Below, piece after piece: positions 1-64,000 of a stretch of DNA of 64,000 bases (positions are counted from its first letter, which is position 1; each line of letters begins with the position of its first letter). The stretch comes from a virus, in the IMG/VR virus record IMGVR_UViG_3300021141_000007, positions 1 through 64,000 of that record; one strand, given 5' to 3'. The position numbers were made by a program, and so were the translations under genes. Below the pieces are notes generated by a model that saw only the letters and a list, made by a program, of their open reading frames with translations, did no database searches and was not told the origin of the DNA.

Positions 1-93
1 ATTGTAGGACTAGTTATTCCTGCTGCAGTCAAAAATGCACTTGCATCTGGATCAATTGCAGGTGTTTTTGGCATTAAAGAAATTAAACTATAA
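1..93 (+). CDS. C-terminal fragment of an unidentified protein
   Basis: An open frame runs in from the left edge and stops with TAA at 91-93. Only the last 30 residues are present; they are rich in Ile, Val, Ala and Gly and end in KEIKL. It points towards the leftward tail-fibre gene with 12 bases between the two stops, so the tail block ends at a convergent junction. The fragment is too short to assign a family, and the start lies outside the window. Confidence 0.55.
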   Translation: MVGLVIPAAVKNALASGSIAGVFGIKEIKL

Positions 94-105
94 TAACTCA
101 TATTT

Positions 106-2346
106 TTATGCTTCTGTTGCTACTCCTATTGCATCCCATCTACTATCAGTAGAATTATATATTAAACCTACATAAGTTGTTTTATTAATTACAGTAGTTG
201 TTGGTAATGTTACTCCAATTGCTCTATAACCTCCAGTACCTGTTGTCCATGTTATTGCTCTAGCAGTACCATTGTCTTTTATTCTAATCATTAATGCTTG
301 TCCTTGAACAGGTGTTCCTGTTGGTATAGCCATTGTTAGTGCAGCAGCTTGAGCTGTTATAACTACTATATTATTATCACTTGTTGGAGTTACTGTAGCA
401 GAACTTGCTACTGATTGAACAGATAATGAGACATTTGGAGAGGCCCAACTACCATCAGCTCTTAAAAATTGAGTTGTATTATTGGCTAACTTAGGAGCAA
501 ATCCATGTTTAGTTGTACTTACATTATTAGTAGTAATATCACTAGTTGATAAGTTAGCATCTGTAACTGTAAATGTGCTATCAGCTGATAAGTTTGAAAT
601 AGTGCCATTAACTGTTATATTTCTACTTGTTGGCACTCCTCCTAAACCTGATAATGTTTGGTCCCCTGTATTTACCCCACTTGTGTTATTTATTACTAGT
701 AAATTAGCATCAGTTACATATCTTTTATCAAACCCATCTGCAATATCGTCTGTAGTTGCATCTGTACTACTTGTAATTAATCCTTGAGAATCATAGGTTA
801 TTTTAGTTTTTGTATCTCCTGTAATACTTGCATTTGCAGTTACTTTTGAATCTACAGCACTTTTTACTAGGTTATTTGTAGGATATTTTATAGTGCTTGT
901 ATCTAAAATTGTATTTTCTTTATTAGCTTCATTTTCAGGAGTATAACCTAAAGAACCTATTACACTTGTTATAAATCCTTGACTATTAACCCATGATTGA
1001 GTAGCATATCCCACTAAAGCTGTTGTAATTTGTGTAGCCACTGCACTTGTAGTTGTAAAAACAATTGTAGCCCAATCATATACAGATTTAACACTTGGAT
1101 ATTTTGTATCACTAGCTTGGTCAGTATTTACATTAGTAGATTTATTAGCTAAATTTTCAGGAGTAAATCCTAGTACATCTTGTTTTGAAGCGGCCAATCC
1201 ACTATACTGACTGTTTGTAGCATTATCGCCAGTGTTTGTCCCACTCGTATTGCCTAAAACTGTTAGTTGTGCATCTGTAATATAACGCTTATTTAAAGTA
1301 TCTGCTATGTCTGCTGTTGTAGCATCTTCACCATTTGTTACAAGGCCTTTTGCATCGTATGTAATCTTTGTCTTAGTAGCTCCTACAATAGCAGTATTTT
1401 TTACAACCAATCCAGTTAAGTCTTGGTCACCAGTATTTATACCACTTGTATTCCCAATCACACTTAATTGAGAATCAGTTACATATCTTTTATTAGTTGA
1501 ATCTGTAATATCAGCAGTTGTTGCATCTGCTCCATTTGTAACTAAGCCTTTTGTATCATAAGTAATTTTAGTTTTAGTTGCAGCGGTAATGTCATTATTT
1601 TTTACAACTAATCCACTCAAATCTTGATCTCCTGTATTACTACCACTTAAAGTTGTAATACCTAATATTGTTTTGATTCTTGAAATATCAAAATAAGATA
1701 CTATAGCACTCCAAACAGGGAACTTAGTTGTACTGGCACTATCTGTAGTGGAGGTGGACTTATTAGAGGAGTCTTCTTTTAAGCCTATTGCAGTAGCTTG
1801 TAAAGTAGAGATAGGTTTATTTGCATCACTTGTATTGTCAACATTATTTAAACCTATTGCATTTTTATCTAAAGTTTGAAATGTTTTATCTCCTCTCCAA
1901 TATTCAGAGGAAGTACCACTTGTTATAGCAGGTTCTTTGGTCAATAATCCCGCATTAACTGCATCCACAGTAGGATACTTTATAGAGCTAGGCGTTAAGT
2001 CATTTTGTTTATTTGCAAGATCTTCAGGAGTATATCCTAAAGCATCAGTTACATCTGAACTTAATAAATATACATCTCCCTGTCTGTTATTAAAAGAGTT
2101 TACTCCTGTTGAGGTATTAATAACTTTGTTAATCCATGTTTTAGAAACACTATCATAAGACAATACATCCCCTTCTTGTAAATTTTCAAAACTTAAACCT
2201 AATAAGTCATCTATATTTGGTGTAGATAAATTATAAAATCTATTATTTTGTGCATCCCAACCATAATATTTGCCATCTGTTTTAAGATAATAAATATAAT
2301 AAGAATATCCAAAATCAGGAAGACTGTTTAAGAAATAAACCTGCAT
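106..2346 (-). CDS. Repeat-rich tail fibre protein
   Basis: A 746-residue protein starting at the ATG of MQVYFLN; the frame opens six bases earlier at TTG. The centre is built of imperfect repeats of about 70-80 residues. Each carries NTSG(T/I)NTGDQ, a KTKITYD strand and an (A)DATTADI..KRYVTD turn. Interspersed shorter units read LGYTPE(N/D)..NK and KYPTV.AV. Repeats of this kind are common in tail fibres and side appendages of Bacteroidota phages, where they probably form a trimeric shaft. The last ~110 residues lack the repeats and may be the distal receptor-binding tip. It is the last gene of the leftward block, directly after the holin. Fibre assignment is strong; the receptor is unknown. 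Confidence 0.85.
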   Translation of the reverse strand: MQVYFLNSLPDFGYSYYIYYLKTDGKYYGWDAQNNRFYNLSTPNIDDLLGLSFENLQEGDVLSYDSVSKTWINKVINTSTGVNSFNNRQGDVYLLSSDVTDALGYTPEDLANKQNDLTPSSIKYPTVDAVNAGLLTKEPAITSGTSSEYWRGDKTFQTLDKNAIGLNNVDNTSDANKPISTLQATAIGLKEDSSNKSTSTTDSASTTKFPVWSAIVSYFDISRIKTILGITTLSGSNTGDQDLSGLVVKNNDITAATKTKITYDTKGLVTNGADATTADITDSTNKRYVTDSQLSVIGNTSGINTGDQDLTGLVVKNTAIVGATKTKITYDAKGLVTNGEDATTADIADTLNKRYITDAQLTVLGNTSGTNTGDNATNSQYSGLAASKQDVLGFTPENLANKSTNVNTDQASDTKYPSVKSVYDWATIVFTTTSAVATQITTALVGYATQSWVNSQGFITSVIGSLGYTPENEANKENTILDTSTIKYPTNNLVKSAVDSKVTANASITGDTKTKITYDSQGLITSSTDATTDDIADGFDKRYVTDANLLVINNTSGVNTGDQTLSGLGGVPTSRNITVNGTISNLSADSTFTVTDANLSTSDITTNNVSTTKHGFAPKLANNTTQFLRADGSWASPNVSLSVQSVASSATVTPTSDNNIVVITAQAAALTMAIPTGTPVQGQALMIRIKDNGTARAITWTTGTGGYRAIGVTLPTTTVINKTTYVGLIYNSTDSRWDAIGVATEA

Positions 2347-2355
2347 GGTCAAATT

Positions 2356-2805
2356 TTATTTTTTGGGAGTTTTTTTTATCGCTTGTGTTCTTATTAAAAC
2401 TTCTTTCAAATTTGTCCAAATAGAGAATCCAAAGATAGATTTTATATTTTCATCTATACTCTTTGCTTCTACAAAGCATAAAGATATAGTTATCAATTTA
2501 GTTAATAAGTAATTATTTTGATAATGTAATTTTGCAAACTCGTTTATTAAGTTATAATCTATTATAAAAAATGTTAATACAGTTAATTGATAGAGTAAAA
2601 ATTTGCTTATAATTACACTTGCTTTCCTGGATGTAATAGACTCCCACCCATCTAGTTTAATTGACTTGATAATTCCTAATATAGTATCCAAAAAAATCAT
2701 GGCACCTACAGCTAATAATAATCCATATATAGGGGAAAAAAAGGCAACTATAGAAATTAATAATGTTTTTAACATCATTACTACATTAAATTCAGGTATT
2801 TTCAT
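2356..2805 (-). CDS. Phage holin, four-helix type
   Basis: 149 residues with hydrophobic stretches at about 9-28, 29-48, 63-85 and 98-115 and a basic tail ending KKTPKK. The pattern LLLAVGAMIFLDTILGI, followed by a charged loop and SRKAS, resembles the toxin-secretion/phage lysis holin family common in Bacteroidota phages. It would make inner-membrane lesions that let a muralytic enzyme reach the peptidoglycan. It sits among tail-fibre genes, ten bases from the repeat fibre, so it would be expressed late. The probable partner enzyme is far away, the membrane-anchored lytic transglycosylase at 41670-42308. Family assignment is by topology and motif recognition. Confidence 0.75.
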   Translation of the reverse strand: MKIPEFNVVMMLKTLLISIVAFFSPIYGLLLAVGAMIFLDTILGIIKSIKLDGWESITSRKASVIISKFLLYQLTVLTFFIIDYNLINEFAKLHYQNNYLLTKLITISLCFVEAKSIDENIKSIFGFSIWTNLKEVLIRTQAIKKTPKK

Positions 2806-2840
2806 TATTTATAATTTTGCCTTTAATACTAAAGTGTTAT

Positions 2841-3056
2841 TTAATTAAAATTTATTATTGGTGGTTTAGCAATATATTCAATAGTAGCTAAATCTTTTAC
2901 CCACAATACATCTTCATATGTTGCATTTAAAACTTCTTCTTGGGATATAATCCAATTGTCATTAATATCTTGAATAGGATTAAAATAAGAATTACTAAAA
3001 TAACGCTTTCCTATCAGTAAATTTTTTTGCTGCTCTGTTAGTAAATGTACTATCAT
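2841..3056 (-). CDS. Small protein following a fibre gene
   Basis: 71 residues, starting at an ATG that overlaps the stop of the upstream fibre-like gene (ATGA arrangement), which implies translational coupling. No membrane segment or signal peptide is visible. The sequence is mixed, with TEQQKNLLIGKRYF near the N-terminus. Position suggests a fibre chaperone or a small baseplate/fibre accessory protein, but nothing in the sequence proves it. Confidence 0.55.
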   Translation of the reverse strand: MIVHLLTEQQKNLLIGKRYFSNSYFNPIQDINDNWIISQEEVLNATYEDVLWVKDLATIEYIAKPPIINFN

Positions 3057-3832
3057 ACGTTTCTGCTTAATGTAGTTTCAAATATTTGTATAGCTGCTCT
3101 AAAATTAGCTTCTTCACTATCACTAAGTGCTTCTTGTATACTAGCAAACGCCAAATTTGCTTCAGAAAATTCCGCTCCAACTGTATTATTTGATGCTAAT
3201 AAATAATAAGTGCCAAAGAAATTAGGTTCATCTGCTGAAGAAACCGTTATAGAAGAAGTTCCTGGTCTGTAATATTTAAAACTACCAGCAGCACTTTTGC
3301 TCATTGTAAAAAATCCCATTTGATTTCCTGCAATACTTCTACCAGATTGAGCAAGACCTAAAGTAGAATAGTCACTACCTGCAAACTCAGGATAAAATCT
3401 ATTAGAAACTTGACCAAAGGCATCGATTAATCCCATTGGTGAGCCTATAGTTAAAACATTTCTTATATACATTGAAATAGATTTGTTATCACTTGCTAAA
3501 TCAACTATATCATTTAGGTATGTTTCTGCATATCCATTGACTCCATTGCTTGTTATACCATTTGCATCATGAGTTATTCCCCCATTGAACGTTAATCTAA
3601 ATGCAGGGTCTGAGTCTGTAGGATTTTTTAAATTCCATTTGTGAGTATTATCAGTGCCTCCAACTAATGGGTAGATAGCCTTCATTTTACTCCATATATT
3701 GTCAGCTTTCATTTGAACTACTAAAGTGTCAATAGCTCCTGAAATAGTAGCATCTGTAATTCCAGCAGCAGTTAAGAAAGCTTGTGCATCTGGGTCTAAA
3801 GATGGTCCAAAAAAATATGGATTAATTATCAT
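3053..3832 (-). CDS. Tail appendage / receptor-binding-like structural protein
   Basis: 259 residues. The N-terminal ~75 residues (AFLTAAGITDATISGAI, then IWSKMKAIYPLVGGT) match a block repeatedly found in structural proteins of Bacteroidota phages. It is followed by a beta-rich region with FRLTFNGG and NGVNGYAET, which looks like a concanavalin/LamG-type jelly roll. The likely role is a virion appendage or glycan-binding protein. It overlaps both neighbours by four bases (upstream 3829-4770, downstream 2841-3056), so the three are translated together. The assignment is from family resemblance; the ligand is unknown. Confidence 0.65.
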   Translation of the reverse strand: MIINPYFFGPSLDPDAQAFLTAAGITDATISGAIDTLVVQMKADNIWSKMKAIYPLVGGTDNTHKWNLKNPTDSDPAFRLTFNGGITHDANGITSNGVNGYAETYLNDIVDLASDNKSISMYIRNVLTIGSPMGLIDAFGQVSNRFYPEFAGSDYSTLGLAQSGRSIAGNQMGFFTMSKSAAGSFKYYRPGTSSITVSSADEPNFFGTYYLLASNNTVGAEFSEANLAFASIQEALSDSEEANFRAAIQIFETTLSRNV

Positions 3833-4770
3833 CTAGTTCCTATTAAAGTTATTTTTAAACCTGTAGCAGTTCCATCTCCTATCTGGTCAATGTCTATTGT
3901 AATTTCAGCATCGTCAGTTAGGGAAGATGTTGCAATTGTAGCAGGTACTGAAGCTGTAGTACTTGTTTTTTGTGTATTATTCATAGTTAATAGTGTCCCT
4001 AAAATAGAAGTTCCATTTTGGTTTATATCAACTGTAAAGTCAAGTCCAGAAGATTGAGCAGTTGTTAAACTTGCTCTTACTTCAGTAAGTGTAAAAGCTG
4101 TTGGAAGTCTAAAAGTAACTTTTGATGTTCCAGGAGTTAAAGGAGTAAACTCATCACTTGCTGCAACCTGAATTTCAATTGGTATAGTTACTGTTTGTAA
4201 AACCCAAATAGCTGCTCCAGTAGCTGCACTAGTACATGTATAAGTACTATTATCATCCAATGTCCATAATGAACCTACACCATATCCTTTTGTATTATCA
4301 TCATTAACTGTTGGAGTAACATTAAAATTATATAATGATTGTCTAATTCCAGTACCATTTCCATCCATTACATAAAGCCTTCCTGCTTCCCACTTTAACT
4401 CATAGCCAACTGCACAAATTTGAGCAATACCCTTAGTTCCCCCAAGTCCTGCATCTATAGTGCCCTCTCTTAGTCTTGAAGTGTTTGCAAAATACAATCC
4501 TTGTAATGTATCAAAATTTATATCATTAGCTCCAGATGCATTGCCTATTCCTAAAACACTTGATAAGTTTTGACTACCTCCACCACCTGCAGTAATCCAA
4601 TCTCCCTGTTGATTTAAAACTAAATTTGCATCGCCTCCACTAGAAATACCTAAACAATTTTTAATTAGGCAACATAGATTTGCACAACTACTGTATAATA
4701 TATTGTATAGTTTAGTACCTGCTGTGTAACCAAACATGGTTAAAATATCTGCTCTACTTAATCTGTTCAT
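3829..4770 (-). CDS. Modular appendage protein, anchor type A (long)
   Basis: 313 residues. The first ~65 residues are a close copy of the N-terminus of the next gene upstream (4784-5485): MFGYTAG.KLYNILYSSCANLCC, a second Cys, then LVLNQQGDW. After this shared anchor the two proteins diverge. Here the C-terminal half is a beta-rich domain with PTAFTLTEVRASL and TVDINQNGTSILG. That layout suggests a common virion-attachment segment carrying interchangeable distal domains, as in fibre and baseplate decoration proteins. The anchor has four cysteines. The start is ATG, with the stop overlapping the following gene's start. Confidence 0.65.
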   Translation of the reverse strand: MNRLSRADILTMFGYTAGTKLYNILYSSCANLCCLIKNCLGISSGGDANLVLNQQGDWITAGGGGSQNLSSVLGIGNASGANDINFDTLQGLYFANTSRLREGTIDAGLGGTKGIAQICAVGYELKWEAGRLYVMDGNGTGIRQSLYNFNVTPTVNDDNTKGYGVGSLWTLDDNSTYTCTSAATGAAIWVLQTVTIPIEIQVAASDEFTPLTPGTSKVTFRLPTAFTLTEVRASLTTAQSSGLDFTVDINQNGTSILGTLLTMNNTQKTSTTASVPATIATSSLTDDAEITIDIDQIGDGTATGLKITLIGTR

Positions 4771-4783
4771 TTATTTAACTTTT

Positions 4784-5485
4784 TTAATATGTTTTATTTA
4801 ATATAAAAATATCACTATATATTGAGTTCCCCGCATTATTACTTCCCCATTGTACAGTGACATCTAAAGTGCTAGGTATTGTAGTATCAAATGTAGTACT
4901 ATTAACAACATTAAATGCGAATCCTTGAGTTGCTGCATTGGAAGTTTTAATATAATGAAACGAACCCAATGAAACAATAGAGGCTACAGTTGCACCACCT
5001 ATTTGTCTAATAGTAAAATCAATATTTAAACTCCATACATCATTGATAATTGAATTTGTTAAAGTTTGCACTCCGCTATCTAATAATACAACACCATTTG
5101 TTCTAGACCTTATTCTAATAGTTTGATTATTTGCTGCATTCATAACTCCGCCAAACACAGCCCTAAAACTATCTCCTACTTGAAATCCATTTGCAGGTAC
5201 TGTTAAAGTTCCTACACCTCCGTTAATCAATGTAGTTTCAACTGTAGTTCCTGTAATTGGAGTACTATTTCCTGTTTGAGCAAATAATCCAAATAAACCT
5301 TGAGGTCCTGAGTGAGTTACCCAATCTCCTTGTTGGTTTAATAATAAATTAGGATTACCTGAAGGACTAATTCCTAAGCAATCTTTAACTATACAACAAA
5401 AATTAGCACAGCTACTATATAATAAGTTATATAACTTTCTTCCTGCTTTATAACCAAAAAGATCTATAATTTTTTGTTTAGTCAT
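4784..5485 (-). CDS. Modular appendage protein, anchor type A (short)
   Basis: 233 residues sharing the N-terminal ~55-residue anchor with the neighbour at 3829-4770 (DLFGYKAGRKLYNLLYSSC, then LLLNQQGDWVT). The remaining ~170 residues are a different beta-rich domain with ETTLINGGVGTLTVP and FRAVFGGVM, resembling the trimeric C-terminal heads of fibre-like proteins. The tandem pair probably arose by duplication followed by exchange of the distal domain. It is probably a virion appendage; there is no enzymatic signature. Confidence 0.62.
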   Translation of the reverse strand: MTKQKIIDLFGYKAGRKLYNLLYSSCANFCCIVKDCLGISPSGNPNLLLNQQGDWVTHSGPQGLFGLFAQTGNSTPITGTTVETTLINGGVGTLTVPANGFQVGDSFRAVFGGVMNAANNQTIRIRSRTNGVVLLDSGVQTLTNSIINDVWSLNIDFTIRQIGGATVASIVSLGSFHYIKTSNAATQGFAFNVVNSTTFDTTIPSTLDVTVQWGSNNAGNSIYSDIFILNKTY

Positions 5486-5500
5486 TAGTTATTATTTATT

Positions 5501-6520
5501 TTAACACCCAACCCATTGAATAGGAATAGCTTGTATATGTTGTGGTACAACACTGAAACTTTGAAGATCATTATTTATAGTACTTCCTGTAAAAGAACCT
5601 GTACCACTACCTGTAAAAGGATGAGAGTGTATTCCTGAAGCCCCAAAAATAGCTCGTGCACCACAATCTCTCCCTCCATCAGTAGTTATACCTTCCCCTT
5701 GACATTGTAAAGGATCATTACCATCTATACCACTGTAAGCCCCACAACTATCAGGACAAGCATTACTAGCATTATACTCATAAAAGGCTTTATGTGTATG
5801 TAAACCTGCAGGATCAGTAGTTCCTGTAACATTAAAAGTAGCATTAGTGGTAAAAGATACTGGAGGAATATTACTATCATCTAAAGTTACTGAATTATTT
5901 CCTGAAGGAGTAGTAATTGCACTAGGGCCATATTTTATAAAGTTTCCTAAAACAGCAGGAACGGTCCCTATAACATTTATAGTACCATTATTACCGTTAG
6001 CAATAGCCCATCCTGCTACAGGTCCTGGAATTAAACCTAACCCTGTTACATCAAAATCTGTTTGTAATCCAAAATAAGGAAGGATTGTTTTTGGGGGAAT
6101 TAGTCCATTTACTTTAAAAGTTTTGGAATTAGTAGTCTCAGTTAAAGTAACTCTAGTTGAATCACAGGCAGTTACAGTAACAGGTTTAGTTAAATTTAAA
6201 TTATTTACTTGATTTTGTAAAGCAGTTAATTGAGTATTTAATGTTTGTAGCTGAGTACAATAAGCAGACTCAGTATCTAAAATACTTTGTAATACTGTTA
6301 ATAAAGAAGTTTTAGTTAAATTAATACAAGGACTATTTTCTACTAAAGTTGACATATCTAATTGACTTTGGAGTAAGCCAATACAATTATCAAATTTAGC
6401 AATTACAGATGTAAGTAATTCTCCATTAGTAATGGTATTACCATTACATATAATTAAATCAGGACCAGAGTACTGAATTAATCCAGTATTGGTTTCTAAA
6501 GGGTTACAGTCTACACACAT
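5501..6520 (-). CDS. Tail-collar-domain-like fibre protein
   Basis: 339 residues. A Cys-containing start (MCVDCNPLE) is followed by a predicted coiled-coil stretch around 95-120 (LQTLNTQLTALQNQVNNL). The second half resembles phage tail-collar/short-fibre tips: VAGWAIANGNNGTINV, then two histidine clusters GLHTHKAF and GIHSHPF and the ending PIQWVGC. The paired HxH clusters are typical of metal-coordinating trimeric tips such as the T4 gp12 collar region. It is probably a receptor-binding fibre. An internal Cys-rich insert (CPDSCGAY, CQGEG) may add disulfides or metal sites. Confidence 0.68.
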   Translation of the reverse strand: MCVDCNPLETNTGLIQYSGPDLIICNGNTITNGELLTSVIAKFDNCIGLLQSQLDMSTLVENSPCINLTKTSLLTVLQSILDTESAYCTQLQTLNTQLTALQNQVNNLNLTKPVTVTACDSTRVTLTETTNSKTFKVNGLIPPKTILPYFGLQTDFDVTGLGLIPGPVAGWAIANGNNGTINVIGTVPAVLGNFIKYGPSAITTPSGNNSVTLDDSNIPPVSFTTNATFNVTGTTDPAGLHTHKAFYEYNASNACPDSCGAYSGIDGNDPLQCQGEGITTDGGRDCGARAIFGASGIHSHPFTGSGTGSFTGSTINNDLQSFSVVPQHIQAIPIQWVGC

Positions 6521-6537
6521 ATTTTTTGTTTAATTAA

Positions 6538-7629
6538 TTAAAAAGTACAGAAAGTAGTATTGTTAAAATTACTTAGAGCCAAATTAGTAACAGTAATTGT
6601 ACTTGTTTTTATAGAGTTGTCAAAAGCGTCATTTGGGTCTACTTTACAAGGGGTATTGGCTTCCAATACCACTATCTCTAAATCAACTGTTGAATCAATA
6701 GTTGGATTAGCCACTGTTTTATCGTGATAAGTTCCTCCAGGATTTTTATCTACATTTATATACCATAATCCTTGGGAACCATTATAAGTAGCCCAAACAC
6801 TATTTGGAGTATTTGAACCCCAAGTTAAAGGCTCATTTGAACCAACTACAGTTATAGATTGGATTGTCTTTAATGCTTGCCATCTAATATTAGAACCTCC
6901 TTGAGTAGCAATACAGCTATCTGAAAAAACTACAGGTGTTGCAAAGTATGTAGTTAAATCTTTGTAGCATCCTACATATCCTGTTCCAACACTTCCATTT
7001 AAAAATGTTTGTCCTCCAGTATTTTGAGCACCTTGCCATAAATAAATTTGAGCAGTTGCCCCACTTGTATTATTACAACCTACTGAATTACTATATCTTC
7101 TAAAATTATCTGCAAAAAAATACTCAGTATATAACGAGAAAGAAAAAGGTGTACTATCTGAACATTTTTGAACCTCTATGTTAACTCCACCTAGTCCAGA
7201 AGATTTAGCTTGTAAAACATTTGTAGGGTCTTTATCTACAACCATTGCCCAGCCATTTAATGTTTGGCTATAAGTATTTCCTCCAAAATTAGAAGGGTAT
7301 GCATTTGAAAAAGTAGCGTTGTTTAAATATACAAAAGATACATTAGCAGTATTTGTTCCTACAACTTTTACAGAATGTATTTTAGAATAATATTCTGTTT
7401 TAGTTGACCCTCCTCCAGGATTGTAAACTTCATTACATCCGCAATGAAATTTAATTGGGATTACCCACTGAGTAGTGGAAAAACTTAACATATCTTCTGG
7501 TCCAACCTCATAAGAAATATAAGGATCTGAACTTGGATAATAAGAAGTAACCTCTGAAGGGCAACCACAACAAGTTTTATCAAATTCTGTAAGAGCTTCT
7601 AAACCCTTATTTATACATTTTTCTGCCAT
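6538..7629 (-). CDS. Cysteine-rich virion structural protein
   Basis: 363 residues. It opens with a Cys cluster (TEFDKTCCGCPSE), has a second one at FHCGCNEVY, and then a mostly beta, Gly/Asn/Thr-rich body with repeated 'VVDKDP/NVDKNP' turns around residues 130 and 290, suggesting two related domains. There is no signal peptide, so it is probably a virion component rather than a secreted protein. It lies in a run of Cys-rich structural genes (6538-12355). Specific function not recognised. Confidence 0.55.
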   Translation of the reverse strand: MAEKCINKGLEALTEFDKTCCGCPSEVTSYYPSSDPYISYEVGPEDMLSFSTTQWVIPIKFHCGCNEVYNPGGGSTKTEYYSKIHSVKVVGTNTANVSFVYLNNATFSNAYPSNFGGNTYSQTLNGWAMVVDKDPTNVLQAKSSGLGGVNIEVQKCSDSTPFSFSLYTEYFFADNFRRYSNSVGCNNTSGATAQIYLWQGAQNTGGQTFLNGSVGTGYVGCYKDLTTYFATPVVFSDSCIATQGGSNIRWQALKTIQSITVVGSNEPLTWGSNTPNSVWATYNGSQGLWYINVDKNPGGTYHDKTVANPTIDSTVDLEIVVLEANTPCKVDPNDAFDNSIKTSTITVTNLALSNFNNTTFCTF

Positions 7630-7640
7630 TTTTTTTATTT

Positions 7641-10268
7641 TTAGTCACAGTCGTTCCAACAGATTCTTAAATTTATAGTTGAATTAGGGTTAATGTCCGC
7701 ACAGGTTTTATCTACAGTAAGGTACCAAATTCCATCTCTAACTACGGTAGTATAAGTACAACCCGTAGATGATAGTACTGTTATAGAACTAACTTTTAAT
7801 ATTTTACCTGCACAAGTGAACACATTTGGAATAACTGCTTCATACTTACTTAATGAAGGATTAGTTTCAGACCAACATAAATCATTTATATTTATGTTAT
7901 AATTAGCTTCATTAGGATTGTCACAATCAACACATGGTCCGCATTCTGGAAGGTCACAAGGGATTGTTAATGTACTATAAAACAAAGTTGGGTCTCCATT
8001 GCAATCATCTATGTTTGAAGTTAATTGTAGTTCAATTCCACAAATTTCTGAAATGTCATTAGTTGAAAATTCTATTCTGTATCCTGCTCCATAAGTAGTT
8101 ATTGTTCCTATTTGAACTCCATTTTTTATTACAGATGCTACAACTCCGATAGTATTTGTCCAACCTGGACAATTTATTGTATAGTCAGCTAGTATGGTAA
8201 TACCCTCTAGGATTTCATAACAATCTGCTATTGTTACAGTAAAAGCATTTTCTTCTGGACAATCTGCACAACACTCATTTATGTCATTTTTTCCAAAAGT
8301 TCCTGAATAATTTTTAGAAACTCCGCAAACTGTATACCCAAATATTACACTAATCATGCCTACTGGCCAAGAACTTTCAGATGAAAGAATATGCCACTTA
8401 TTGTTTATTTTTACAAATTTTAGTATATTTGAGGTACCCAATGTATTATCAGTGACTACTGCTCCTTCAAAATCAATATTATTTACATTTACACAACCAT
8501 TAGATGTAATAGTAACTTCTACTGCACCACCAACGATTCCTTCATCAGAATAAGGAATATAGCAATCTGCAAATGTTATATTTAAGTCTAGTTCGCAATC
8601 TTCACAACATACAGGAATATCACAAGGAAAATCTTCAGTTAATTCTATAGTTTTTACTACTCCACATTCGTTATAGTCTACAGTATAGTTTATTTGTAGA
8701 TTTTCAGAAGGTGAAGGAGGTATTTGAGCCATTCCAGAAATCTGATCTAGAGGTGCTGCAGGAGGCACTGTTCCTCTAATATTTATATTAGTTATATTTT
8801 TATTGTAAAGATAATTAAACGTCACCGCATCATATACTAAAACATTTCCATACTCTTCAGCAACATATATCTTTCCATCTAATACTGCTATTCCTGGAGG
8901 TGATATAGAATTTACAGAAAGTGATAGTGGTGAACTTGAGGCTACAAGTGCCTTTGTAATATAATTAAACTTTCTTATTATAAATACAGGAGTACTAGTA
9001 AAATTGCCCTGTAACATGTAAACATGTGTACCATCAAATGCAATATCATTTACACAACTATTTACCCCATAAAGAGCACTTATATCTGAAAATATAGTGT
9101 AAGTTAAAGTAGAGAAATTGTATTCTCTAATCTCATATTCTGTTGCAGGAAGAAGACCTCCAGGTTGCATTCCTTGAACCCAATCTACTAATACTAAATT
9201 ATCACTTACTGCTTCTAAAGAAACATAAAATCCATCTTCATAGTCTGCACCAGAAGGCTCTGCTATCATTGTAAAGTTAGATAAAACTAATGTATTCCAA
9301 TCAATATCATATCTACCTACAAATGAATAATCAATAGGAAATGTTCCTGTGGGGTCTGGTGCTGTAAACCAATTAATCAAAAATATTTTATTGGCAGTTA
9401 CTGCTATATCGCCATCTCCTGTATTTAAAGGCACTGTAATGCTTCCGTCAACAGGGTGGTTATAAACTACTGTTGGAGGGAAAGTAAGCTTAAAAGTAGC
9501 ATCTCCTGTATTTACATTATATTCATATATTTCTCTGGCAAATGACTTTCCAAAATATATCCTTCCATCATTTCCACAATTTAAAGCTTTAAAAGCATTT
9601 ATATCTTTTACTTTTAAATTCCAATCATTGTTAGTGTCTTTTACTATAGAAATATCTGGACTAGAAACGTAAATATTAGTTAAGTAATCATTGTAATTAG
9701 GAAGTCCTGTACAAGAAAATTCAGGGGTTATTTTTAATAAATAATCATCATTACCTATGTAAGACCAACAAGGACCGTAATCCATAGACAAAGTTGGTTC
9801 CAAACATGGTTCACAATAACTTATTTCCTTGTCTATTTCGTAATTACAACCCTTTGCGTCTACTATTTTTAAACTAACCTCAAAGTCTGTAACAATGTTT
9901 CCATTAATCCAATCAAGAAATAACACAGGATCTGTTACAGTTTTACCACTAGGCAAAGTAAATTTTGTAGGATCAAAAGTCCAATTATATGTAATAGTAC
10001 CAAAACTATTAAATATAACTGGAGTTATTTTAATTCCAGTAGGAGTTGACTCTATAGTAAGAGCATTAATGAATAATTTACATAAAGTCTCAATAGTGTC
10101 TTCACATATAGTATCGTATTTTGACACACAAATTATCTCTTTAGTATTACAATTTAAACTATTTATATAGTTTTGTATAATAACAGACTCTAATTCTTGA
10201 GAGTCAGGTCCAATATGGTCAATAAAATTAATTACCAGTTGTGGTAATGAGCACTTAATTACATCCAC
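7641..10268 (-). CDS. Large cysteine-rich tail protein with beta-propeller-like region
   Basis: 875 residues, the largest gene of the appendage block. The middle (~210-520) reads like a beta-propeller: GRIYFGKSFAREIYEYN, TGTHVYMLQGNF and LDGKIYVAEEYGNVLVYD describe successive four-stranded blades. Flanking it are at least four Ig-like modules that start with a Cys doublet or triplet and DLNITFADCY / TVTIADCYE / NININDLCW. The modules are punctuated by CCEDCEL, CCADCPEE and CGPCVDCDN. This architecture suits a long multi-domain host-contacting tail protein stabilised by disulfides or metal. Its end overlaps the start of 10255-11121 by 14 bases. Confidence 0.6.
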   Translation of the reverse strand: MDVIKCSLPQLVINFIDHIGPDSQELESVIIQNYINSLNCNTKEIICVSKYDTICEDTIETLCKLFINALTIESTPTGIKITPVIFNSFGTITYNWTFDPTKFTLPSGKTVTDPVLFLDWINGNIVTDFEVSLKIVDAKGCNYEIDKEISYCEPCLEPTLSMDYGPCWSYIGNDDYLLKITPEFSCTGLPNYNDYLTNIYVSSPDISIVKDTNNDWNLKVKDINAFKALNCGNDGRIYFGKSFAREIYEYNVNTGDATFKLTFPPTVVYNHPVDGSITVPLNTGDGDIAVTANKIFLINWFTAPDPTGTFPIDYSFVGRYDIDWNTLVLSNFTMIAEPSGADYEDGFYVSLEAVSDNLVLVDWVQGMQPGGLLPATEYEIREYNFSTLTYTIFSDISALYGVNSCVNDIAFDGTHVYMLQGNFTSTPVFIIRKFNYITKALVASSSPLSLSVNSISPPGIAVLDGKIYVAEEYGNVLVYDAVTFNYLYNKNITNINIRGTVPPAAPLDQISGMAQIPPSPSENLQINYTVDYNECGVVKTIELTEDFPCDIPVCCEDCELDLNITFADCYIPYSDEGIVGGAVEVTITSNGCVNVNNIDFEGAVVTDNTLGTSNILKFVKINNKWHILSSESSWPVGMISVIFGYTVCGVSKNYSGTFGKNDINECCADCPEENAFTVTIADCYEILEGITILADYTINCPGWTNTIGVVASVIKNGVQIGTITTYGAGYRIEFSTNDISEICGIELQLTSNIDDCNGDPTLFYSTLTIPCDLPECGPCVDCDNPNEANYNININDLCWSETNPSLSKYEAVIPNVFTCAGKILKVSSITVLSSTGCTYTTVVRDGIWYLTVDKTCADINPNSTINLRICWNDCD

Positions 10269-11121
10269 TGCAACAAGATTTAGAATTTAATTTATCTATT
10301 ATAATAGGGTTATTTAAATATGCAACTATTCTTTCGTATAATTCACACATTTCTGCACAATTACAACCTCCGCAATTTCCAGAAGTAGTTAGTGCTAAAT
10401 AATATAGATACATGTTTTTATTTAATGTATCATCTTCTAAGGCATCTTCTAATAATGAGGCTATTTTACATTTAATAGTACAATCAGCAAAAAAACACTG
10501 AGTTTCTTCTATAGTTGAGCCATCTAGTAATGTGTATATAAGTTTAATTTTATAAACTCCATCTATAAAGTTTACAAGATTAAAAGATGCTGGTCGTAAG
10601 TATAAATAATCTAACCCATAAAACCAATTTCCTTGACTATTAAAGTTGAATAAAAATATCTCAACAGTTGTAGACATATTAAAACTAATAGGAACTATAC
10701 CTGTTGGTAATCCTGTTATTCTAAGTTCATTACCTACAAGTACGACACTTAACCCAACAGTACTTAAACCATTGTCTATCAACAAATCAGTTATTGCAGT
10801 TAAGTAATCTCCTACTGTAGCAGTAGCCATGTCTATGTTTAAGTTATCTATAGAAAATTCTTGACCAGTTATTATATGTTTAAAAATAATTTCATCTAAA
10901 ATATCATTTTTAGCAATATTCTGAGATAAATCTATTGACCAATAATCAAAATGAGTATATTGCAACTCTTTTTTAATTGGGGTTTCTCCACAATTAATAT
11001 TATACTCTAATTCTACTTTTGTAAACTCAGAAGTCTCTAATAACAAATTTTCCTTTAATTTCTGAATTGTAGGAGAATCTAATTTAAGGTACTGGCAATT
11101 ATAATTTTCTACTGTTAACAT
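10255..11121 (-). CDS. Cysteine-rich structural protein
   Basis: 288 residues. The N-terminal two thirds is beta-rich (VELEYNINCGE, YDIYKIKLIYTLLDGSTIEE-like strands). The C-terminal ~80 residues are helical with a dense cysteine pattern: FFADCTIKCKI, NCGGCNCAEMCE and the final CCSGCN. The same '..C.YNTC.LDC..' and terminal C-x-C motif recurs in 11789-12355, so the two are probably related virion proteins. Cysteine spacing (CxxCxC) would suit a zinc site. Its 3' end overlaps the large tail gene. Function not recognised beyond structural. Confidence 0.5.
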   Translation of the reverse strand: MLTVENYNCQYLKLDSPTIQKLKENLLLETSEFTKVELEYNINCGETPIKKELQYTHFDYWSIDLSQNIAKNDILDEIIFKHIITGQEFSIDNLNIDMATATVGDYLTAITDLLIDNGLSTVGLSVVLVGNELRITGLPTGIVPISFNMSTTVEIFLFNFNSQGNWFYGLDYLYLRPASFNLVNFIDGVYKIKLIYTLLDGSTIEETQCFFADCTIKCKIASLLEDALEDDTLNKNMYLYYLALTTSGNCGGCNCAEMCELYERIVAYLNNPIIIDKLNSKSCCSGCN

Positions 11122-11183
11122 TTTTATATTTTTTTATACCTCCAATAAATTCTATTGGAAAGTGGTTTATATGTTTAATAATA

Positions 11184-11780
11184 TCAAATATTTTCTATTA
11201 GTTTTTTTAGTTTTAATTCATCTAAACACTGTAGACAATATTTATCTATTTCTTGATATTCAGTGCATTCTTCTATTTCTTCTGCAAGATATTTAGAAGA
11301 AAGTATTTGCTTTTTACTGTAATCAACTGCAAATGCAAAGAAAGAAAATAATTTTTTATTTTCTAAATATATTTTTACATTTTCTATATCAGCAAGAGTA
11401 TTAACAGGTACTGGTACAAAAAAAGACCCTACCCAAACTCCATTTGGTTGTGGAAGTGGGGGAAAATCCCACACAAAACTTTTATCAGTTTTAATAATTT
11501 TTTTTATTTTCTTTACAAGTATTTCAGCTTTAGTTCCTATTATTCTAATTAAAGTCTTTGTAATCGTATAATCTTCAGTCTCTTCTAAACAATAAAAGTT
11601 TTTATCTAATCTTACTCTAATGAAATTATTTTCTAAGAGTTGTTTAGTATAGATTAATTTTTGCAACTTATCCTTACAAGTCTTATATCCATAAGTTTCT
11701 GATCTACAAAAAGATTGTACTAACTTTGAAATTTCAGCATCTAATTTACACAATAAATCTTTATAAGTATTTAAAGTCAT
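11184..11780 (-). CDS. Unknown protein of the Cys-rich structural block
   Basis: 198 residues, helical N-terminus (LLCKLDAEISKLVQSF), a central Pro-rich stretch WDFPPLPQPNGVWVG and a C-terminal CxxC-like pattern (EECTEYQ..KYCLQCLDEL). It begins eight bases after the stop of 11789-12355 and has the same direction, so it belongs to the tail operon. No family recognised. Confidence 0.5.
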   Translation of the reverse strand: MTLNTYKDLLCKLDAEISKLVQSFCRSETYGYKTCKDKLQKLIYTKQLLENNFIRVRLDKNFYCLEETEDYTITKTLIRIIGTKAEILVKKIKKIIKTDKSFVWDFPPLPQPNGVWVGSFFVPVPVNTLADIENVKIYLENKKLFSFFAFAVDYSKKQILSSKYLAEEIEECTEYQEIDKYCLQCLDELKLKKLIENI

Positions 11781-11788
11781 ATTTTTAG

Positions 11789-12355
11789 TTATTTACAACC
11801 ACAATCAATATTTAATACTCCTAATTTATACTGAAGACATTCGTGTATTTCAGTAGCAGTTTCTTTTTTACAAAGGCTTGCAGAAGACTTCAGTCCTTCT
11901 CTATATAACTTTAAAGTTTCAATATCCTTTGTCTCTTGTCTTAATTTACCTGTGCAATCATTATCATTGCAACATTTGTTTTGTAAATATTCCAAAGTTT
12001 TCTTATCAATAGTACAATCTAATTGACAAGTATTATAATAACAAAAAGTTTCACTGCTAGTAACTATAGGACTGCTAATATTTAGTTGCTGTGTTACCAC
12101 TAATTCAATAGTATAATATCCTTCTAATATATCCTGTAAAAGTGCGTTTAAATCAGTTTGTTGGCCTAAATTTTTAGCATTTAAAGTAAGTTGCCCTTCA
12201 AAAGGAATTGATAGTTGTATAGTTTCAGTTTGACCTGGACTTAATACTTTAATATAAGTTGTTTTAACTGCACCCAATGTTAAATCATACTCAGAAGTAT
12301 TATTAACATAAATATATTTGCAACTATGTTGACTAAATTCTAAATTTAAATTCAT
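11789..12355 (-). CDS. Small cysteine-rich structural protein
   Basis: 188 residues. The N-terminal half is beta-rich (YIYVNNTSEYDLTLGAV and PGQTETIQLSIP). The C-terminal half is helical with CYYNTCQLDC, NKCCNDNDC and the final NIDCGCK. The pairing of a beta domain with a Cys-rich helical tail matches 10255-11121. It starts one base after the stop of phoH, which suggests co-transcription. Probably a virion or assembly protein; no catalytic motif. Confidence 0.5.
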   Translation of the reverse strand: MNLNLEFSQHSCKYIYVNNTSEYDLTLGAVKTTYIKVLSPGQTETIQLSIPFEGQLTLNAKNLGQQTDLNALLQDILEGYYTIELVVTQQLNISSPIVTSSETFCYYNTCQLDCTIDKKTLEYLQNKCCNDNDCTGKLRQETKDIETLKLYREGLKSSASLCKKETATEIHECLQYKLGVLNIDCGCK

Positions 12356-12356
12356 T

Positions 12357-13025
12357 TTATTGTGCTTTAAAGCTTTCGTATAAGTTTAATATTTCTTCTA
12401 CAATAGGGTCTCTATGGTTAGTTTTTAAAACAATTTTAGTGTAATTTTTCAATTCTTTTTCTTGTAAAAAATCTAAAAATTTTATTCCTGAAGTAATTCC
12501 TCTACCTAAATCTATTTGGTTAATATCTCCACATAGCATCATCTTACTTCCTTTACCTAATCTTTCCAGAACCATTTTTACCTGACTTTCAGTAGTATTT
12601 TGTACTTCATCCACTATAATTACAGCTTCACAAAATGTACTACCTCTCATATAAGCAAAAGGTTTTATCTGTATAGACCCTTCTTTTATCATATTATCTA
12701 TCTTGTCTTTCTTATATAAAGAATAGAAATTCTGATAGATGGCTTGTACATAAGGGTCAAGTTTTTCTTCCATACCCCCAGGTAAAAAGCCTAGTTTTTC
12801 TCCTGCTTCTACAGCAGGTCTTGTTATTATAATATGCTTTACTTGCTTTTTAAAAAACAAATCTAAAGCTACTTGGCAAGATACCAGTGTTTTTCCTGAA
12901 CCCGCCTTTCCTGCAATATACGTTACACTATTTTGAAGTATAACTGATTTTGCTTGTTTTTGTTCCTCATTTAAAGTAATTTGGAATTTTATATTTTTTT
13001 CTCTTTCATTTGCAAATTCTGGCAT
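12357..13025 (-). CDS. phoH: PhoH-like P-loop ATPase
   Basis: 222 residues, the usual size of the phage form that lacks the N-terminal extension of cellular PhoH. Walker A is GKAGSGKT at 39-46 and Walker B is VIIVDEVQN at ~135-143. The PhoH-specific TRPAVEAGEKLGFLPG segment follows motif I, and ends with a typical TNHRDPIV arginine-finger region. PhoH proteins are RNA/DNA-linked ATPases of the SF1-like fold; their role in phages is unsettled. It stands between the LRR protein and the Cys-rich tail genes. An AT-rich gap of about 75 bases upstream may hold a promoter (CATATTTG-like sequence near 13048-13055). Confidence 0.92.
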   Translation of the reverse strand: MPEFANEREKNIKFQITLNEEQKQAKSVILQNSVTYIAGKAGSGKTLVSCQVALDLFFKKQVKHIIITRPAVEAGEKLGFLPGGMEEKLDPYVQAIYQNFYSLYKKDKIDNMIKEGSIQIKPFAYMRGSTFCEAVIIVDEVQNTTESQVKMVLERLGKGSKMMLCGDINQIDLGRGITSGIKFLDFLQEKELKNYTKIVLKTNHRDPIVEEILNLYESFKAQ

Positions 13026-13099
13026 AAATTATTTTTAGTAAGATTTATTGCAAATATGAGAATTAATTTTGAGTTTATAAATTAAAGTTTAATTATATT

Positions 13100-14353
13100 T
13101 TAAGGAACTATTGTACAATTTTTAGATAGCAAAATAGTCTCTAAGTTTGTTCCTGTAATTGAATTAATATTACTTGCAAAATTTACAGTATTAAGCCCGA
13201 TAAAAATAGTTTGAGCATTTGCCCAAGGTTCACTAGATGTATATCCTGCAATAGTCATTTGGTTATTTGCTAAATTTAATTGAGTTAAAGAAATAGGCAG
13301 TTCATTAGATGGATTAAATATTACTATTTGATTACCAGATAAATCTAACTCAATTAAACTACTAGGTAAAGATAAAGTAGGGTCAAAAGTAACTATTTGA
13401 TTACTTTGCAGTTGTAATTGAGTTAAACTACTTGGTAACGCAATAGTTGGATTAAATGTTACAATTTGATTAAGATCTAAAGTTAAGCTAGTTAAACTAT
13501 TTGGTAAGGCAATACTAGGGTTAAATGTAACTATTTGATTAAAAGATAAACTTAACGTAGTTAAACTACTTGGTAACGCAATAGTTGGATTAAATGTTAC
13601 AATTTGATTACCATTTAATTGTAATATCCCTAAACTACTTGGTAAAGGAATACTAGGGTTAAAAGTAACTATTTGATTACCATTTAATCCTAGTATTAAT
13701 AAACTACTGTCAAATCCTCCAATCTTATTTACTAAAGTAACATTTTTACTAGCTAAATTAAGAGTTACTACTCCAGCTACTGTTATATCAGCTTGTAATC
13801 TATTTCCAGTTAAATCAAAAGAACTTATTACTACAGACGTAGCACCTAAATCATTAGTTAGCCAATCTTCAAAAGTAGCTTGGTTAGTTACAGGTACTGT
13901 TCCTACTAAACTCCAATCTGCTGTTATATCAAAATTATAAGAAAGAGGACATCCACATTCAGTTATTCCACAACAGTTTAATACTTTATCTATAATAGTG
14001 GTAAAATTAATAGTTTCAATAGTTTTAGCTGGCCTAATCACATCTGTTGTAATCCACCATTGTGCACTTCTTGAGCCTGGACATAAAGTTGTTTTTTTGC
14101 AACAATTATATACGTCTAAGACTAATTTGTTTAGAGATTGCCAATTAGCACCTGGTTTTTTTCTACCATAAATTAAAGCAGATTTTCTTATAAAGTAATC
14201 TGATTTGCTAGCAAGTAACCCATTACAACAAGTTATTCCAAAACAAGAGAATATGTCTCCCACTAAGTCTGACATATTAATAAAGGCACCTTGATTAACA
14301 AGTTTATGTTGCCCTTTGTAAATTGTCTCTGAAATAATATTTATTCTTTTCAT
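13100..14353 (-). CDS. Leucine-rich-repeat virion protein
   Basis: 417 residues in three parts. Residues 1-135 are an anchor shared with the neighbouring 14453-14869 gene (INIISE.IYKGQ, CFGI.CC, IRK..L..GRKKPG.NW, WWITTDVIRP). Residues 136-215 are a beta-rich spacer. Residues ~216-372 hold seven 23-residue leucine-rich repeats of form SSLxxLxLxxNQIVTFNPxxxLP. The last ~45 residues cap the solenoid and end TILLSKNCTIVP. LRR solenoids are protein or glycan binders, and the exposed x positions differ from repeat to repeat while the framework is constant. With no signal peptide and a place in the tail block, a virion-borne receptor-binding role is likely. Confidence 0.78.
   Translation of the reverse strand: MKRINIISETIYKGQHKLVNQGAFINMSDLVGDIFSCFGITCCNGLLASKSDYFIRKSALIYGRKKPGANWQSLNKLVLDVYNCCKKTTLCPGSRSAQWWITTDVIRPAKTIETINFTTIIDKVLNCCGITECGCPLSYNFDITADWSLVGTVPVTNQATFEDWLTNDLGATSVVISSFDLTGNRLQADITVAGVVTLNLASKNVTLVNKIGGFDSSLLILGLNGNQIVTFNPSIPLPSSLGILQLNGNQIVTFNPTIALPSSLTTLSLSFNQIVTFNPSIALPNSLTSLTLDLNQIVTFNPTIALPSSLTQLQLQSNQIVTFDPTLSLPSSLIELDLSGNQIVIFNPSNELPISLTQLNLANNQMTIAGYTSSEPWANAQTIFIGLNTVNFASNINSITGTNLETILLSKNCTIVP
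13238..13708 (-). repeat. Seven tandem 69-bp LRR-coding repeats
   Basis: The gene segment encoding residues 216-372 is a tandem array with a 69-bp period. Adjacent copies share long near-identical stretches, for example the ATTGGATTAAATGTTAC segment seen twice. Such an array could gain or lose units by slippage or recombination. Confidence 0.8.
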
Positions 14354-14388
14354 TTTTTTATTGAATTTTTTATTTTAATTATTTAATA

Positions 14389-14454
14389 TTAAGGAGTTAC
14401 TGTACAATTTTTTGTAAGTAAAATAGCTCGTAAATTAGTTCCTACAACAGAATT
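14389..14454 (-). pseudogene. Orphan C-terminus of a lost LRR protein
   Basis: Read leftward, this segment encodes NSVVGTNLRAILLTKNCTVTP followed by a stop. That is almost the same as the C-terminal cap of the intact LRR protein (INSITGTNLETILLSKNCT..). It lies directly behind, and out of frame with, the shortened sister gene 14453-14869. The simplest reading is that the sister once carried a spacer, an LRR array and this cap, and that a deletion removed the middle and shifted the frame. Confidence 0.75.
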
Positions 14455-14869
14455 AAGGAGAAATAGGAGGCACTACAGGTCCACAACAATCTAATAGTTC
14501 ACAACAAGTGAGAACTTTAATTATTATATTTGTAAAGTTGATAGTTTCAATAGTTTGTTTTGGCCTGATTACATCAGTAGTAATCCACCACTGTTCTTGG
14601 GTACTAGAACACAAAGTTGTATTTGCACAACAATTATAAACATCTAAAATTAACTTATTTAAAGACCTCCAATTGGGTCCAGGTTTTTTCCTTCCTCTTA
14701 GTAAATAAGTTTTTCTAATAAAAAAATCTGCCTTTTTTTCACAACAAGGAATACCAAAACAAGTAAAAATGTCATTGACAATGTTTGTTAAATTTACAAA
14801 GGAACCTTGATTGACTTGTTTTATTTGACCTTTATAAATTGCCTCTGAAAGAATATTTATTTTTTTCAT
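14453..14869 (-). CDS. Truncated sister of the LRR protein (anchor only)
   Basis: 138 residues that align over nearly their whole length with residues 1-135 of the LRR protein (13100-14353). Shared blocks are YKGQ..QVNQG, CFGIPCC, IRKTYLLRGRKKPGPNW, VYNCCANTTLC, QWWITTDVIRP and CCELLDCC. It ends PVVPPISP just after the anchor, where the intact copy continues into the repeat domain. The remnant of the lost C-terminus follows at 14389-14454. The protein may still be made as a bare anchor, or may be a degraded copy. A TATTTTTG element upstream (14891-14898, minus strand) could be a promoter. Confidence 0.7.
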   Translation of the reverse strand: MKKINILSEAIYKGQIKQVNQGSFVNLTNIVNDIFTCFGIPCCEKKADFFIRKTYLLRGRKKPGPNWRSLNKLILDVYNCCANTTLCSSTQEQWWITTDVIRPKQTIETINFTNIIIKVLTCCELLDCCGPVVPPISP

Positions 14870-14937
14870 GTATATTTATATAATATTTAACAAAAATAAG
14901 TATTAATTTTTATATTATAAAAATTATGTTATATGTA

Positions 14938-14973
14938 TAAAAAAAATAGGCGGCAAAGTTTCCTCTACCACCT
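14938..14973 (-). terminator. Intrinsic terminator after the 392-residue structural gene
   Basis: On the minus strand AGGTGG pairs with CCGCCT across a 14-base loop (14948-14973), followed by TATTTTTTTTA. It lies about 45 bases past the stop of 15019-16197, where it would end or attenuate capsid-region transcripts. Confidence 0.6.
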
Positions 14974-15018
14974 ACTCCACACACAAAACAATATATTAAT
15001 TAATTTTACTTAATAATA

Positions 15019-16197
15019 TTAATCTATACACTCAAGTTCAATTGTCTTACCACAAGGTCCTGTAGTAACAAACGCATTCAAAGTAGCTTCCACTGCTGTT
15101 TGAGTAGTGCTATGAGCTTCTGGTACTAAGATAGTTGTGATAAAATTAGGGTGCCAGTACATTCCATTTGCATTTTCATTTGGAGAAACTGTATGGTATC
15201 CTAACACATATTGGCAATATGTTTCATTACAATCTACTAGCAAGTTTTTAGTTCTTGATACGTTCAATTGAGCATAGTAAGGAGCTCCTGTAGTTTCAAC
15301 TTCGCTGTTCAAACCATCGAAACCTGTACCACCTGGCATTTCATGATACTCTTCCCATTGCAACTTAGCACCATGACCTTCTGGCAATTGCATTCCTGTA
15401 TTGTCTACAGAAACACTTGTAGAATTTGGAGCCCAAGCTGAATCTAAGATAACTTGAATAGAACCGATAGTATATCTATCAATGATAGCCTCTGATGGAG
15501 GGAAACATACACACTCTGCAGTGTTTACTTTGAAAGTAATTTCGATTGCACAAGAGAAACCTGCTGCTGGAGTTATTGGACTAACTGGGTCTGCAGAAGT
15601 TCTTACTGTATCTACATATTTAGACAATAACTCGTTTGCTTCAATTTCTGCTTTCAATTTCAATGCAACTTCTTCACAATCATGAGTGTAGTCACAATCA
15701 CCATCGCAAGAAGGACATTCTTCTGATTGAACAGAAATCAATTCTACATGGTATCTGTTTTCTGGGTAGAAAAAGTTCAATGTAGGATCGTTAATTCTGA
15801 TTCCAATAGAATAGTTTTGTGAACAATCTGTACAAGAGAAGTTAAACTTAGCTTTGTTAGACTCACCCTCTTGAGGAGCTTTTACACTTGCATCATCAAT
15901 TGAACAAGATGTAATAGTCTCACCTGAAGCTAATCTTACACTGTCTGAAGTTAATTTAGATGCAGTTTTATCTACACCAATTGCAATAAAAATAGATTTT
16001 ACTCCTACGATAGTAGTAGCATCTACTGCTGTGTTGGTCTCGGCATTATAAAATCCGATTTGACCTGGTTTTAGTAAGTATTGTTTAGTGGTAGCATTAT
16101 AAAACGCTGTACCAGTTGGAACAATACCGTATCCTGTTGCACTACCTGCTACTGCGGCAGTTGGAAGGAAAATTTGTTTTTGAATTCTTGATCTCAT
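15019..16197 (-). CDS. Abundant virion protein (capsid auxiliary or tail component)
   Basis: 392 residues with visibly different base use from its AT-rich neighbours: more G/C at third positions, as in the major capsid gene. This usually marks very highly expressed structural genes. The N-terminus (FLPTAAVAGSATGYGIVPTG, with LLKPGQIGFYN) resembles a beta-rich virion protein. The centre holds a cysteine cluster, ECPSCDGDCDYTHDCEE, followed by a helical segment. A terminator follows it. It may be a capsid decoration protein or the main tail-tube/ring component. No family name can be given from sequence alone. Confidence 0.6.
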   Translation of the reverse strand: MRSRIQKQIFLPTAAVAGSATGYGIVPTGTAFYNATTKQYLLKPGQIGFYNAETNTAVDATTIVGVKSIFIAIGVDKTASKLTSDSVRLASGETITSCSIDDASVKAPQEGESNKAKFNFSCTDCSQNYSIGIRINDPTLNFFYPENRYHVELISVQSEECPSCDGDCDYTHDCEEVALKLKAEIEANELLSKYVDTVRTSADPVSPITPAAGFSCAIEITFKVNTAECVCFPPSEAIIDRYTIGSIQVILDSAWAPNSTSVSVDNTGMQLPEGHGAKLQWEEYHEMPGGTGFDGLNSEVETTGAPYYAQLNVSRTKNLLVDCNETYCQYVLGYHTVSPNENANGMYWHPNFITTILVPEAHSTTQTAVEATLNAFVTTGPCGKTIELECID

Positions 16198-16219
16198 TTT
16201 GAAATTTATTTAAGGTTTA

Positions 16220-16924
16220 TTAAATTTTTGATATGTTTAAAATTTTATTTAATTGTGATTCAAAATCTATAGTATTGCCTACATCTCTCATTGCTATTAA
16301 TACTGCAATATCTATAATTTTGTTTGCTTGGAAAGTTGAGTTGATTTCTATATCTCTTTGAACTGCTGGAGTTCCATTAGGTAAGTTATAAGTTCCACCT
16401 CCATTTAAAAAGTCTTGTGGGTTACCTGGTCTTAAAGGTTTTCTAATATAAGAAAGAAAAACTTTGTCTATATCAAATCCTTCGTAATATAAGTATAACT
16501 TATTGCCAGACATGTCCATGTTTACTCTTTCAAAAACATAGGAAGAATTAAACATAGGATCATTTGTATAAATATCATCCTTTTGTATGAAAAAATTCTT
16601 AATAGTTTTATTTGGACATTTATCTGTAAAACATACAGAATAAGACTCTAAATATCTATAGTAATCTGCTGGTAAATCTGCGGTGTAATAGTCGTCATTA
16701 ATCTTAGTGACTGGGAGTAGAAAATTTTTGATTTCTAGCTCCCTTATGTCATCTCTTCTTTTTTGATTTATTTCTAGTTGTTCGCAAATATTTTCAATAT
16801 AAATTATATATGCTTCAAAAATATATTCATCTATCTGAGGTATAAGAAAGTTAGCGTTTCTTAGTCCATCTACCTTGTTAGCATGTTGTTTAAATTTATA
16901 ATGGGCTTCTTTTATTGAAAACAT
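16220..16924 (-). CDS. Head-tail connector / ring protein candidate
   Basis: 234 residues. The helical N-terminus (FSIKEAHYKFKQHANKVD, IPQIDEYIFEAYIIYIENI) is followed by a beta section, YYTADLPADYYRYLES, then YIRKPLRPG and a C-terminal helix VQRDIEINSTFQANKIIDIAVL. This arrangement resembles head-completion/adaptor or ring proteins of podoviruses, including crAss-like phages, that sit beneath the portal. Its start codon overlaps the stop of 16924-17835 by one base. The position after MCP and before the tail genes supports a connector role. Confidence 0.5.
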   Translation of the reverse strand: MFSIKEAHYKFKQHANKVDGLRNANFLIPQIDEYIFEAYIIYIENICEQLEINQKRRDDIRELEIKNFLLPVTKINDDYYTADLPADYYRYLESYSVCFTDKCPNKTIKNFFIQKDDIYTNDPMFNSSYVFERVNMDMSGNKLYLYYEGFDIDKVFLSYIRKPLRPGNPQDFLNGGGTYNLPNGTPAVQRDIEINSTFQANKIIDIAVLIAMRDVGNTIDFESQLNKILNISKI

Positions 16925-17835
16925 TATTTCATCTTAGCTTTTAAAGCCTCTTCTAGGCTTAAATATAATGAAGAATTTTCTGGTTTTTGTAAGAAATCAA
17001 TAATATTTATAGTATCTGTTTGAAGTTGTTCTCCGTTAAAGAATACTTTTATATTTTCTTTTCTTAACACTGCATATTGGTACATTTTCTCAACATTGAT
17101 AGTAACTTCCAATTTTGCTTTATTTTTAGAATCTGATAGCTCAATAAATAAATCTTGTATAGCTGTCAAAGTTTCTTTATTACTGTTTTCTGTAATTTTA
17201 GAATACAACAAGTCTTCTATAATCACTTCTTTCTCATCTCCTGTCAATTTAATACCTAAAGCGGTACTCATGTCTCTCTTTTGAGATAGTGTGAGTTTAT
17301 TGTATCTTTCGTGTAATTTACTTGTTTTTTCACGCTTAGACTCTCTCACAGTAGCATCTGCTATTTCATCTTCAATAATCCACTCTGCGGCTGGGTGTTT
17401 AGATAGAGAAGTCTCTCCCACCACTGTCATTGAATCTGCCGACATGATTGCATAAATCAATTCTTCTGTCGGTTTATTTAGGTCAAGAGTTTGAATATCT
17501 CTTCCTAATTTAGCTCTACACTTACTATGTGTAAAGAAAGGATCTTTTCTATTAGAAGGATCTGCTGAAGTTATTTTTTGATTAGTATACTCATCATTTA
17601 ATGCAAGTTTTTTTACTAATTCATTTATTTGTTCATCAGTGTATCTATCATTGATAGGACCTAGATTGTATCTGTAAGCATTCTCATCAAATTGAGGTCT
17701 AATGGTATTAGCGTTAGCTAAAAATGCATAGCTTTCAGAAGCTTGTCTATAAGCAGGGTCAATATTTACTTGCCAATGCTTATTTTTTTTAATGTTAGGG
17801 TAAATTTTTACCTTCTTGTTTAATAATGTACTCAT
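16924..17835 (-). CDS. Structural or assembly protein downstream of the capsid gene
   Basis: 303 residues, charged and largely helical, with no membrane segment or signal peptide. It begins STLLNKKVKIYPNIKKNKHWQ and contains a repeated charged region (REKTSKLHERYNKLT, DMSTALGIKLTGDEKE). The leader contains ACACAAACAACAAAACA, a type seen before several well-expressed genes here. It follows the tRNA-like sequence and leads a two-gene unit with the connector candidate. Possible roles are an internal head or tail protein; family not recognised. Confidence 0.5.
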   Translation of the reverse strand: MSTLLNKKVKIYPNIKKNKHWQVNIDPAYRQASESYAFLANANTIRPQFDENAYRYNLGPINDRYTDEQINELVKKLALNDEYTNQKITSADPSNRKDPFFTHSKCRAKLGRDIQTLDLNKPTEELIYAIMSADSMTVVGETSLSKHPAAEWIIEDEIADATVRESKREKTSKLHERYNKLTLSQKRDMSTALGIKLTGDEKEVIIEDLLYSKITENSNKETLTAIQDLFIELSDSKNKAKLEVTINVEKMYQYAVLRKENIKVFFNGEQLQTDTINIIDFLQKPENSSLYLSLEEALKAKMK

Positions 17836-17869
17836 TGTTTTGTTGTTTGTGTGGTTTAAAAAAAAATAG

Positions 17870-17941
17870 TAGCAACGACTCAGACTCGAACTGGTTAAAC
17901 TGGTTTATGAGACCAGAGAGATCCATACCTCCCTCCTGCTA
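17870..17941 (-). tRNA. Degenerate tRNA-Met-like sequence (anticodon CAT)
   Basis: On the minus strand CTGGT-CTCATAA-ACCAG makes a perfect five-pair anticodon arm with a seven-base loop and anticodon CAT (complement of 907-909 in 17xxx). A T-loop TTCGAGT follows at the right distance, and a GAG/CTC D-arm with GG in the loop precedes it. The acceptor pairs TAGCAG with TTGCTA (five Watson-Crick pairs and one wobble). The seventh acceptor pair and the outer two T-stem pairs do not match, and no CCA is encoded. It could be a divergent phage tRNA for Met/Ile2 or a decaying one. Confidence 0.5.
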
Positions 17942-17959
17942 TCCTCTATCAAATGATAG

Positions 17960-17992
17960 AAAAAAAAGGGTATGATTAGAGGGCTCATACCC
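17960..17992 (-). terminator. Intrinsic terminator of the major capsid gene
   Basis: On the minus strand GGGTATGA pairs with TCATACCC over a nine-base loop and is followed at once by eight T residues. It starts 18 bases past the capsid stop codon, a textbook rho-independent terminator. It also lies just upstream of the tRNA-like sequence. Confidence 0.85.
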
Positions 17993-18009
17993 TAAAGCCT
18001 ATTGAAGTT

Positions 18010-19587
18010 TTATTTTCCTCTTAATGCTGCTGGAATCAACTCACCGCATTTTGTAACATCTTTTACCAAGATACCTGCGTATTCCATTCTATGTACTGTC
18101 CAGAAGTCACCTGAGTGAGACATCAATCCTCCTTGGTTATTACCATAAGGACTTGACAATCCACCTTCGTAACCGTAAGCTACATCTCTCTTAGATTTCA
18201 AGTAGGAAATGTTTTTACCAAAACCATCACCTAATCCGTAGTTAACGAATGTAAATCTTGAAGACTCTGCTGGATAACCATTCTCATCTAGGATAGTGTT
18301 GAAAGTTACATCATCATAAGCTTTCATGTGCATAACTGTCAATGAACCACCAAATTTCAATTTGTATTGAGTATATGGAGTTTCAGTGTAAGACAATCCT
18401 GTTGGTCCACCTGGTACCAATGAAGCACCATCTGTTTTGATGAAATAATCTTTCATATCTTTGAAGAAACCTTGAGTTATTTGGTTGATAGCCTCATCAA
18501 ATAATCTTAGTCCTATTTCACCTGTCCACATTACAACATTTCTTTGATCGTAAGCAACTCTACCGAAGAATATATCTTGTAGGAAGTCTTTGATAAGACC
18601 AATAGAGAAAGTGTTATAGAATTCTCTATATCCATCTTCCAAAATCTCTTGAAGACCTGGACCTTGGTTTACAAAGTATCCTGTAGACTCGTCAATAACT
18701 GTAGAAGTACTTCTTTGATACATCAAGTGAAGTTCTTTTTCCATTTCAAATTCTTTGTTGAATTTAACCTCAGCAACGGAAGTGATATACATGTTACCTG
18801 TATTTTTCTTGCTCAATGCGTTAGCAATTCTTGTTTGGAAAGCTTGTTGGCTCTCACCTGCTTTTCTTCCTGCTAAGATTAACAAATCTGCCTCAGACAA
18901 GTTACCGTTCAATTTTCTTTGAGCAGCATCTCCTGTCATTGCATATTGTTTTCTAAATCTTGTCAATCCAGAACGGAATTTAATTTTACCGATAGCATCA
19001 ACACTCATTGAACCACCTTTTACAGATGCCTCAGAATAAGTGGAGTGCATTTTCATCACTCTTGTTCCTGGAGTGAACAAACTATTGTCAACAAACAAGC
19101 TTGGGCTGTCAGTCATCAATTTAACTGTGTAAACTGTAAAAGATCCTTCTTTAACAGGAGCTTTACTTACACGCATGTTGAATTTTTTGCTGTCAGTGAA
19201 TACCAATGTATCACCTTCTACAAATGTTCCAATGTCAAGTTTAATTTTAAACTCTCTTTGAGCAATACCTTTTGTAAGGTTTCCTGCTTCAACGTCTTCA
19301 ACGATAAGAGCTGGTCTGTATCCTGAAACCATGAATTCCCATTCTACTTTGTCACCTTCAACAGTGATAGTGTCAGAACCTTGTGCAAGTTCCAATAGTG
19401 GTGCAGTACCGTCAAACAATGTTTTCATAGAGGCTAATTGACCCATACCACCTAATGCGTCTGTGTCTGTTTTAATCAAACCTGCAGCATATAGATTGTT
19501 TAAGTTGGTATAGTTCATACCCCAGTTACGATCGCCTGTAATCGTAGGGGCCTTTATAATACCGAATTTACTTTGTGATAATTTCAT
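18010..19587 (-). CDS. Major capsid protein
   Basis: 525 residues. Base use is less AT-rich than its neighbours, as expected for the most abundant virion protein. It follows terminase, portal and an acidic scaffold-like gene in the canonical packaging order and is followed by a strong terminator. The sequence fits a large HK97-fold capsid of the type seen in crAss-like and related Bacteroidota phages: an N-terminal arm (FGIIKAPTITGDRNWGMNY), a long helical spine region (EKELHLMYQRSTSTVIDE, GPGLQEILEDGYREFYN) and a beta-rich C-terminal part (QYKLKFGGSLTVMHMKAYDD). Identification is by position, size, expression signature and resemblance. Confidence 0.85.
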   Translation of the reverse strand: MKLSQSKFGIIKAPTITGDRNWGMNYTNLNNLYAAGLIKTDTDALGGMGQLASMKTLFDGTAPLLELAQGSDTITVEGDKVEWEFMVSGYRPALIVEDVEAGNLTKGIAQREFKIKLDIGTFVEGDTLVFTDSKKFNMRVSKAPVKEGSFTVYTVKLMTDSPSLFVDNSLFTPGTRVMKMHSTYSEASVKGGSMSVDAIGKIKFRSGLTRFRKQYAMTGDAAQRKLNGNLSEADLLILAGRKAGESQQAFQTRIANALSKKNTGNMYITSVAEVKFNKEFEMEKELHLMYQRSTSTVIDESTGYFVNQGPGLQEILEDGYREFYNTFSIGLIKDFLQDIFFGRVAYDQRNVVMWTGEIGLRLFDEAINQITQGFFKDMKDYFIKTDGASLVPGGPTGLSYTETPYTQYKLKFGGSLTVMHMKAYDDVTFNTILDENGYPAESSRFTFVNYGLGDGFGKNISYLKSKRDVAYGYEGGLSSPYGNNQGGLMSHSGDFWTVHRMEYAGILVKDVTKCGELIPAALRGK

Positions 19588-19612
19588 GTTAATTTAATTT
19601 AATTTTTTATAT

Positions 19613-20752
19613 TTAATTTATGAATTCTAATTTAATTGTATTTGGCTTTGTTTTTCCAGAAGCTCTTCTTAAACTTTCTGCCAACTTACTTTTTTCTTTA
19701 CTTGCCACTTCAACTTTATCTGACTTATCTGATAATCCTTCAAATATTTTGTAAGCTAATGCTACCATTTTTTCAGGATCAGAAAGATACTCATTTAATT
19801 TTTGTTTGAAGCCTGTAGCTCTTCCTACAACTTCTCCCCTATCGTTTCTTATCTCTTGAGGTGAAAAAATAAAATCTTCAAAATTACTTTTTTGGTTTTT
19901 AGCAATAACTACATTATTACTTTTGCCGCTTTGAATAGTTTCTCTTATTTTATTTACACTCTTAATATACTCTTCTCTTTGTATACGAGCATATTCTTGT
20001 TGAGATTTTATAAGATCTTCTTCTTGTTTTTCTCTGAAAACTTTTAAATCAGCTTGAATTTTACTAGCTTGATTAAATAGCTTTCCTTTTTCTTTATACC
20101 CCTCCAATAACGATTCTGCCTCTTCTTCTTCTAAATTTTTAACCGAAGTTAAATATGTTTTTACAAGAGCTGTAGCATTATCTTCATCTTCAATGTCTAC
20201 ATCCACCCAATTTGTTTCTGCGTGTAAATTGACATAATCATCAATATTTCCCCCATTCTTTAAAAAATTAAGAACACCGTCTACTCTAGGGTCATTTATT
20301 TTATAAGAACTCTTTACTAAATTTAAAGCCCTTTCATCTAAAGTGGCTTCATAAGCTTCAAATAAAGCTTCTTCTGATCCATCCCAATCTTCTGGAAGAT
20401 TTAAAAGGTTTTTTTCCTGTAATTCTGAAGCAAATATTTTTAAAGGATCTACTTCTGAATTTTCTTCTTCATCTTCTGAAGACTCTTCTTCTTCTTCTTT
20501 TTGAGAAGAGGAGCTTTCTTTCTTCTTATTTAATATTGCTTCCTTTTCTTCGTCATTAAGGTCAAGGTCATCAATATTGTCTTCATCTACTAAATCAGCA
20601 TTAACTAAAGAAGAATCATTATCCTCATCTTCTTCTTCCTCCTCTGTTTGTTCCGTTTCGTTTATAGATTCTATTTTATCTGATAAATTATTATCGTTTA
20701 AAAGATCTTCATTGAATTCTATAATTTCAAAATCTAAATTGTTCTCTTGCAT
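19613..20752 (-). CDS. Acidic scaffold-like head assembly protein
   Basis: 379 residues from the ATG of MQENNLDFEIIEF; the frame opens 45 bases earlier at TTG, but the leader there (ACACACATAAACAAACAAAC) looks untranslated. The first ~110 residues are extremely acidic (EEEEEDEDNDSS, KEEEEESSEDEEEN). The centre and C-terminus are charged helices with coiled-coil character (QEEDLIKSQQEYARIQREE) and the end is basic/mixed. It sits between portal and MCP, the usual place of the scaffold. No protease motif is visible. Acidic, coiled-coil and position together make scaffold the best call. Confidence 0.68.
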   Translation of the reverse strand: MQENNLDFEIIEFNEDLLNDNNLSDKIESINETEQTEEEEEDEDNDSSLVNADLVDEDNIDDLDLNDEEKEAILNKKKESSSSQKEEEEESSEDEEENSEVDPLKIFASELQEKNLLNLPEDWDGSEEALFEAYEATLDERALNLVKSSYKINDPRVDGVLNFLKNGGNIDDYVNLHAETNWVDVDIEDEDNATALVKTYLTSVKNLEEEEAESLLEGYKEKGKLFNQASKIQADLKVFREKQEEDLIKSQQEYARIQREEYIKSVNKIRETIQSGKSNNVVIAKNQKSNFEDFIFSPQEIRNDRGEVVGRATGFKQKLNEYLSDPEKMVALAYKIFEGLSDKSDKVEVASKEKSKLAESLRRASGKTKPNTIKLEFIN

Positions 20753-20880
20753 GTTTGTTTGTTTATGTGTGTGTGAAATAATTGTTTTGTACTGCAAAAT
20801 TGAAAAAAAATTATTTTTTTATAAATTATTTTTTTCTTAGAATAAAAAAATTCATTAATGAGCCCAGTGTTTATAAGGGT

Positions 20881-23391
20881 TTACTCCTTTTTACCCTTTT
20901 TTTTCATTAGTTGAATTTCAGTTTCAATTTTTTTATTCTGAAGTTGTATCTGTGCTATCTTGGCATCATTGAGCTCTACGTTTGACTCATTTTCATTTTT
21001 TTCCATCTGCAATTGAATCAAGTCGTTTGTTCCATCTTGGTCAATATCGTTAGCTCTTTGTAATCTCTGAGCATTCAACTCCGCAGACTTTAATGTTACA
21101 GCGTTTCTATCATCAGCTATTTGTTTCTGCATTTTCATTTCTTCTTGTTTAGCTTGAATCTGCATTTGTTGCATTTGCATTTGTTGCTCTTGTTGAGATT
21201 TTTGCATTTGCTCTTCTTTAGCTTCTTTTTGCTCCTGAATTCTAGCAATGATGTTTTTAACTTCTGTAGCATTCTCTGTAGTGAGAATTTCTGTAGCCAC
21301 TCTTAAATCTCCTCCACTATTTTGGATAATAGGTTGAATTAAGTTTTTCAATTGACTAATAATCTCTGTATCTCTTAATGTATTAGTAATAAATACTTTA
21401 TAGTTATAATTTGCGAAATCTGCCACCTCTGTATTCAATGTAGCTATACTTAAATCTGAAAGAATATAAGAAGCCTTTAATGGGTTTTCCTTATAGATTA
21501 CTTTGCATATTTCAATATAGTTCTCAACGGTTCTTTCTTTTACATAATTATGCATGTAGAACCATTTCTCCGTTTGATTAGAGGATTGTATAATACTTTG
21601 TTGGTTATTGCCTATAGACTCATAAGGAGATTGCTGTCCTAGTCTACCAGGGTTATAGCTCATAGACTGTGCCATTTTTTTCTCAATATATTCTAATAGT
21701 TGTATTTTTTGATTTATTTCTTGTGCGTGAGATAGGTTGATAGATTTCCAATAATTAGGATCTACCCCCATATTTCTTAAATCTCCTTCTTTAGAAGCAC
21801 TAATTAAAGCCACCTTGAATTTCTTAATATAAGTCATCCACTGTGTAGGAGTCATTTCCTTTGGAATTTGTTCTTGCAATCCTAGCAATACATTACCTAT
21901 ATCTGTCTTCATCAATTCAATAATTTGATTGATAACTACATTGTACAAGAACTGCCAAGGTTTTCCTAAGTCAGCAATTGCTATAGGGGCGGAGTTTCTT
22001 GCCGAATAAACAGAGCCTGTATAAGGCCCTCTAATTTGAAAAGGGTTGTCAACGTCTCTATATTGATTAGGAATAGGTTCAACTTTTATATAAATCTTTG
22101 GATTGGTGAATATTTTATATCCATGCCAGAATTCAGGTATCCATAGAATTTCTTGCTTAACGTCTGTTTCTTTGTTAAAAACATAAGTTTCATCAGCAAT
22201 AGTTTTTTCTAGGGTGCCATTTTCATTTAACCTAAAGATATATTTAATTTTTTTCAAAGACTTCCAAACAACATGCGTTACTCTAAGTCTTCTAATTTTA
22301 AAATTATCACTGTAATTATCTTCCCAAGGGTCTACCCAGCTAGGAGTAGCTTCGGAATCTGTAGGATTCATAATAGCATTAGGAATAATTTCCCACACCT
22401 TAGAATCTGAAGGAGAGTTTAATGTAGACTCATATTTGTCAAAAACTTCTCTCTCTTCTTCGGTAATTATATTACCAAATTTTTGATATATCTCGTAAAT
22501 AGATAGATACTCGTCATAAGTACACCAGTCTGCTTCATCCAAGAAGTCAACATCTTTTGACTTAGCATAGTTGAAATACAAAGGATTACAAGCTCTGATA
22601 GTAGGTCTACCATTTAACTCTCCTGTCCAATATACTTCTTCTCCTGTTATAATTACATCTTTCCAGCCTTTATCAAAAACTAATTTAATTCTATCTGTAC
22701 GGATATGATATTGTAATAGCTCATCGGTAAGCTTTTCTTCAGGCAGTTTAAATCCTTTAGCCATGTAAGTTTCTACCTCCACTGGAGTCATTTTATTAAT
22801 GGTTTCCTCAAGCTGTGCATCTAGATTAGCAGTAATTTCTTGTAGCTTTTCTAAATACTGAGGGTCCATTGAAGGGTCCATCTGGGCTTTTATTTCTTCT
22901 AGTCTTTTTTGATTAACTGCCTTTGCTTTTAAAAGCAATTCTTGTCTTACAATCTTAGAAGTATTCTCAATTAAAAGTTCTCTACGCTTTCTTTGTCTAA
23001 TTGACTCACTTGTAGAGTTTGTACTAACCACTCTAATATTGAAAGGTCTTTTGATTTCCTCTCCTTCTAGGTCGTGTAATACGTTTTGTAATATAGGGAA
23101 ATGTATAAAATCACTTTGGTTAATCTCAATTTCTGGAATATCCATTCCTAATTCATTCTCAATTATATTCCCTGTATTTATATAACTGGTAAAATCCATT
23201 CTACCGTTATATAGTTCGTAGTTTATCTTGAATTTTTCTTTTCTCTCGTTATAATAGTTGTATTGATTGCATAGGTAATCCATTCTTTGCCTTGCCCAGG
23301 CATAGTTATCAGCTATTTTTTTCTTATAACTTAGCCTATCACTTCCAGGCATGTTTAAGAATTGTGCGGTTAAACTATCGTTTATTACCAT
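20881..23391 (-). CDS. Portal protein
   Basis: 836 residues, long for a portal but usual in crAss-like phages. The N-terminal wing region contains LYNGRMDFTSYIN and LEGEEIKRPFNIRV. The core has the portal-like segment NPFQIRGPYTGSVYSARNSA followed by PWQFLYNVVINQIIELMKTD, which matches the stem/crown boundary of these portals. The last ~130 residues are a Gln/Lys-rich coiled coil (QKSQQEQQMQMQQMQIQ). It lies between TerL and the scaffold in the standard packaging order. It would form the dodecameric DNA gate at one capsid vertex. Confidence 0.85.
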   Translation of the reverse strand: MVINDSLTAQFLNMPGSDRLSYKKKIADNYAWARQRMDYLCNQYNYYNERKEKFKINYELYNGRMDFTSYINTGNIIENELGMDIPEIEINQSDFIHFPILQNVLHDLEGEEIKRPFNIRVVSTNSTSESIRQRKRRELLIENTSKIVRQELLLKAKAVNQKRLEEIKAQMDPSMDPQYLEKLQEITANLDAQLEETINKMTPVEVETYMAKGFKLPEEKLTDELLQYHIRTDRIKLVFDKGWKDVIITGEEVYWTGELNGRPTIRACNPLYFNYAKSKDVDFLDEADWCTYDEYLSIYEIYQKFGNIITEEEREVFDKYESTLNSPSDSKVWEIIPNAIMNPTDSEATPSWVDPWEDNYSDNFKIRRLRVTHVVWKSLKKIKYIFRLNENGTLEKTIADETYVFNKETDVKQEILWIPEFWHGYKIFTNPKIYIKVEPIPNQYRDVDNPFQIRGPYTGSVYSARNSAPIAIADLGKPWQFLYNVVINQIIELMKTDIGNVLLGLQEQIPKEMTPTQWMTYIKKFKVALISASKEGDLRNMGVDPNYWKSINLSHAQEINQKIQLLEYIEKKMAQSMSYNPGRLGQQSPYESIGNNQQSIIQSSNQTEKWFYMHNYVKERTVENYIEICKVIYKENPLKASYILSDLSIATLNTEVADFANYNYKVFITNTLRDTEIISQLKNLIQPIIQNSGGDLRVATEILTTENATEVKNIIARIQEQKEAKEEQMQKSQQEQQMQMQQMQIQAKQEEMKMQKQIADDRNAVTLKSAELNAQRLQRANDIDQDGTNDLIQLQMEKNENESNVELNDAKIAQIQLQNKKIETEIQLMKKKGKKE

Positions 23392-23449
23392 TTTTAGTTT
23401 ATTTAAAAAAACAAAATTAATTAAAAATTATTTTTTTATAAAATTTATT

Positions 23450-25753
23450 TTAATATTTCAGTAAATTAGTATTTTTTAACTGGTTATTATATAAGTCTTT
23501 ATAAAAATCATTTGACGTTTTTTTCACTATGTCTTCAGACTCTTTTATAACCATTTCTTTGTCTTGCTCTAGCCAAAGCATTAATAAAAGGAAAGCAGAC
23601 ACACGGTCAAAGTTTCCTTTATCATTGAATTGTACAAGTTCTTCTAATAGCAAATCATCTTTTATAGTGTTTAAGTTTCTCACCACTATTTCTCTCTTAG
23701 TCCCATCCTCTAGCTCTTCTGCATATTTTTTCTTCTCCTCCAACAACCATTGTTGTGCCAATCTTAAAGCATATTGCTTCAAGGGGTTTGTCATTGGAAT
23801 TCCCACATCATACTTTAATGTGGGGTCTTTTATAGCTTTCTCAATTATTTGTTTTGGGGTGGGGGCAAGTATATGGTAGTTTCCTGTACGCATACAATAA
23901 TTCTTAAAGTCAATAATGTTATTCTCAAACATTACCTGTGCATTAAAGTATTTAGCAGCCAACACACAATTTAAATGTATTTCTTCAGGCATATCATATC
24001 TTCCTACCCACCAAGCCACAATTTCATTACCGTTATTGTCTAAGGTATTATTAGATTTGTAAACATAAATGGCTGCTAATGAGGTACCTCCGCCTTCATC
24101 TCTAATAGGGTCATATACAATTTTAAATAAATTAGGGGGTATAATTCCCACTGGAGGGTGCTCATAAAATTCCCAAGCACTTTTTAAATCTGACTTAGAA
24201 TCATGCGGAAATCTATCTATAGGTCTTAAATCAAAGTTAGGCTTAAATTTAACCCCTGTAATAAAATCAGGATCTTCAACAAGGTTTCCCAATGTTCTTA
24301 AATGTTTTTTAAACTGGTATCTATCATTGGAAGCTTGTTGTTCTCTTAGCATAACGATTGGGAATTTATTACCTGTTTTTGAGAGAAACATTTCAGAAGG
24401 CTTAATTGGCCTAGACATAATATACTCATCATAAGCAGAAGTATTATTAGCTTGCTTCTTTTCTTCACGTCTTTCCATCTCAAATTTAAGAGAGGTGTCT
24501 ACATCCGTATTACCATTTTCATCTTTATATGCTAAATTGGTGTAAATAGCTGGAAGAAAGAAGCCTATAGTTCCTCTTCCTTCATAAATATCTTTAAATC
24601 CTAGAAAATCATAAGCCTCAGGGTCTCTGAATATAATCTCAGACTCAATAACTTTATCCATATCCCCACCTGTTCCTAAATATAAGGAAGATCCAAACTT
24701 ACCTGCCCCCATATCTTGCGTAGACTCATTAGCCCCATGTACGGTGAGAATCTTATCTTCCAATCCCACCTCTTCTACCACTAGGACATTATAACGACCT
24801 CCAACGGCCGCTTGCTTATTGTCTTTATACGTTTCATGTATCAACAAGGACCCTGTACCTTCTTTTACTAGAGAATTTCCTATCTTTTTCTCATACTCAA
24901 ACCTGTAAGGATTTTTTGAATTACCTACCTTCAATGTTCCTGAAAAAGTCCTACTAAAAGGAGAAGGAAAATAATCTCTGTCAAAATACTCCCCAGGAAG
25001 ATTCTTTAAAGAGTTTGAGAATTTATCTAAAAGCTGGGAAGATTTTCCTGAACTAGCTGACCCGCAAAATATTTCCACTTTATTCCTACCTGATAGATAA
25101 TCCTCCACGGTCTTTGCCCCGTCTGACAACCATTCATGCTCCATTAACGCTGATGCCATAAAGCTTTTTCCTCCAGACCTAGATCCTAACACAAAGAGGT
25201 TCAATGCGTTGTTCTCATATAAAGGATTACCAAGAGGTTTTTCATGGGTACCATTAAGATATTCTAAAGGGTCTACATAAGTCTTTAAAGTGCCATCTTT
25301 CTTATAACAATTATCAGTGAGGTTATTTAAAAATTTAAGAGGAATATCAGGAAGACTATTGTTTAACAATTTATCTTGCTTTAACTTTGCAGTCCAATTA
25401 CAGGTGTATTCATCATCCTCATCAAACCCACTAAAGCCTCTACAAATAAACCAACAATTTAAAATTGTCCAGTTTATATCCAATAGGCTAGGTCTAGATT
25501 TAATACGTTGCTTACCATCTTGGATAGTGATGGTGTGATAGTTGGCAAAGTAGTTTAATTGAGGGTTCATGTACCTCCAACGCAGTCCTTCAGGAGTTTG
25601 CTCCTCTCTCCACATCCCTAAAATAAATTCCTCAAGTTCTTTAGTCCAATATTCAGAATAAGCTGTACTATGAGGGTGTAAAACAGGGTGGTTTTTAATA
25701 AAAGGAGTATTGTCATATATTTTTGGAAAAATATAAGAAGTATCTATAATCAT
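23450..25753 (-). CDS. terL: Terminase large subunit
   Basis: 767 residues. The ATPase has Walker A GSRSGGKS at ~190-197 and Walker B VLVVEEVG at ~323-330. A second P-loop-like string, GSASSGKSS, occurs at ~231. The C-terminal nuclease domain contains IVYDPIRDEGGG (first acidic residue) and a later acidic site in the LLLEELVQFNDKGNFDRV region, as in RNase H-fold terminases. It packages DNA into the prohead through the portal. Its start overlaps the stop of the preceding small gene by four bases, suggesting translational coupling. Confidence 0.92.
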   Translation of the reverse strand: MIIDTSYIFPKIYDNTPFIKNHPVLHPHSTAYSEYWTKELEEFILGMWREEQTPEGLRWRYMNPQLNYFANYHTITIQDGKQRIKSRPSLLDINWTILNCWFICRGFSGFDEDDEYTCNWTAKLKQDKLLNNSLPDIPLKFLNNLTDNCYKKDGTLKTYVDPLEYLNGTHEKPLGNPLYENNALNLFVLGSRSGGKSFMASALMEHEWLSDGAKTVEDYLSGRNKVEIFCGSASSGKSSQLLDKFSNSLKNLPGEYFDRDYFPSPFSRTFSGTLKVGNSKNPYRFEYEKKIGNSLVKEGTGSLLIHETYKDNKQAAVGGRYNVLVVEEVGLEDKILTVHGANESTQDMGAGKFGSSLYLGTGGDMDKVIESEIIFRDPEAYDFLGFKDIYEGRGTIGFFLPAIYTNLAYKDENGNTDVDTSLKFEMERREEKKQANNTSAYDEYIMSRPIKPSEMFLSKTGNKFPIVMLREQQASNDRYQFKKHLRTLGNLVEDPDFITGVKFKPNFDLRPIDRFPHDSKSDLKSAWEFYEHPPVGIIPPNLFKIVYDPIRDEGGGTSLAAIYVYKSNNTLDNNGNEIVAWWVGRYDMPEEIHLNCVLAAKYFNAQVMFENNIIDFKNYCMRTGNYHILAPTPKQIIEKAIKDPTLKYDVGIPMTNPLKQYALRLAQQWLLEEKKKYAEELEDGTKREIVVRNLNTIKDDLLLEELVQFNDKGNFDRVSAFLLLMLWLEQDKEMVIKESEDIVKKTSNDFYKDLYNNQLKNTNLLKY

Positions 25754-26007
25754 TGTTTTGGCGGACCAGGTTTTATGTCTAAACTATTTTTTTTGTCACC
25801 AGATAGATTAGTAAAATTTTTAAAAAAATTATTCATTATAAAATCTGTATTTATAGGAATAATTTTAATTTCTATAGAGGGAGTTATAATGTGCTCAAAA
25901 TCATCAAAATTTTTTAGAGTTTCTCTAATAAGTTTTTTTGTTTCTTTTGCGTTATCAACACCTTCTACTTCAATTACTTTATCTTCCGTATCAATTAATA
26001 TTATCAT
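25750..26007 (-). CDS. Small protein coupled to terL
   Basis: 85 residues, with an acidic/basic N-terminus (IDTEDKVIEVEGVDNAKETK) and a Pro-rich tail ending PGPPKQ. It overlaps the terL start by four bases and the preceding 64-residue gene by 17 bases. Position immediately before terL would suit an accessory packaging protein, but no small-terminase DNA-binding motif is visible. Function unknown. Confidence 0.5.
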   Translation of the reverse strand: MIILIDTEDKVIEVEGVDNAKETKKLIRETLKNFDDFEHIITPSIEIKIIPINTDFIMNNFFKNFTNLSGDKKNSLDIKPGPPKQ

Positions 26008-26185
26008 CTGTTGTTTGAGGGTCTTGCTTGGTTTTTTCTTCCATTTCTTTCTGCCAAGCAGCTTGTTGGGCTTTATTATACGTTTTCATAATACTTGAAT
26101 ACCAAAAATATCTCCCTTCTTTTAAAGAAAATCTTTCTCCTGGTTTTGGCTGATTATAAATATTTGGTTTATTTACTGGGTACAT
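25991..26185 (-). CDS. Small basic protein, unknown
   Basis: 64 residues, Lys/Gln-rich (YNKAQQAAWQKEMEEKTKQ) with an N-terminal YPVNKPNIYNQPKPGE stretch. The leader carries ACACACAAAACAATAA, one of the recurrent leaders in this genome. No family recognised. Confidence 0.5.
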   Translation of the reverse strand: MYPVNKPNIYNQPKPGERFSLKEGRYFWYSSIMKTYNKAQQAAWQKEMEEKTKQDPQTTDDNIN

Positions 26186-26224
26186 ACTTTTTAGTTTTAT
26201 AAATTATTGTTTTGTGTGTGTTAT

Positions 26225-26776
26225 TTATTTTTTGCTTGCTTTGCTTACTAATTTCTCAGTGAAAGATTCTTCTCTTCCACCTCTAGCCCTAGTTTCAATG
26301 TTCTCATCTTGGTATTCCTTGTAAACCTTTCCAAAAGATTCCCAGATAAGCTTGGAGTCTTTCATCATCTTATCAAGGGCTTCAAAGGTATCTAAGCTAT
26401 AAGAAAGGGTTTCTAGGAACTTATTTCTCTCCTCTATCTTATCCTGCCATACCTTCAACTCTCTTTGTATCTTTGTCATCACTACCTTTGGGTAGGCATC
26501 TATCAAGTGTTCATAATGTTCAAAATCAAAAGAATCTTCTTTTAAAAAGTATTTTTTAATGTCTTCTGCTCTCTCGTCTTTTCTAAGTCTAATCTTTGGA
26601 GACTTTATATCACAAAAAAGATATATGGCCCACATTACTTCTGAAGTGTAGTCCTTGTTCTCTGAAGAATTATAAAAATTATCAAAAGGTTCTGTAAATT
26701 TAAATTCAGGATTCACTTCCCAAAATAAATTTCTATTAACCTCATAATCAAAATTCTGCATTAAATAATAATCCAT
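26225..26776 (-). CDS. Unknown helical protein upstream of terminase
   Basis: 183 residues, mostly helical and charged. It has an aromatic N-terminus (MQNFDYEVNRNLFWEVNPEF), a centre with long helices (VVMTKIQRELKVWQDKIEE) and a basic C-terminal tail (GGREESFTEKLVSKASKK). It overlaps the SET-domain gene by 29 bases. A small terminase subunit could lie here by position, since none is otherwise visible, but there is no clear helix-turn-helix. Confidence 0.5.
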   Translation of the reverse strand: MDYYLMQNFDYEVNRNLFWEVNPEFKFTEPFDNFYNSSENKDYTSEVMWAIYLFCDIKSPKIRLRKDERAEDIKKYFLKEDSFDFEHYEHLIDAYPKVVMTKIQRELKVWQDKIEERNKFLETLSYSLDTFEALDKMMKDSKLIWESFGKVYKEYQDENIETRARGGREESFTEKLVSKASKK

Positions 26777-27161
26777 CGTCTGTGTTTTTATTATTAAATA
26801 AATAGAGATTCTTTGTGTTTACCTTTTCTCCTGTTTCCTTATCTGTAAACTCTTTTACAATAATTTCCTCAGTTTCGTAATAGTTTCTCTTTATCTCATC
26901 TCCTTCTCTTATTTTCCTAATAGCCACTAAAGAATGTCCTTCTACTCTTACGTTGGGGTCAAAGGAATGCTTAATGTATTTTACAATAGGGTCTAGCACA
27001 TGGTAATTTACGTCTAATTGTATTGTGTGTTGAGTAGGTGTTTTTAATTCTTCGCAACATATAAATAGAACAGTTTCGCCAGTAAAGAAATCCCTTGTAG
27101 AATGGACTTGTTTTAGTCTTTTACTTTTTCTAATTTCAAAATGATTATTATGGTTACTCAT
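26748..27161 (-). CDS. SET-domain protein (putative protein lysine methyltransferase)
   Basis: 137 residues that show the core SET motifs in order: an N-terminal VHSTRDFFTGETVL (residues ~19-32, the first SET strand), KHSFDPNVRVEGHSLVA at 64-80 (the NHSxxPN pseudoknot motif, with Lys for the usual Asn) and AIRKIREGDEIKRNYYE at 80-96 (the AxRxIxxGEEIxxdY motif with the catalytic-region tyrosine). The length fits a minimal stand-alone SET domain without pre- or post-SET cysteines. These enzymes transfer methyl groups from SAM to lysines in proteins. Likely targets in a phage (ribosomal, DNA-bound or virion proteins) are unknown. It overlaps both neighbours. Confidence 0.72.
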   Translation of the reverse strand: MSNHNNHFEIRKSKRLKQVHSTRDFFTGETVLFICCEELKTPTQHTIQLDVNYHVLDPIVKYIKHSFDPNVRVEGHSLVAIRKIREGDEIKRNYYETEEIIVKEFTDKETGEKVNTKNLYLFNNKNTDDGLLFNAEF

Positions 27162-27666
27162 GTATTATTCTATCTTTAAAAATCTCTAAATAATCATTAT
27201 AATATAGGGTTATGTCTTCTCCTTTTAATAGTTTTTTTAGTTGTTTTTGCTCTAATGGTAATTTTAACAAAAGGTCTTTAAATTTATCATTTGCTGATCT
27301 AAGTTTTAATTCTTTCCTATCATAAATAGGAGTTTCATTAAGATCCACTAAACAATCTATTCTTGGAAAATGAACAATACTCCTCATTGATTTATCTAAA
27401 AAACAAATTGGAGCGGTAGTGTTCATTAATAAGAAAAACCCTGAACTTGAGCATTCCTCAATAGGGTAGAGAACTATATCCTCATAATCCTCAATGGCTT
27501 TAGATAAAGGATGTACAAAACTTGTATAACCTCCAGGAGTGGTAATGAAAAAATTAATAGGTAAATCATTATTATTTAAAAATGTTAAGGCATCATTGAT
27601 TGCTGATAACTCAAAATCATTATGAAAAATATAAGTTAATCTTTTATTATCTACAATTAGTTCCAT
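27154..27666 (-). CDS. ClpP-like serine protease (S14 fold)
   Basis: 170 residues with the ClpP/crotonase-fold landmarks: FFITTPGGYTSFVHPLSKAI (~39-58, the GG oxyanion strand), EECSSSGFFLLM at ~70-81 (nucleophile serine followed by Gly) and RSIVHFPRID at 95-104 (catalytic His context). It is shorter than cellular ClpP and lacks an obvious N-terminal gate loop. In phages this fold often serves as the prohead maturation protease. Its place upstream of terL supports that, though an anti-host role is possible. The third catalytic residue is not certain. Confidence 0.65.
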   Translation of the reverse strand: MELIVDNKRLTYIFHNDFELSAINDALTFLNNNDLPINFFITTPGGYTSFVHPLSKAIEDYEDIVLYPIEECSSSGFFLLMNTTAPICFLDKSMRSIVHFPRIDCLVDLNETPIYDRKELKLRSANDKFKDLLLKLPLEQKQLKKLLKGEDITLYYNDYLEIFKDRIIHE

Positions 27667-27675
27667 AATAAAAGT

Positions 27676-28005
27676 TTAAGAAATAATGTTTTTTGTGATT
27701 CTAAGGGATATTGCGGTGGCATTACCATGAACATAAATGAATTTATCTGAAGGAGTGCCTAGTTGAATAGTAAAATCAAGTTCTTTGCTTTCTCCTGGCT
27801 CTATAATAGTTCCTGTATTAATTCCTGAAGGAGTGGTACACCCACAGCTTTTAGACACACTTTGGCATACAAAGGTTTCATTCCCTATGTTTTTTACTAA
27901 TGCTTTGCCGCTTACAGTTTGATTTCTGCTACCTGTAACCACCACTACTTCTGGTTCAAATACCACTGTGGTGAGCTTTAAGTTTGGGTTGATATTATCT
28001 GTCAT
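27676..28005 (-). CDS. DUF1573 immunoglobulin-like protein
   Basis: 109 residues with the DUF1573 pattern: VKNIGNETFVCQSVSKSCGCTTP (quoted here in part: VKNIGN, then SVSKSCGCTTP), then IIEPGESKELDF. DUF1573 domains are ASH-like beta sandwiches found mostly in Bacteroidota exported proteins. This copy has no signal peptide, so it acts in the cytoplasm or the virion. The two cysteines of the SCGC motif are kept. Function in phages is unknown. Confidence 0.7.
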   Translation of the reverse strand: MTDNINPNLKLTTVVFEPEVVVVTGSRNQTVSGKALVKNIGNETFVCQSVSKSCGCTTPSGINTGTIIEPGESKELDFTIQLGTPSDKFIYVHGNATAISLRITKNIIS

Positions 28006-28009
28006 TTTA

Positions 28010-28315
28010 TTAAAAATTTATATTGTTTTCTAATTTAAATTTCTCCCACTCCTCTTCTCCCATCATATCAGGGAAGCAAGGGGTTTCCTTTCTTTTACAC
28101 CCATCTGTACCATAATACAGATCAGGGGTTTCACACCCACATTCTAAGCAGCTACCATTTACAGTGCATTCTTTAGCCACTTCTGCTCTCCAGAGCACTT
28201 GTTCTTTTTCACATTCAGGCAAAAAACCTGCCTCTCTAACTTGTGCAGAGAGGAAGTTTTTTACATTCTTAAAATTAATCTTTGCAGGATTAGCTGCATT
28301 TGGATTGGCAAACAT
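28010..28315 (-). CDS. Small cysteine-rich protein
   Basis: 101 residues with nine cysteines, mostly in CTVNGSCLECGCETPD and GCKRKETPCFPD, suggesting one or two zinc knuckles. The N-terminal third is helical (KNVKNFLSAQVREAG). It sits four bases past the stop spacing of DUF1573 in the same operon. No family recognised. Confidence 0.5.
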   Translation of the reverse strand: MFANPNAANPAKINFKNVKNFLSAQVREAGFLPECEKEQVLWRAEVAKECTVNGSCLECGCETPDLYYGTDGCKRKETPCFPDMMGEEEWEKFKLENNINF

Positions 28316-28325
28316 ATTAAATTTT

Positions 28326-28649
28326 TTATAGGCTTAAAACGTCCCAATTTTCTTTAAATTCCCCACCTTCCATTTTGTCATCATACTCTTCTTCTTTACT
28401 GTCGTCTTCTGACTCCATTTCTAAAGGGTTTGTTTCAAAATACTTTTTAACACAAGAATATTCCCCTTCTCCATTGAAAGGATATTTATCCACTGTTAAA
28501 AGCCATCCGTTGCTGATTTTTTCCAAAGTTTTTGTAACTTCTTCTTTATCAGTTCTTTTTTTCAAGATAAAAGTTTCATCTCCTTCATTCATTTCTTTGG
28601 TCATAGAAACAATTTTCTTTTTAACGACCATAATTGGTAATGTTTTCAT
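28326..28649 (-). CDS. Small acidic protein, unknown
   Basis: 107 residues. The basic N-terminal half has VVKKKIVSMTKEMNEGDET. The C-terminal quarter is strongly acidic (ESEDDSKEEEYDDKMEGGE). There is no membrane segment. It is part of the closely spaced pre-terminase operon; function unknown. Confidence 0.5.
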   Translation of the reverse strand: MKTLPIMVVKKKIVSMTKEMNEGDETFILKKRTDKEEVTKTLEKISNGWLLTVDKYPFNGEGEYSCVKKYFETNPLEMESEDDSKEEEYDDKMEGGEFKENWDVLSL

Positions 28650-28653
28650 TTTT

Positions 28654-28908
28654 TTATTTATAGGTTAGTAATAGTTTTATAAAATTTACAATTTTGTCTC
28701 GTAAAGACTCCGTAAATGACTTTATTCCAAGAATATCTGAAGAAGGAACAGTGCATTTTGGGGTATTATAAACAATTGGAGTTTCATTTATAATGCTATC
28801 CTCTATCTTATTGCTCTCTAACAAAGATGTCTCTTCTTTTTTAGTTACTCTAGACGATCTCTTCTTAGGAGAAGCTGGTGTTTTTTTCTTATTGATATTT
28901 TTTTCCAT
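28654..28908 (-). CDS. Small protein with basic N-terminus, unknown
   Basis: 84 residues. The basic start NKKKTPASPKKRSSRVTKK could bind nucleic acid. A less charged C-terminal half ends VNFIKLLLTYK. It lies between two closely spaced genes of the same direction. Function unknown. Confidence 0.45.
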   Translation of the reverse strand: MEKNINKKKTPASPKKRSSRVTKKEETSLLESNKIEDSIINETPIVYNTPKCTVPSSDILGIKSFTESLRDKIVNFIKLLLTYK

Positions 28909-28909
28909 T

Positions 28910-29338
28910 TTATATATTATGTTTTACGGTGACAAGATCCTCTGGTATTAAAAATGTAAGCTCTAAAGCATCGTCTGCGTCTTCTAACTTATTACAGAAG
29001 AATGCAAATGGCATTAGTCCTTGTAGATAGGACCCGAATACTGGTCTAGCTTCTCCATCAGGATCTCCTCCTACAGGCGGCTTATAGCTTACAATTGGTT
29101 TATCCACCATATTATCTCCAAGAGAAATAATATCTCCTTCTTTAAAGGTTTTAGAACCATTAGCCATCAATACTTTAAAAGCATTTTTAATTTCAGTGGT
29201 TTTACGGTTGTCCATGCCCACTAGCTGAGAAGCCAATGCACTTTTTTTAGCGTAACATTGTACTAAAATGTGATTTTCTCTTTTGATTTCAAACCCGAAA
29301 TCTGGAATTGGTTGTTCTTTGAATTCTTTAATTGTCAT
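28910..29338 (-). CDS. Unknown protein, weakly co-chaperonin-like
   Basis: 142 residues. FEIKRENHILVQCYAKKSA near the N-terminus and KTFKEGDIISLGDN in the middle recall the strand order of GroES-like co-chaperonins, but the mobile loop is not recognisable. The rest (PVGGDPDGEARPVFGSYLQG) does not match. It is preceded by its own likely promoter element (TATATTTG, minus strand, 29373-29380) and an ACACACAAAACAATC leader, so it heads a transcription unit running to the terminase. The co-chaperonin idea is weak. Confidence 0.45.
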   Translation of the reverse strand: MTIKEFKEQPIPDFGFEIKRENHILVQCYAKKSALASQLVGMDNRKTTEIKNAFKVLMANGSKTFKEGDIISLGDNMVDKPIVSYKPPVGGDPDGEARPVFGSYLQGLMPFAFFCNKLEDADDALELTFLIPEDLVTVKHNI

Positions 29339-29372
29339 AATTTTGATTGTTTTGTGTGTTTTAAAATTTTTA

Positions 29373-29380
29373 CAAATATA
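29373..29380 (-). promoter_or_regulatory. Promoter -7 element before the 142-residue gene
   Basis: The minus strand reads TATATTTG, matching the Bacteroidota -7 consensus TAnnTTTG, 35-42 bases before the ATG at 29338. No good TTG -33 element is seen 19 bases further upstream. Confidence 0.4.
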
Positions 29381-29392
29381 CGAAAATAATTT

Positions 29393-29674
29393 TTATTTTC
29401 TTTTATTTTTATTATTTCTTAATGATCTAATTGTGTTTATCATTTTTTGTGTTTTTTCTACATGCCTCAACTTAAAGAACATCCTAAGCCTTTTCTTTAT
29501 CTTAATAATGCTTGGAACTATTTTACCAAACTTAGGCAAATACATTTCCCTATCTGGAGACTTTGACATTTCCTTTGAAAGCGTTTTTACATAATCTTTA
29601 TAAATGATTTCCACCATTTCGGGGGAAACATCCCCAAGATTACTAGAAACTTCCTCAAATATACTATTGGACAT
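29393..29674 (-). CDS. Small basic protein, unknown
   Basis: 93 residues from the ATG of MSNSIFEEVS (two codons after a TTG that opens the frame). The N-terminal helix is acidic and the C-terminal half is very basic (KIKKRLRMFFKLRHVEK, RSLRNNKNKRK), with YLPKFGKIVPS between. This suggests nucleic-acid binding. It overlaps the stop of the preceding membrane protein. Family not recognised. Confidence 0.5.
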   Translation of the reverse strand: MSNSIFEEVSSNLGDVSPEMVEIIYKDYVKTLSKEMSKSPDREMYLPKFGKIVPSIIKIKKRLRMFFKLRHVEKTQKMINTIRSLRNNKNKRK

Positions 29675-29861
29675 TTGCAATCACTAAGGTGGATATTAAA
29701 CAAAATAGCACCACTATAATTAAAAAGTCTCTGGCTATTCTTTTAATCATTATATTAAAATCACAGTCTTCTTCTACCTTAAAAAATATATTTAAAGCTG
29801 CCATGGTGAGCAGAAAAGTTAAGATTAAAAGTAATTTTACAGCCAATATCATCATCATCAT
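29664..29861 (-). CDS. Small two-helix membrane protein
   Basis: 65 residues with two hydrophobic segments: MMILAVKLLLILTFLLTM near the N-terminus and DFLIIVVLFCLISTLVI near the C-terminus, separated by an acidic/basic loop. It starts four bases before the stop of the previous gene. Such small membrane proteins in phages can act in superinfection exclusion or lysis timing; no evidence chooses between these. Confidence 0.5.
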   Translation of the reverse strand: MMMMILAVKLLLILTFLLTMAALNIFFKVEEDCDFNIMIKRIARDFLIIVVLFCLISTLVIANVQ

Positions 29862-30049
29862 ACTAACATTAATTTTAAGTTATTGTCTAAGCTTATAGCT
29901 ATGGTGAGGTTTTTATACTTTACTAGCTCCTCATAGTATTCCATACCTAGTTCTCTTTTAAGCATGTCATAGGTGGCATTATCCATTATCATAAGCTTTC
30001 TATATGGAGAGTTCATTTCTTTTATTATCTGTACAATGCTCTTATTCAT
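29858..30049 (-). CDS. Small protein, unknown
   Basis: 63 residues (NKSIVQIIKEMNSPYRKL at the start), mixed charge, coupled by short overlaps to genes on both sides (four bases with 29664-29861, eight bases with 30042-30458). No motif recognised. Confidence 0.45.
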   Translation of the reverse strand: MNKSIVQIIKEMNSPYRKLMIMDNATYDMLKRELGMEYYEELVKYKNLTIAISLDNNLKLMLV

Positions 30050-30458
30050 ATATAAAATTTATATCTAATTTAAATTCTTTATCTTTATACATTTTTTCTA
30101 GCCATTGAGGTATTTCATAATCCAATACCCTAGGTTTAGAGAATCTATCTGCTGGTATTGAAACCGTCTTCTTTAAAATCTTAAAAGGAATGATTCTATC
30201 ATTTATATAAGCCCCAATATAAGAAGAAAATACTTGCATGTGCTTTGCAATCACTACATGCATTTGATTCATATTCTTAAATTTATTTACATTATTAGCA
30301 TCTAATGCAGGGTAGTCTATTTTATAATACAATACCCAATATAAAACCTCTAGGGTCTTGTCAGAAAGTAATAGCCCTCTAGTGGCTAGTAATACTCTAG
30401 CCCTTTCTATAAAGCACTCTTTCTTGCCTTTTTTTATACTTTGTTTATATACTCCCAT
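30042..30458 (-). CDS. Unknown helical protein
   Basis: 138 residues. The basic N-terminus (GVYKQSIKKGKKECFIERA) is followed by a helical region with VLYWVLYYKIDYPALDANN. The protein is rich in aromatic and basic residues, with no signal peptide. An ATG start follows a leader with AAACACATACAAA. Function unknown. Confidence 0.5.
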   Translation of the reverse strand: MGVYKQSIKKGKKECFIERARVLLATRGLLLSDKTLEVLYWVLYYKIDYPALDANNVNKFKNMNQMHVVIAKHMQVFSSYIGAYINDRIIPFKILKKTVSIPADRFSKPRVLDYEIPQWLEKMYKDKEFKLDINFIYE

Positions 30459-30505
30459 TTTGTATGTGTTTTTTATTTAACAATTATTATTTTAAAAAAG
30501 TTCCA

Positions 30506-30694
30506 TCACTCCTTAAAAACAGTTTTTTCATTTAAAAAGTTAGAGAAAGACACTAAATCTTGAATCTTTCTAATAAAAGTTTCCCTAGAGATGACATCTG
30601 TGGTTTTATACTCCTCCGCCTCTATATTAAATTTTTCAGGAAGAGATATAGTTTGTTTATTTCCTTGTAAGTCTGTAATAATTATTTCTGCCAT
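30506..30694 (-). CDS. Small protein, unknown
   Basis: 62 residues beginning with a short beta hairpin (EIIITDLQGNKQTISLPEKF) then a helix. Leftward, preceded by an A/T-rich 26-base leader. No family recognised. Confidence 0.45.
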   Translation of the reverse strand: MAEIIITDLQGNKQTISLPEKFNIEAEEYKTTDVISRETFIRKIQDLVSFSNFLNEKTVFKE

Positions 30695-30720
30695 TTTTTT
30701 ATATTTTAATTTTAGTGTGA

Positions 30721-30948
30721 TTAAACCTTGTCATCTAAGAATATAGTGGGAGGGTTGAAAGAAACTATTGCAGAATAATACACGCCTAAACAGTGATTTA
30801 CTTTTGCTAAAAGCATTTCTAATTCCTCTAAGTCTTTTATTTCTATCTTAATAGCGTCAAAATCATCATATCTATCCACCCAAGCACCTAATCTATCAAT
30901 TAGAAATCTATCATTATTGTGTCTATTGAAATCTATCTCAAACTCCAT
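30721..30948 (-). CDS. Small acidic protein, unknown
   Basis: 75 residues, Asp/Glu-rich (WVDRYDDFDAIKIEIKDLEE), likely alpha/beta. It starts four bases after the stop of the newly identified membrane protein at 30953-31132. No motif recognised. Confidence 0.45.
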   Translation of the reverse strand: MEFEIDFNRHNNDRFLIDRLGAWVDRYDDFDAIKIEIKDLEELEMLLAKVNHCLGVYYSAIVSFNPPTIFLDDKV

Positions 30949-30952
30949 GTCT

Positions 30953-31132
30953 TTATGAATTAAAAAATTCTTTTAATATTTCCATTACATTAATAACTCC
31001 CACAACAACAATTATAGAAACTATTTCTATCCAAAAAGGAAACGTACACCACCACCAAGACAAATCTTGTATATATCCTAATGCCTTCAATATAATGAGA
31101 ATACCCCCTATACAATATGCTATGTTATTCAT
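30953..31132 (-). CDS. Very small two-helix membrane protein
   Basis: A 59-residue frame from ATG to TAA, too short for routine calling, which fills an otherwise unexplained gap. It has two hydrophobic segments, IAYCIGGILIILKALGYI and WIEIVSIIVVVGVINVM, flanking a Trp-rich turn (DLSWWWCTFPF). Its start overlaps the 3' end of the upstream gene by eight bases, typical of this operon. Likely an inner-membrane peptide; function unknown. Confidence 0.5.
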   Translation of the reverse strand: MNNIAYCIGGILIILKALGYIQDLSWWWCTFPFWIEIVSIIVVVGVINVMEILKEFFNS

Positions 31133-31448
31133 TTTCTATTATTTCAAATTCTTCTTGTTCAATTAATTCCTTTATCTCAATATCATTTAACTCTGTGCAA
31201 TTTTTAGCAAGTTCTATAAATTCCTCTAAATCATCCTGATGTATGGCAAATCTTTTAGCATCAAATACTCCATAAGGAGCACAGGATTCGTCAAGATCTA
31301 TTTCTTCCAGGGTGTATGCCATTGTTTTAGAGGGGATGGAATAGAATATCATTAGAATATGATAGAGTTCTTGTTCTTTCACCCATTTACTTGCAGGGAT
31401 TACGCTTGGCTTATTCTTTTCGTCAATACAGATAACTCTTACACTCAT
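31125..31448 (-). CDS. Small acidic protein, unknown
   Basis: 107 residues. It has a beta start (SVRVICIDEKNKPSVIPAS) and an acidic helical C-terminus (ELNDIEIKELIEQEEFEII). No metal-binding or nucleotide-binding motif. It sits in the leftward small-gene operon. Confidence 0.48.
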   Translation of the reverse strand: MSVRVICIDEKNKPSVIPASKWVKEQELYHILMIFYSIPSKTMAYTLEEIDLDESCAPYGVFDAKRFAIHQDDLEEFIELAKNCTELNDIEIKELIEQEEFEIIENE

Positions 31449-31464
31449 TGTTATGTTAATTTAT

Positions 31465-31986
31465 TTATAAAATAGGGGATAATGCCGCATAGTGCGTATT
31501 ATTAAATAAACTTTGTACGTCTTTTTTAATTATTTTTCCATTAAAAGACAAATAAGGGTTGAATACCCAGTAGTTATGATGATTTTCAAACCTATCATAC
31601 ACCTGGAACTTTCCTATCACCCCTAATTTAAATAATTTTTCAATTATATTCTGTATTTTTCTCCTATCAACATTGAAAAACTCCGAAAGTTCCTTCATTG
31701 TACTCTCTGGTCTTAATGGTTCTAAGCTATTTGTATAGGCATGAGCCATCATAGACATTTTATAAGCCACTTTAAACTCTGTATCAGTAGTTTGAGTCTC
31801 TAATAATTGCCAAGCCTTTGTAAAAAACCTAGAATAACTCTCAGTACTGATAAAGAAATTCATAGAAGGGTCCTTTGGCTGCTTTTTTTCCCTATTGTGT
31901 ACCGCCACTTCTGCCACTTCTCCAGTGTCTAAGTCTATCTTAGCAGCCCTTTCGTTATGTTTTAATTTAATTACCTTCTCGTACAT
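31465..31986 (-). CDS. Winged-helix DNA-binding protein, RepL-like
   Basis: 173 residues. After a variable start with KLKHNERAAKIDLDTGEV, the centre has a helical segment followed by a winged helix-turn-helix: TMKELSEFFNVDRRKIQNII, then KLFKLGVIGKFQVYDR. Then comes the wing-like YWVFNPYLSFNGK. The order resembles plasmid/phage RepL-type replication or regulatory proteins, whose recognition helix is followed by a 'NPY.S.NGK' strand. It is the first sizeable DNA-binding gene leftward of the origin-like region, so it may be an initiator or an early/middle transcription regulator. Confidence 0.58.
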   Translation of the reverse strand: MYEKVIKLKHNERAAKIDLDTGEVAEVAVHNREKKQPKDPSMNFFISTESYSRFFTKAWQLLETQTTDTEFKVAYKMSMMAHAYTNSLEPLRPESTMKELSEFFNVDRRKIQNIIEKLFKLGVIGKFQVYDRFENHHNYWVFNPYLSFNGKIIKKDVQSLFNNTHYAALSPIL

Positions 31987-32055
31987 ACAATATATTTATT
32001 ATCTATCCTCCTAATACATCTATCTCCACTATATCAACCGCCATAACTAATTGTT

Positions 32056-32484
32056 TTATATTTGTTTATTCATTTTATCTAAAAACCATCCTGGAACTTC
32101 TTTGCTAAAATATGTCCAACCAGTACTATCTGCCATAGTATATTTGTACGTGGAAGAACTATCAATGCCTATTAGCTTAGAATAGAATACAAAATCTTTA
32201 GTCTCATAATGCCAGAAATACCCCAAATCCCCCACTTTAGGTTTACCCCACTCACTTATATCAGTGAAGCCCCCGTTCTCTAAAGAATATTCTGTAAGAG
32301 ATAATAGAGGAGATGAATCCCCCATACTATGTACCCCACTTAGAGTGTATGTACTTATTCCCTTTCCATCAAACCTAACAATAATAGGATAGGAAATTTC
32401 ATTAAAATCTTCCCTATACTCAACAATTGCTCCCCACCCCCATCTAATATCAAATACTCTAGTTCCTATTTCTAATTTTTTCAT
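32056..32484 (-). CDS. Conserved phage protein, unknown
   Basis: 142 residues, beta-rich, with the pattern LEIGTRVFDIRWGWGAIVEY, then YPIIVRFDGKG and LLSLTEYSLENGGFTD, and finally PKVGDLGYFW. I recognise this arrangement from uncharacterised proteins of Bacteroidota phages but know no function. It may be a small beta-barrel (SH3/Tudor-like) module followed by a second one. Confidence 0.5.
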   Translation of the reverse strand: MKKLEIGTRVFDIRWGWGAIVEYREDFNEISYPIIVRFDGKGISTYTLSGVHSMGDSSPLLSLTEYSLENGGFTDISEWGKPKVGDLGYFWHYETKDFVFYSKLIGIDSSSTYKYTMADSTGWTYFSKEVPGWFLDKMNKQI

Positions 32485-32498
32485 TCCACTATTATTCT

Positions 32499-32774
32499 TT
32501 AATTGTTATCTGCAGCTAAAGCACCTGCTTTAAATCCTCTATTATACCCGTCTCTATATCTATCTTGCCCTAATCTAGGAATTGGACAAAGAGGAGTTAT
32601 AGGACAAATAGCAAATTGTCCTTTGACATCTTTCCACCCCTCACAATATCCGTCTCTCCATCCATCACAATACTCAGAATACAATCTCTCTTTTGTCACT
32701 TCTTTAATAATACTGTGTGAAGATATTAATAATCCCCCACTCATAATCCCTAATAATAATACTATCTTTTTCAT
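32499..32774 (-). CDS. Small exported protein
   Basis: 91 residues with an N-terminal hydrophobic signal-like segment (KKIVLLLGIMSGGLLISS). The mature part has two similar short motifs, YCDGWRDGYCEGWKD and RYRDGYNRGFKAG, with four cysteines in total. It is probably exported or a lipid-free envelope protein. Function unknown. Confidence 0.5.
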   Translation of the reverse strand: MKKIVLLLGIMSGGLLISSHSIIKEVTKERLYSEYCDGWRDGYCEGWKDVKGQFAICPITPLCPIPRLGQDRYRDGYNRGFKAGALAADNN

Positions 32775-32817
32775 TTCTTTATAATTTTATGCAAAATTAA
32801 TACATTTATCTTTAATG

Positions 32818-33003
32818 TCAAGAATTTTTTTTATAATCTAAATAAAATCCTATAGCCACAATTATATTCATCCCACAAGAAGCAACTATCTCATGAACAT
32901 CCTCATACACATTCAAACTTAAATGAACATGACCTATAGTCCAAAAAGGAATGGATAGGTTCTGTGACACCCAAATAATAAAATATTTTATAAACTCCTT
33001 CAT
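32818..33003 (-). CDS. Small membrane protein, first gene of the leftward block
   Basis: 61 residues from the ATG at 33001-33003 (MKEFIKYFIIWVSQ). The frame extends to a TTG at 33036, but that would lie inside the promoter -7 element, so the ATG is preferred. A hydrophobic N-terminus and a second hydrophobic stretch (CGMNIIVAIGFYLDY) suggest membrane insertion. It lies 31 bases behind a consensus promoter, so it should be among the first leftward transcripts. Confidence 0.5.
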   Translation of the reverse strand: MKEFIKYFIIWVSQNLSIPFWTIGHVHLSLNVYEDVHEIVASCGMNIIVAIGFYLDYKKNS

Positions 33004-33033
33004 ATTTTTAATTCCTAAAAAAAATAATCTCCG

Positions 33034-33063
33034 CAAAGATACAAACTTTTATACAAATAGCAA
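33034..33063 (-). promoter_or_regulatory. Consensus leftward promoter
   Basis: The minus strand reads TTG, 19 bases, TATCTTTG, an exact match to the Bacteroidota primary sigma-factor promoter. It heads the leftward block that leads to the terminase and capsid genes and is divergent from the promoter at 34149-34178. Confidence 0.8.
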
Positions 33064-33157
33064 GAATTATTTTTCTATTAGAAAGAATTTATTTTACACA
33101 TTTATCACACCATTTTCCAAAAACCCCTCAACGAAGAAATGCGGGTTTCAGCGGGTC

Positions 33158-33196
33158 AAAAGTACAAAAATGTACACGAAAAGTACAAAAATGTAC
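33158..33196. repeat. Tandem 18-bp operator-like repeat
   Basis: Two exact copies of AAAAGTACAAAAATGTAC lie at 33158-33175 and 33179-33196, 21 bp centre to centre (two helical turns). Each contains an inverted repeat GTAC-N6-GTAC-like core (AGTAC AAAAAT GTACT in the second). It is about 95 bp upstream of the leftward promoter and looks like a paired binding site for a dimeric regulator or initiator. Confidence 0.6.
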
Positions 33197-33239
33197 TTTC
33201 ACCCTCTCGGAACCCTTGATTTTCCTAGGTACTTTTTTT

Positions 33240-33830
33240 AACGCTTCTTTAATTATTTATATGCAAGTTTTACCTATAACCAAACCCCCGAAAATCTCCC
33301 CCTAATTTTTTATTTTTTTTATCCACCCCCCACCCCTAAAATTTTTTTAGCCCTACCCAAAATCATCCCCCCTAGTAGAACAAAAAAACTATCCCCCCGT
33401 ATGTTATGTGAGAATGAAAAGTGGGGTGTATCAATAACATAGCCCGTATGCATGGCCCGTTTTTCAAATACCCTCCCCTAAAAACCAAAAACTGAGTTTT
33501 CCATTAGCGAGAAATAGTTTTGGGGGAATATCTCTAGGGCTAGGGCGTTGTGTCTAGTCTGTGGACTGGGGGCGGGTGGTGGTGATCTAGTTTCTAGTAT
33601 CTAGTCTCTAGGGTTCCTCTCTCTGTCTGTCTAGTCTGTCTGTCTATCTACTAGTATACAGAATATCCATAGGCGGGTATATATAGGGCGGGGTTTATAC
33701 ATAGGGCGGAGGGGGGAGGGGAGTTCTAATAGAATAATATATATAGGGGGAGGCTACATATACCCACCAAATACAGGGGCGGGAAAACGGGAGGGGTGCA
33801 ACTAGTAGTAGGAAAAAAAGACAAATTTGT
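33240..33830. other. Gene-free divergent region with strand-composition switch (origin candidate)
   Basis: Between the divergent gene blocks, 33.04-34.2 kb contains no credible gene. From about 33240 to 33480 the plus strand is rich in C runs (CCCCC at several places); from about 33520 to 33830 it is rich in G runs (GGGGGCGGG, GGAGGGGGGAGGGG). A reversal of this kind at a divergent transcription switch is typical of a replication origin. Several GGGCGG(G) boxes recur with a 20-25 bp spacing between 33674 and 33712. The rest, 33830-34150, shows nothing further that I can assign. Confidence 0.5.
33534..33654. repeat. CTAG-rich tract
   Basis: Ten CTAG tetramers occur within 121 bp (first at 33534, last at 33651), mixed with TCTGTCTGTC-type simple sequence. 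CTAG is normally one of the rarest tetranucleotides in bacterial DNA. The tract lies within the origin-like region, on the G-rich side of the composition switch. Confidence 0.65.
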
Positions 33831-34148
33831 CCGAATATATTTATACATTATCTCATTAGAGCCTCTCTAAACGATTATTTTCTGGTGGGTAAGGGTAAGT
33901 GACCTATTATACCCACTCTCGCCCATATCCGCCCATTAAAGCCTATTTACATATCAATATCCTAGTGGCTTAGATATAGCAAAAATATTCTAGATCTCTG
34001 AAACTCTTAACAAAGTTTAACAAGATAATTGGGGGGTATTTAGTTTAGAATGTTATATGCGGGGTTTAGTTAAATTGAGTTAAGAAAGGGGCGATCTTTT
34101 AGTTTACATTTATTAGTATCTTTTTACAGTCTTTAACGTGTCTAGGTA

Positions 34149-34178
34149 TTGACAAGTTCTATATATGTACTATCTTTG
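34149..34178 (+). promoter_or_regulatory. Consensus rightward promoter
   Basis: TTG(ACA) at 34149, a 19-bp gap and TATCTTTG at 34171-34178 match the Bacteroidota primary promoter. It lies 32 bases before the ATG of the first rightward gene and should drive the early small-gene region. Confidence 0.82.
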
Positions 34179-34210
34179 CACTATTATTTTAACCCACTAA
34201 ATTTATAACA

Positions 34211-34501
34211 ATGACACAAATAACAGAAACCACAACAAGGTACACAAAGAAACAAGGCACAAAAAACGGCTGGAAATTAGTAGACACAGAAACGGAAAAC
34301 GTTACAGAGCAGCAGCACAGAAACGCAACTAGCGATGATACGTGTAAGTGGTTTAGACGTTTAGGAGGCTCTGAATCCAAAACAATGGGATATACCTGTG
34401 ATGGTTACAAGTGTACTAAATTAATAAGTACATCCCCCGACAAAGAACAAAAAACTATCCGTGAATATACATTTAAATGGGTGGAAACTCAAAACAATTA
34501 A
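34211..34501 (+). CDS. First early rightward gene, unknown
   Basis: 96 residues, rich in Thr, Lys and Glu (TETTTRYTKKQGTKNGWKL), with a Cys pair around TCDGYKCTKL and an apparent beta-rich fold. Its position directly behind a consensus promoter suggests immediate-early expression. No family recognised. Confidence 0.5.
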   Translation: MTQITETTTRYTKKQGTKNGWKLVDTETENVTEQQHRNATSDDTCKWFRRLGGSESKTMGYTCDGYKCTKLISTSPDKEQKTIREYTFKWVETQNN

Positions 34502-34533
34502 AAATATTTATCAATCTTTAAAAAAGTAACAAA

Positions 34534-34698
34534 ATGACAAAGGACACAATAAAAACAACACTCTTCATTTTATCGTTAGTTTTAATGATGTATCTATTTA
34601 AGCAAATAGAATATAGAAACGCTCTTGCATCTTGCAAAGATAAGCCGATAAAAAACTATATAGAATGTATAACGGATATTAAACAAATTTATAAATAA
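34534..34698 (+). CDS. Very small single-helix membrane protein
   Basis: A 54-residue frame, below usual calling limits. It has a hydrophobic segment, TTLFILSLVLMMYLF, near the N-terminus and a short C-terminal region with two cysteines. It is preceded by the ATCTTTAAAAAAGTAACAAA leader that also stands before 35016 and, slightly varied, before 36330, which supports it being translated. Confidence 0.55.
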   Translation: MTKDTIKTTLFILSLVLMMYLFKQIEYRNALASCKDKPIKNYIECITDIKQIYK

Positions 34699-34718
34699 TA
34701 CCTTTAAAAAATTATAAA

Positions 34719-34922
34719 ATGATAGCTAAAATAATATTTTTTTTCTACCTATGGACAGGAACCATAGAACCACAAGGAGATAATGAGGGAAGACCCTTAT
34801 ATCAAGTACACACAGAGAGCGGCACTCCTTGCATAGAGGTCGCATATAGGGGGGAAATACTTAGATGGATAGAACAGGGAAAGCCGAACACATTTACATA
34901 CAATGAAGAACTAGAAGATTAA
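34719..34922 (+). CDS. Small exported or membrane-anchored protein
   Basis: 67 residues with a hydrophobic N-terminus (MIAKIIFFFYLWTG) and an acidic soluble part. The leader TACCTTTAAAAAATTATAAA is a member of the recurrent early-gene leader family. No family recognised. Confidence 0.48.
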   Translation: MIAKIIFFFYLWTGTIEPQGDNEGRPLYQVHTESGTPCIEVAYRGEILRWIEQGKPNTFTYNEELED

Positions 34923-34973
34923 CCCCCTAAAAAAAATTAAGTATTATTAACAGGGGCAAAAAATAAAAATAAA

Positions 34974-34981
34974 TATCTTTG
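34974..34981 (+). promoter_or_regulatory. Promoter -7 element before the 281-residue gene
   Basis: TATCTTTG matches the Bacteroidota -7 consensus and lies 35-42 bases before the ATG at 35016. No TTG is present at the expected -33 position. Confidence 0.45.
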
Positions 34982-35015
34982 CCCTATTATTTAAAATCTT
35001 TAAAAAAGTAACAAT

Positions 35016-35861
35016 ATGAAAAAAGTAGTAAATAAGCAACAAGTAGCACACCTATGGGCAAATAAATTACAAACAGAAGCACGTACCCCAACCAATAATT
35101 TTTATTTTCTCAATGATACGATATACTCGTATGGTAGTCATTTCCCAATTGCTAAACATATAGGAAACGGAGAAAATAAAGCAATACTATTCACTTTAAG
35201 ATCTTATAGCAACACAACATCCAAACATATTAGCATAGTGAGGGGTGCAAGTAGTCATATCGACAAAATTTATTGTTATCATTTAACAGACCACGAGGAA
35301 AACTTTAAAACGTGGTTAAATGAAGCTAAAAATATAGGAAGAAGCCTATTAAAAGCAAAAAAACCCGAAATTTATATAAGCCAGTTAAATAACATTAAGG
35401 CACTAGTAGAAAAATATGTACAATTTTTTGAAATTGAAACGCCTATCACCTTATTAGAAGCCATAAACGTACAAAATAAAAACGAGTTTTTAGAGTTTAG
35501 TGGTAAACTTGCCGAACTACAAAAAGCAGAGACTAAAAAGAAACTAGCGGAAGCAAAAAAATTACTTAAAAAAGACTTGACAAAGTGGTATAATTTCGAA
35601 ACTAATTATTTATATAAAAGACTAGATAGAGACTTTTTGAGATATAACACAGAAAAAAATAGGTTTGAAACCACACAGAGAGTAGAGATCCCTTTCGCAA
35701 TTGCTAAAAAGTTCTATGAATGTTTAGAAAAAAATATCTTAAAGGTAGGCGATAGTGTCCTAGACTACTCCATAAACTATATAGACAAAAAAATAGTGAA
35801 AATAGGCTGTCATACGTTTGAAATTGCATACCTTAACCAATTAGCAAAAAAACATTTTTAA
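35016..35861 (+). CDS. Conserved early phage protein, unknown
   Basis: 281 residues. The N-terminal ~90 residues include TNNFYFLNDTIYSYGSHFPI and the motif YSNTTSKHISIVRGAS. This pattern (a Tyr/Ser-Gly-x-H strand followed by 'S.TTSKH') is shared with uncharacterised phage and plasmid proteins. The C-terminal part is helical and Lys-rich (LQKAETKKKLAEAKKLLKK). A TATCTTTG element at 34974-34981 and the ATCTTTAAAAAAGTAACA leader precede it. It is followed by a GGGCGT/ACGCCC hairpin. No enzymatic motif visible. Confidence 0.58.
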   Translation: MKKVVNKQQVAHLWANKLQTEARTPTNNFYFLNDTIYSYGSHFPIAKHIGNGENKAILFTLRSYSNTTSKHISIVRGASSHIDKIYCYHLTDHEENFKTWLNEAKNIGRSLLKAKKPEIYISQLNNIKALVEKYVQFFEIETPITLLEAINVQNKNEFLEFSGKLAELQKAETKKKLAEAKKLLKKDLTKWYNFETNYLYKRLDRDFLRYNTEKNRFETTQRVEIPFAIAKKFYECLEKNILKVGDSVLDYSINYIDKKIVKIGCHTFEIAYLNQLAKKHF

Positions 35862-35878
35862 TTAATTACAGAGGCTTC

Positions 35879-35898
35879 GGGCGTGCCTAAAAACGCCC
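35879..35898 (+). terminator. Hairpin after the 281-residue gene
   Basis: GGGCGT pairs with ACGCCC over an eight-base loop, followed by TTTATATT. It is a possible weak terminator or RNA-stabilising hairpin. A GTG-initiated frame that would start within it (35883) is not credible. Confidence 0.5.
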
Positions 35899-35930
35899 TT
35901 TATATTAATACCTTTAAAAAATTAAACAAT

Positions 35931-36296
35931 ATGAAAAAATTTATCATTTCAAGTACACACGAAGTTTATAAAGATGACTACAACGAAGGCGAAACCGACT
36001 ATGTAAACGGCTACTCCTTAAAAAGTAAAATAATCAATTCAGAAACTACAAAAGAAGCTATTCAAAAATATTTTGAAGATGAACTATACTATAAATTTAA
36101 TGTTGATTATGCATATATAGACCACGAAGAAGATATAGACGCTTCAAAAAATACCTTACACTATAGCGTACTAGTGGACAATGAAAATAGTGAAGCAAGT
36201 GAATACGAAATAGAACTATGGAAAAAAGGTGAATTAGAACTATATGCTAATAATATCTTTTTGACCATACACGAACTGACTGAGGCTACTATATAA
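35931..36296 (+). CDS. Small acidic early protein, unknown
   Basis: 121 residues from the ATG of MKKFIISSTHEVYKDD. The longer frame from a GTG at 35883 starts inside a hairpin and before the recurrent TACCTTTAAAAAATTAAACAA leader, so it is rejected. The protein is rich in Asp/Glu/Tyr with no membrane segment. Its acidity is typical of DNA-mimic or host-takeover proteins, but that is only a possibility. Confidence 0.5.
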   Translation: MKKFIISSTHEVYKDDYNEGETDYVNGYSLKSKIINSETTKEAIQKYFEDELYYKFNVDYAYIDHEEDIDASKNTLHYSVLVDNENSEASEYEIELWKKGELELYANNIFLTIHELTEATI

Positions 36297-36329
36297 AAAA
36301 TATTAACTAATCTTTAAAAAAGTAATAAA

Positions 36330-36554
36330 ATGAAAAAATATAGAATAATTTCGGGAGCGTTTGACCGAACAATAAACGCCTTGAATTCATACGAAGCTAT
36401 AAAGCTATTTTCAGACTATGTATTCAAATGCAATGGAATAATAGATAAAAATACCTATCTGTATGAATTGGGGGAACATAACCCAAATATGGTATATCTA
36501 GTTGTAGATATAACGGAAAGCCTAAAATTAAATAAAGTTTCATCCCCTAAATAA
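36330..36554 (+). CDS. Small early protein, unknown
   Basis: 74 residues starting MKKYRIISGAFDRTINAL, an apparent alpha/beta ferredoxin-like pattern. It is preceded by the ATCTTTAAAAAAGTAATAAA leader, an almost exact copy of those at 34534 and 35016. No family recognised. Confidence 0.48.
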   Translation: MKKYRIISGAFDRTINALNSYEAIKLFSDYVFKCNGIIDKNTYLYELGEHNPNMVYLVVDITESLKLNKVSSPK

Positions 36555-36561
36555 TAAAGCA

Positions 36562-36744
36562 ATGAAAAACGTAAAAGAATTAAACAAAAACGAATTAGAT
36601 CAACTAAAATGGAACTACTTCTATGACGAAGATATAGACCATAAATATCAATATGACTACCCGCACGAGATACCCGATGAAGTTATATTCACTCATTATG
36701 AAGCTATAAGTTTTGTGGAGGAAGACTTTTTTTGTAATATATAA
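36562..36744 (+). CDS. Very small acidic early protein
   Basis: 60 residues, strongly acidic and Tyr-rich (YFYDEDIDHKYQYDYPHE). It starts seven bases after the stop of the preceding gene, so the two are co-translated. Function unknown. Confidence 0.45.
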   Translation: MKNVKELNKNELDQLKWNYFYDEDIDHKYQYDYPHEIPDEVIFTHYEAISFVEEDFFCNI

Positions 36745-36784
36745 AAAATTAAGCTAATTTATAACAATTTAAAAATCATAAAAA

Positions 36785-37012
36785 ATGACACATCAAATTA
36801 ATGTAATCACTTTAGAAGAGTATGCCAATATAGTAGGATATAAAGGCGATATTCCAAAAACATTGGAACAAATACAAGAATATGCAGAAGACAATCTATA
36901 CTGGACTATATGGGACTACCCTTTAGACGAGTTAGAATATTGTATAGAAGAAGACAGAAGCGTTGTAATAGTAAAGACTGACTTTGGACTGAGACTTTGC
37001 GAAATAAATTAA
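36785..37012 (+). CDS. Small acidic early protein, unknown
   Basis: 75 residues, acidic (EDNLYWTIWDYPLDELEY). Directly preceded by AATTTAAAAATCATAAAAAATG, the first member of a second leader family (also before 37059, 38191, 38541). No motif recognised. Confidence 0.48.
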   Translation: MTHQINVITLEEYANIVGYKGDIPKTLEQIQEYAEDNLYWTIWDYPLDELEYCIEEDRSVVIVKTDFGLRLCEIN

Positions 37013-37058
37013 AATAAACCACATATTAAAATTATTTAACAATTTAAAATCATAAAAA

Positions 37059-37313
37059 ATGACAGAGACCCAATATAGCGAACTATTTAATATTTACCAA
37101 TCATCCACCTATGATGATAAAGATGAAGATGAATTATTGTATAATTTAAAATCAGATTTAAGAGACTATTTAGATAAACACACTCCAGCAGATGACAAAC
37201 TAGAACTACTAAAGGAAATACAGGAGTACTATTATCGAAAAGAAAATCAAAGTGCTATGCCGCTATGGATGGCAGTAAGAATTGAAAAAGTAATTAATAC
37301 CCCCACTAAATAA
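37059..37313 (+). CDS. Small acidic early protein, unknown
   Basis: 84 residues, helical and acidic (STYDDKDEDELLYNLKSDLR). Same AAT-CATAAAAAATG leader type as 36785. No recognised domain. Confidence 0.48.
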   Translation: MTETQYSELFNIYQSSTYDDKDEDELLYNLKSDLRDYLDKHTPADDKLELLKEIQEYYYRKENQSAMPLWMAVRIEKVINTPTK

Positions 37314-37321
37314 ATAATCAA

Positions 37322-37510
37322 ATGAAAGTAGGAAAAATCAAACCATTTGCCTATACAGAGGCAGAAAAAAAAGCTATTATAAAGGAGTATTGTAAATTTT
37401 CTAGTCATACGAGTAAAAAACTATTTTGTAGTATATCGGAGGAGTGGAAGATTAAAGATCTATTAGCAGAAAAAAAAGGGTACATATATAGCAAATTTAA
37501 AAAATCTTAA
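37322..37510 (+). CDS. Very small basic protein, unknown
   Basis: 62 residues, basic, with two cysteines; begins KVGKIKPFAYTEAEKKAI and ends in Lys-rich sequence. It is eight bases past the previous stop. It could bind nucleic acid; no domain recognised. Confidence 0.42.
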   Translation: MKVGKIKPFAYTEAEKKAIIKEYCKFSSHTSKKLFCSISEEWKIKDLLAEKKGYIYSKFKKS

Positions 37511-37584
37511 TTAAATAAGTAAAAAATTAAACAATTAAAACTCATAAAAAATTAACTTTATTAACACTAAAAATTAACAAAAAA

Positions 37585-38178
37585 ATGGAAAATTTATTTA
37601 ACAATTTACAAGCACCAACAGGAGACATTAAAGTAAGTACAGAAAAAGAATGGTTAACTCTTCATTTAGGGGGAAATATTGTACTACAAAAAGGAAATTT
37701 TTCTCAATCATTTACATATTGGGGAAATGTTAGTAAAATGAATTTTAATAACACTAACTATATAACAATGGAAGAGTGTGATTGGGATACACATACTACT
37801 ATGCTAGGCAATCTTAAAATAGATAGTATATCTAAACTTAGAACTACATTAGAAAATAGTGGGTTAAAAACACTTTCAGATAGTCTTGACTTTAGCACTG
37901 AAGAAATAAAAAAAGCTATATTTTCTATTGTTCCTAACTCAACCATCGTAAAAAATGTATTTGGAGAAAACTTTATATTATGGGAGTCATTAACAGATAA
38001 TGAAAGAAAAATAATAAAAGTAAAAGATGCAATAGAAAATTACAATGATTACTTTGTCAACAATCCTTATAGATTAAAATATTTAATTGTAAAAGAAGAT
38101 GGTAAATTAGATGGTGAAACAATACCAACAATAGATCAACTAAATGAAAGATTAAATGACTTATTATTTAACAATTAA
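37585..38178 (+). CDS. Early protein, unknown
   Basis: 197 residues, mixed alpha/beta. The N-terminal half is beta-rich with WLTLHLGGNIVLQKGNFSQ and YWGNVSKMNF; the C-terminal half is helical. There is no signal peptide or nucleotide-binding motif. It is the second-largest gene of the early region. Confidence 0.5.
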   Translation: MENLFNNLQAPTGDIKVSTEKEWLTLHLGGNIVLQKGNFSQSFTYWGNVSKMNFNNTNYITMEECDWDTHTTMLGNLKIDSISKLRTTLENSGLKTLSDSLDFSTEEIKKAIFSIVPNSTIVKNVFGENFILWESLTDNERKIIKVKDAIENYNDYFVNNPYRLKYLIVKEDGKLDGETIPTIDQLNERLNDLLFNN

Positions 38179-38190
38179 AAATCATAAAAA

Positions 38191-38520
38191 ATGAACACAA
38201 CAATTTTAAACAATCAATTAGACAATTTAGAAAAAGAAGTATCTTTGTATTTTAACCACTTACTTACACAAAAAGAAGAATTTATTATCTTTGATAAAAA
38301 AGATTTGGAAGATGATACTCCCGACAATTATTTAGAAATGCGTAACGACTTTACAGGAGATGTATATGATGTACAGGCTTTATCTGTAAATAAAAACGGA
38401 ATAGAAGTTGTAGATACTTCGGGCAGTAATAATATATTCCTTATAAGATTACAAGATTTAGCCAGTACACAAAATAGAATTGCTTTGTGTGGACTAATGG
38501 AAGATGAAATAAACTATTAA
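38191..38520 (+). CDS. Small acidic early protein, unknown
   Basis: 109 residues, acidic, with DKKDLEDDTPDNYLEMRND and a C-terminal IFLIRLQDLASTQNRIALC segment. Preceded by AACAATTAAAAATCATAAAA, the second leader family. No domain recognised. Confidence 0.48.
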   Translation: MNTTILNNQLDNLEKEVSLYFNHLLTQKEEFIIFDKKDLEDDTPDNYLEMRNDFTGDVYDVQALSVNKNGIEVVDTSGSNNIFLIRLQDLASTQNRIALCGLMEDEINY

Positions 38521-38540
38521 ACAATTAAAAATCATAAAAA

Positions 38541-38762
38541 ATGAACACAATAGAAAGAAAAAAACAATTATTTGAAACAGACTATGTAATATGGGATAAA
38601 GCCAACGACAATTTAGTTCGTTTTGGTAGTAACGATGATATAGTTATCTATGGTAGCAAAGAAGAAGCAGAAATTGATTGCTATGGTAATGAATACGTTA
38701 CTAAATGTACCGATTTGCCCCTACATCATCAAGAAGAATTACTTAATCAGATAAATAAATAA
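38541..38762 (+). CDS. Small early protein, unknown
   Basis: 73 residues with IVIYGSKEEAEIDCYGNEY. The leader is identical over 20 bases to that of 38191, and the first residues MNT.. are also shared, so leader and start were probably copied together. Function unknown. Confidence 0.48.
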   Translation: MNTIERKKQLFETDYVIWDKANDNLVRFGSNDDIVIYGSKEEAEIDCYGNEYVTKCTDLPLHHQEELLNQINK

Positions 38763-38765
38763 GAA

Positions 38766-39110
38766 ATGACAACAATAGAAAATAATAAGTTAATAGCAGA
38801 GTTTATGGGGGTGCGTCATACCGATGATAGCAAATACCTAGAAACCTTAAAAGAAATGAAGTCAGATGGATTATACTTTGAGCAAGGGTATATGACTAGC
38901 GAATTACACTACTATACCGATTGGCGGTGGCTTATGGAGGTAGTGGATAAAATAAACAACCTTAATAACTTGGTGCAGATACATGATAATCATGTAAAAA
39001 TAGTGAACAATACAAAAAGTGAAGTACTGGTAGATGTTATTGAGGGAAGTATGTTTGAAGCGATTTATTCAGCAGTAGTAGAATTTATTAAAAATTATAA
39101 AAATAATTAA
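38766..39110 (+). CDS. Small early protein, unknown
   Basis: 114 residues, alpha/beta (DWRWLMEVVDKINNLNNL, then HDNHVKIVNNTKSEV). It starts three bases past the previous stop. I recognise the general 'W.WLM.VV.KI' pattern from uncharacterised phage proteins but no function. Confidence 0.48.
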   Translation: MTTIENNKLIAEFMGVRHTDDSKYLETLKEMKSDGLYFEQGYMTSELHYYTDWRWLMEVVDKINNLNNLVQIHDNHVKIVNNTKSEVLVDVIEGSMFEAIYSAVVEFIKNYKNN

Positions 39111-39121
39111 AAGCCATAAAA

Positions 39122-39352
39122 ATGACAAAAAAGATCTTAACAGATGGAAACACAAATGTAATACAAATGGGAAACTATGTATTTATTCAGAGCAAGAAAC
39201 AAGTGGTGCATTGCGAACCCCTCAAAACATTTAACTTCAACGGATTTGTGGAGGTGCAAGGACTAGACACGGAAAGTTTTACAAATAAGTGCCAAGCATA
39301 CCTATTGAAATTTCAAGAAGAGGGTATTTATAATGAATTATTCGTAAATTGA
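39122..39352 (+). CDS. Small early protein, unknown
   Basis: 76 residues, beta-rich at the N-terminus (VIQMGNYVFIQSKKQVVHC). The leader AATTAAAAGCCATAAAAATG is a degenerate member of the second leader family. It ends the first run of closely spaced early genes. Confidence 0.45.
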   Translation: MTKKILTDGNTNVIQMGNYVFIQSKKQVVHCEPLKTFNFNGFVEVQGLDTESFTNKCQAYLLKFQEEGIYNELFVN

Positions 39353-39449
39353 AACAAAAATTAAAGTAATTGCAACAAAATTGATAACACCCACCCCTTC
39401 AATAATCATATTTTTGCACCAAAATTAATAACAAATAAAATAAAATAAA

Positions 39450-39689
39450 ATGGATAAAAGTAAATTGCAAATCGGAACAGAATTAGTAGCCATCAACCCT
39501 TGTTTAATGAGAAGCACTGGCGAAGAAGCACTCGTTGTAGGTAAAGAATACAAAATTAGTTATCTTGACACAGATGATGAAGATAATGATTGTATTGTAA
39601 TAATAGATGAACAAAATGAAGAACATTGGTTTCTAATAGATGAATTGTTCGCTTTCTTTGCATATAAAGGATTAAAAGCATCTAATTAG
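39450..39689 (+). CDS. Small early protein with SH3-like pattern
   Basis: 79 residues; LQIGTELVAINPC, then VVGKEYKISYLD and CIVIIDEQNEEHWFL describe a small beta barrel. A TATTTTTG element at 39409-39416 may be its -7 box, with TTG 25 bases upstream (long spacing). Function unknown. Confidence 0.48.
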   Translation: MDKSKLQIGTELVAINPCLMRSTGEEALVVGKEYKISYLDTDDEDNDCIVIIDEQNEEHWFLIDELFAFFAYKGLKASN

Positions 39690-39713
39690 TTTTATAAATT
39701 AAAAATAAACAAT

Positions 39714-39893
39714 ATGGACTTTAAAGAATTTTTTGAAGATTTAGACGAGATAATAAATGGAGGTATATTTAGTAATCTTGAAACTGAAAACATAGGAGCA
39801 TTTATGTCGTTTTTAGATGATGGTAGTATACCCGAAACCCCATTTAGGGTAAGTGATAACAATATTTACCCTAATTCCTCCACTATAAATTAA
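39714..39893 (+). CDS. Very small acidic protein
   Basis: A 59-residue frame, below normal calling length, filling the gap between two called genes. It is acidic (MDFKEFFEDLDEII) and ends YPNSSTIN. The leader AAATTAAAAATAAACAAT matches the AT-rich leaders of its neighbours. No domain recognised. Confidence 0.48.
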   Translation: MDFKEFFEDLDEIINGGIFSNLETENIGAFMSFLDDGSIPETPFRVSDNNIYPNSSTIN

Positions 39894-39925
39894 AAAATAA
39901 TTAATTAAATTAAAAAATAAAAGTT

Positions 39926-40117
39926 ATGACATTAGATTACAAATTGATTAAAGACATAGAGTTTGATGGTATCAACCATAATGACTATCCCGATTATTGT
40001 GATGCTTATATTGTAAGAGCAGAATATAATGGAGAAGAAATGACTGAGAATCAACTTAACGAATTAAATAATGATATAGACTTTGTTTATGGAAAGTTAA
40101 TGGATTATCTTAATTAA
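39926..40117 (+). CDS. Very small acidic protein, unknown
   Basis: 63 residues, rich in Asp and Tyr (IEFDGINHNDYPDYCDAY), with no membrane segment. Evenly spaced with its neighbours in the same direction. No domain recognised. Confidence 0.45.
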   Translation: MTLDYKLIKDIEFDGINHNDYPDYCDAYIVRAEYNGEEMTENQLNELNNDIDFVYGKLMDYLN

Positions 40118-40147
40118 ACTTATATTATTAACCTTAAAACTATAAAT

Positions 40148-40381
40148 ATGAAAGTAACAACTTTTGTGATAAGCACCGCTGCATTTTTAATTATAATTTT
40201 AGCTATTATGTTAGCTATGATTTTAGAAACTACAATTCATTCTCATTCAGAGCCAACTGATTGTAGCTTTAGAATATATGTAGTAGATTCTTCTGTAGAA
40301 GTATTTGACAACAATACCTTTGTAGGAAGAGTAGAATTGCAAGGACAATTAGACAGTCTAATGACTGATTACTTACAATAA
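40148..40381 (+). CDS. Small membrane-anchored protein
   Basis: 77 residues with one N-terminal transmembrane segment (FVISTAAFLIIILAIMLAMI) followed by a short beta-rich soluble part ending LMTDYLQ. Followed by a strong intrinsic terminator. Function unknown. Confidence 0.5.
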   Translation: MKVTTFVISTAAFLIIILAIMLAMILETTIHSHSEPTDCSFRIYVVDSSVEVFDNNTFVGRVELQGQLDSLMTDYLQ

Positions 40382-40425
40382 ATTTATAAAGACATTAAAC
40401 TTAACTATAAACCCTTTAATTGAAT

Positions 40426-40465
40426 TACACCTAATAGTATATAATATCTGTTAGGTGTAGTTTTT
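40426..40465 (+). terminator. Intrinsic terminator ending the early region
   Basis: TACACCTAA pairs perfectly with TTAGGTGTA over a 16-base loop and is followed by GTTTTT. It lies 45 bases past the stop of 40148-40381 and probably ends the early small-gene transcript. Confidence 0.82.
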
Positions 40466-40507
40466 AAACTATTAACATTAAAATTATTAACCTTAAAAAT
40501 TTTTAAA

Positions 40508-40714
40508 ATGAAAGATCCAATTTTAACAAACCCCATTGACATTAAATTAGCTGCTTTAGTGGCTCGTAAAAAAGCTAAAAGCGTAGATAACAACCCTGTT
40601 GACCTAAATAAAATCTGGTCGAGTACATTGTCTCCCAATACTAGAAGTGCGTTTACAAGTAGAGGGGATAACTATTCTCATATAGTAAAAGTAGATAGAA
40701 ACTATAATGGTTAA
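40508..40714 (+). CDS. Small basic protein, unknown
   Basis: 68 residues, basic (KLAALVARKKAKSVDNNP) with the ending VKVDRNYNG and a NTRSAF motif. Preceded by an AT-rich leader after the terminator; ATTAACCTTAAAAATTTTT is seen just before the ATG. No family recognised. Confidence 0.48.
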   Translation: MKDPILTNPIDIKLAALVARKKAKSVDNNPVDLNKIWSSTLSPNTRSAFTSRGDNYSHIVKVDRNYNG

Positions 40715-40784
40715 TTATAGTCTTTAAAAAAATTAACTCGTTTAAAAAATAATTTTTAATTTTACACTTAAATTTAATAGATAT

Positions 40785-40970
40785 ATGTTACAAAAAATAA
40801 TAAAAAAAGTATTTCCACAAACTCACACTAGAATTTTTGATGAAGGTTATCTAAAGGCAGAGAAAGATGCAAAGACCCTTGTACTCACTGATGAGCAGAA
40901 AAATTGGTATTATTGGGAACAAGAAAGACAAAGAGAAAGAGCCATCAGAGATACCACTAGAAATTATTAA
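40785..40970 (+). CDS. Small charged protein, unknown
   Basis: 61 residues, helical, ending in the Trp/Arg-rich WYYWEQERQRERAIRD. No membrane segment. Function unknown. Confidence 0.43.
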   Translation: MLQKIIKKVFPQTHTRIFDEGYLKAEKDAKTLVLTDEQKNWYYWEQERQRERAIRDTTRNY

Positions 40971-40994
40971 ACCTGGCAAATAAAATCAAAAAAT

Positions 40995-41468
40995 ATGAAT
41001 ATATTCTATCTGTCTACAGATCCCAAAAAAGCCGCTGAGTATATGTATAACAAGCATGTAGTAAAGATGATACTAGAATCCGCACAATTACTATGTACCG
41101 CTCATATCATTTCTGATGGAGATAAGGCTAATGTACCTTACAAAGTAACTCATAAAAACCACCCATCAGCGGTATGGGCAAGGGAGTCCATCTCTAATTA
41201 CAAGTGGTTGTATAAACATATGATTGCACTAGGGGAAGAGTATACAAGACGTTATGGTAAACAACATTTAACTATATTAAAATGTAGTGATATGCTTAGG
41301 AATCCTCCTGTTAATGTAACCAAAACAGAATTAACCCCTATGCCACAATGTATGCCCGATAAATACAAAGTTCCAGGTAATAGCGTGGAAGCCTATTGGA
41401 ATTATTACGAAGCGGAAAAAGTTAGTGTAAAAAATGCAAACGAATCTACAATAAAAAGACCTCAATAA
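40995..41468 (+). CDS. Conserved phage protein with HVVKM motif
   Basis: 157 residues beginning NIFYLSTDPKKAAEYMYNKH, then VVKMILESAQLLCTAH, HPSAVWARES and a C-terminal PQCMPD with YWNYYEAEK. I recognise this as a widespread phage family in which the N-terminal 'F.LD.DP..AA.......HVVKM..E..Q.L' pattern is constant. Some members carry DNA-glycosylase-type labels, which I cannot confirm. The conserved His, Lys and Glu suggest an enzyme. No close gene neighbours clarify its role. Confidence 0.55.
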   Translation: MNIFYLSTDPKKAAEYMYNKHVVKMILESAQLLCTAHIISDGDKANVPYKVTHKNHPSAVWARESISNYKWLYKHMIALGEEYTRRYGKQHLTILKCSDMLRNPPVNVTKTELTPMPQCMPDKYKVPGNSVEAYWNYYEAEKVSVKNANESTIKRPQ

Positions 41469-41502
41469 TATAGAACCAAACCAAATAAAAAAATTATAAA
41501 TT

Positions 41503-41652
41503 ATGATACATATAGTATTTAAACTTGAAAAAGAAGATTTATTTAGCAACGGAAAAACATACGAAGGTACTGTTTGCGAGGCTTACCAACAATGGGAAAT
41601 AGAATACCCCAATGCAACATTTATGGGGTTGTATATTCATTGTATGAATTAA
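41503..41652 (+). CDS. Very small protein, unknown
   Basis: A 49-residue frame from ATG to TAA, below normal calling length: MIHIVFKLEKEDLFSNGKTY at the start and a compact C-terminus GLYIHCMN. It sits 34 bases after one gene and 17 before the next, in the same direction. Possibly a small alpha/beta protein. Confidence 0.45.
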   Translation: MIHIVFKLEKEDLFSNGKTYEGTVCEAYQQWEIEYPNATFMGLYIHCMN

Positions 41653-41669
41653 TAATAAAAAACTAATTT

Positions 41670-42308
41670 ATGAAATTATCATTAAATAAAACAAAATTGT
41701 ACTATTATGATAGGGATTCACTCACCTTTAAAAAAGGCAAATGGATTAACGGACTATACCTATCTTTAATTTTAAATATGCTAATAATAGCAGGATTACT
41801 TTCTAATAATGTTTCAGTAAATATGAAATATACTAATATGTTAAGCATATTGAAGCAAAAAGAAAAAACTATTAAGCATTTAGAAGTAAAAAGCCAAGAT
41901 AGTGCTACTGAATATACTGATTTCAGAAGAAGTTTGCCCCTTAAATTAACTCTAAAAGAAGAAAAAAGATTGAATCATTTGTACTTTACCTATAAAAGTT
42001 TAATAGATAAGCATCATTGTCCTCATAACTTATTATGGTATATTGCATTTAAAGAATCAAGATTAAACTTAAACGCTAAAAATTCTAGTTCTTCTGCTAA
42101 AGGTATGTTCCAATTTATAAATGGTACCTGGAATGCTATGTGTAAGAGAGGGGGGATGGATGTTTTAAATAGATATTCTGAAGAAAAACAAGTAAAGGTG
42201 GCTTGCATTTATCTTGATTTTTTATTTGAAAAATATAAAGATTGGCAATTAGTACATAAAGAATATACAGGTGGAGTTATACATTATAGACTACCTTATT
42301 ACAAATAA
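41670..42308 (+). CDS. Membrane-anchored lytic transglycosylase (endolysin candidate)
   Basis: 212 residues. A basic N-terminus is followed by one transmembrane segment at ~27-45 (LYLSLILNMLIIAGLLSNN), then a helical stalk and an SLT/lysozyme-like domain from ~110 to the end. Catalytic Glu is in WYIAFKESRLNLNAKN, followed by SSAKGMFQFINGTWNAM, the GMFQ/GLFQ signature of soluble lytic transglycosylases. It cleaves the MurNAc-GlcNAc bond to give anhydro ends. The N-terminal helix could be a signal-anchor-release or permanent anchor. It is the only muralytic enzyme seen and is the likely partner of the holin at 2356-2805. Confidence 0.78.
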   Translation: MKLSLNKTKLYYYDRDSLTFKKGKWINGLYLSLILNMLIIAGLLSNNVSVNMKYTNMLSILKQKEKTIKHLEVKSQDSATEYTDFRRSLPLKLTLKEEKRLNHLYFTYKSLIDKHHCPHNLLWYIAFKESRLNLNAKNSSSSAKGMFQFINGTWNAMCKRGGMDVLNRYSEEKQVKVACIYLDFLFEKYKDWQLVHKEYTGGVIHYRLPYYK

Positions 42309-42338
42309 ATAAATTATCACCCTTAAAATTAAATTAAA

Positions 42339-42578
42339 ATGACAGAAAAAATAGATAATTGCCCAGAGGGCGGAGACGGCATAGTAATTATACCCAAGCC
42401 CTCCTACTTGCTTCCAAAAGACTATTCAAGATGTATTTCTGTAGATTGCCCTGCTAGAGATTGTGCTAGGCTACAAAACTATCTTTATGATAGGCAAAGT
42501 GAAGAGCCTATATTAATGTCTGATTTTAGTCAAGACAAAAAAATAGAGTCAAAAGAAGATTGTGAATTTTACCTATGA
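42339..42578 (+). CDS. Small Cys-containing protein coupled to helicase
   Basis: 79 residues with the motif CISVDCPARDCARLQNY and terminal ESKEDCEFYL, a possible small zinc site. Its stop overlaps the helicase start by four bases (ATGA), so the two are translationally coupled and may work together. Function unknown. Confidence 0.5.
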   Translation: MTEKIDNCPEGGDGIVIIPKPSYLLPKDYSRCISVDCPARDCARLQNYLYDRQSEEPILMSDFSQDKKIESKEDCEFYL

Positions 42579-43636
42579 AAGCAGAAGTCCAGGAAAAAGC
42601 AGTGAACGCTTTCCTATCCTCTAAAGATAGAAGATCCACTATTGCTCTAGCGGTAGGAATGGGAAAGACAAAGTGTGCTATTGATATTATTAAACACTAT
42701 AGAAGTACTAACCCTTATTGTAAAATTTTATTTAGTGGTGCAAGACAAATTTATATTAAAAACTTTAAAGATGAATTAACTAAATGGGGTTGTTTGGAAA
42801 ATAACATTACCTTTATATGCAATAAATCTTTGAAAAATTACAACGAAAAGTACGATTTGATTATTATAGATGAAATGCACAAGGAAAAAGATCTTATATT
42901 GGAAAATTGTTTGAGACTTATGAGAATAAACCCTGCGGTATCTATTCTAGGACTTACAGGTACGCCAAGCAATACCCATGAAATTCACAAATACTTTCCT
43001 ATTTGTTATTCCTACCTTATCAATAATGCTATTGATAATAATTTATTGAATAATTTTCAAATGGTTGTGGTTAAGTATAAGATGACTCCTGAAGAAAAAA
43101 GTGTTTATGATTATCATCACAAAAATTATTTAACATCTCCATATAATGAATCCTACCCTCCTGAATTAGGCAAACTGAAGCAGTTCTTAAATACATTACC
43201 TAGCAAAGTGGCTCTAGCTAATAGACTAATTAATGAGAAATTTTCAGATAAAAAGCTACTAATCTATGCAGGAAGTATTGAGCAAGGTGCTAGTTTTGGG
43301 TTTTCTCAATTTAATTCTTCTATGGATAATAAAACTAAGAAGAAAAACTATGATGAGTTCTATCACTCTGAATCAGGTAGACTAGTAAATGTAGGAATCC
43401 TAAAAGAATCCGTTAGTATACCAAATTTAAAGTATGGATTTGTGCTAGGAATAGATAGTTCTCCTTCATCAAAAGAACAACTTATCGGAAGATTTTGCAG
43501 GATAGCAGTACATGAGAAAAGTTTTATATATTTCTTAGTAGCTGAGGGAACTTTAGAAGAAAAGTGGGTGTTGAATGGTATGGATAAATTTAAAGATAAG
43601 ATAGCAGTAGTTAACCTTAGTAAAAATAAAAAATAA
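42575..43636 (+). CDS. SF2 DNA/RNA helicase
   Basis: 353 residues with the SF2 motifs in order: I AVGMGKTKCAID (~27-38), II IIIDEMHKE (DEMH box, ~98-106), III LGLTGTPS, IV LLIYAGS, V GILKESVSIPN and VI KEQLIGRFCRI. The two RecA-like domains are compact, with no accessory domain, like the UvsW/SNF2-type helicases of phages. It may act in replication-fork remodelling, recombination or origin use. Its C-terminal codons (VVNLSKNKK) are duplicated as a 26-bp direct repeat at 44276-44301. Confidence 0.85.
   Translation: MKAEVQEKAVNAFLSSKDRRSTIALAVGMGKTKCAIDIIKHYRSTNPYCKILFSGARQIYIKNFKDELTKWGCLENNITFICNKSLKNYNEKYDLIIIDEMHKEKDLILENCLRLMRINPAVSILGLTGTPSNTHEIHKYFPICYSYLINNAIDNNLLNNFQMVVVKYKMTPEEKSVYDYHHKNYLTSPYNESYPPELGKLKQFLNTLPSKVALANRLINEKFSDKKLLIYAGSIEQGASFGFSQFNSSMDNKTKKKNYDEFYHSESGRLVNVGILKESVSIPNLKYGFVLGIDSSPSSKEQLIGRFCRIAVHEKSFIYFLVAEGTLEEKWVLNGMDKFKDKIAVVNLSKNKK
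43607..43632 (+). repeat. 26-bp direct repeat, left copy (helicase 3' end)
   Basis: Matches 44276-44301 at 25 of 26 positions, starting GTAGTTAACCTT. The left copy encodes the last residues of the helicase. The two copies bracket a 643-bp segment with two small genes. Confidence 0.75.
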
Positions 43637-43637
43637 T

Positions 43638-43952
43638 ATGAAAGAAGAAATGATTAAAAAAATGAATGAAGATATGATTTTAGCTGAATGGATCTCTACT
43701 CGTCTATACAATAGAGTAGTGTGTATTTTAGAAAAACTTGATAGAAAAATTAATCTTCGTAATGAACAAAATGGATATAGAAACTTTTGTTTACAAGATT
43801 TGCTTTTAGTAAATTTAGATGAACTAAAAGCATTAAGAAATGTAGGAGAAGTTTCTATTAAAGAATTTGAATTTTGGCATTCAATAGCTTTAAAAACCAA
43901 AAAGCTAGAACGACTATGGCTTGGCGAAGGCGTGGCTACTACAAATGCTTAA
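43638..43952 (+). CDS. RNA polymerase alpha C-terminal-domain-like protein
   Basis: 104 residues. The last ~60 resemble the alpha-CTD helix-hairpin-helix region of RpoA: NFCLQDLLLVNLDELKAL, then RNVGEVSIKEFEFW. In cellular alpha the corresponding pattern is 'L..L...L..IKNFGKKSL.EI'. There is no N-terminal assembly domain, so it would be a stand-alone CTD that could bind DNA or regulators. The C-terminal codons run into a GGCTTGGCGAAGG sequence shared with the palindrome at 45032-45127. It starts two bases past the helicase stop. Confidence 0.6.
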   Translation: MKEEMIKKMNEDMILAEWISTRLYNRVVCILEKLDRKINLRNEQNGYRNFCLQDLLLVNLDELKALRNVGEVSIKEFEFWHSIALKTKKLERLWLGEGVATTNA

Positions 43953-44001
43953 CCAAAGAACTAAATTTTATTAGCCACATTTTATAAATACCTTGTTAGG
44001 C
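43948..44001 (+). repeat. attC-like boundary element (short)
   Basis: Begins GCTTAAC (fits the integron R box RYYYAAC) and ends GTTAGGC (fits GTTRRRY) 54 bp later. The ends are inverted (GCTTAACCAAAG against CCTTGTTAGGC). It overlaps the stop of the alpha-CTD-like gene and ends just before the next start. The resemblance is to cassette recombination sites; no integrase is visible. Confidence 0.42.
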
Positions 44002-44007
44002 AAAATT

Positions 44008-44259
44008 ATGATAAACGAAATAATAGAACAATACGAAGATGAAACATTCTTAAAGGCTGATGGGTTTGATGAAGCCATTATCGGAGTATGTGAGGACTTT
44101 AATGCTCCAGTTAGATTAATATATTCAGTTACAAAGTGTATAGAAATACTTATGAGAGATATGTCAGAAGAAGATGCAATGGAGCATTTTAATTTCAATG
44201 TAAGTGGCGGTTATGTGGGGGAGAAAACTCCGATATGGTGTTGGGACAATTTCACCTAA
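44008..44259 (+). CDS. Small acidic protein in cassette-like region
   Basis: 83 residues from the ATG of MINEIIEQYEDETF; the frame opens at TTG 15 bases earlier, inside the attC-like element. It is acidic and helical, with FNFNVSGGYVGEKTP near the end. Its stop is the TAA of CCTAACGG, the beginning of another short palindrome (44256-44285). Function unknown. Confidence 0.5.
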   Translation: MINEIIEQYEDETFLKADGFDEAIIGVCEDFNAPVRLIYSVTKCIEILMRDMSEEDAMEHFNFNVSGGYVGEKTPIWCWDNFT

Positions 44260-44275
44260 CGGTAGGCTACTTTGC

Positions 44276-44301
44276 GTAGTTAACCTTGGTAAAAATAAAA
44301 A
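44276..44301 (+). repeat. 26-bp direct repeat, right copy
   Basis: One mismatch from 43607-43632. Read in frame it would give VVNLGKNKNNE and a stop, a second copy of the helicase C-terminus. Between here and 44389 I see only a 16-codon frame (44304) and AT-rich leader sequence. Confidence 0.75.
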
Positions 44302-44388
44302 CAATGAATGATTTTGAATCTGCAAAAAATATAAATGAATTATTTAAAAATTAATTTCCAATAAATTAACCAACTAAAAACTAAAAGA

Positions 44389-44655
44389 ATGAAAAAGCAA
44401 TTAAATTCTACTTACTTAGTAGCAGAGTATCTAAAGGAAAACAAAAAAAGCTACATTCATGACATGAAAAAAAAATGTAAAGCAAACAACGTAGGAGCGA
44501 GGGTAATGGCACTAAGGCGTTCATTTGAATGGAAAATAGATACTATTTTAGAGGGGTACAAAGATGGCGTTGCGATATGGTATTATAAGTTAGTAAAGGC
44601 AAAAAAAATGCCAGAGCAGTACAATTTAAAGCCATTGAATAAAGCTAGTGCATAA
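44389..44655 (+). CDS. Helix-turn-helix-type small protein
   Basis: 88 residues, basic. STYLVAEYLKENKKSYIHDM with KKKCKANNVGARVMALRRSF looks like a winged helix, followed by a beta hairpin (WKIDTILEGYKDGVAIWYY). Similar small proteins in phages and mobile elements are annotated as helix-turn-helix domain proteins. The stop is the TAA of GCATAACG, which begins a palindromic intergenic element. Probable DNA-binding protein of unknown target. Confidence 0.55.
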   Translation: MKKQLNSTYLVAEYLKENKKSYIHDMKKKCKANNVGARVMALRRSFEWKIDTILEGYKDGVAIWYYKLVKAKKMPEQYNLKPLNKASA

Positions 44656-44714
44656 CGTTCCGAGTATTGCCGCAGTAGCGGAATTAGAATTACAAAACTT
44701 AAAATTAAGAACAA

Positions 44715-45026
44715 ATGTCAAATAGAAAAACAAAAGTTGAACATACCACAGAACCCGCTATTGTCGGCAATACTGTGTTAGCTGCCGTTAAAATCAAGGA
44801 CTTACCAAAAGATACCAATTTGCAAGGCATAAAGGTTAAACTACCAAAACATATTTATACTTCTTCAAGTCTGCCGATGTATGGTATAAAAAATAAGCCT
44901 GTGTATTTGCAAGGATGGGTAATGGGTGATTTTTTTGTAAAAACAGACTTGAAAAGCAGTCAAATTTATCCTATGTTTTGGTCGTTTGTTCCGTCAGATT
45001 TTCAAGAATGGGAGGTTGTCAGTTAA
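44715..45026 (+). CDS. Unknown protein in cassette-like region
   Basis: 103 residues, beta-rich (KGIKVKLPKHIYTSSS-like strands, VYLQGWVMGDFFVK, MFWSFVPSDFQEWEV). Base composition is slightly less AT-rich than the surrounding early genes. Preceded by a short palindrome (44649-44680) and followed within six bases by the long palindrome at 45032-45127. No family recognised. Confidence 0.5.
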   Translation: MSNRKTKVEHTTEPAIVGNTVLAAVKIKDLPKDTNLQGIKVKLPKHIYTSSSLPMYGIKNKPVYLQGWVMGDFFVKTDLKSSQIYPMFWSFVPSDFQEWEVVS

Positions 45027-45031
45027 TGGCA

Positions 45032-45127
45032 GCTAACGTTATAGGGCTTGGCGAAGGTGGGCTTGTAGGATGCTCAATTTTAGCAGAATGTGTCTGCCCA
45101 CTTTTGCCAAGCCCGTGTTATATGCCG
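45032..45127 (+). repeat. attC-like imperfect palindrome (long)
   Basis: Two 19-bp arms, 45044-45062 and 45096-45114, are complementary at 17 of 19 positions (GGGCTTGGC..AA..GTGGGC). They are framed by GCTAACG on the left and GTGTTATATGCC on the right, with a 33-base loop. Size, end boxes and arm placement resemble integron attC sites. Its left arm shares 13 bases with 43918-43930. Confidence 0.6.
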
Positions 45128-45159
45128 TTTGAATTATTAACCAATTAAATAAATATAAA

Positions 45160-45378
45160 ATGAATATCATTAAAGATAACAGAATTGTATCAGACAAAAC
45201 ATTTGCAACCCGGTTTGTAAGTTTCTTAAAAGACATACAAGTTAATGACCCAATGAGCGAAGAAGAACTTGAATATCTGCGTAGGGTTGCACATTCTTTA
45301 CTTCTTCATCAAGCTAATACTTGCACCGAAAAAGAAGAATTAAACTACTTAGATAGGTGTCACCCAAATGGCATATAA
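45160..45378 (+). CDS. Unknown protein in cassette-like region
   Basis: 72 residues, helical, acidic/mixed (SFLKDIQVNDPMSEEELEYL). It lies between two related boundary sequences: GTTATATGCC on the left (45118-45127) and, in inverted form, GGCATATAAC (45370-45379) on the right, where the TAA is the stop codon. No family recognised. Confidence 0.5.
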   Translation: MNIIKDNRIVSDKTFATRFVSFLKDIQVNDPMSEEELEYLRRVAHSLLLHQANTCTEKEELNYLDRCHPNGI

Positions 45379-45420
45379 CTCGCTGCTTTACGAAATTTTT
45401 GTAACACAAATTAAACCTAA

Positions 45421-45603
45421 ATGCAGATAAATACTGAAATATTAAACATAAGGATAAGTAAAGAGCAAAAGCAAACCTTAGATAAATTAAAAGAGTATAA
45501 TGTTAACGTAGCTCAATTTGTGCGAAATGCAATTAAGGAGAAGTTGCAACGAGAAAAAGCCGAAATAATAACTAACTATAAAAATTTAGAATGCCCATTT
45601 TGA
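45421..45603 (+). CDS. Ribbon-helix-helix small DNA-binding protein
   Basis: 60 residues: EILNIRISKEQKQTLDKLKE, then VNVAQFVRNAIKEKLQRE, the strand-helix-helix layout of CopG/Arc-type repressors and MobC-like accessory proteins. It ends LECPF. It sits 40 bases before the nuclease/polymerase operon, next to a promoter-like TACATTTG, so it may regulate it. Confidence 0.62.
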   Translation: MQINTEILNIRISKEQKQTLDKLKEYNVNVAQFVRNAIKEKLQREKAEIITNYKNLECPF

Positions 45604-45615
45604 AAAAAAAAATAA

Positions 45616-45623
45616 TACATTTG
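45616..45623 (+). promoter_or_regulatory. Promoter -7 element before the replication operon
   Basis: TACATTTG fits TAnnTTTG and lies 21-28 bases before the ATG of the nuclease gene. The nearest TTG (45600) is only 13 bases upstream, so the -33 box is uncertain. Confidence 0.45.
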
Positions 45624-45643
45624 CACCTAAAAAAATAATAATT

Positions 45644-46519
45644 ATGTTTAATAAAGAAAAAGACAGATTAAGTTATAGTTCTCTCACTAGACTTATAAAA
45701 GAAGGAGTACAAGGATTTTTAAACCCTGTATACAAAAGAAATAATGCTTTAGAGAAAGGGTCTATTATAGATAAGATAGTTTTTGATGAGCCTATCACTG
45801 AAACTATTATAGATATTCCTATTCCAAAGCCTCAAATTAAGGCTATTATTGAAAATATTTTTACAGAGGAGTATAACTACGACCTCTCTGCGGAAAACTT
45901 AGAAAAGGTTTGTGGTATATTAGATGTGAAATCTAAGAATTTTGAGAAAATAAAAGAATCCGTTCTGGAGTTTCCTGAATATATTGAATATGCAAAAAAT
46001 CCAAAAGGTAAGTTTCTAAAACCTAATTTTGAATTAGGAACCTCTATTGCCAATAATGTGCTAAAAGATAGAGAAGCCGCCTATTTATTCAGTAATGGTA
46101 AGGCTCAGTTTGAGTGGAGTTTTCAATACAGAGGATATAACTTTTTTATAAAGACAGATTATTTAAAAGTGGATCATGATAGACAAGAGATTATTATCAC
46201 TGATTTGAAATCCAGCAGCTACCCTCCGAAATTTCCTGATAGTGTGCAAAAATATTTGTATCACTTACAGGGGGCTTTGTATACAAAAGGGGTGGAAGAC
46301 TGGATGGAGAAAAATGATTTGAACCATTATGTACTAAAAACTTTTCATTGGGTGGTATGCAATTCTACCAAAGTAGATAGTGTGCTAGTATACCCCCTAT
46401 CTTATAAAGACGAGATGGAAGGTAAACGTATTTTAGAGGAAACTTTGGATAAGATTGACAAGTACATTGAAAATGATTGGCAAGAAATCCCTGAAGAAGA
46501 TACCTTAACTTTTTTCTAA
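45644..46519 (+). CDS. PD-(D/E)XK nuclease, RecB/exonuclease VIII-like
   Basis: 291 residues. YSSLTRLIKEGVQGFLNPVYK with KGSIIDKIVFDE gives the N-terminal helical part typical of RecB/Cas4-like exonucleases (helix, then a glycine/histidine-like region and an acidic residue). The catalytic strand is DRQEIIITDLKSS (D-x-K) after a GYNFFIKTDYLKV hairpin, and QKYLYHLQGALYTKGVEDW provides the conserved helix with Gln and Tyr. It probably resects DNA for recombination or degrades host DNA. Its stop overlaps nothing, with the polymerase starting on the next base. Confidence 0.8.
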   Translation: MFNKEKDRLSYSSLTRLIKEGVQGFLNPVYKRNNALEKGSIIDKIVFDEPITETIIDIPIPKPQIKAIIENIFTEEYNYDLSAENLEKVCGILDVKSKNFEKIKESVLEFPEYIEYAKNPKGKFLKPNFELGTSIANNVLKDREAAYLFSNGKAQFEWSFQYRGYNFFIKTDYLKVDHDRQEIIITDLKSSSYPPKFPDSVQKYLYHLQGALYTKGVEDWMEKNDLNHYVLKTFHWVVCNSTKVDSVLVYPLSYKDEMEGKRILEETLDKIDKYIENDWQEIPEEDTLTFF

Positions 46520-48550
46520 ATGACAAACCACATAATCACAAAAAACAAATCCTTTTTCCAAAAAATAGGGGAGTATAGTTACTGTAATCTTGAAGACATG
46601 GTGCTTCCTGAAATAATAGCGGTAGATACAGAGACTACTTCCCTCTCTGCCTTTGAGGGGGAAATATTTGCCATTCAAATAGGAACAGGGACAAATAATT
46701 ATCTAATTGATTTGCAGACACATAAAGAGAATATAATTAATTTAGAGGAAGTTATGCCTTTTATATTGGATAAGGTTATGATATTTCATAATAGTGCCTT
46801 CGATTTGAGTTTCTTCTTTATCAAGAATTACTTCCCTAAAAAAGTGGGAGATACGATGTTGGCATCTATGATTCTACACAATGGAGAATTCGGAGTATCA
46901 CATTCTTTTAAGAATTGTATGCAAAGAGAGCTAGGGGTTATATACGACAAAACAGAACAAGCTAATATTGCTAGAGTTCAGTTATCGCAGCCATCCACAA
47001 TTCAATATTGCTTTAATGATGTTGATAGACTATTAGAGTTACACAATGATTTAGTGATTAAATTAAAAGATTATGAAGCCATAGATTCTTATAAATTGCA
47101 TTGTAGACATATCAGGGCACTTACATATATGGAGTTATGCGGACTTCCAATATCAAAGGATAGGTGGAAAGCAAAAATGGATAAAGATTATTCCCAATAC
47201 AAAAAATGTGAGAGAGAAATAATTGATTATATTTTTGACACCCTGCCTAAATATAGAGTTTTACAGATGGATATGTTTAGCAACGAAAGGAAAGTAAATT
47301 GCCTATTAAGTTCTCCTAAACAAATGATAGAAGTGTTTAAAGATTTAGGTATAAATGTCACTTATAAAGAAAAAGGAGAGATAAAAGAAAGTTTAGAAAA
47401 AGGAGTTATAGCTAAGTCAAATCATGAGTTTGTAAAAATGTGGCTTAAATATAAAGAAGTGGAGCATAATGTAACTACTTTTGGAGAGGGTATTTATTCT
47501 AAAATAAGGGATGGAAGAATATACACCCACTTCAAACCGATAGTAGACACTGCTAGACTATCTTCAAGAAAGGGAGAGATAAACTTTTTAAATTTTCCCT
47601 CTAACAAAGAAACAAGAGAATGTTTCGTGGCAAATGAAGGATTTGACATTATTGTAGCTGACTACGCAGGGCAAGAAACAGTTGTAGGGGCTGATATTAC
47701 TGGAGACCAAGCCATGATTTCTTCTATAGTGGAAGGAAAGGACTTACACTGTGCCTTTGCTAGAGTTCTCTATCCTGAATTATTAGATCTTTCTGATGAA
47801 GAAATTATTAAAAATCATAAAGCAAAGCGAAATGCTTCTAAAGCACCTAGATTTTGTTTCCAATTTGGGGGTACTGGATTTACTTTAGCAGAGAATGAAG
47901 GATTATCTATAGAGGAAGGAGATCGTATTGAAAAATTATTCAAAGAATTACATAATGGAGTGTACTCTTATGGGGAAAATAAGCTAAAGGAAGCTTTAGA
48001 GTTTGGTTATATTCAATATGCAATGGGATTTAAATTAAAGCTACCAATGTTTGATATTTTCAAAGACCTTGATGAGAAGATTTCAAATATGGATAGAGAT
48101 TTTTGGAATAAATATAGAGTGGGTAAGCAAGAAAATCTGAAATTTGAGAAAGCTAAAGATAAAGGGAGTTCGTATGTAATATCAGATATGGGGGCATACA
48201 ATTGCTTTAATGCAAATAAACTAATGATGAAGGATTATTTCAGTTTAAAATCTCAGTATATGAGATTATGTTTAAATGCTCCCACACAAGGCACTGCTGC
48301 CCATCAAACTAAAATGGCTTCAGTGTTGTTATTTAATCAAATTGAAAAAAACAATGACTATTGGAAAGCAAGGATAGCAAATGTAATACATGATGAGATA
48401 GTTTTGGAAACTGAGACTCACCTATCAGAAAAATATGCTAGAATACTGGAAAAAAGTATGATAGAGGGTGGTAATATATTTCTCACCAACCCTACACTAT
48501 TTATGAGTGCTGAAAGTAATATTGGAAAATCATGGTATGAAGCCAAATAA
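46520..48550 (+). CDS. DNA polymerase, family A, with 3'-5' exonuclease
   Basis: 676 residues. The exonuclease domain starts with VDTETTSL (D36, E38), then FHNSAFDLSFF (~89-99) and the YCFNDVDRLLELH third motif. The polymerase has motif A VADYAGQET (~379-387; Asp kept, the usual Ser-Gln-Ile replaced), motif B RNASKAPRFCFQFGGTG with the catalytic Lys and a Phe-Gly in place of Tyr-Gly, and motif C VIHDEIV. No 5' nuclease domain, as in T7-type replicative enzymes. It is the replicative polymerase of this phage. It is flanked by the nuclease and an HNH gene. Confidence 0.93.
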   Translation: MTNHIITKNKSFFQKIGEYSYCNLEDMVLPEIIAVDTETTSLSAFEGEIFAIQIGTGTNNYLIDLQTHKENIINLEEVMPFILDKVMIFHNSAFDLSFFFIKNYFPKKVGDTMLASMILHNGEFGVSHSFKNCMQRELGVIYDKTEQANIARVQLSQPSTIQYCFNDVDRLLELHNDLVIKLKDYEAIDSYKLHCRHIRALTYMELCGLPISKDRWKAKMDKDYSQYKKCEREIIDYIFDTLPKYRVLQMDMFSNERKVNCLLSSPKQMIEVFKDLGINVTYKEKGEIKESLEKGVIAKSNHEFVKMWLKYKEVEHNVTTFGEGIYSKIRDGRIYTHFKPIVDTARLSSRKGEINFLNFPSNKETRECFVANEGFDIIVADYAGQETVVGADITGDQAMISSIVEGKDLHCAFARVLYPELLDLSDEEIIKNHKAKRNASKAPRFCFQFGGTGFTLAENEGLSIEEGDRIEKLFKELHNGVYSYGENKLKEALEFGYIQYAMGFKLKLPMFDIFKDLDEKISNMDRDFWNKYRVGKQENLKFEKAKDKGSSYVISDMGAYNCFNANKLMMKDYFSLKSQYMRLCLNAPTQGTAAHQTKMASVLLFNQIEKNNDYWKARIANVIHDEIVLETETHLSEKYARILEKSMIEGGNIFLTNPTLFMSAESNIGKSWYEAK

Positions 48551-48565
48551 ATTAAATTTAAAGTT

Positions 48566-48988
48566 ATGAGAAGAAAGACAGTAAAAAAATCCAACACCAC
48601 AACTCCTAGGAAAAAGAAAAAGGTAGTTAATCCTAGAGTAGTGAGAGAATATTGTGGAGGTACAATGACCAAATCAGCTTTTTTTGGTGCCATTAGAGCT
48701 TTTTTAAGACAGAGGTGGTTATACTCTTGTCCTTTTAGAAAAGAGATACTTAAAAGGGCTTATTCTGCCTTGTTAAAAAAATGGCAATGCAATCATTGTA
48801 AAAAAATGTTCTTAAAAAAAGATGTAGAAGTAAATCACATTGAGCCCTGTGGTAGTTTAAGGGATTACTCCGAAATAAAACCATTCCACGATAGGTTATT
48901 CGTAGAGGATATAAGCAAGCTAGAGGTGCTTTGTAAAGGTTGTCATAAAATTTTTACAGAAAAAAGTAAAATAACGCTTGACATTTGA
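48566..48988 (+). CDS. HNH endonuclease-like protein
   Basis: 140 residues. Basic N-terminus (RRKTVKKSNTT, RKKKKVVNPR). The HNH core has WQCNHCKKMF (first zinc knuckle), VNHIEPCGSL (catalytic HxxP-type His) and LEVLCKGCHKIFTEK (second knuckle and last His). The order fits phage HNH proteins near polymerases, either homing endonucleases or late packaging/recombination nucleases. It is free-standing, with no intron signs nearby. A promoter overlaps its 3' end (48978-49007). Confidence 0.8.
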   Translation: MRRKTVKKSNTTTPRKKKKVVNPRVVREYCGGTMTKSAFFGAIRAFLRQRWLYSCPFRKEILKRAYSALLKKWQCNHCKKMFLKKDVEVNHIEPCGSLRDYSEIKPFHDRLFVEDISKLEVLCKGCHKIFTEKSKITLDI

Positions 48989-49007
48989 AAAAAATATATT
49001 AATTTTG
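48978..49007 (+). promoter_or_regulatory. Consensus promoter of the helicase-primase operon
   Basis: TTGACA, 19 bases after TTG, then TAATTTTG, matching the Bacteroidota primary promoter. The -33 box lies within the last codons of the HNH gene. The first ATG downstream is at 49034. Confidence 0.8.
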
Positions 49008-49033
49008 CAGAAGTTTTTTAAAACAAAGGGAAT

Positions 49034-49528
49034 ATGAGTTACGAAGAAATGGGAAAATTAGCTATTAATCTTCCCCAATTAAACATTATCCAATACTTAA
49101 TAAAGAAAGGGTTTATTAGAAATATACATCTTACAAAAATAAATACTAATAATCCTTTAGATTTTGAAATAACAGAGTTTGGTAAAGCTATTCTTAATGG
49201 AGAAAAATATCAACCTCTTGTTTCTGAACAATTCTTAGATGAATATATGATATTATTTAGTAAACAAAATTTACAAGGAATAAATAAAAAAGCATTTAGT
49301 CCTAAAAATAAAGTTATAACTAAGTTAGAATCATTTATGAAAAAGTATAAAGTTTCTAGTGAAGAAATCCTATACGCTGTTAACTATTATCATCAAAATG
49401 CTGACGATCTTCGTTATACATTGGATGCTCAATATTTTATTGAGAAAGAGGGAGGCAGCTTATTGTTAGACACTATTAATGAAATGAAAGAAGGAATATT
49501 TAGTGACCAAGATAAACTCGTATTTTAA
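49034..49528 (+). CDS. Unknown protein upstream of the helicase (possible loader/replisome organiser)
   Basis: 164 residues. The N-terminal part (YEEMGKLAINLPQLNIIQYL, then KGFIR and FEITEFGKAIL) looks like a winged helix. The C-terminal part is helical (FMKKYKVSSEEILYAVNYY). Its stop codon overlaps the helicase start, giving tight coupling. In other phages a winged-helix protein in this place is often a helicase loader, but no direct similarity is recognised. Confidence 0.5.
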   Translation: MSYEEMGKLAINLPQLNIIQYLIKKGFIRNIHLTKINTNNPLDFEITEFGKAILNGEKYQPLVSEQFLDEYMILFSKQNLQGINKKAFSPKNKVITKLESFMKKYKVSSEEILYAVNYYHQNADDLRYTLDAQYFIEKEGGSLLLDTINEMKEGIFSDQDKLVF

Positions 49529-50652
49529 TGGATATTTTAAAAGTAATAGAAGAGAGCAGGGATTCATTAATACAAGGACATATTAATAGTATTCCTATGC
49601 CATTCAACGGAACAAGAAAAGCCTTTAGTGGTATATTTCCAGGGGCACTTGTGTGTGTTACTGCTGAAACCTCTGTAGGTAAAACTTCTTTAGCCAAGTA
49701 CTTATATTTATTTAGTGTTGCTGATTATATTTTAGATGACCCTGCGTTTAAGTCTTTTAAATATAAATGTATATGGTTTGGATTAGAAGAGTCTGAGGAA
49801 GAATTTGATATTAGTGTACTACAATATGCCATCTCTAAATATTTCAATAAACATTGTACACAAGATGAATTATTAAGCAGGATAGAGCCTATTTCGGAAG
49901 AAGTAATTGCTATGATAAAATCAGATCCTGTTCAAAGGTATTTCGACACTGTAAAATCTTTCACCAAATTTGACGACCAAACTGGCCATGCTACAGGTAT
50001 TTATAAAACTTGTCAAGAGTATTCAAAAGAAATTGGTGAGCACCATTATAAAGAAAAACAATTGAGTGGGGGTAAAGTGATTAATATTTACAGTCATTAC
50101 ACTCAAAACGACCCTAATGAAATAGTGGCAGTAGTTATAGATAACGTAAACATTTTGGAATTAGAAAAAAATGAATTAGGAATGTCGCTTGATTTGTCAG
50201 GATGTATAGATAGACTTGTGAATACTTATATGAGAAAGCAAGTTACAAAGCATTGGAAATGGCATGTATGTTGTGTACAACAGCAACAAATGGCAGCAGG
50301 GGACCTAAACCACTATAAAGCAGGTAAGCTTGAGCCTGAGCCTCAGAAATTAGGAGATAATATAAAGGTAGCAAGATCTTACCAAGTTATCTTAGGATTA
50401 TTTTCTCCTTATAAGCACAAAATGACAAATTACTATAAGTATCCGATTTTAGCTTCTGATAGAGTAGATGGCTTTGAAGAATGCTTTAGAACTATTCATA
50501 TTTGTAAAAACCGATTCGGTAGAACAGGAGTTGCAGAACCTTTGTTTTTCAACCCTAAAGGCTTTAGTTTTTTCAGTATGCCAAAAAATGATGACACCCA
50601 AAATTTAAACCAATTATTAACCTATAAACAACAAATTTTAAAAGATGAGTAA
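49528..50652 (+). CDS. DnaB-like replicative helicase
   Basis: 374 residues, the RecA-like motor of DnaB/gp41-type helicases without the N-terminal primase-binding domain. Walker A is AETSVGKTS at ~46-54, preceded by the FPGALVCVTAE strand. A catalytic glutamate follows KCIWFGLEESEEE. Walker B is VAVVIDNVNIL, then HVCCVQQQQ (sensor-type glutamine) and VARSYQVILGL. It unwinds DNA ahead of the polymerase. It overlaps the following ATPase gene by eight bases. Confidence 0.82.
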   Translation: MDILKVIEESRDSLIQGHINSIPMPFNGTRKAFSGIFPGALVCVTAETSVGKTSLAKYLYLFSVADYILDDPAFKSFKYKCIWFGLEESEEEFDISVLQYAISKYFNKHCTQDELLSRIEPISEEVIAMIKSDPVQRYFDTVKSFTKFDDQTGHATGIYKTCQEYSKEIGEHHYKEKQLSGGKVINIYSHYTQNDPNEIVAVVIDNVNILELEKNELGMSLDLSGCIDRLVNTYMRKQVTKHWKWHVCCVQQQQMAAGDLNHYKAGKLEPEPQKLGDNIKVARSYQVILGLFSPYKHKMTNYYKYPILASDRVDGFEECFRTIHICKNRFGRTGVAEPLFFNPKGFSFFSMPKNDDTQNLNQLLTYKQQILKDE

Positions 50653-51376
50653 TTTAACATTGCCAACAGGGAAGATTGCCCCTTCAGTAGTCAATCCAAG
50701 AACTATGGTTATTTTTAGCCAGAAAAAGACGGGGAAAACCCACGCACTCAGTGAGTTGGAGGATAACCTGATTATTAACTTCGAGCACGGAGCAGATTTC
50801 TATGAATCCATGAGGATTAACATAGATTCCCTGCAACAGTTTGATGAATTAGCTAAACTTTTCCACAAAGAAACCCCTCATTACAAGTTTATTACACTTG
50901 ATACGGTGACTTCTTTGAAAGAGAAGCTATTGAATCAATTAGCAGTGAGAACCTATAACAAAGATACAGGTAAATCAGAAGCTGCTGACTTTGATATTGA
51001 TAGACTAGAGTATGGAAAAGGTCAAGTCTATAAACGAGAAGCCTTATTCAAAATTATGGAATTCTTTACAAGATTCTGTGATACGTTGATTATTGTAGGA
51101 CACGTTTCGGATAAATCAATCTCTACTTCAGGACAAACAATTAAAGAGCTGAATCTTGAAGGTAAGTTGAAAGATTTACTTGCTCTAAGAGTAGATGCAA
51201 TTGGGTATATGTATAGAAATACAGAAAAACCAAATGTAAATATGCTTTCATTTATCCACTCTGAAGAAATTGTAGGTGGCACAAGATGTAAGCACCTTAG
51301 AAACAAGGAGTTTGAAATCTCAGAACTTATAAATGATGATAAGCTAGAGACTCATTGGGACAAGATTTTTATTTAA
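50645..51376 (+). CDS. Sak4/RecA-like P-loop ATPase
   Basis: 243 residues. Walker A SQKKTGKTHAL at ~25-35, then LIINFEHGADFY, Walker B-like KFITLDTVTSL and a further strand DTLIIVGHVSDKS. This corresponds to the small AAA_24/Sak4 group of phage recombinases that work with SSB in strand annealing. Together with the exonuclease-like gene (45644-46519) and the SSB immediately downstream it would make a complete recombination set. Confidence 0.78.
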   Translation: MSNLTLPTGKIAPSVVNPRTMVIFSQKKTGKTHALSELEDNLIINFEHGADFYESMRINIDSLQQFDELAKLFHKETPHYKFITLDTVTSLKEKLLNQLAVRTYNKDTGKSEAADFDIDRLEYGKGQVYKREALFKIMEFFTRFCDTLIIVGHVSDKSISTSGQTIKELNLEGKLKDLLALRVDAIGYMYRNTEKPNVNMLSFIHSEEIVGGTRCKHLRNKEFEISELINDDKLETHWDKIFI

Positions 51377-51417
51377 TAACACACAAACAATATTTTTAAT
51401 TTTTAATTTTTTTAAAC

Positions 51418-52254
51418 ATGAACAACAATGTCAAAACGTCATCTGGTTCAGGAACCAGAAAACTATTCTACGGAGTATCTACTTTTATTCCTAGTATGAT
51501 TAACCCTAACAAAGCTGCCCTATCTGCATTCTTAGGAAAAGATTTGGAAAAAGAACCTGAATATCTAACTACAAAAGATATAGATGGTAAACAAGTGAGA
51601 GTGTTAAAGCTTGATATTTGGGGAACTCTTCCTCAAGCCGAAAACACAAAAACAAAGATTACATTTTGGCTTGAAGCTAGACACGATATTTCAAAAAGTG
51701 GAAAGCAAAAATACATTAATGGACAAGGGCTTACTTCTTATAATGAAGACCCTGCTGTTATGAATAAAAACAAAGTGTGGTATTATGGAGACAACCAAAG
51801 AAAAGCAATGGTGGGAGAAGATGCCGTAGTGGACTTTTTCATAATCTTGAAAAACTGGGAAACTGAGTTGTCAAAATACACTCTGAAAGATGGAGATATT
51901 CCAAGTATTTTTCTTCCATTAGAGAAATTGTTTAAGCAAGATTATTCTGACATAAATCCGTTATTTGAAGAAGGAAGAGGAATCAAAGTTTATGTAGGTA
52001 TTCGTTCAAGTGAAAGTAATGGCAAGACATATTATGATATGGATATTTATACCAAAGCTTTCATAAAAGACTATCCTGGGATTAAAAGCTTTGATAAAAT
52101 CATTAATGCTCTAAAAGGAGAGTATTCTGCATTTAAAAAGAATATTGCTCCAATCACATCTAACTTCCAAGAATTTGACCCAAATGAATTAGTAACAGAG
52201 GAAAATACTTCCGCAGCAAGTAACAATAGTTTTGATGACGAACTTCCATTTTAA
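51418..52254 (+). CDS. Single-stranded DNA-binding protein
   Basis: 278 residues. The protein ends in an acidic tail FDDELPF, the hallmark of SSB tails that recruit partner proteins; the Ser/Asn-rich region before it (NTSAASNNS) is the usual linker. The core is beta-rich with KVRVLKLDIWGTLP-like strands and DFFIILKNWE. It lies between the Sak4-like ATPase and the primase. The leader has ACACACAAACAATATTTTT, shared with other strongly expressed genes here. The OB fold itself is inferred from tail and context. Confidence 0.7.
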   Translation: MNNNVKTSSGSGTRKLFYGVSTFIPSMINPNKAALSAFLGKDLEKEPEYLTTKDIDGKQVRVLKLDIWGTLPQAENTKTKITFWLEARHDISKSGKQKYINGQGLTSYNEDPAVMNKNKVWYYGDNQRKAMVGEDAVVDFFIILKNWETELSKYTLKDGDIPSIFLPLEKLFKQDYSDINPLFEEGRGIKVYVGIRSSESNGKTYYDMDIYTKAFIKDYPGIKSFDKIINALKGEYSAFKKNIAPITSNFQEFDPNELVTEENTSAASNNSFDDELPF

Positions 52255-52263
52255 TCAATAATT

Positions 52264-53268
52264 ATGTTCACTTTAGATCAACAGAGCGATATATGGAGAA
52301 ATTACTTTGGAAGTTGGGAAAGTAAGGGTACTTATAGTAATCCGCTAAGGCATGATAAAAGCCCTAAATGCTATTTTAAAGTTATCAATGATAAGATTTT
52401 ATTTATAGATTGGGCACATCATCCTACACATTCTGACTGTATTTCTTTTGTATCGCAAAAGTATAACTTAACAAATAAAGAAGCTATTACAAAAATAAAT
52501 TATGATTTAAAGTACACGGATAGAGTGAAGGGAGGTTTTTCAGGAGAAAACAAAGGGGTGGCAGTAACACCCCTTTCTTCTTCTGTAAATAAAGATAAAT
52601 ACACTCAACAAGTAGCGGAGAAGATAAATTATTCTGTAATAAAGAAAAACTTCTTTGCAAAGGAAGATATTGATTACTGGAAAAAATTTGGTATTACAGA
52701 AGCTACATTAAAAAAATATGATGTATGCCCTGTAAAGTTTGTTTTAAGAAATGGAGTACTAAACTATTCTAGTGGTGAATATAATCCTATATTCGGATAC
52801 TACCAAAATAATCAGCTTTTTAAAGTATATAATCCACTAGGTATTCCTATGCAAAAGTGGAGAACAATTAAAGCAGTGCTAGAGGGCTACCCACAACTTG
52901 AGTATAAAACAAATGTATGCTTTATCACTTCTTCTTTAAAGGATACTATGTGCTTAGATTCTTTAGGATATGATGCATTTAATTTGCCATCAGAAAATAG
53001 CTACAAAATACTACTTCCTATAATTGAAGAACTATTTAGCAAGTTTGACCATGTTTTCGTATATCTCAACAATGACGAAGCGGGCAAGAGATTTTCAAGA
53101 CTATTAACCCTAGAGATTGATAATAGATTGAAATATATCAACAACCCTTCTTATTGGGCACAAACAGATCCTTCCGATGTTATCAAAGATTTAGGAGTAG
53201 AGCCTTTAAAGGAAGTTATAAAAGAAAAATTTTCAAGAGACAAGGTTATTTTAACAAATAAAAATTAA
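52264..53268 (+). CDS. DnaG-type Toprim primase
   Basis: 334 residues. The N-terminal ~80 residues are a primase zinc-binding-like domain in which HDKSPKCYF and WAHHPTHSDC replace the usual CHC2 cysteines. The C-terminal Toprim domain contains CFITSSLKDTMCLDSLGYD, where the normal catalytic Glu (EG/EGxxD) is Ser-Leu, and FVYLNNDEAGKRFSR, the DxD-equivalent strand with one Asp. Phage primases of this group commonly keep this altered motif. It should prime lagging-strand synthesis for the helicase and polymerase. Confidence 0.75.
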   Translation: MFTLDQQSDIWRNYFGSWESKGTYSNPLRHDKSPKCYFKVINDKILFIDWAHHPTHSDCISFVSQKYNLTNKEAITKINYDLKYTDRVKGGFSGENKGVAVTPLSSSVNKDKYTQQVAEKINYSVIKKNFFAKEDIDYWKKFGITEATLKKYDVCPVKFVLRNGVLNYSSGEYNPIFGYYQNNQLFKVYNPLGIPMQKWRTIKAVLEGYPQLEYKTNVCFITSSLKDTMCLDSLGYDAFNLPSENSYKILLPIIEELFSKFDHVFVYLNNDEAGKRFSRLLTLEIDNRLKYINNPSYWAQTDPSDVIKDLGVEPLKEVIKEKFSRDKVILTNKN

Positions 53269-53273
53269 TAAAA

Positions 53274-53717
53274 ATGATAGTAAAAATAAAAAAATTGAGT
53301 GAACTTGCGGTGATACCAGCTTACGGAAAGCCAGGAGACGCAGGAATGGATTTAACCGCTACAAGCTTAACTATTGATGAGTTCGGAAATTACGAGTATG
53401 GAACAGACTTAGCTATAAAAATCCCAGAAGGACACGTTGGGCTTATATTCCCAAGAAGTAGTATTTGCAAGGTGACACAATCATTGACAAATTCCGTAGG
53501 AGTTATAGATTCGCAATACGTTGGAGAAATAAAATTCAAGTTCAAGCCTACTATGAAAATGCCTAATGGAAACGAAAAAGCAAAATCAATGTATGAGGTG
53601 GGAGAAAGAATAGGGCAATTGATAATCATGCCTTACCCTAAAATAGAATTTGAAGAAGTGGATGAATTACCTACAACTGAAAGAGGAGATGGGGGATTTG
53701 GCAGCACAGGATTTTAA
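53274..53717 (+). CDS. dut: dUTP diphosphatase
   Basis: 147 residues with all five trimeric dUTPase motifs: GDAGMDLTA (1), PRSSICK (2), GVIDSQYVGEI (3), RIGQLIIMP (4) and ERGDGGFGSTGF (5). It hydrolyses dUTP to dUMP and PPi, which keeps uracil out of phage DNA and feeds thymidylate synthesis. It starts five bases past the primase stop. An insert around residues 87-103 (KMPNGNEKAKSMY) is typical of phage forms. Confidence 0.95.
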   Translation: MIVKIKKLSELAVIPAYGKPGDAGMDLTATSLTIDEFGNYEYGTDLAIKIPEGHVGLIFPRSSICKVTQSLTNSVGVIDSQYVGEIKFKFKPTMKMPNGNEKAKSMYEVGERIGQLIIMPYPKIEFEEVDELPTTERGDGGFGSTGF

Positions 53718-53758
53718 TAAACTAAATAAAATTTCAAAGCTAAAAAAATTAATCACCA

Positions 53759-53785
53759 TTGTTTATTAAAAAACCAGTATATTTG
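53759..53785 (+). promoter_or_regulatory. Probable promoter after dut
   Basis: TATATTTG at 53778-53785 with TTG at 53759 (16-base gap, shorter than usual), 23 bases before the ATG at 53808. It would start a unit of small membrane-associated genes. Confidence 0.5.
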
Positions 53786-53807
53786 CATAAAATTAAAATT
53801 ATTTATT

Positions 53808-54053
53808 ATGACCACACTTGAATACATATTATTGGCCACTAACATACTAGGGATGGTGACAATTTACATTCTACTAAAAGAATATAGAAGAATTGAAAAA
53901 GACTTCAAAGAATATCTACTAGAATCAGTTACATTTTTAGAAGAAACCTTAAAAGATTTGGATAAACTTCAGACCGCTTTAGATGAGGTTAAAACAAAAC
54001 CAGTGGTTAAACCAAAAACTCCTAAAAATGAGAAAAAAACAATCACTAAATAG
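53808..54053 (+). CDS. Small membrane protein with coiled coil (spanin-like)
   Basis: 81 residues: an N-terminal transmembrane segment (YILLATNILGMVTIYILL), a helical coiled-coil region (FLEETLKDLDKLQTALDEV) and a basic Pro/Lys tail. The layout resembles inner-membrane spanins, but there is no clear outer-membrane partner. It overlaps the next frame by 26 bases if that gene begins at 54028. Confidence 0.5.
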   Translation: MTTLEYILLATNILGMVTIYILLKEYRRIEKDFKEYLLESVTFLEETLKDLDKLQTALDEVKTKPVVKPKTPKNEKKTITK

Positions 54054-54339
54054 GATTGTAAAAGAATACAAAGACGCTACAAGACAGGAAATATGGGAAG
54101 GAGTTAGAGATAACTTTATTTGGGGCTTTCTAGGATCTATAATAATAGTATTTGTCTCTACTAAATCTGATATTGCTGTCTTGGGGTCTTATATAGTTTA
54201 TTATACATTTTTAAGCAAAATTATTAATAGGCCAAAATACGTTACAGATTTAGGAAAATTAGTGGTGTTTCCTATTAGCTCTGCGACAGGAGCCTTTACA
54301 GGATATAAGCTTTCTTCATACATTTTAACTCTTATTTAA
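54028..54339 (+). CDS. Two-helix membrane protein, unknown
   Basis: 103 residues from ATG 54028 (MRKKQSLNRIVKEYKD); an upstream ATG at 53983 in the same frame would give a longer overlap with the previous gene and is less likely. It has two hydrophobic regions (FLGSIIIVFVSTK and SYIVYYTFLSKI) with basic flanks. It could be a holin-class protein or an envelope effector; no family recognised. Confidence 0.48.
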   Translation: MRKKQSLNRIVKEYKDATRQEIWEGVRDNFIWGFLGSIIIVFVSTKSDIAVLGSYIVYYTFLSKIINRPKYVTDLGKLVVFPISSATGAFTGYKLSSYILTLI

Positions 54340-54340
54340 C

Positions 54341-54910
54341 ATGAAAGACAATTTAAAAAAAATAATTCCTTTATTAGTATTTCAAAATAGTAGTTTTTAT
54401 GAAATACTTGTCATACAAAACTCTAATAAACAAGTAATTAAGCATTACATGGTAGATAGTTTGCAAAATTTAATGGCTAATTACGATGAAATGAAACGTA
54501 TTGCTGATTATTTAGATGCTAGTGTATATATTAAACTAGGCTCTTATTCTAAAGAAAAACTAGGATATAAAATAATAGAAACCTTGTCTAAAAAATTAGA
54601 GAAGCAAGAATTAGAATACTCTTTATTAATTGAGGAATCTATCGGCAACTTAAAATCAAATTTTGAGCATTGGATAATAGATATAGATTTTAAAGATGTA
54701 TCTGATACTGATATTATTAGAATTCAAAAGGCAATTAATGATTGTGAACCTGGAGGTAAAAATATTATAGCAGAGATACCTACACCTAATGGGGCACATA
54801 TTATTACAAGACCCTTTAATACTAACCAATTCATACCCCACCAAGATGTCTTTTATAAATGCAAAGTGAATAAAGACAGCTCTACAATTTTATATACTAA
54901 TAGTAAATAA
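54341..54910 (+). CDS. Conserved phage protein with DxD...GxH pattern (AEP-primase-like?)
   Basis: 189 residues. The C-terminal part shows HWIIDIDFKDVSD (h-D-x-D), then AEIPTPNGAHIITRPF (G-x-H) and KDSSTILYTNSK. The same order (hhhDhD, sxH, a later acidic residue) defines the catalytic core of archaeo-eukaryotic primases. I also recall it from uncharacterised phage proteins ending 'TPNG.H.IT.PF...TILY'. It could therefore be a minimal nucleotidyl-transferase, but it lacks a recognised zinc or helicase domain. It lies just before the secreted-protein island. Confidence 0.45.
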   Translation: MKDNLKKIIPLLVFQNSSFYEILVIQNSNKQVIKHYMVDSLQNLMANYDEMKRIADYLDASVYIKLGSYSKEKLGYKIIETLSKKLEKQELEYSLLIEESIGNLKSNFEHWIIDIDFKDVSDTDIIRIQKAINDCEPGGKNIIAEIPTPNGAHIITRPFNTNQFIPHQDVFYKCKVNKDSSTILYTNSK

Positions 54911-54971
54911 AACATTAATACAGACAACCTTATTAATTAAAATAATCTCAAATAAAATTAAAATTTTTTTA

Positions 54972-54979
54972 TATTTTTG
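54972..54979 (+). promoter_or_regulatory. Promoter -7 element of the surface island
   Basis: TATTTTTG fits TAnnTTTG and lies 27-34 bases before the ATG of the T9SS cargo gene. No TTG lies at the expected -33 distance in the AT-rich upstream sequence. Confidence 0.4.
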
Positions 54980-55005
54980 TAGCTACTAAATTACAAATCT
55001 ATAAA

Positions 55006-56925
55006 ATGAGAACACTTAAACTATTGATTATAAGCTTATTAGCTTGTATAAACATTTATGGACAAACAGGCCCCGCAGCTCCTTCTACTGGTATATGGGC
55101 ATTAATTGACACCGCTTATAATGTAGGAACAACTACACAAGGATTTACAAAAGCAAGAGTTACATTAAAAAATACCACCACTACAAAAGTAACAGGTGTG
55201 CAATTCAGAGTTTTTTATGACAAAGTTGCTTTTAAAAACTCAGGGGTTAGCTTAGTGGGAAGTACAACCAATCTTGATTTACAATATGTAACGGATTCTG
55301 TAAATGGATTTTCAACTATAACATTAATTTATACAGGTAATAGTAGTGCTTATTCCCTTGCTAATGGAGAAACTTTTGAGCTTACTCTTACACACGCTGC
55401 TCCATCTATTTTTAATAATTTAACTTTTATAGACTCTTTGAAATTTTCAGGAGTATCTACCTTTCCTCAATATGCTTCTACACAAGCAGGTATGGATACT
55501 ACTTTAGGACTATACAGTTATAATGGAGAATTCAAAAGACCAAAACTTAACTTCAAAGGTACCTTCGCAAATGTGAATGGAACTGGAGCTAAAAATTTAA
55601 CTTTATCTTTAGAGAAAAAACCTAAGTCAGGGTCAACTTGGGCTCAAGTAAATTCTTATAAAACTAATATTGCAGGTAAGTTTTCATTCTCAGAAACATT
55701 GGATACTACTTTCTGGGATGTAAGATTAGCAGTTAAAGGGGATACAATGGGTGTAGGTAATGTAGTTTCTACAACAGACGCTCAATTGATTAACCAATGG
55801 GTATTGGGTGTGGGTACCCCAAAAGATTTTGATTTCTATGCTGCGGATGTAAATGGCAATTCTAATATTACAGTGGCGGATGCTTTTGGAGTATTTGGAA
55901 GAGTAGCAGGAAGAATAACAAGTTGGTCTAATAATGTAAAAGATATTAAATTCTTTACAGCAGCAGAATATGCTACAATTACAGGAACACCTACAACAAA
56001 CTATACATCAACTATTTCAGGTGTAACTAATTTTTACTTTGATATATTGCCAGGGCAACCTGACTCGGTTACATATTATGTAGTGGTTCCAGGAGATGCT
56101 AACTCTACAGGATACAATATGGCTAGAACAACTCCAATGGAAATCCTTATAAATGGTCCACAAGATTTAGACCCTCAAACTCACAGAGTTATTGATACAA
56201 AAGTGGAATATGATTTCCCTACTAATAATATTGAGTTAACTGTCCCTAAATTAAATGTAAATGAAGGAAATATGGTTAATATCCCTGTAAGTTTAAAATC
56301 TGACAGCATCAATGTATTGGCTTTGCAATTTGGGTTGAAATATGATAGCACACTTCTTAATTTTAAAGGAATCTACTCTAGTGCTAATACACAAAAATGG
56401 TTCACTTATGTAAATCCTAGTGAAGGAGAAATTTCTTGGGGAGGATATGATCCAAGTAACAATACTAATCCTTTAAAAAATGGAGATGAAATTATTACAT
56501 TTCAGTTTTTAGCATTAAAACCTCAAGCTGATTGGGGAGTTAGTCCTCTTTACACTTCAAGTAAATTTGCAGGAAACGTACAATCAAAAGATTTATCTCT
56601 ATCTCCTAGTAATAATATTATACAAGTGAGAAAAATGTCTCCCACTAATATTGGAAGAATTATAGATGCTAACACTATGGAAGTTTATCCAAATCCTACA
56701 ACGGGAATTATAGATATTGTTTTTAATGTAGAAGAAAGCACAAATGCCACATTATCAGTTTATGATATATTGGGTAGCTTACGCATTACAGTATTATCAG
56801 AACCTGTAGCAAAAGGACAATACACTTATAGAGCGGATTTAGGTACACTATCTGCGGGAATTTATACAGCAAAATTGCTATTAGATAACAAAAGTGTGCT
56901 AGTTTCAAAAATTATTAAACAATAA
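55006..56925 (+). CDS. Secreted cohesin/dockerin-like protein with T9SS type A sorting domain
   Basis: 639 residues. Sec signal peptide at 1-20 (LKLLIISLLACINIYGQ). Residues ~30-165 are a cohesin-like beta sandwich; ~178-245 a second beta domain (KGTFANVNGTGAKNLTL); ~250-302 dockerin-like, with the calcium loop DVNGNSNITVADAFG; ~408-505 another cohesin-like domain (VNIPVSLKSDSINVLALQFG). Residues 557-639 are a T9SS C-terminal domain: MEVYPNPTTGIIDI, SVYDILGS and AGIYTAKLLLDNK. In known T9SS cargo that domain directs passage across the outer membrane and attachment to the cell surface. It leads the surface-protein island. Export by the host T9SS is inferred. Confidence 0.85.
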   Translation: MRTLKLLIISLLACINIYGQTGPAAPSTGIWALIDTAYNVGTTTQGFTKARVTLKNTTTTKVTGVQFRVFYDKVAFKNSGVSLVGSTTNLDLQYVTDSVNGFSTITLIYTGNSSAYSLANGETFELTLTHAAPSIFNNLTFIDSLKFSGVSTFPQYASTQAGMDTTLGLYSYNGEFKRPKLNFKGTFANVNGTGAKNLTLSLEKKPKSGSTWAQVNSYKTNIAGKFSFSETLDTTFWDVRLAVKGDTMGVGNVVSTTDAQLINQWVLGVGTPKDFDFYAADVNGNSNITVADAFGVFGRVAGRITSWSNNVKDIKFFTAAEYATITGTPTTNYTSTISGVTNFYFDILPGQPDSVTYYVVVPGDANSTGYNMARTTPMEILINGPQDLDPQTHRVIDTKVEYDFPTNNIELTVPKLNVNEGNMVNIPVSLKSDSINVLALQFGLKYDSTLLNFKGIYSSANTQKWFTYVNPSEGEISWGGYDPSNNTNPLKNGDEIITFQFLALKPQADWGVSPLYTSSKFAGNVQSKDLSLSPSNNIIQVRKMSPTNIGRIIDANTMEVYPNPTTGIIDIVFNVEESTNATLSVYDILGSLRITVLSEPVAKGQYTYRADLGTLSAGIYTAKLLLDNKSVLVSKIIKQ

Positions 56926-56936
56926 AAATAAATATT

Positions 56937-57236
56937 ATGTCAGAAGAAATTCAAAACGATGGTTCTATGGATAGTTTGAAAAAAACTATTATCGGAGCAA
57001 TAGGTACATTAGTTACAGCAGCAGGTGTGTGGGCTTCTACACATTTGTTTGGAGGAGAAACTGAGCACAAAGAAGAAGTTAAAACTGAAGCGTCTGCTCC
57101 TGTGGCACCAATCGTAGTTAATATTGAGAATACTAACCAACAAAAACAAAGTGCAGCTCCTACTACAATCATTAGAGAAAAAGTTGTAGAAAAACCTGCT
57201 AAAAAAGAGAAATCTGAAGATGAAAGTCCTTGGTAG
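56937..57236 (+). CDS. Membrane-anchored Pro/Lys-rich protein
   Basis: 99 residues. A short acidic N-terminus precedes a hydrophobic segment (KTIIGAIGTLVTAAGVWAST) and a long, polar, Ala/Pro/Lys/Glu-rich tail with APVAPIVVNIENTNQQKQ and EKPAKKEKSEDES. The topology resembles a small periplasm-spanning linker. Its end overlaps the CsgG-like gene by 17 bases, indicating translational coupling. Confidence 0.55.
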   Translation: MSEEIQNDGSMDSLKKTIIGAIGTLVTAAGVWASTHLFGGETEHKEEVKTEASAPVAPIVVNIENTNQQKQSAAPTTIIREKVVEKPAKKEKSEDESPW

Positions 57237-57924
57237 TCTATTATTTTTACCTTTATTTACATTCTCCCAAATAGGCTCTATTAAAACAGAGTCCTACACT
57301 GCCGATTTTGAAAAGAAACAAAGTTTAGCAGTGGTATCTGACTATGATGATACCTTACAGGTTCCAATTTCTATTTTAAAAATAGGGTTTAATGAAGAAT
57401 TATATGAGGCCTATCCCGAACTTAAAGAAAAGAAAGTGGGGCTTGGGGTCACTAATATTGTAACAGAATACTTCTTGTCTACTAATAGATTTGTAATAAC
57501 GGAAGATAAGTCTGATATTAAAAATAAAATGGTGGCTCAGGATAAAGCATCAAGAAAAGGAATATCTTCTAATAAGATAGAAGTGTTTGGCCATGTTATA
57601 TTAGCTCAATACTTTGTGTATTGTGAAATTTACGATTTTTCAGTGTCAGAAGATGAAGTGGTAAAAATAAGTGGAAAAGCAGAAGTTACCCAAACTACAA
57701 GACTAGGGTTGCAATGTAAATTTGTAGATGCAACAACAGGGGAAATTATAGTGGGGTCTGGACTAGGAGAAGCTAACACTGTTAAAAAATCTTCTATTCT
57801 CTCTGATATTGATGATATTAAGTTTAATCAATCTACAATAGGAATCACCACCAAGAAATCTCTTGAAACTGCTGCATCCAGAGTTATAACGAGATTAATT
57901 AAAAAAGGTGTTTTTAAGAAATAA
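57220..57924 (+). CDS. CsgG-like outer-membrane secretion protein
   Basis: 234 residues. Signal peptide KVLGSLLFLPLFTFS, without the lipobox Cys of classic CsgG. The body follows the CsgG order: VGLGVTNIVTEYFLSTNRF (the helix and strand before the 'R(F/Y)xV.E' motif), VFGHVILAQYFVYCEIY (strand with G.I), VTQTTRLGLQCKFVDATTGE (the 'VxxRLVDxxTGE' strand) and a C-terminal helix TKKSLETAASRVITRLI. CsgG forms a nonameric outer-membrane pore for curli subunits. The family call rests on motif order. Curli subunits CsgA/B are not visible, so the substrate is unknown; its neighbours at 57908-61486 are candidates. Confidence 0.65.
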   Translation: MKVLGSLLFLPLFTFSQIGSIKTESYTADFEKKQSLAVVSDYDDTLQVPISILKIGFNEELYEAYPELKEKKVGLGVTNIVTEYFLSTNRFVITEDKSDIKNKMVAQDKASRKGISSNKIEVFGHVILAQYFVYCEIYDFSVSEDEVVKISGKAEVTQTTRLGLQCKFVDATTGEIIVGSGLGEANTVKKSSILSDIDDIKFNQSTIGITTKKSLETAASRVITRLIKKGVFKK

Positions 57925-59257
57925 ACTAATTAGCTTACTAATATCCTTTTATGTAAACACCTTTGTTTACAGTCAAACTTATTCCTACAAATATACTGAC
58001 CCTTGTACACAAGTAGCTAAAACTATTAGTGTCCCTCTTAATGGAAGTACAAAAGTTTCCTATTATGGAAACACAGAAAATTTCACATACTATGATTTTG
58101 TTTCAGGTGCGTTTCAAACATGGTCAGATAATTTATTCAATAAGTTTAAAAACAGTTCACCTTGTGGAGAAGCTATTGGTACTCCCACAGTTATGAATAT
58201 TGGGCAGGGACAAGTGCTGAACACTGTAGGAATAATAAACTCCATATCAAATATTGCAGAAACTATTGGATCTGCTACTACGGGAATGACAGAAAGTTTA
58301 GTTTCTTCTACAACTCCTAGTTCAATAGGAGAGGGTCCTTCTGTATCATCTGAATCAGGGGTATCTGTAGGGGGGAGCACTTCCGTTGAAGGAACAGGGG
58401 GTAGTTCTGTAAGTAGTGGAGAAAGTGGGGGAACAAGCAGCGGGGGTTCTACACCTAGCGGGGGAGGGTCTTCTACTCCTAGTGGAGGAGGTTCTTCATC
58501 TGAGGGGGCATCAGGCGGTAGCACAAACATCTCCGCAGGAGGTACCAACTCTGTGAGAGGCGTAGGATCTTCTGGTGGTGGAGGAGGAAAGGCTAATAAA
58601 CCTGGAAGTAAAGAAGGGGGAAAACCAGCGATTGTGGCTTCCTCAGATTTTGTAGGATTTAGTTTTAAGGATTCAGAAACCCCTTTAGGAATTAAAGGAA
58701 CAGGGGGTTATACATCCATGAGATGGGATGGCACTTGTTCATCAGGAATATTATTTGATTATACATCAGCACAGGCTGGACCAAATATAACGGGGTTTTA
58801 TGCTTGGATAAATCCTTCCAATATAACAATAGCTTCGGGCACTGTAACATTCTCTTTAGAGGGAGGAGGTAGTGCCTATTCCACAGTTGCTTTTGGGCAG
58901 ATGAAAACATTTAAAAAGATTAAGAAGTTAAAACTTATCTATTTAGGAACATTATCTATGGGGAAAGTGTTTAAAGAAGGGTTTATAGGTACAGCTATTA
59001 TAACAGGAGGAATGTATGATTTAAAATTACATAAAAGACTGGATGTTAAACTGACTAATCTAATTGTGTATTCTCCTTATGTTAGTTATTATAATGATGT
59101 ACTTATGAAATCTCCTTTTGTAATGCTTCCTAGTGTGGGAGTAAATGTAGGAGTGACAAAAAGATTTAAAGTAAACATAAATATTGGAGGGGCTTGGCAA
59201 GTAGGGCAAAGTGCATTAAATAACACTATAACTTTTGGTACAAGATTATTATTATGA
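57908..59257 (+). CDS. Outer-membrane protein with Gly/Ser-rich linker
   Basis: 449 residues. The start is GTG, overlapping the CsgG-like gene by 17 bases (no in-frame ATG fits a signal peptide), giving FLRNKLISLLISFYVNTFVYSQ as a signal peptide. Residues ~25-90 are a small beta domain with two cysteines; ~125-245 an extreme Ser/Gly linker (SSGGSTPSGGGSSTPSGGGS). The C-terminal ~200 residues look like an outer-membrane beta barrel (GVNVGVTKRFKVNINIGG, ending FGTRLLL). Passenger-linker-barrel order suggests a surface-display protein, though a classical autotransporter barrel is not evident. Confidence 0.6.
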   Translation: MFLRNKLISLLISFYVNTFVYSQTYSYKYTDPCTQVAKTISVPLNGSTKVSYYGNTENFTYYDFVSGAFQTWSDNLFNKFKNSSPCGEAIGTPTVMNIGQGQVLNTVGIINSISNIAETIGSATTGMTESLVSSTTPSSIGEGPSVSSESGVSVGGSTSVEGTGGSSVSSGESGGTSSGGSTPSGGGSSTPSGGGSSSEGASGGSTNISAGGTNSVRGVGSSGGGGGKANKPGSKEGGKPAIVASSDFVGFSFKDSETPLGIKGTGGYTSMRWDGTCSSGILFDYTSAQAGPNITGFYAWINPSNITIASGTVTFSLEGGGSAYSTVAFGQMKTFKKIKKLKLIYLGTLSMGKVFKEGFIGTAIITGGMYDLKLHKRLDVKLTNLIVYSPYVSYYNDVLMKSPFVMLPSVGVNVGVTKRFKVNINIGGAWQVGQSALNNTITFGTRLLL

Positions 59258-60243
59258 GAATTATAATTATATTACTTTTTACTTTTAATATAGCTATAGG
59301 ACAAAATTTTACCTATTCAGGGTTTATTTATAATGCTAATGGTACAGGAGCAGTTAATGTTCCGATAAAATTATATAAAAGAACCACTCCGACATTAACA
59401 GGGTTTACATCTCAGCAAAACTATAACGGACATTCTTATTACAGATCTACAGGAAATGCCTTTTGGACAGATGCAAGACAAGCTTGTGCAAATATGGGAG
59501 GATATTTAGTAACAGTGACAAGTGCTGCAGAAAATAACTTTCTATTTAACTTATGGCCTTCAGGGTGGATAGGATTAACAGATGAGGTTACTGAAGGTAT
59601 ATGGAGATGGGTTACAGGTGAACCATACTCATATTCTTCTTGGAATCCTGGAGAACCAAACAATGCAGGAAATGAAGACTATATTCAATTTGTTGGAGGG
59701 GGTAAATGGAATGATTTACCTAATGGTGTAGCTCTCCCTTATGTAATTGAATTTGATTACATTGTAACTTTTACTGCTTGGGTGTTACATAAAACAATAT
59801 ACACAGATGCAACAGGTAGATATACTATAAATGAAACAAGTAATCCAGCGACAGAATGGTATATTCAAATAGATGCCCCCACTCCTGTAACAACTTTAGC
59901 TTTAACAGATATGCAAAACGTTTCTAATATAATATTAGGAAGAACTGCTAGAAGAAGTTTACATTGGAATATGTATGATGTAAATGGAGATGGTAGAATA
60001 ACTATATCTGACCAATACTATATTAATTTAAGAAGAACAGGAAGCGTCAGTAATTGGGTTACAATGGCGGCATCTAGGTTATTTAACACAACACAATATA
60101 ATTCTTTAAATACAGGAACAACAGATTTAAGAACAACTATTCCTGGAGTGTCTTCTATTACAATTAATTCTCCTGTCTCAGGGACTACAAATGCAAACTA
60201 TTATTTAATAGCCCCAGGTTATAGAGGGCAAATAACTTATTAA
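59254..60243 (+). CDS. Secreted C-type-lectin protein with dockerin-like module
   Basis: 329 residues. Signal peptide RIIIILLFTFNIAIGQ. Residues ~57-167 are a C-type lectin domain: FWTDARQACANMGG, WIGLTDEVTEGIWRW, GEPNNAGNEDYIQF and WNDLP, keeping the EPN and WND calcium/sugar-binding strings but almost none of the disulfide cysteines. Residues 238-262 hold a dockerin-like calcium loop, DVNGDGRITISDQ. The segments on either side (YSGFIYNANGTGAVNV before the lectin; TDATGRYTINE after it) match residues ~183-240 of the 639-residue protein, so the lectin is inserted into a copy of that module. Starts four bases before the previous stop. Confidence 0.75.
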   Translation: MRIIIILLFTFNIAIGQNFTYSGFIYNANGTGAVNVPIKLYKRTTPTLTGFTSQQNYNGHSYYRSTGNAFWTDARQACANMGGYLVTVTSAAENNFLFNLWPSGWIGLTDEVTEGIWRWVTGEPYSYSSWNPGEPNNAGNEDYIQFVGGGKWNDLPNGVALPYVIEFDYIVTFTAWVLHKTIYTDATGRYTINETSNPATEWYIQIDAPTPVTTLALTDMQNVSNIILGRTARRSLHWNMYDVNGDGRITISDQYYINLRRTGSVSNWVTMAASRLFNTTQYNSLNTGTTDLRTTIPGVSSITINSPVSGTTNANYYLIAPGYRGQITY

Positions 60244-60245
60244 TT

Positions 60246-61043
60246 ATGAAAAAATTATTATCTTTATTATTATTTCCAATATTTTTATATTCACAAACCC
60301 CTCCTTCTCCAGTTGTTCAATCATCTTCAGCACAAGAAGATTTTGGACGTACTCATAATAATATTATAGGAGCACAATCTCGTTCATTCGGAGGAGGATC
60401 TATAATTAAACCAAACCCAATGTTAACTTCAGCGGCTTTTGCAATGATACAAAATCCTACCTATGAAGGCGGTTGGAGGTATGGTACTGGCTTAGGGTTC
60501 AGTAAAATAAATTTTGGAAAAGGATTTGGGGTAAATGCAGTGCTTACATTTGATTTATCTCAACAATCCTATTCTATTTATTATAAAAACAGAAATTGGT
60601 ATTATCATCTTAATTTTGGCAGAATGGGCATAGCTTTAAATAGAGGAGCTAGTGTAACTAAAACTTGGGATTTTAAAAAAATTACTTTTGGGGCACAATT
60701 GGGGACATCTATAATATCAAATGGTCCTTCAGATACATCAAATAAAAGTGCTTATTATGCAGCAATACCTTATATAGTATTAATGGCAGATAGAGAATTT
60801 AAAATAAGTAATAGACTAGAGTGGAAACCAGAAGCTTTCATAACTTTATGTTCCCCTTACTATGATTTAGGAAAAGATTTTTTTAGCACATCAAGTACAT
60901 TTAATGTAGTGGCAGGAAATAATGTGGCCTTTAAAATAGGTAAACATTTTAAAATCAATTTAAATTGGAGAGCTAATATAAATACCACACCTCAATTTGC
61001 AATAATGAATAACATATTATTTGGTTCAAACCTTAAATTTTAA
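60246..61043 (+). CDS. Outer-membrane beta-barrel protein
   Basis: 265 residues. Signal peptide KKLLSLLLFPIFLYSQ. After a short linker come alternating amphipathic strands (GFGVNAVLTFDLSQQSYSI, HFKINLNWRANINT) ending in a C-terminal Phe (FGSNLKF), the outer-membrane assembly signal. There are no cysteine pairs except one in the middle. It is probably an eight-to-twelve-strand barrel. It lies directly after the lectin gene and may form the anchor or pore partner of the exported proteins. Confidence 0.65.
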   Translation: MKKLLSLLLFPIFLYSQTPPSPVVQSSSAQEDFGRTHNNIIGAQSRSFGGGSIIKPNPMLTSAAFAMIQNPTYEGGWRYGTGLGFSKINFGKGFGVNAVLTFDLSQQSYSIYYKNRNWYYHLNFGRMGIALNRGASVTKTWDFKKITFGAQLGTSIISNGPSDTSNKSAYYAAIPYIVLMADREFKISNRLEWKPEAFITLCSPYYDLGKDFFSTSSTFNVVAGNNVAFKIGKHFKINLNWRANINTTPQFAIMNNILFGSNLKF

Positions 61044-61045
61044 TT

Positions 61046-61486
61046 ATGAAAAATATTATACTACTTTTAGTAATTCCTTTCTTTTCCTTTGGACAATGTG
61101 TTAAAATTGAAGAGATTAAGTCATCTGTCGAGATAAAAGAGTTAGGGGGTCGGGATGTAAAATTCGGAGTTAAACAAATGGCCGAGGATATGTTCTCTTC
61201 TAAGTTTTGTCTATCTGATAGTGGAGAAAAGATCTTTATAGATATTTTTTACTTCGGACTTCCTAAAAAAAGTTTAAGAATTATGGGAATAGAAGAATCT
61301 GTTCAAACGACAGAAATTGGCATCCAAGTGAAATATAAAGGAAAGAAATATGAAGAATATGGAGAGTCAGAGTCTGAGATTCATGCAGTTATGTTAGAAC
61401 TTACAGATGGAATTCCTTTTTCTAAAATGACTGTCTCAACTTCTATAAAAAAAGCTCTAGAAAAAATTATAAAAAAGATGCCTTAA
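61046..61486 (+). CDS. Small exported protein of the surface island
   Basis: 146 residues with a signal peptide (KNIILLLVIPFFSFGQ). The mature part is alpha/beta: VKFGVKQMAEDMFSSKF, TTEIGIQVKYKGKKYEEYG and a C-terminal amphipathic helix MTVSTSIKKALEKIIKKM. That order (helix, strand, strand, final helix) recalls the second half of CsgG-like proteins, but the match is weak. Likely periplasmic; it could be an accessory to the CsgG-like pore. Confidence 0.52.
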   Translation: MKNIILLLVIPFFSFGQCVKIEEIKSSVEIKELGGRDVKFGVKQMAEDMFSSKFCLSDSGEKIFIDIFYFGLPKKSLRIMGIEESVQTTEIGIQVKYKGKKYEEYGESESEIHAVMLELTDGIPFSKMTVSTSIKKALEKIIKKMP

Positions 61487-61500
61487 TAAAAAAATTGTTG

Positions 61501-61508
61501 TATTTTTG
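61501..61508 (+). promoter_or_regulatory. Promoter -7 element before the HExxH gene
   Basis: TATTTTTG, matching TAnnTTTG, lies 5 bases before the chosen ATG, which would make a nearly leaderless mRNA. No -33 TTG is present. Confidence 0.35.
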
Positions 61509-61512
61509 CAAC

Positions 61513-61950
61513 ATGAAATTATTTATTTTCCTATTACTTTTTACTACATCTTCTTTTGGTCAAATAAAAATTGCTGATGTTGGGCCTAATTGGAAAAACA
61601 GAGTGGATTCTGCCTTAATCTTAATTAAGAAATACGATTCCCATAAATACAATCTTTTATTAAAGCACTGTAAAAACATTGGATTTTCAAATCTAAAATT
61701 CTCCTCCATAGAGGGTGATAACACTATTATACTTTCCACTTATGATGTAAGCGGAGGTAGCTTAAATAATATAGCATCAGCTATTGTTCACGAATCAGCA
61801 CATTTATTTTTCTACAACTCTAATTTCTTTTCTACTGCATCCGAAGAAGAGAGAATTTGTTATAGATATGAGTTGGATTTTTTGCTTAAAATCCCTAATT
61901 GTGAAAAGTATTTAATCAACAATGCTTATAAAAATATATTTACCAATTAA
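61513..61950 (+). CDS. Exported HExxH putative metalloprotease
   Basis: 145 residues from the ATG at 61513 (MKLFIFLLLFTTSSFGQ); the frame opens at a TTG six codons earlier, next to the promoter-like TATTTTTG, so ATG is preferred. After the signal peptide comes SAIVHESAHLFFYNS with the HExxH zinc motif at ~89-93, and a glutamate-rich helix (ASEEERICYRYE) that could hold the third ligand. It is a compact zincin-like domain, presumably periplasmic or secreted. It may process the island's exported proteins or cleave host surface proteins. Confidence 0.6.
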   Translation: MKLFIFLLLFTTSSFGQIKIADVGPNWKNRVDSALILIKKYDSHKYNLLLKHCKNIGFSNLKFSSIEGDNTIILSTYDVSGGSLNNIASAIVHESAHLFFYNSNFFSTASEEERICYRYELDFLLKIPNCEKYLINNAYKNIFTN

Positions 61951-61962
61951 ATAATTTATTTA

Positions 61963-61970
61963 TACTTTTG
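61963..61970 (+). promoter_or_regulatory. Promoter -7 element before nrdB
   Basis: TACTTTTG fits TAnnTTTG. It lies about 61 bases before the ATG at 62031 and overlaps the alternative TTG-type start at 61968, which argues for the later start. Confidence 0.45.
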
Positions 61971-62030
61971 CAACCCCTTTTTTACCCTGTAAAAAAATTA
62001 TTATTAACTTTTAAAAAATTATCAAAAAAA

Positions 62031-63032
62031 ATGACACAAAATGACAAAGAATTAGGTAAAAATATTTTTCAATTTAGAGAAAATATACTGCCTTATGAGT
62101 ATCCTGAGCTATTGGAGTATAAAAAAGCTATAAGACATTCTTATTGGCTAGAATCTGAATTTAACTTTACTTCAGATATAAATGACTTTAAGATAAAAGT
62201 AAATGATTCTGAGAGAGAGGCAATAAAAAGAACAATGTTAGCTATCGCTCAAATAGAAGTTAAAGTAAAAACTTTTTGGGCAGATATGTATAAAAGAATG
62301 CCTAAAACTGAAATTGGAGATGTAGGTATGACCTTCGCAGAAAGTGAAGTTAGACATAAAGATGCTTATGCTGAATTATTAAATGTATTGGGTTTGCAGA
62401 AAGAGTTTGAAACTTTAATAGAAGTTCCTGCTATTAAGAATAGAATAAACTATTTAATGAAATATTTAGATGGTACTAGAAGCAAGGACAACAAGATGTA
62501 TACAAAAAGCGTATTATTATTCTCTCTATTTATAGAACACGTTTCTTTGTTCAGTCAGTTCTTAATTATGATGTCTTTTAATAAAGAAAAAAATCTTTTT
62601 AAAGGTATATCTAATGTAGTGGAAGCTACAAGTAAAGAAGAAGATGTTCACGGTAATTTTGGGGTGGAAATAATTAATATTATTAAAAGAGAAAACCCAG
62701 AATGGTTTGATGAAGAATTTGAAAATTTAGTTTATTCTGCGTGTAAAAAAGCATATATAGCTGAATGTGGAGTAATAGATTGGATATTTGAAAAAGGAGA
62801 ATTAGACTTTTTATCTAAAGAAGTTATTCAGCATTTTATCATGAATAGGTTTAACAACTCACTTATAAAAATAGGTATGAAACCTGTGTTTAGTCCTGAT
62901 ATTACTTTACTTGAGAAAACAATGTGGTTTGAAGTAGAAATAACTTCAACAAAAGAGGGGGACTTTTTTTATAAAAAGCAAATAGATTATTCAAAAAAAA
63001 CTAAATCAATTACAGAAGATGATTTATTTTAA
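62031..63032 (+). CDS. nrdB: Class I ribonucleotide reductase beta subunit
   Basis: 333 residues from the ATG of MTQNDKELGKN; an in-frame upstream start lies within the promoter. Metal ligands and the radical site are seen in order: QIEVKVKTFWADMY (first Glu region), FAESEVRHKDAYAELL with Glu, His and the radical Tyr in the E-xx-H-xxx-Y spacing, the SKEEDVHGNFGVEI second cluster and a C-terminal tail ending ITEDDLF that would bind NrdA. It generates the tyrosyl radical for ribonucleotide reduction. NrdA follows 39 bases downstream. Confidence 0.93.
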   Translation: MTQNDKELGKNIFQFRENILPYEYPELLEYKKAIRHSYWLESEFNFTSDINDFKIKVNDSEREAIKRTMLAIAQIEVKVKTFWADMYKRMPKTEIGDVGMTFAESEVRHKDAYAELLNVLGLQKEFETLIEVPAIKNRINYLMKYLDGTRSKDNKMYTKSVLLFSLFIEHVSLFSQFLIMMSFNKEKNLFKGISNVVEATSKEEDVHGNFGVEIINIIKRENPEWFDEEFENLVYSACKKAYIAECGVIDWIFEKGELDFLSKEVIQHFIMNRFNNSLIKIGMKPVFSPDITLLEKTMWFEVEITSTKEGDFFYKKQIDYSKKTKSITEDDLF

Positions 63033-63071
63033 CCCATAAATCTCATAGAGGATTTATTTGGAAATATAAAA

Positions 63072-64000
63072 ATGAATATTAAAAATATAAAAAATATGGA
63101 ATATATAAAAAATTACTGGTTAAATGAGGAAAGCAGAACTTTCCTAAGTAGAGGGTACATTACAGAAACTCCTGAAGAGCGTATTAAGCATATTGCTTAC
63201 ACAGCAGAGAAAATCTTAAAAATTGAAGGATTTGCTGATAAGTTTGAAAACTATATGCAGAGAGGTTTTTATTCTTTATCCACTCCTGTTTGGAGTAACT
63301 TTGGTAAAAATAAAGGATTACCTATTAGTTGCTATGGTTCAAATGTAGATGATTCTTTGGACAGTATTTTAAATGCTGCAAGAGAAATAGGCTTAATGTC
63401 TAAATATGGTGGAGGGACTTCTGCTTATTTAGGGAACATTAGATCTAGGGGTACTAAAATTTCTACAGGAGGTTTAGCTGACGGTCCTACTCACTATGCT
63501 AAAATATATGACACTGTTATAGACACATGTAAACAAGGTGAATCTAGGAGAGGAGCTTGTGCAATATGGCTTCCTATTGAGCATGAAGACATAAATGAAT
63601 TTTTGGAGATAGGAAGTGATGGTAATCCGATACAGAATTTACAATTTGGTATTACTATTACAGACGAGTGGTTAATCTCAATGAAAGAGGGGGATTCCTC
63701 TAAGAGAAAGATTTGGGCAAAAGTAATTGAAAAAAGAACTGAATTTGGATTCCCTTATTTGATGTTTAAAGACAACACTAATAATAACACTCCTTATAAA
63801 GATTTGGGTTTAACAATTAATCATAGTAATCTTTGTAGTGAAATACAATTACCTAATAATGAATTTGAATCTTTTGTTTGTTGTATAGGTAGTATTAATC
63901 TTTTACATTGGGATGAGATTGTAAATACAGATGCTATTGAAATATATACGCTTTTTTTAAATGCTGTTTTAGATGAGTTCATTCAAAAATCTGAGAATTT
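63072..64000 (+). CDS. nrdA: Class I ribonucleotide reductase alpha subunit (5' part)
   Basis: The frame is open to the right edge; 309 codons are present. Starts are possible at 63072 or 63096 (MEYIKNYWLNEE). There is no N-terminal ATP-cone, so the overall activity site is missing, as in many phage enzymes. STPVWSNFG, PISCYGSNVDDS (the redox Cys), GGGTSAYLGNIRSRG, CKQGESRRGACAIWLP and INHSNLCSEIQLP (the N-x-C-x-E radical site) follow in order. It reduces NDPs to dNDPs together with NrdB and supplies dNTPs along with the dUTPase pathway. Confidence 0.93.
   Translation, partial: MNIKNIKNMEYIKNYWLNEESRTFLSRGYITETPEERIKHIAYTAEKILKIEGFADKFENYMQRGFYSLSTPVWSNFGKNKGLPISCYGSNVDDSLDSILNAAREIGLMSKYGGGTSAYLGNIRSRGTKISTGGLADGPTHYAKIYDTVIDTCKQGESRRGACAIWLPIEHEDINEFLEIGSDGNPIQNLQFGITITDEWLISMKEGDSSKRKIWAKVIEKRTEFGFPYLMFKDNTNNNTPYKDLGLTINHSNLCSEIQLPNNEFESFVCCIGSINLLHWDEIVNTDAIEIYTLFLNAVLDEFIQKSEN

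Follow-up and report, generated by a model that had tools for sequence, protein, structure and literature searches.

How a phage gene comes to carry a lectin inside a module that a neighbouring gene also encodes, and what its product is for, are the questions raised by a locus in a 64,000-nucleotide stretch of viral DNA (positions 1 to 64,000 of the 66.7-kb IMG/VR record IMGVR_UViG_3300021141_000007; hereafter, the window), which is a fragment of an Immutovirus-like phage. Two proteins are concerned, one of 329 residues (59254..60243), which we call the cargo protein, and one of 639 residues (55006..56925), its partner; both proteins, their parts and the conserved genes around them lie on the plus strand. 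An earlier note on this DNA had proposed that a C-type lectin was inserted into a copied dockerin module, cleanly and inside a single gene cluster.

The cargo protein, defined by its open reading frame, a Lectin_C match, a weak Dockerin_1 match and its AlphaFold model, consists of a leader, a beta-sandwich with the lectin in a slot, a dockerin-like part and a tail. Its hydrophobic, leader-like N-terminus (residues 1-16; 59254..59301), modelled as a helix at residues 2-13, is probably a Sec signal peptide, judging from the sequence. Strands 1 and 2 of the beta-sandwich form the N-flank (residues 17-44; 59302..59385), followed by the slot with its lectin (residues 45-176; 59386..59781) and by strands 3 to 5 (residues 177-207; 59782..59874), which were delimited by hhalign and the AlphaFold model. 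Next come the dockerin-like helices (residues 217-261; 59902..60036), with one canonical calcium-binding loop, DVNGDGRITISD, and a C-terminal tail (residues 262-329; 60037..60240) that BLASTP, hhalign and the model all find to be common to both proteins. No T9SS sorting domain is present in the cargo protein, despite its leader-like N-terminus. A PHROGs search returned nothing matching this protein, its partner or most of the proteins encoded around them.

The lectin is identified by Pfam (PF00059, residues 71-164, E 1.5e-15; 58.3 bits, the cut-off being 22.6), and the best PDB matches of its model are C-type carbohydrate-recognition domains, with DC-SIGN as the first of them. Across 48 homologues, the residues of the canonical calcium and sugar site (E134 P135 N136, E141, and W152 N153 D154) are invariant, which supports the suggestion that this would be a sugar-binding version of the module; C78 is the single invariant cysteine, and the two conserved disulfides of animal C-type lectins are not found. 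As for the helices after the slot, Dockerin_1 (PF00404) reaches 19.2 bits, under its cut-off of 22.9, and in the same homologues the second calcium loop is canonical (D242, N244, D246 and D253 are invariant) and the first is degenerate. Because of its score under the Pfam cut-off and its degenerate first calcium loop, we name this part dockerin-like rather than a type I dockerin.

The partner is built from a cohesin-like domain, a module with an empty slot, a cohesin and a T9SS sorting domain. The first (about residues 21-171; 55066..55518) is recognised by the strands of the AlphaFold model and by weak Cohesin matches that relatives have in the corresponding region. The module (residues 180-360; 55543..56085) is placed by BLASTP, hhalign and the model, in which the empty slot is a short turn between strands 2 and 3 (residues 207-212; 55624..55641), and its Dockerin_1 match is, as in the cargo protein, below threshold. 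The cohesin (residues 409-509; 56230..56532) passes PF00963 with 39 bits against 24.1, and cohesins account for many of the best PDB matches of the partner model, with TM-scores of up to 0.79 by target length. The protein ends in a T9SS type A C-terminal sorting domain (residues 560-637; 56683..56916), found with both PF18962 (44.8 bits against 27) and TIGR04183 (41.6 against 23). In one relative (L116:4309-6228), a single in-frame stop after the module breaks the partner gene, which could reflect readthrough, a real split or a sequencing error.

That the lectin flanks are a diverged copy of partner residues ~179-370 is confirmed. BLASTP aligns the two proteins in two separate pieces, residues 174-322 with 210-363 (E 3e-9) and residues 21-43 with 183-205 (E 0.008), just as the earlier note had described, even though the homology does not stop near residue 302, as stated there, but reaches about 370. 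With profiles built on family alignments of 48 rows for the cargo protein and 47 rows for the partner, hhalign places the N-flank alone on partner residues 179-211 (E 1.2e-5), the C-flank alone on 204-370 (E 2.8e-30), and the cargo protein without its insert on 179-370 (E 5.3e-35, 187 columns). The lectin alone has no match to the partner profile, and an HMM of the C-flank recovers the partner gene in relatives at E values of about 1e-17 to 1e-31. A likeness by chance could be argued from the pairwise identity of only ~23% between flanks and partner, and from how widespread dockerin motifs are; however, the profile comparison over 187 columns, the independent match of the N-flank in register, and the same order of structural elements in both models rule it out, leaving it a negligible probability.

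The AlphaFold2 models have pLDDT values mostly of 82-97 in the cargo-protein scaffold (residues 17-44 and ~176-329), ~52-68 in the lectin, and mostly 81-96 in the partner module. Compared by the order and length of their elements rather than by rmsd superposition, scaffold and partner module contain 12 secondary-structure elements in identical order, which supports the relatedness of the flanks. In the cargo protein these are strands (E) and helices (H) E17-27, E37-44, the slot, E177-183, E189-196 and E200-207, and then H217-227, H235-241, H251-261, E275-278, H279-287, E301-305 and E316-319; in the partner they are E180-189, E199-206, the turn, E213-219, E225-231 and E237-244, and then H256-267, H276-280, H290-301, E315-318, H319-327, E342-347 and E356-360. 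The lectin stands where the partner has a turn of ~6 residues, which joins the second and third strands of a small beta-sandwich; that the insert would lie in a beta-domain loop had been anticipated. This sandwich has weak SdrD_B/CarboxypepD_reg similarity in relatives, and the domain hosting the insert is a transthyretin/SdrD_B-like beta-sandwich, not a dockerin. The two genes do share a module, but its dockerin-like part comes after the slot and does not enclose it.

The idea of a single, local insertion event is not supported by the comparison with relatives, which were found on roughly 200 IMG/VR contigs of up to 373 kb (scans taking the best 80 matches each) and, among the isolates of the phage collection, only in the Flavobacterium phages vB_FspM_immuto. 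The phage family keeps two paralogues of the module, each with its beta-sandwich, dockerin-like helices and tail. The slot is empty in the paralogue tagged with cohesin and T9SS domains, and the other paralogue is loaded wherever its slot could be read; this loaded copy is old and widespread throughout the family. Together, these contigs and immuto contain at least four classes of cargo in the same slot, assigned by motif and length, with a Pfam check on representatives and on all 20 members of the nested class: a C-type lectin (129-130 aa), a PA14 domain (186 aa), an unclassified domain (~218 aa) without a convincing Pfam match or a PDB match, and a C-type lectin with a nested LamG domain (353-357 aa). 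Members of the nested class all carry Laminin_G_3 and Lectin_C (20/20), the LamG domain preceding the lectin's EPN motif. A search with more distant flanks found no fifth class among the best 80 loci, and rarer classes may exist beyond the best 80 matches per scan. On a 316-kb phage contig, a LamG-like domain encloses a PA14 domain in a protein that lacks the module (L177:7530-8834), showing that domain-in-domain insertion recurs elsewhere.

Tree counts indicate that the content of the slot has changed many times. On a C-flank tree of 108 rows, from which the motif rule left out ~10 proteins with the unclassified cargo, the cargo type needs 18 changes, and the well-supported branches alone force changes in every class (C-type lectin, 13; nested class, 8; PA14, 6; unclassified domain, 3). 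The partner gene is free of cargo and was used for further trees, which include those ~10 proteins. They require 27 changes (83 rows) and 23 changes (68 rows), and the flank tree of the same 68 rows requires 15; these three trees come from a quick search, with some rows long-branched, and many of the contigs are metagenomic fragments, near-copies among them. On the 68-row partner tree, the C-type lectin label takes 21 changes against a shuffled mean of 22.9, and 135 of 500 shuffles were as low, so that its clustering barely exceeds that of random labels. The counts on flank and partner trees imply that the cargo travels partly with its own C-flank and nearly independently of the partner.

Recent exchanges can be seen directly, since close phage relatives can differ at the cassette by the cargo stretch alone; three collinear pairs show near-clean swaps. 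L014, with a C-type lectin, and L194, with the unclassified cargo, are 90% identical over 4.7 kb that finish where strand 2 does, then have an unalike stretch, and resume some 25 codons past the slot for 5.6 kb at 83%. L029 and L066 have 9.3 kb in common at 86%, followed by a difference of ~0.7 kb, the LamG insert, after which the alignment resumes; between L050 and L150, a C-type lectin is exchanged for PA14, and identity of 89.5% resumes at a similar place. From these alignments, the exchanged unit comprises the cargo and can extend over the later half of the beta-sandwich. Phages swap their cargo by replacing the slot region in frame, and a second-level insertion has placed LamG inside the lectin. 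A DGR as the driver of lectin diversity was rejected, with RVT_1 in 0/12 relatives, in a search confined to these relatives.

Both paralogues belong to a cassette that is conserved, with rearrangements, in long loci; besides the partner and the cargo protein, it encodes proteins of 99 aa, 234 aa, ~400-600 aa and 146 aa. The conserved neighbours in the window are a 99-aa protein with a probable membrane segment (56937..57236), a 234-aa exported protein (57220..57924), a 449-aa exported protein with a Ser/Gly-rich linker (57908..59257), whose C-terminal part looks like a beta-barrel from its sequence, and a 146-aa exported protein (61046..61486). For the 234-aa protein, an identity as a CsgG-like curli exporter was dropped, as PF03783 gave no match in the record at E values up to 10; the profile of this protein has no match in the PDB either. 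The window also encodes, between the cargo gene and the 146-aa gene, a 265-aa exported, barrel-like protein (60246-61043), matched in only 12 loci, compared with 170 or more for the other cassette genes. Another exported protein, of 151 aa (61495-61950), lies near many cassettes; its HESAH (HExxH-like) motif and weak SprT-like similarity make it possibly a secreted metallopeptidase.

Twelve phages searched whole have one T9SS sorting domain and two modules each, and their cohesin matches are confined to the partner gene or its split halves. A further phage has two cargo proteins in tandem (L052:9185-11458), of which one bears the unclassified domain and the other a C-type lectin. In immuto, where genes 13-15 and their neighbours form the same cassette in another order, the lectin protein is encoded by gene 13, and the 639-aa protein is divided over genes 14-15 at the boundary between module and cohesin, with a separate leader on each half. 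The annotation of this record, which calls the gene 13 product a lectin C-type domain protein and that of gene 15 a cohesin domain protein, is silent on the shared module and the slot. A scan of a genome collection for a bacterial source of the module gave one match, a MAG contig labelled Sphingomonadaceae (L141, RFPL01000028.1), with the gene of a 634-aa partner and, from a second copy, the beginning of the module. Because of this partner, the contig is probably misbinned phage sequence, and the bacterial source was discarded.

From this architecture and swapping we infer a docking, a location and a function. Both proteins would leave the cytoplasm by Sec during infection; the partner would reach the outer surface of the host through the host T9SS and stay there, its cohesin holding the cargo protein by the dockerin-like part. 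The infected cell would thereby display a glycan binder chosen by the phage, which might mask or recognise surface glycans (superinfection exclusion) or adhere infected cells to other cells or particles, with the cargo being swapped as target glycans change. We judge the chances of this general explanation, a swapped cargo module and a partner-docked glycan binder on the infected cell, to be evenly balanced. In its full form, it would be a viral cellulosome-like display on Flavobacterium-like hosts, where a T9SS-anchored cohesin scaffold docks a protein with swappable glycan binders in its beta-hairpin slot; the cargo would be almost independent of the partner gene and diversify as whole domains are inserted, even one within another. 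This we consider possible, somewhat short of even.

The conserved cassette and the single T9SS-tagged, cohesin-bearing partner in the 12 phages speak for such a display, and the split immuto partner, with a leader on each half, is what one would expect of a dockerin-like part and a cohesin with affinity for one another. Docking has against it that the dockerin-like part lies under the Pfam cut-off, with one of two calcium loops canonical, and that the dockerin-like part of the partner could itself occupy the partner cohesin; and the display, that the cargo protein has no T9SS tag to explain how it crosses the outer membrane. The missing tag and the degenerate dockerin-like part, together with further exported proteins without an assigned role in the cassette, would also fit an independent export through another cassette protein, of a lectin either soluble or separately anchored (aggregation, decoy) and not docked on the partner, with the shared module meaning only common ancestry. 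We hold this somewhat unlikely, given that cargo protein and cohesin partner co-occur in the cassette and that the immuto partner is split between module and cohesin. Alternatively, the cargo protein might decorate the virion as a structural adhesin, and swapping would tune how it binds receptors or particles, the way tail-fibre modules do. Phage adhesins are indeed known to contain C-type lectin folds and swapped modules, and the cargoes are of glycan-binding types, but the leader-like N-termini and the T9SS-tagged partner argue otherwise. The immuto cassette, moreover, adjoins replication and nucleotide-metabolism genes, with those for baseplate, tail fibre and spike lying far away at 82-101 kb, which also counts in favour of the display, and virion decoration appears unlikely. 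Taken together, the T9SS and cohesin counts, the leaders, the split immuto partner and the invariant lectin ligands favour the docked display over these rivals.

Phages are known to swap host-recognition modules. In the Cryophage case, phage-encoded T9SS cargo proteins vary between phage variants, one of them with a PA14 domain (PMC7468147); there, the tagged genes themselves vary, whereas in the present phages it is an untagged paralogue that holds the variable domain, in a defined slot, and the tagged partner is stable. As in cellulosomes, a cohesin that passes Pfam and matches cohesin structures is encoded near a dockerin-like protein; contrary to cellulosomal systems, this one is viral, its dockerin-like part is below the cut-off with one canonical calcium loop, and the cargo sits inside the module instead of being appended to it. 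Phage C-type-lectin DGR proteins (PMC6199706) share the fold and the potential to diversify binding properties, but diversity here is whole-domain exchange, and no reverse transcriptase was found in 12 relatives. The shared module, its slot, cargo set and nesting, and the cassette are undescribed in the literature searched, which left many subscription papers outside. Immuto differs from the window in its partner split in two genes and in its gene order.

The module offers an insertion site that has been used again and again in nature within a small fold, with an empty paralogue as a control and four cargo classes, nesting included, which makes the slot well suited to studying how domain insertions come about and remain tolerated. 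Should the inferred docking be right, these phages would use the type IX secretion system of the host itself to remodel its surface with glycan binders that can be swapped, and the purpose of phage-made surface proteins would become directly testable in a cultured phage-host pair.
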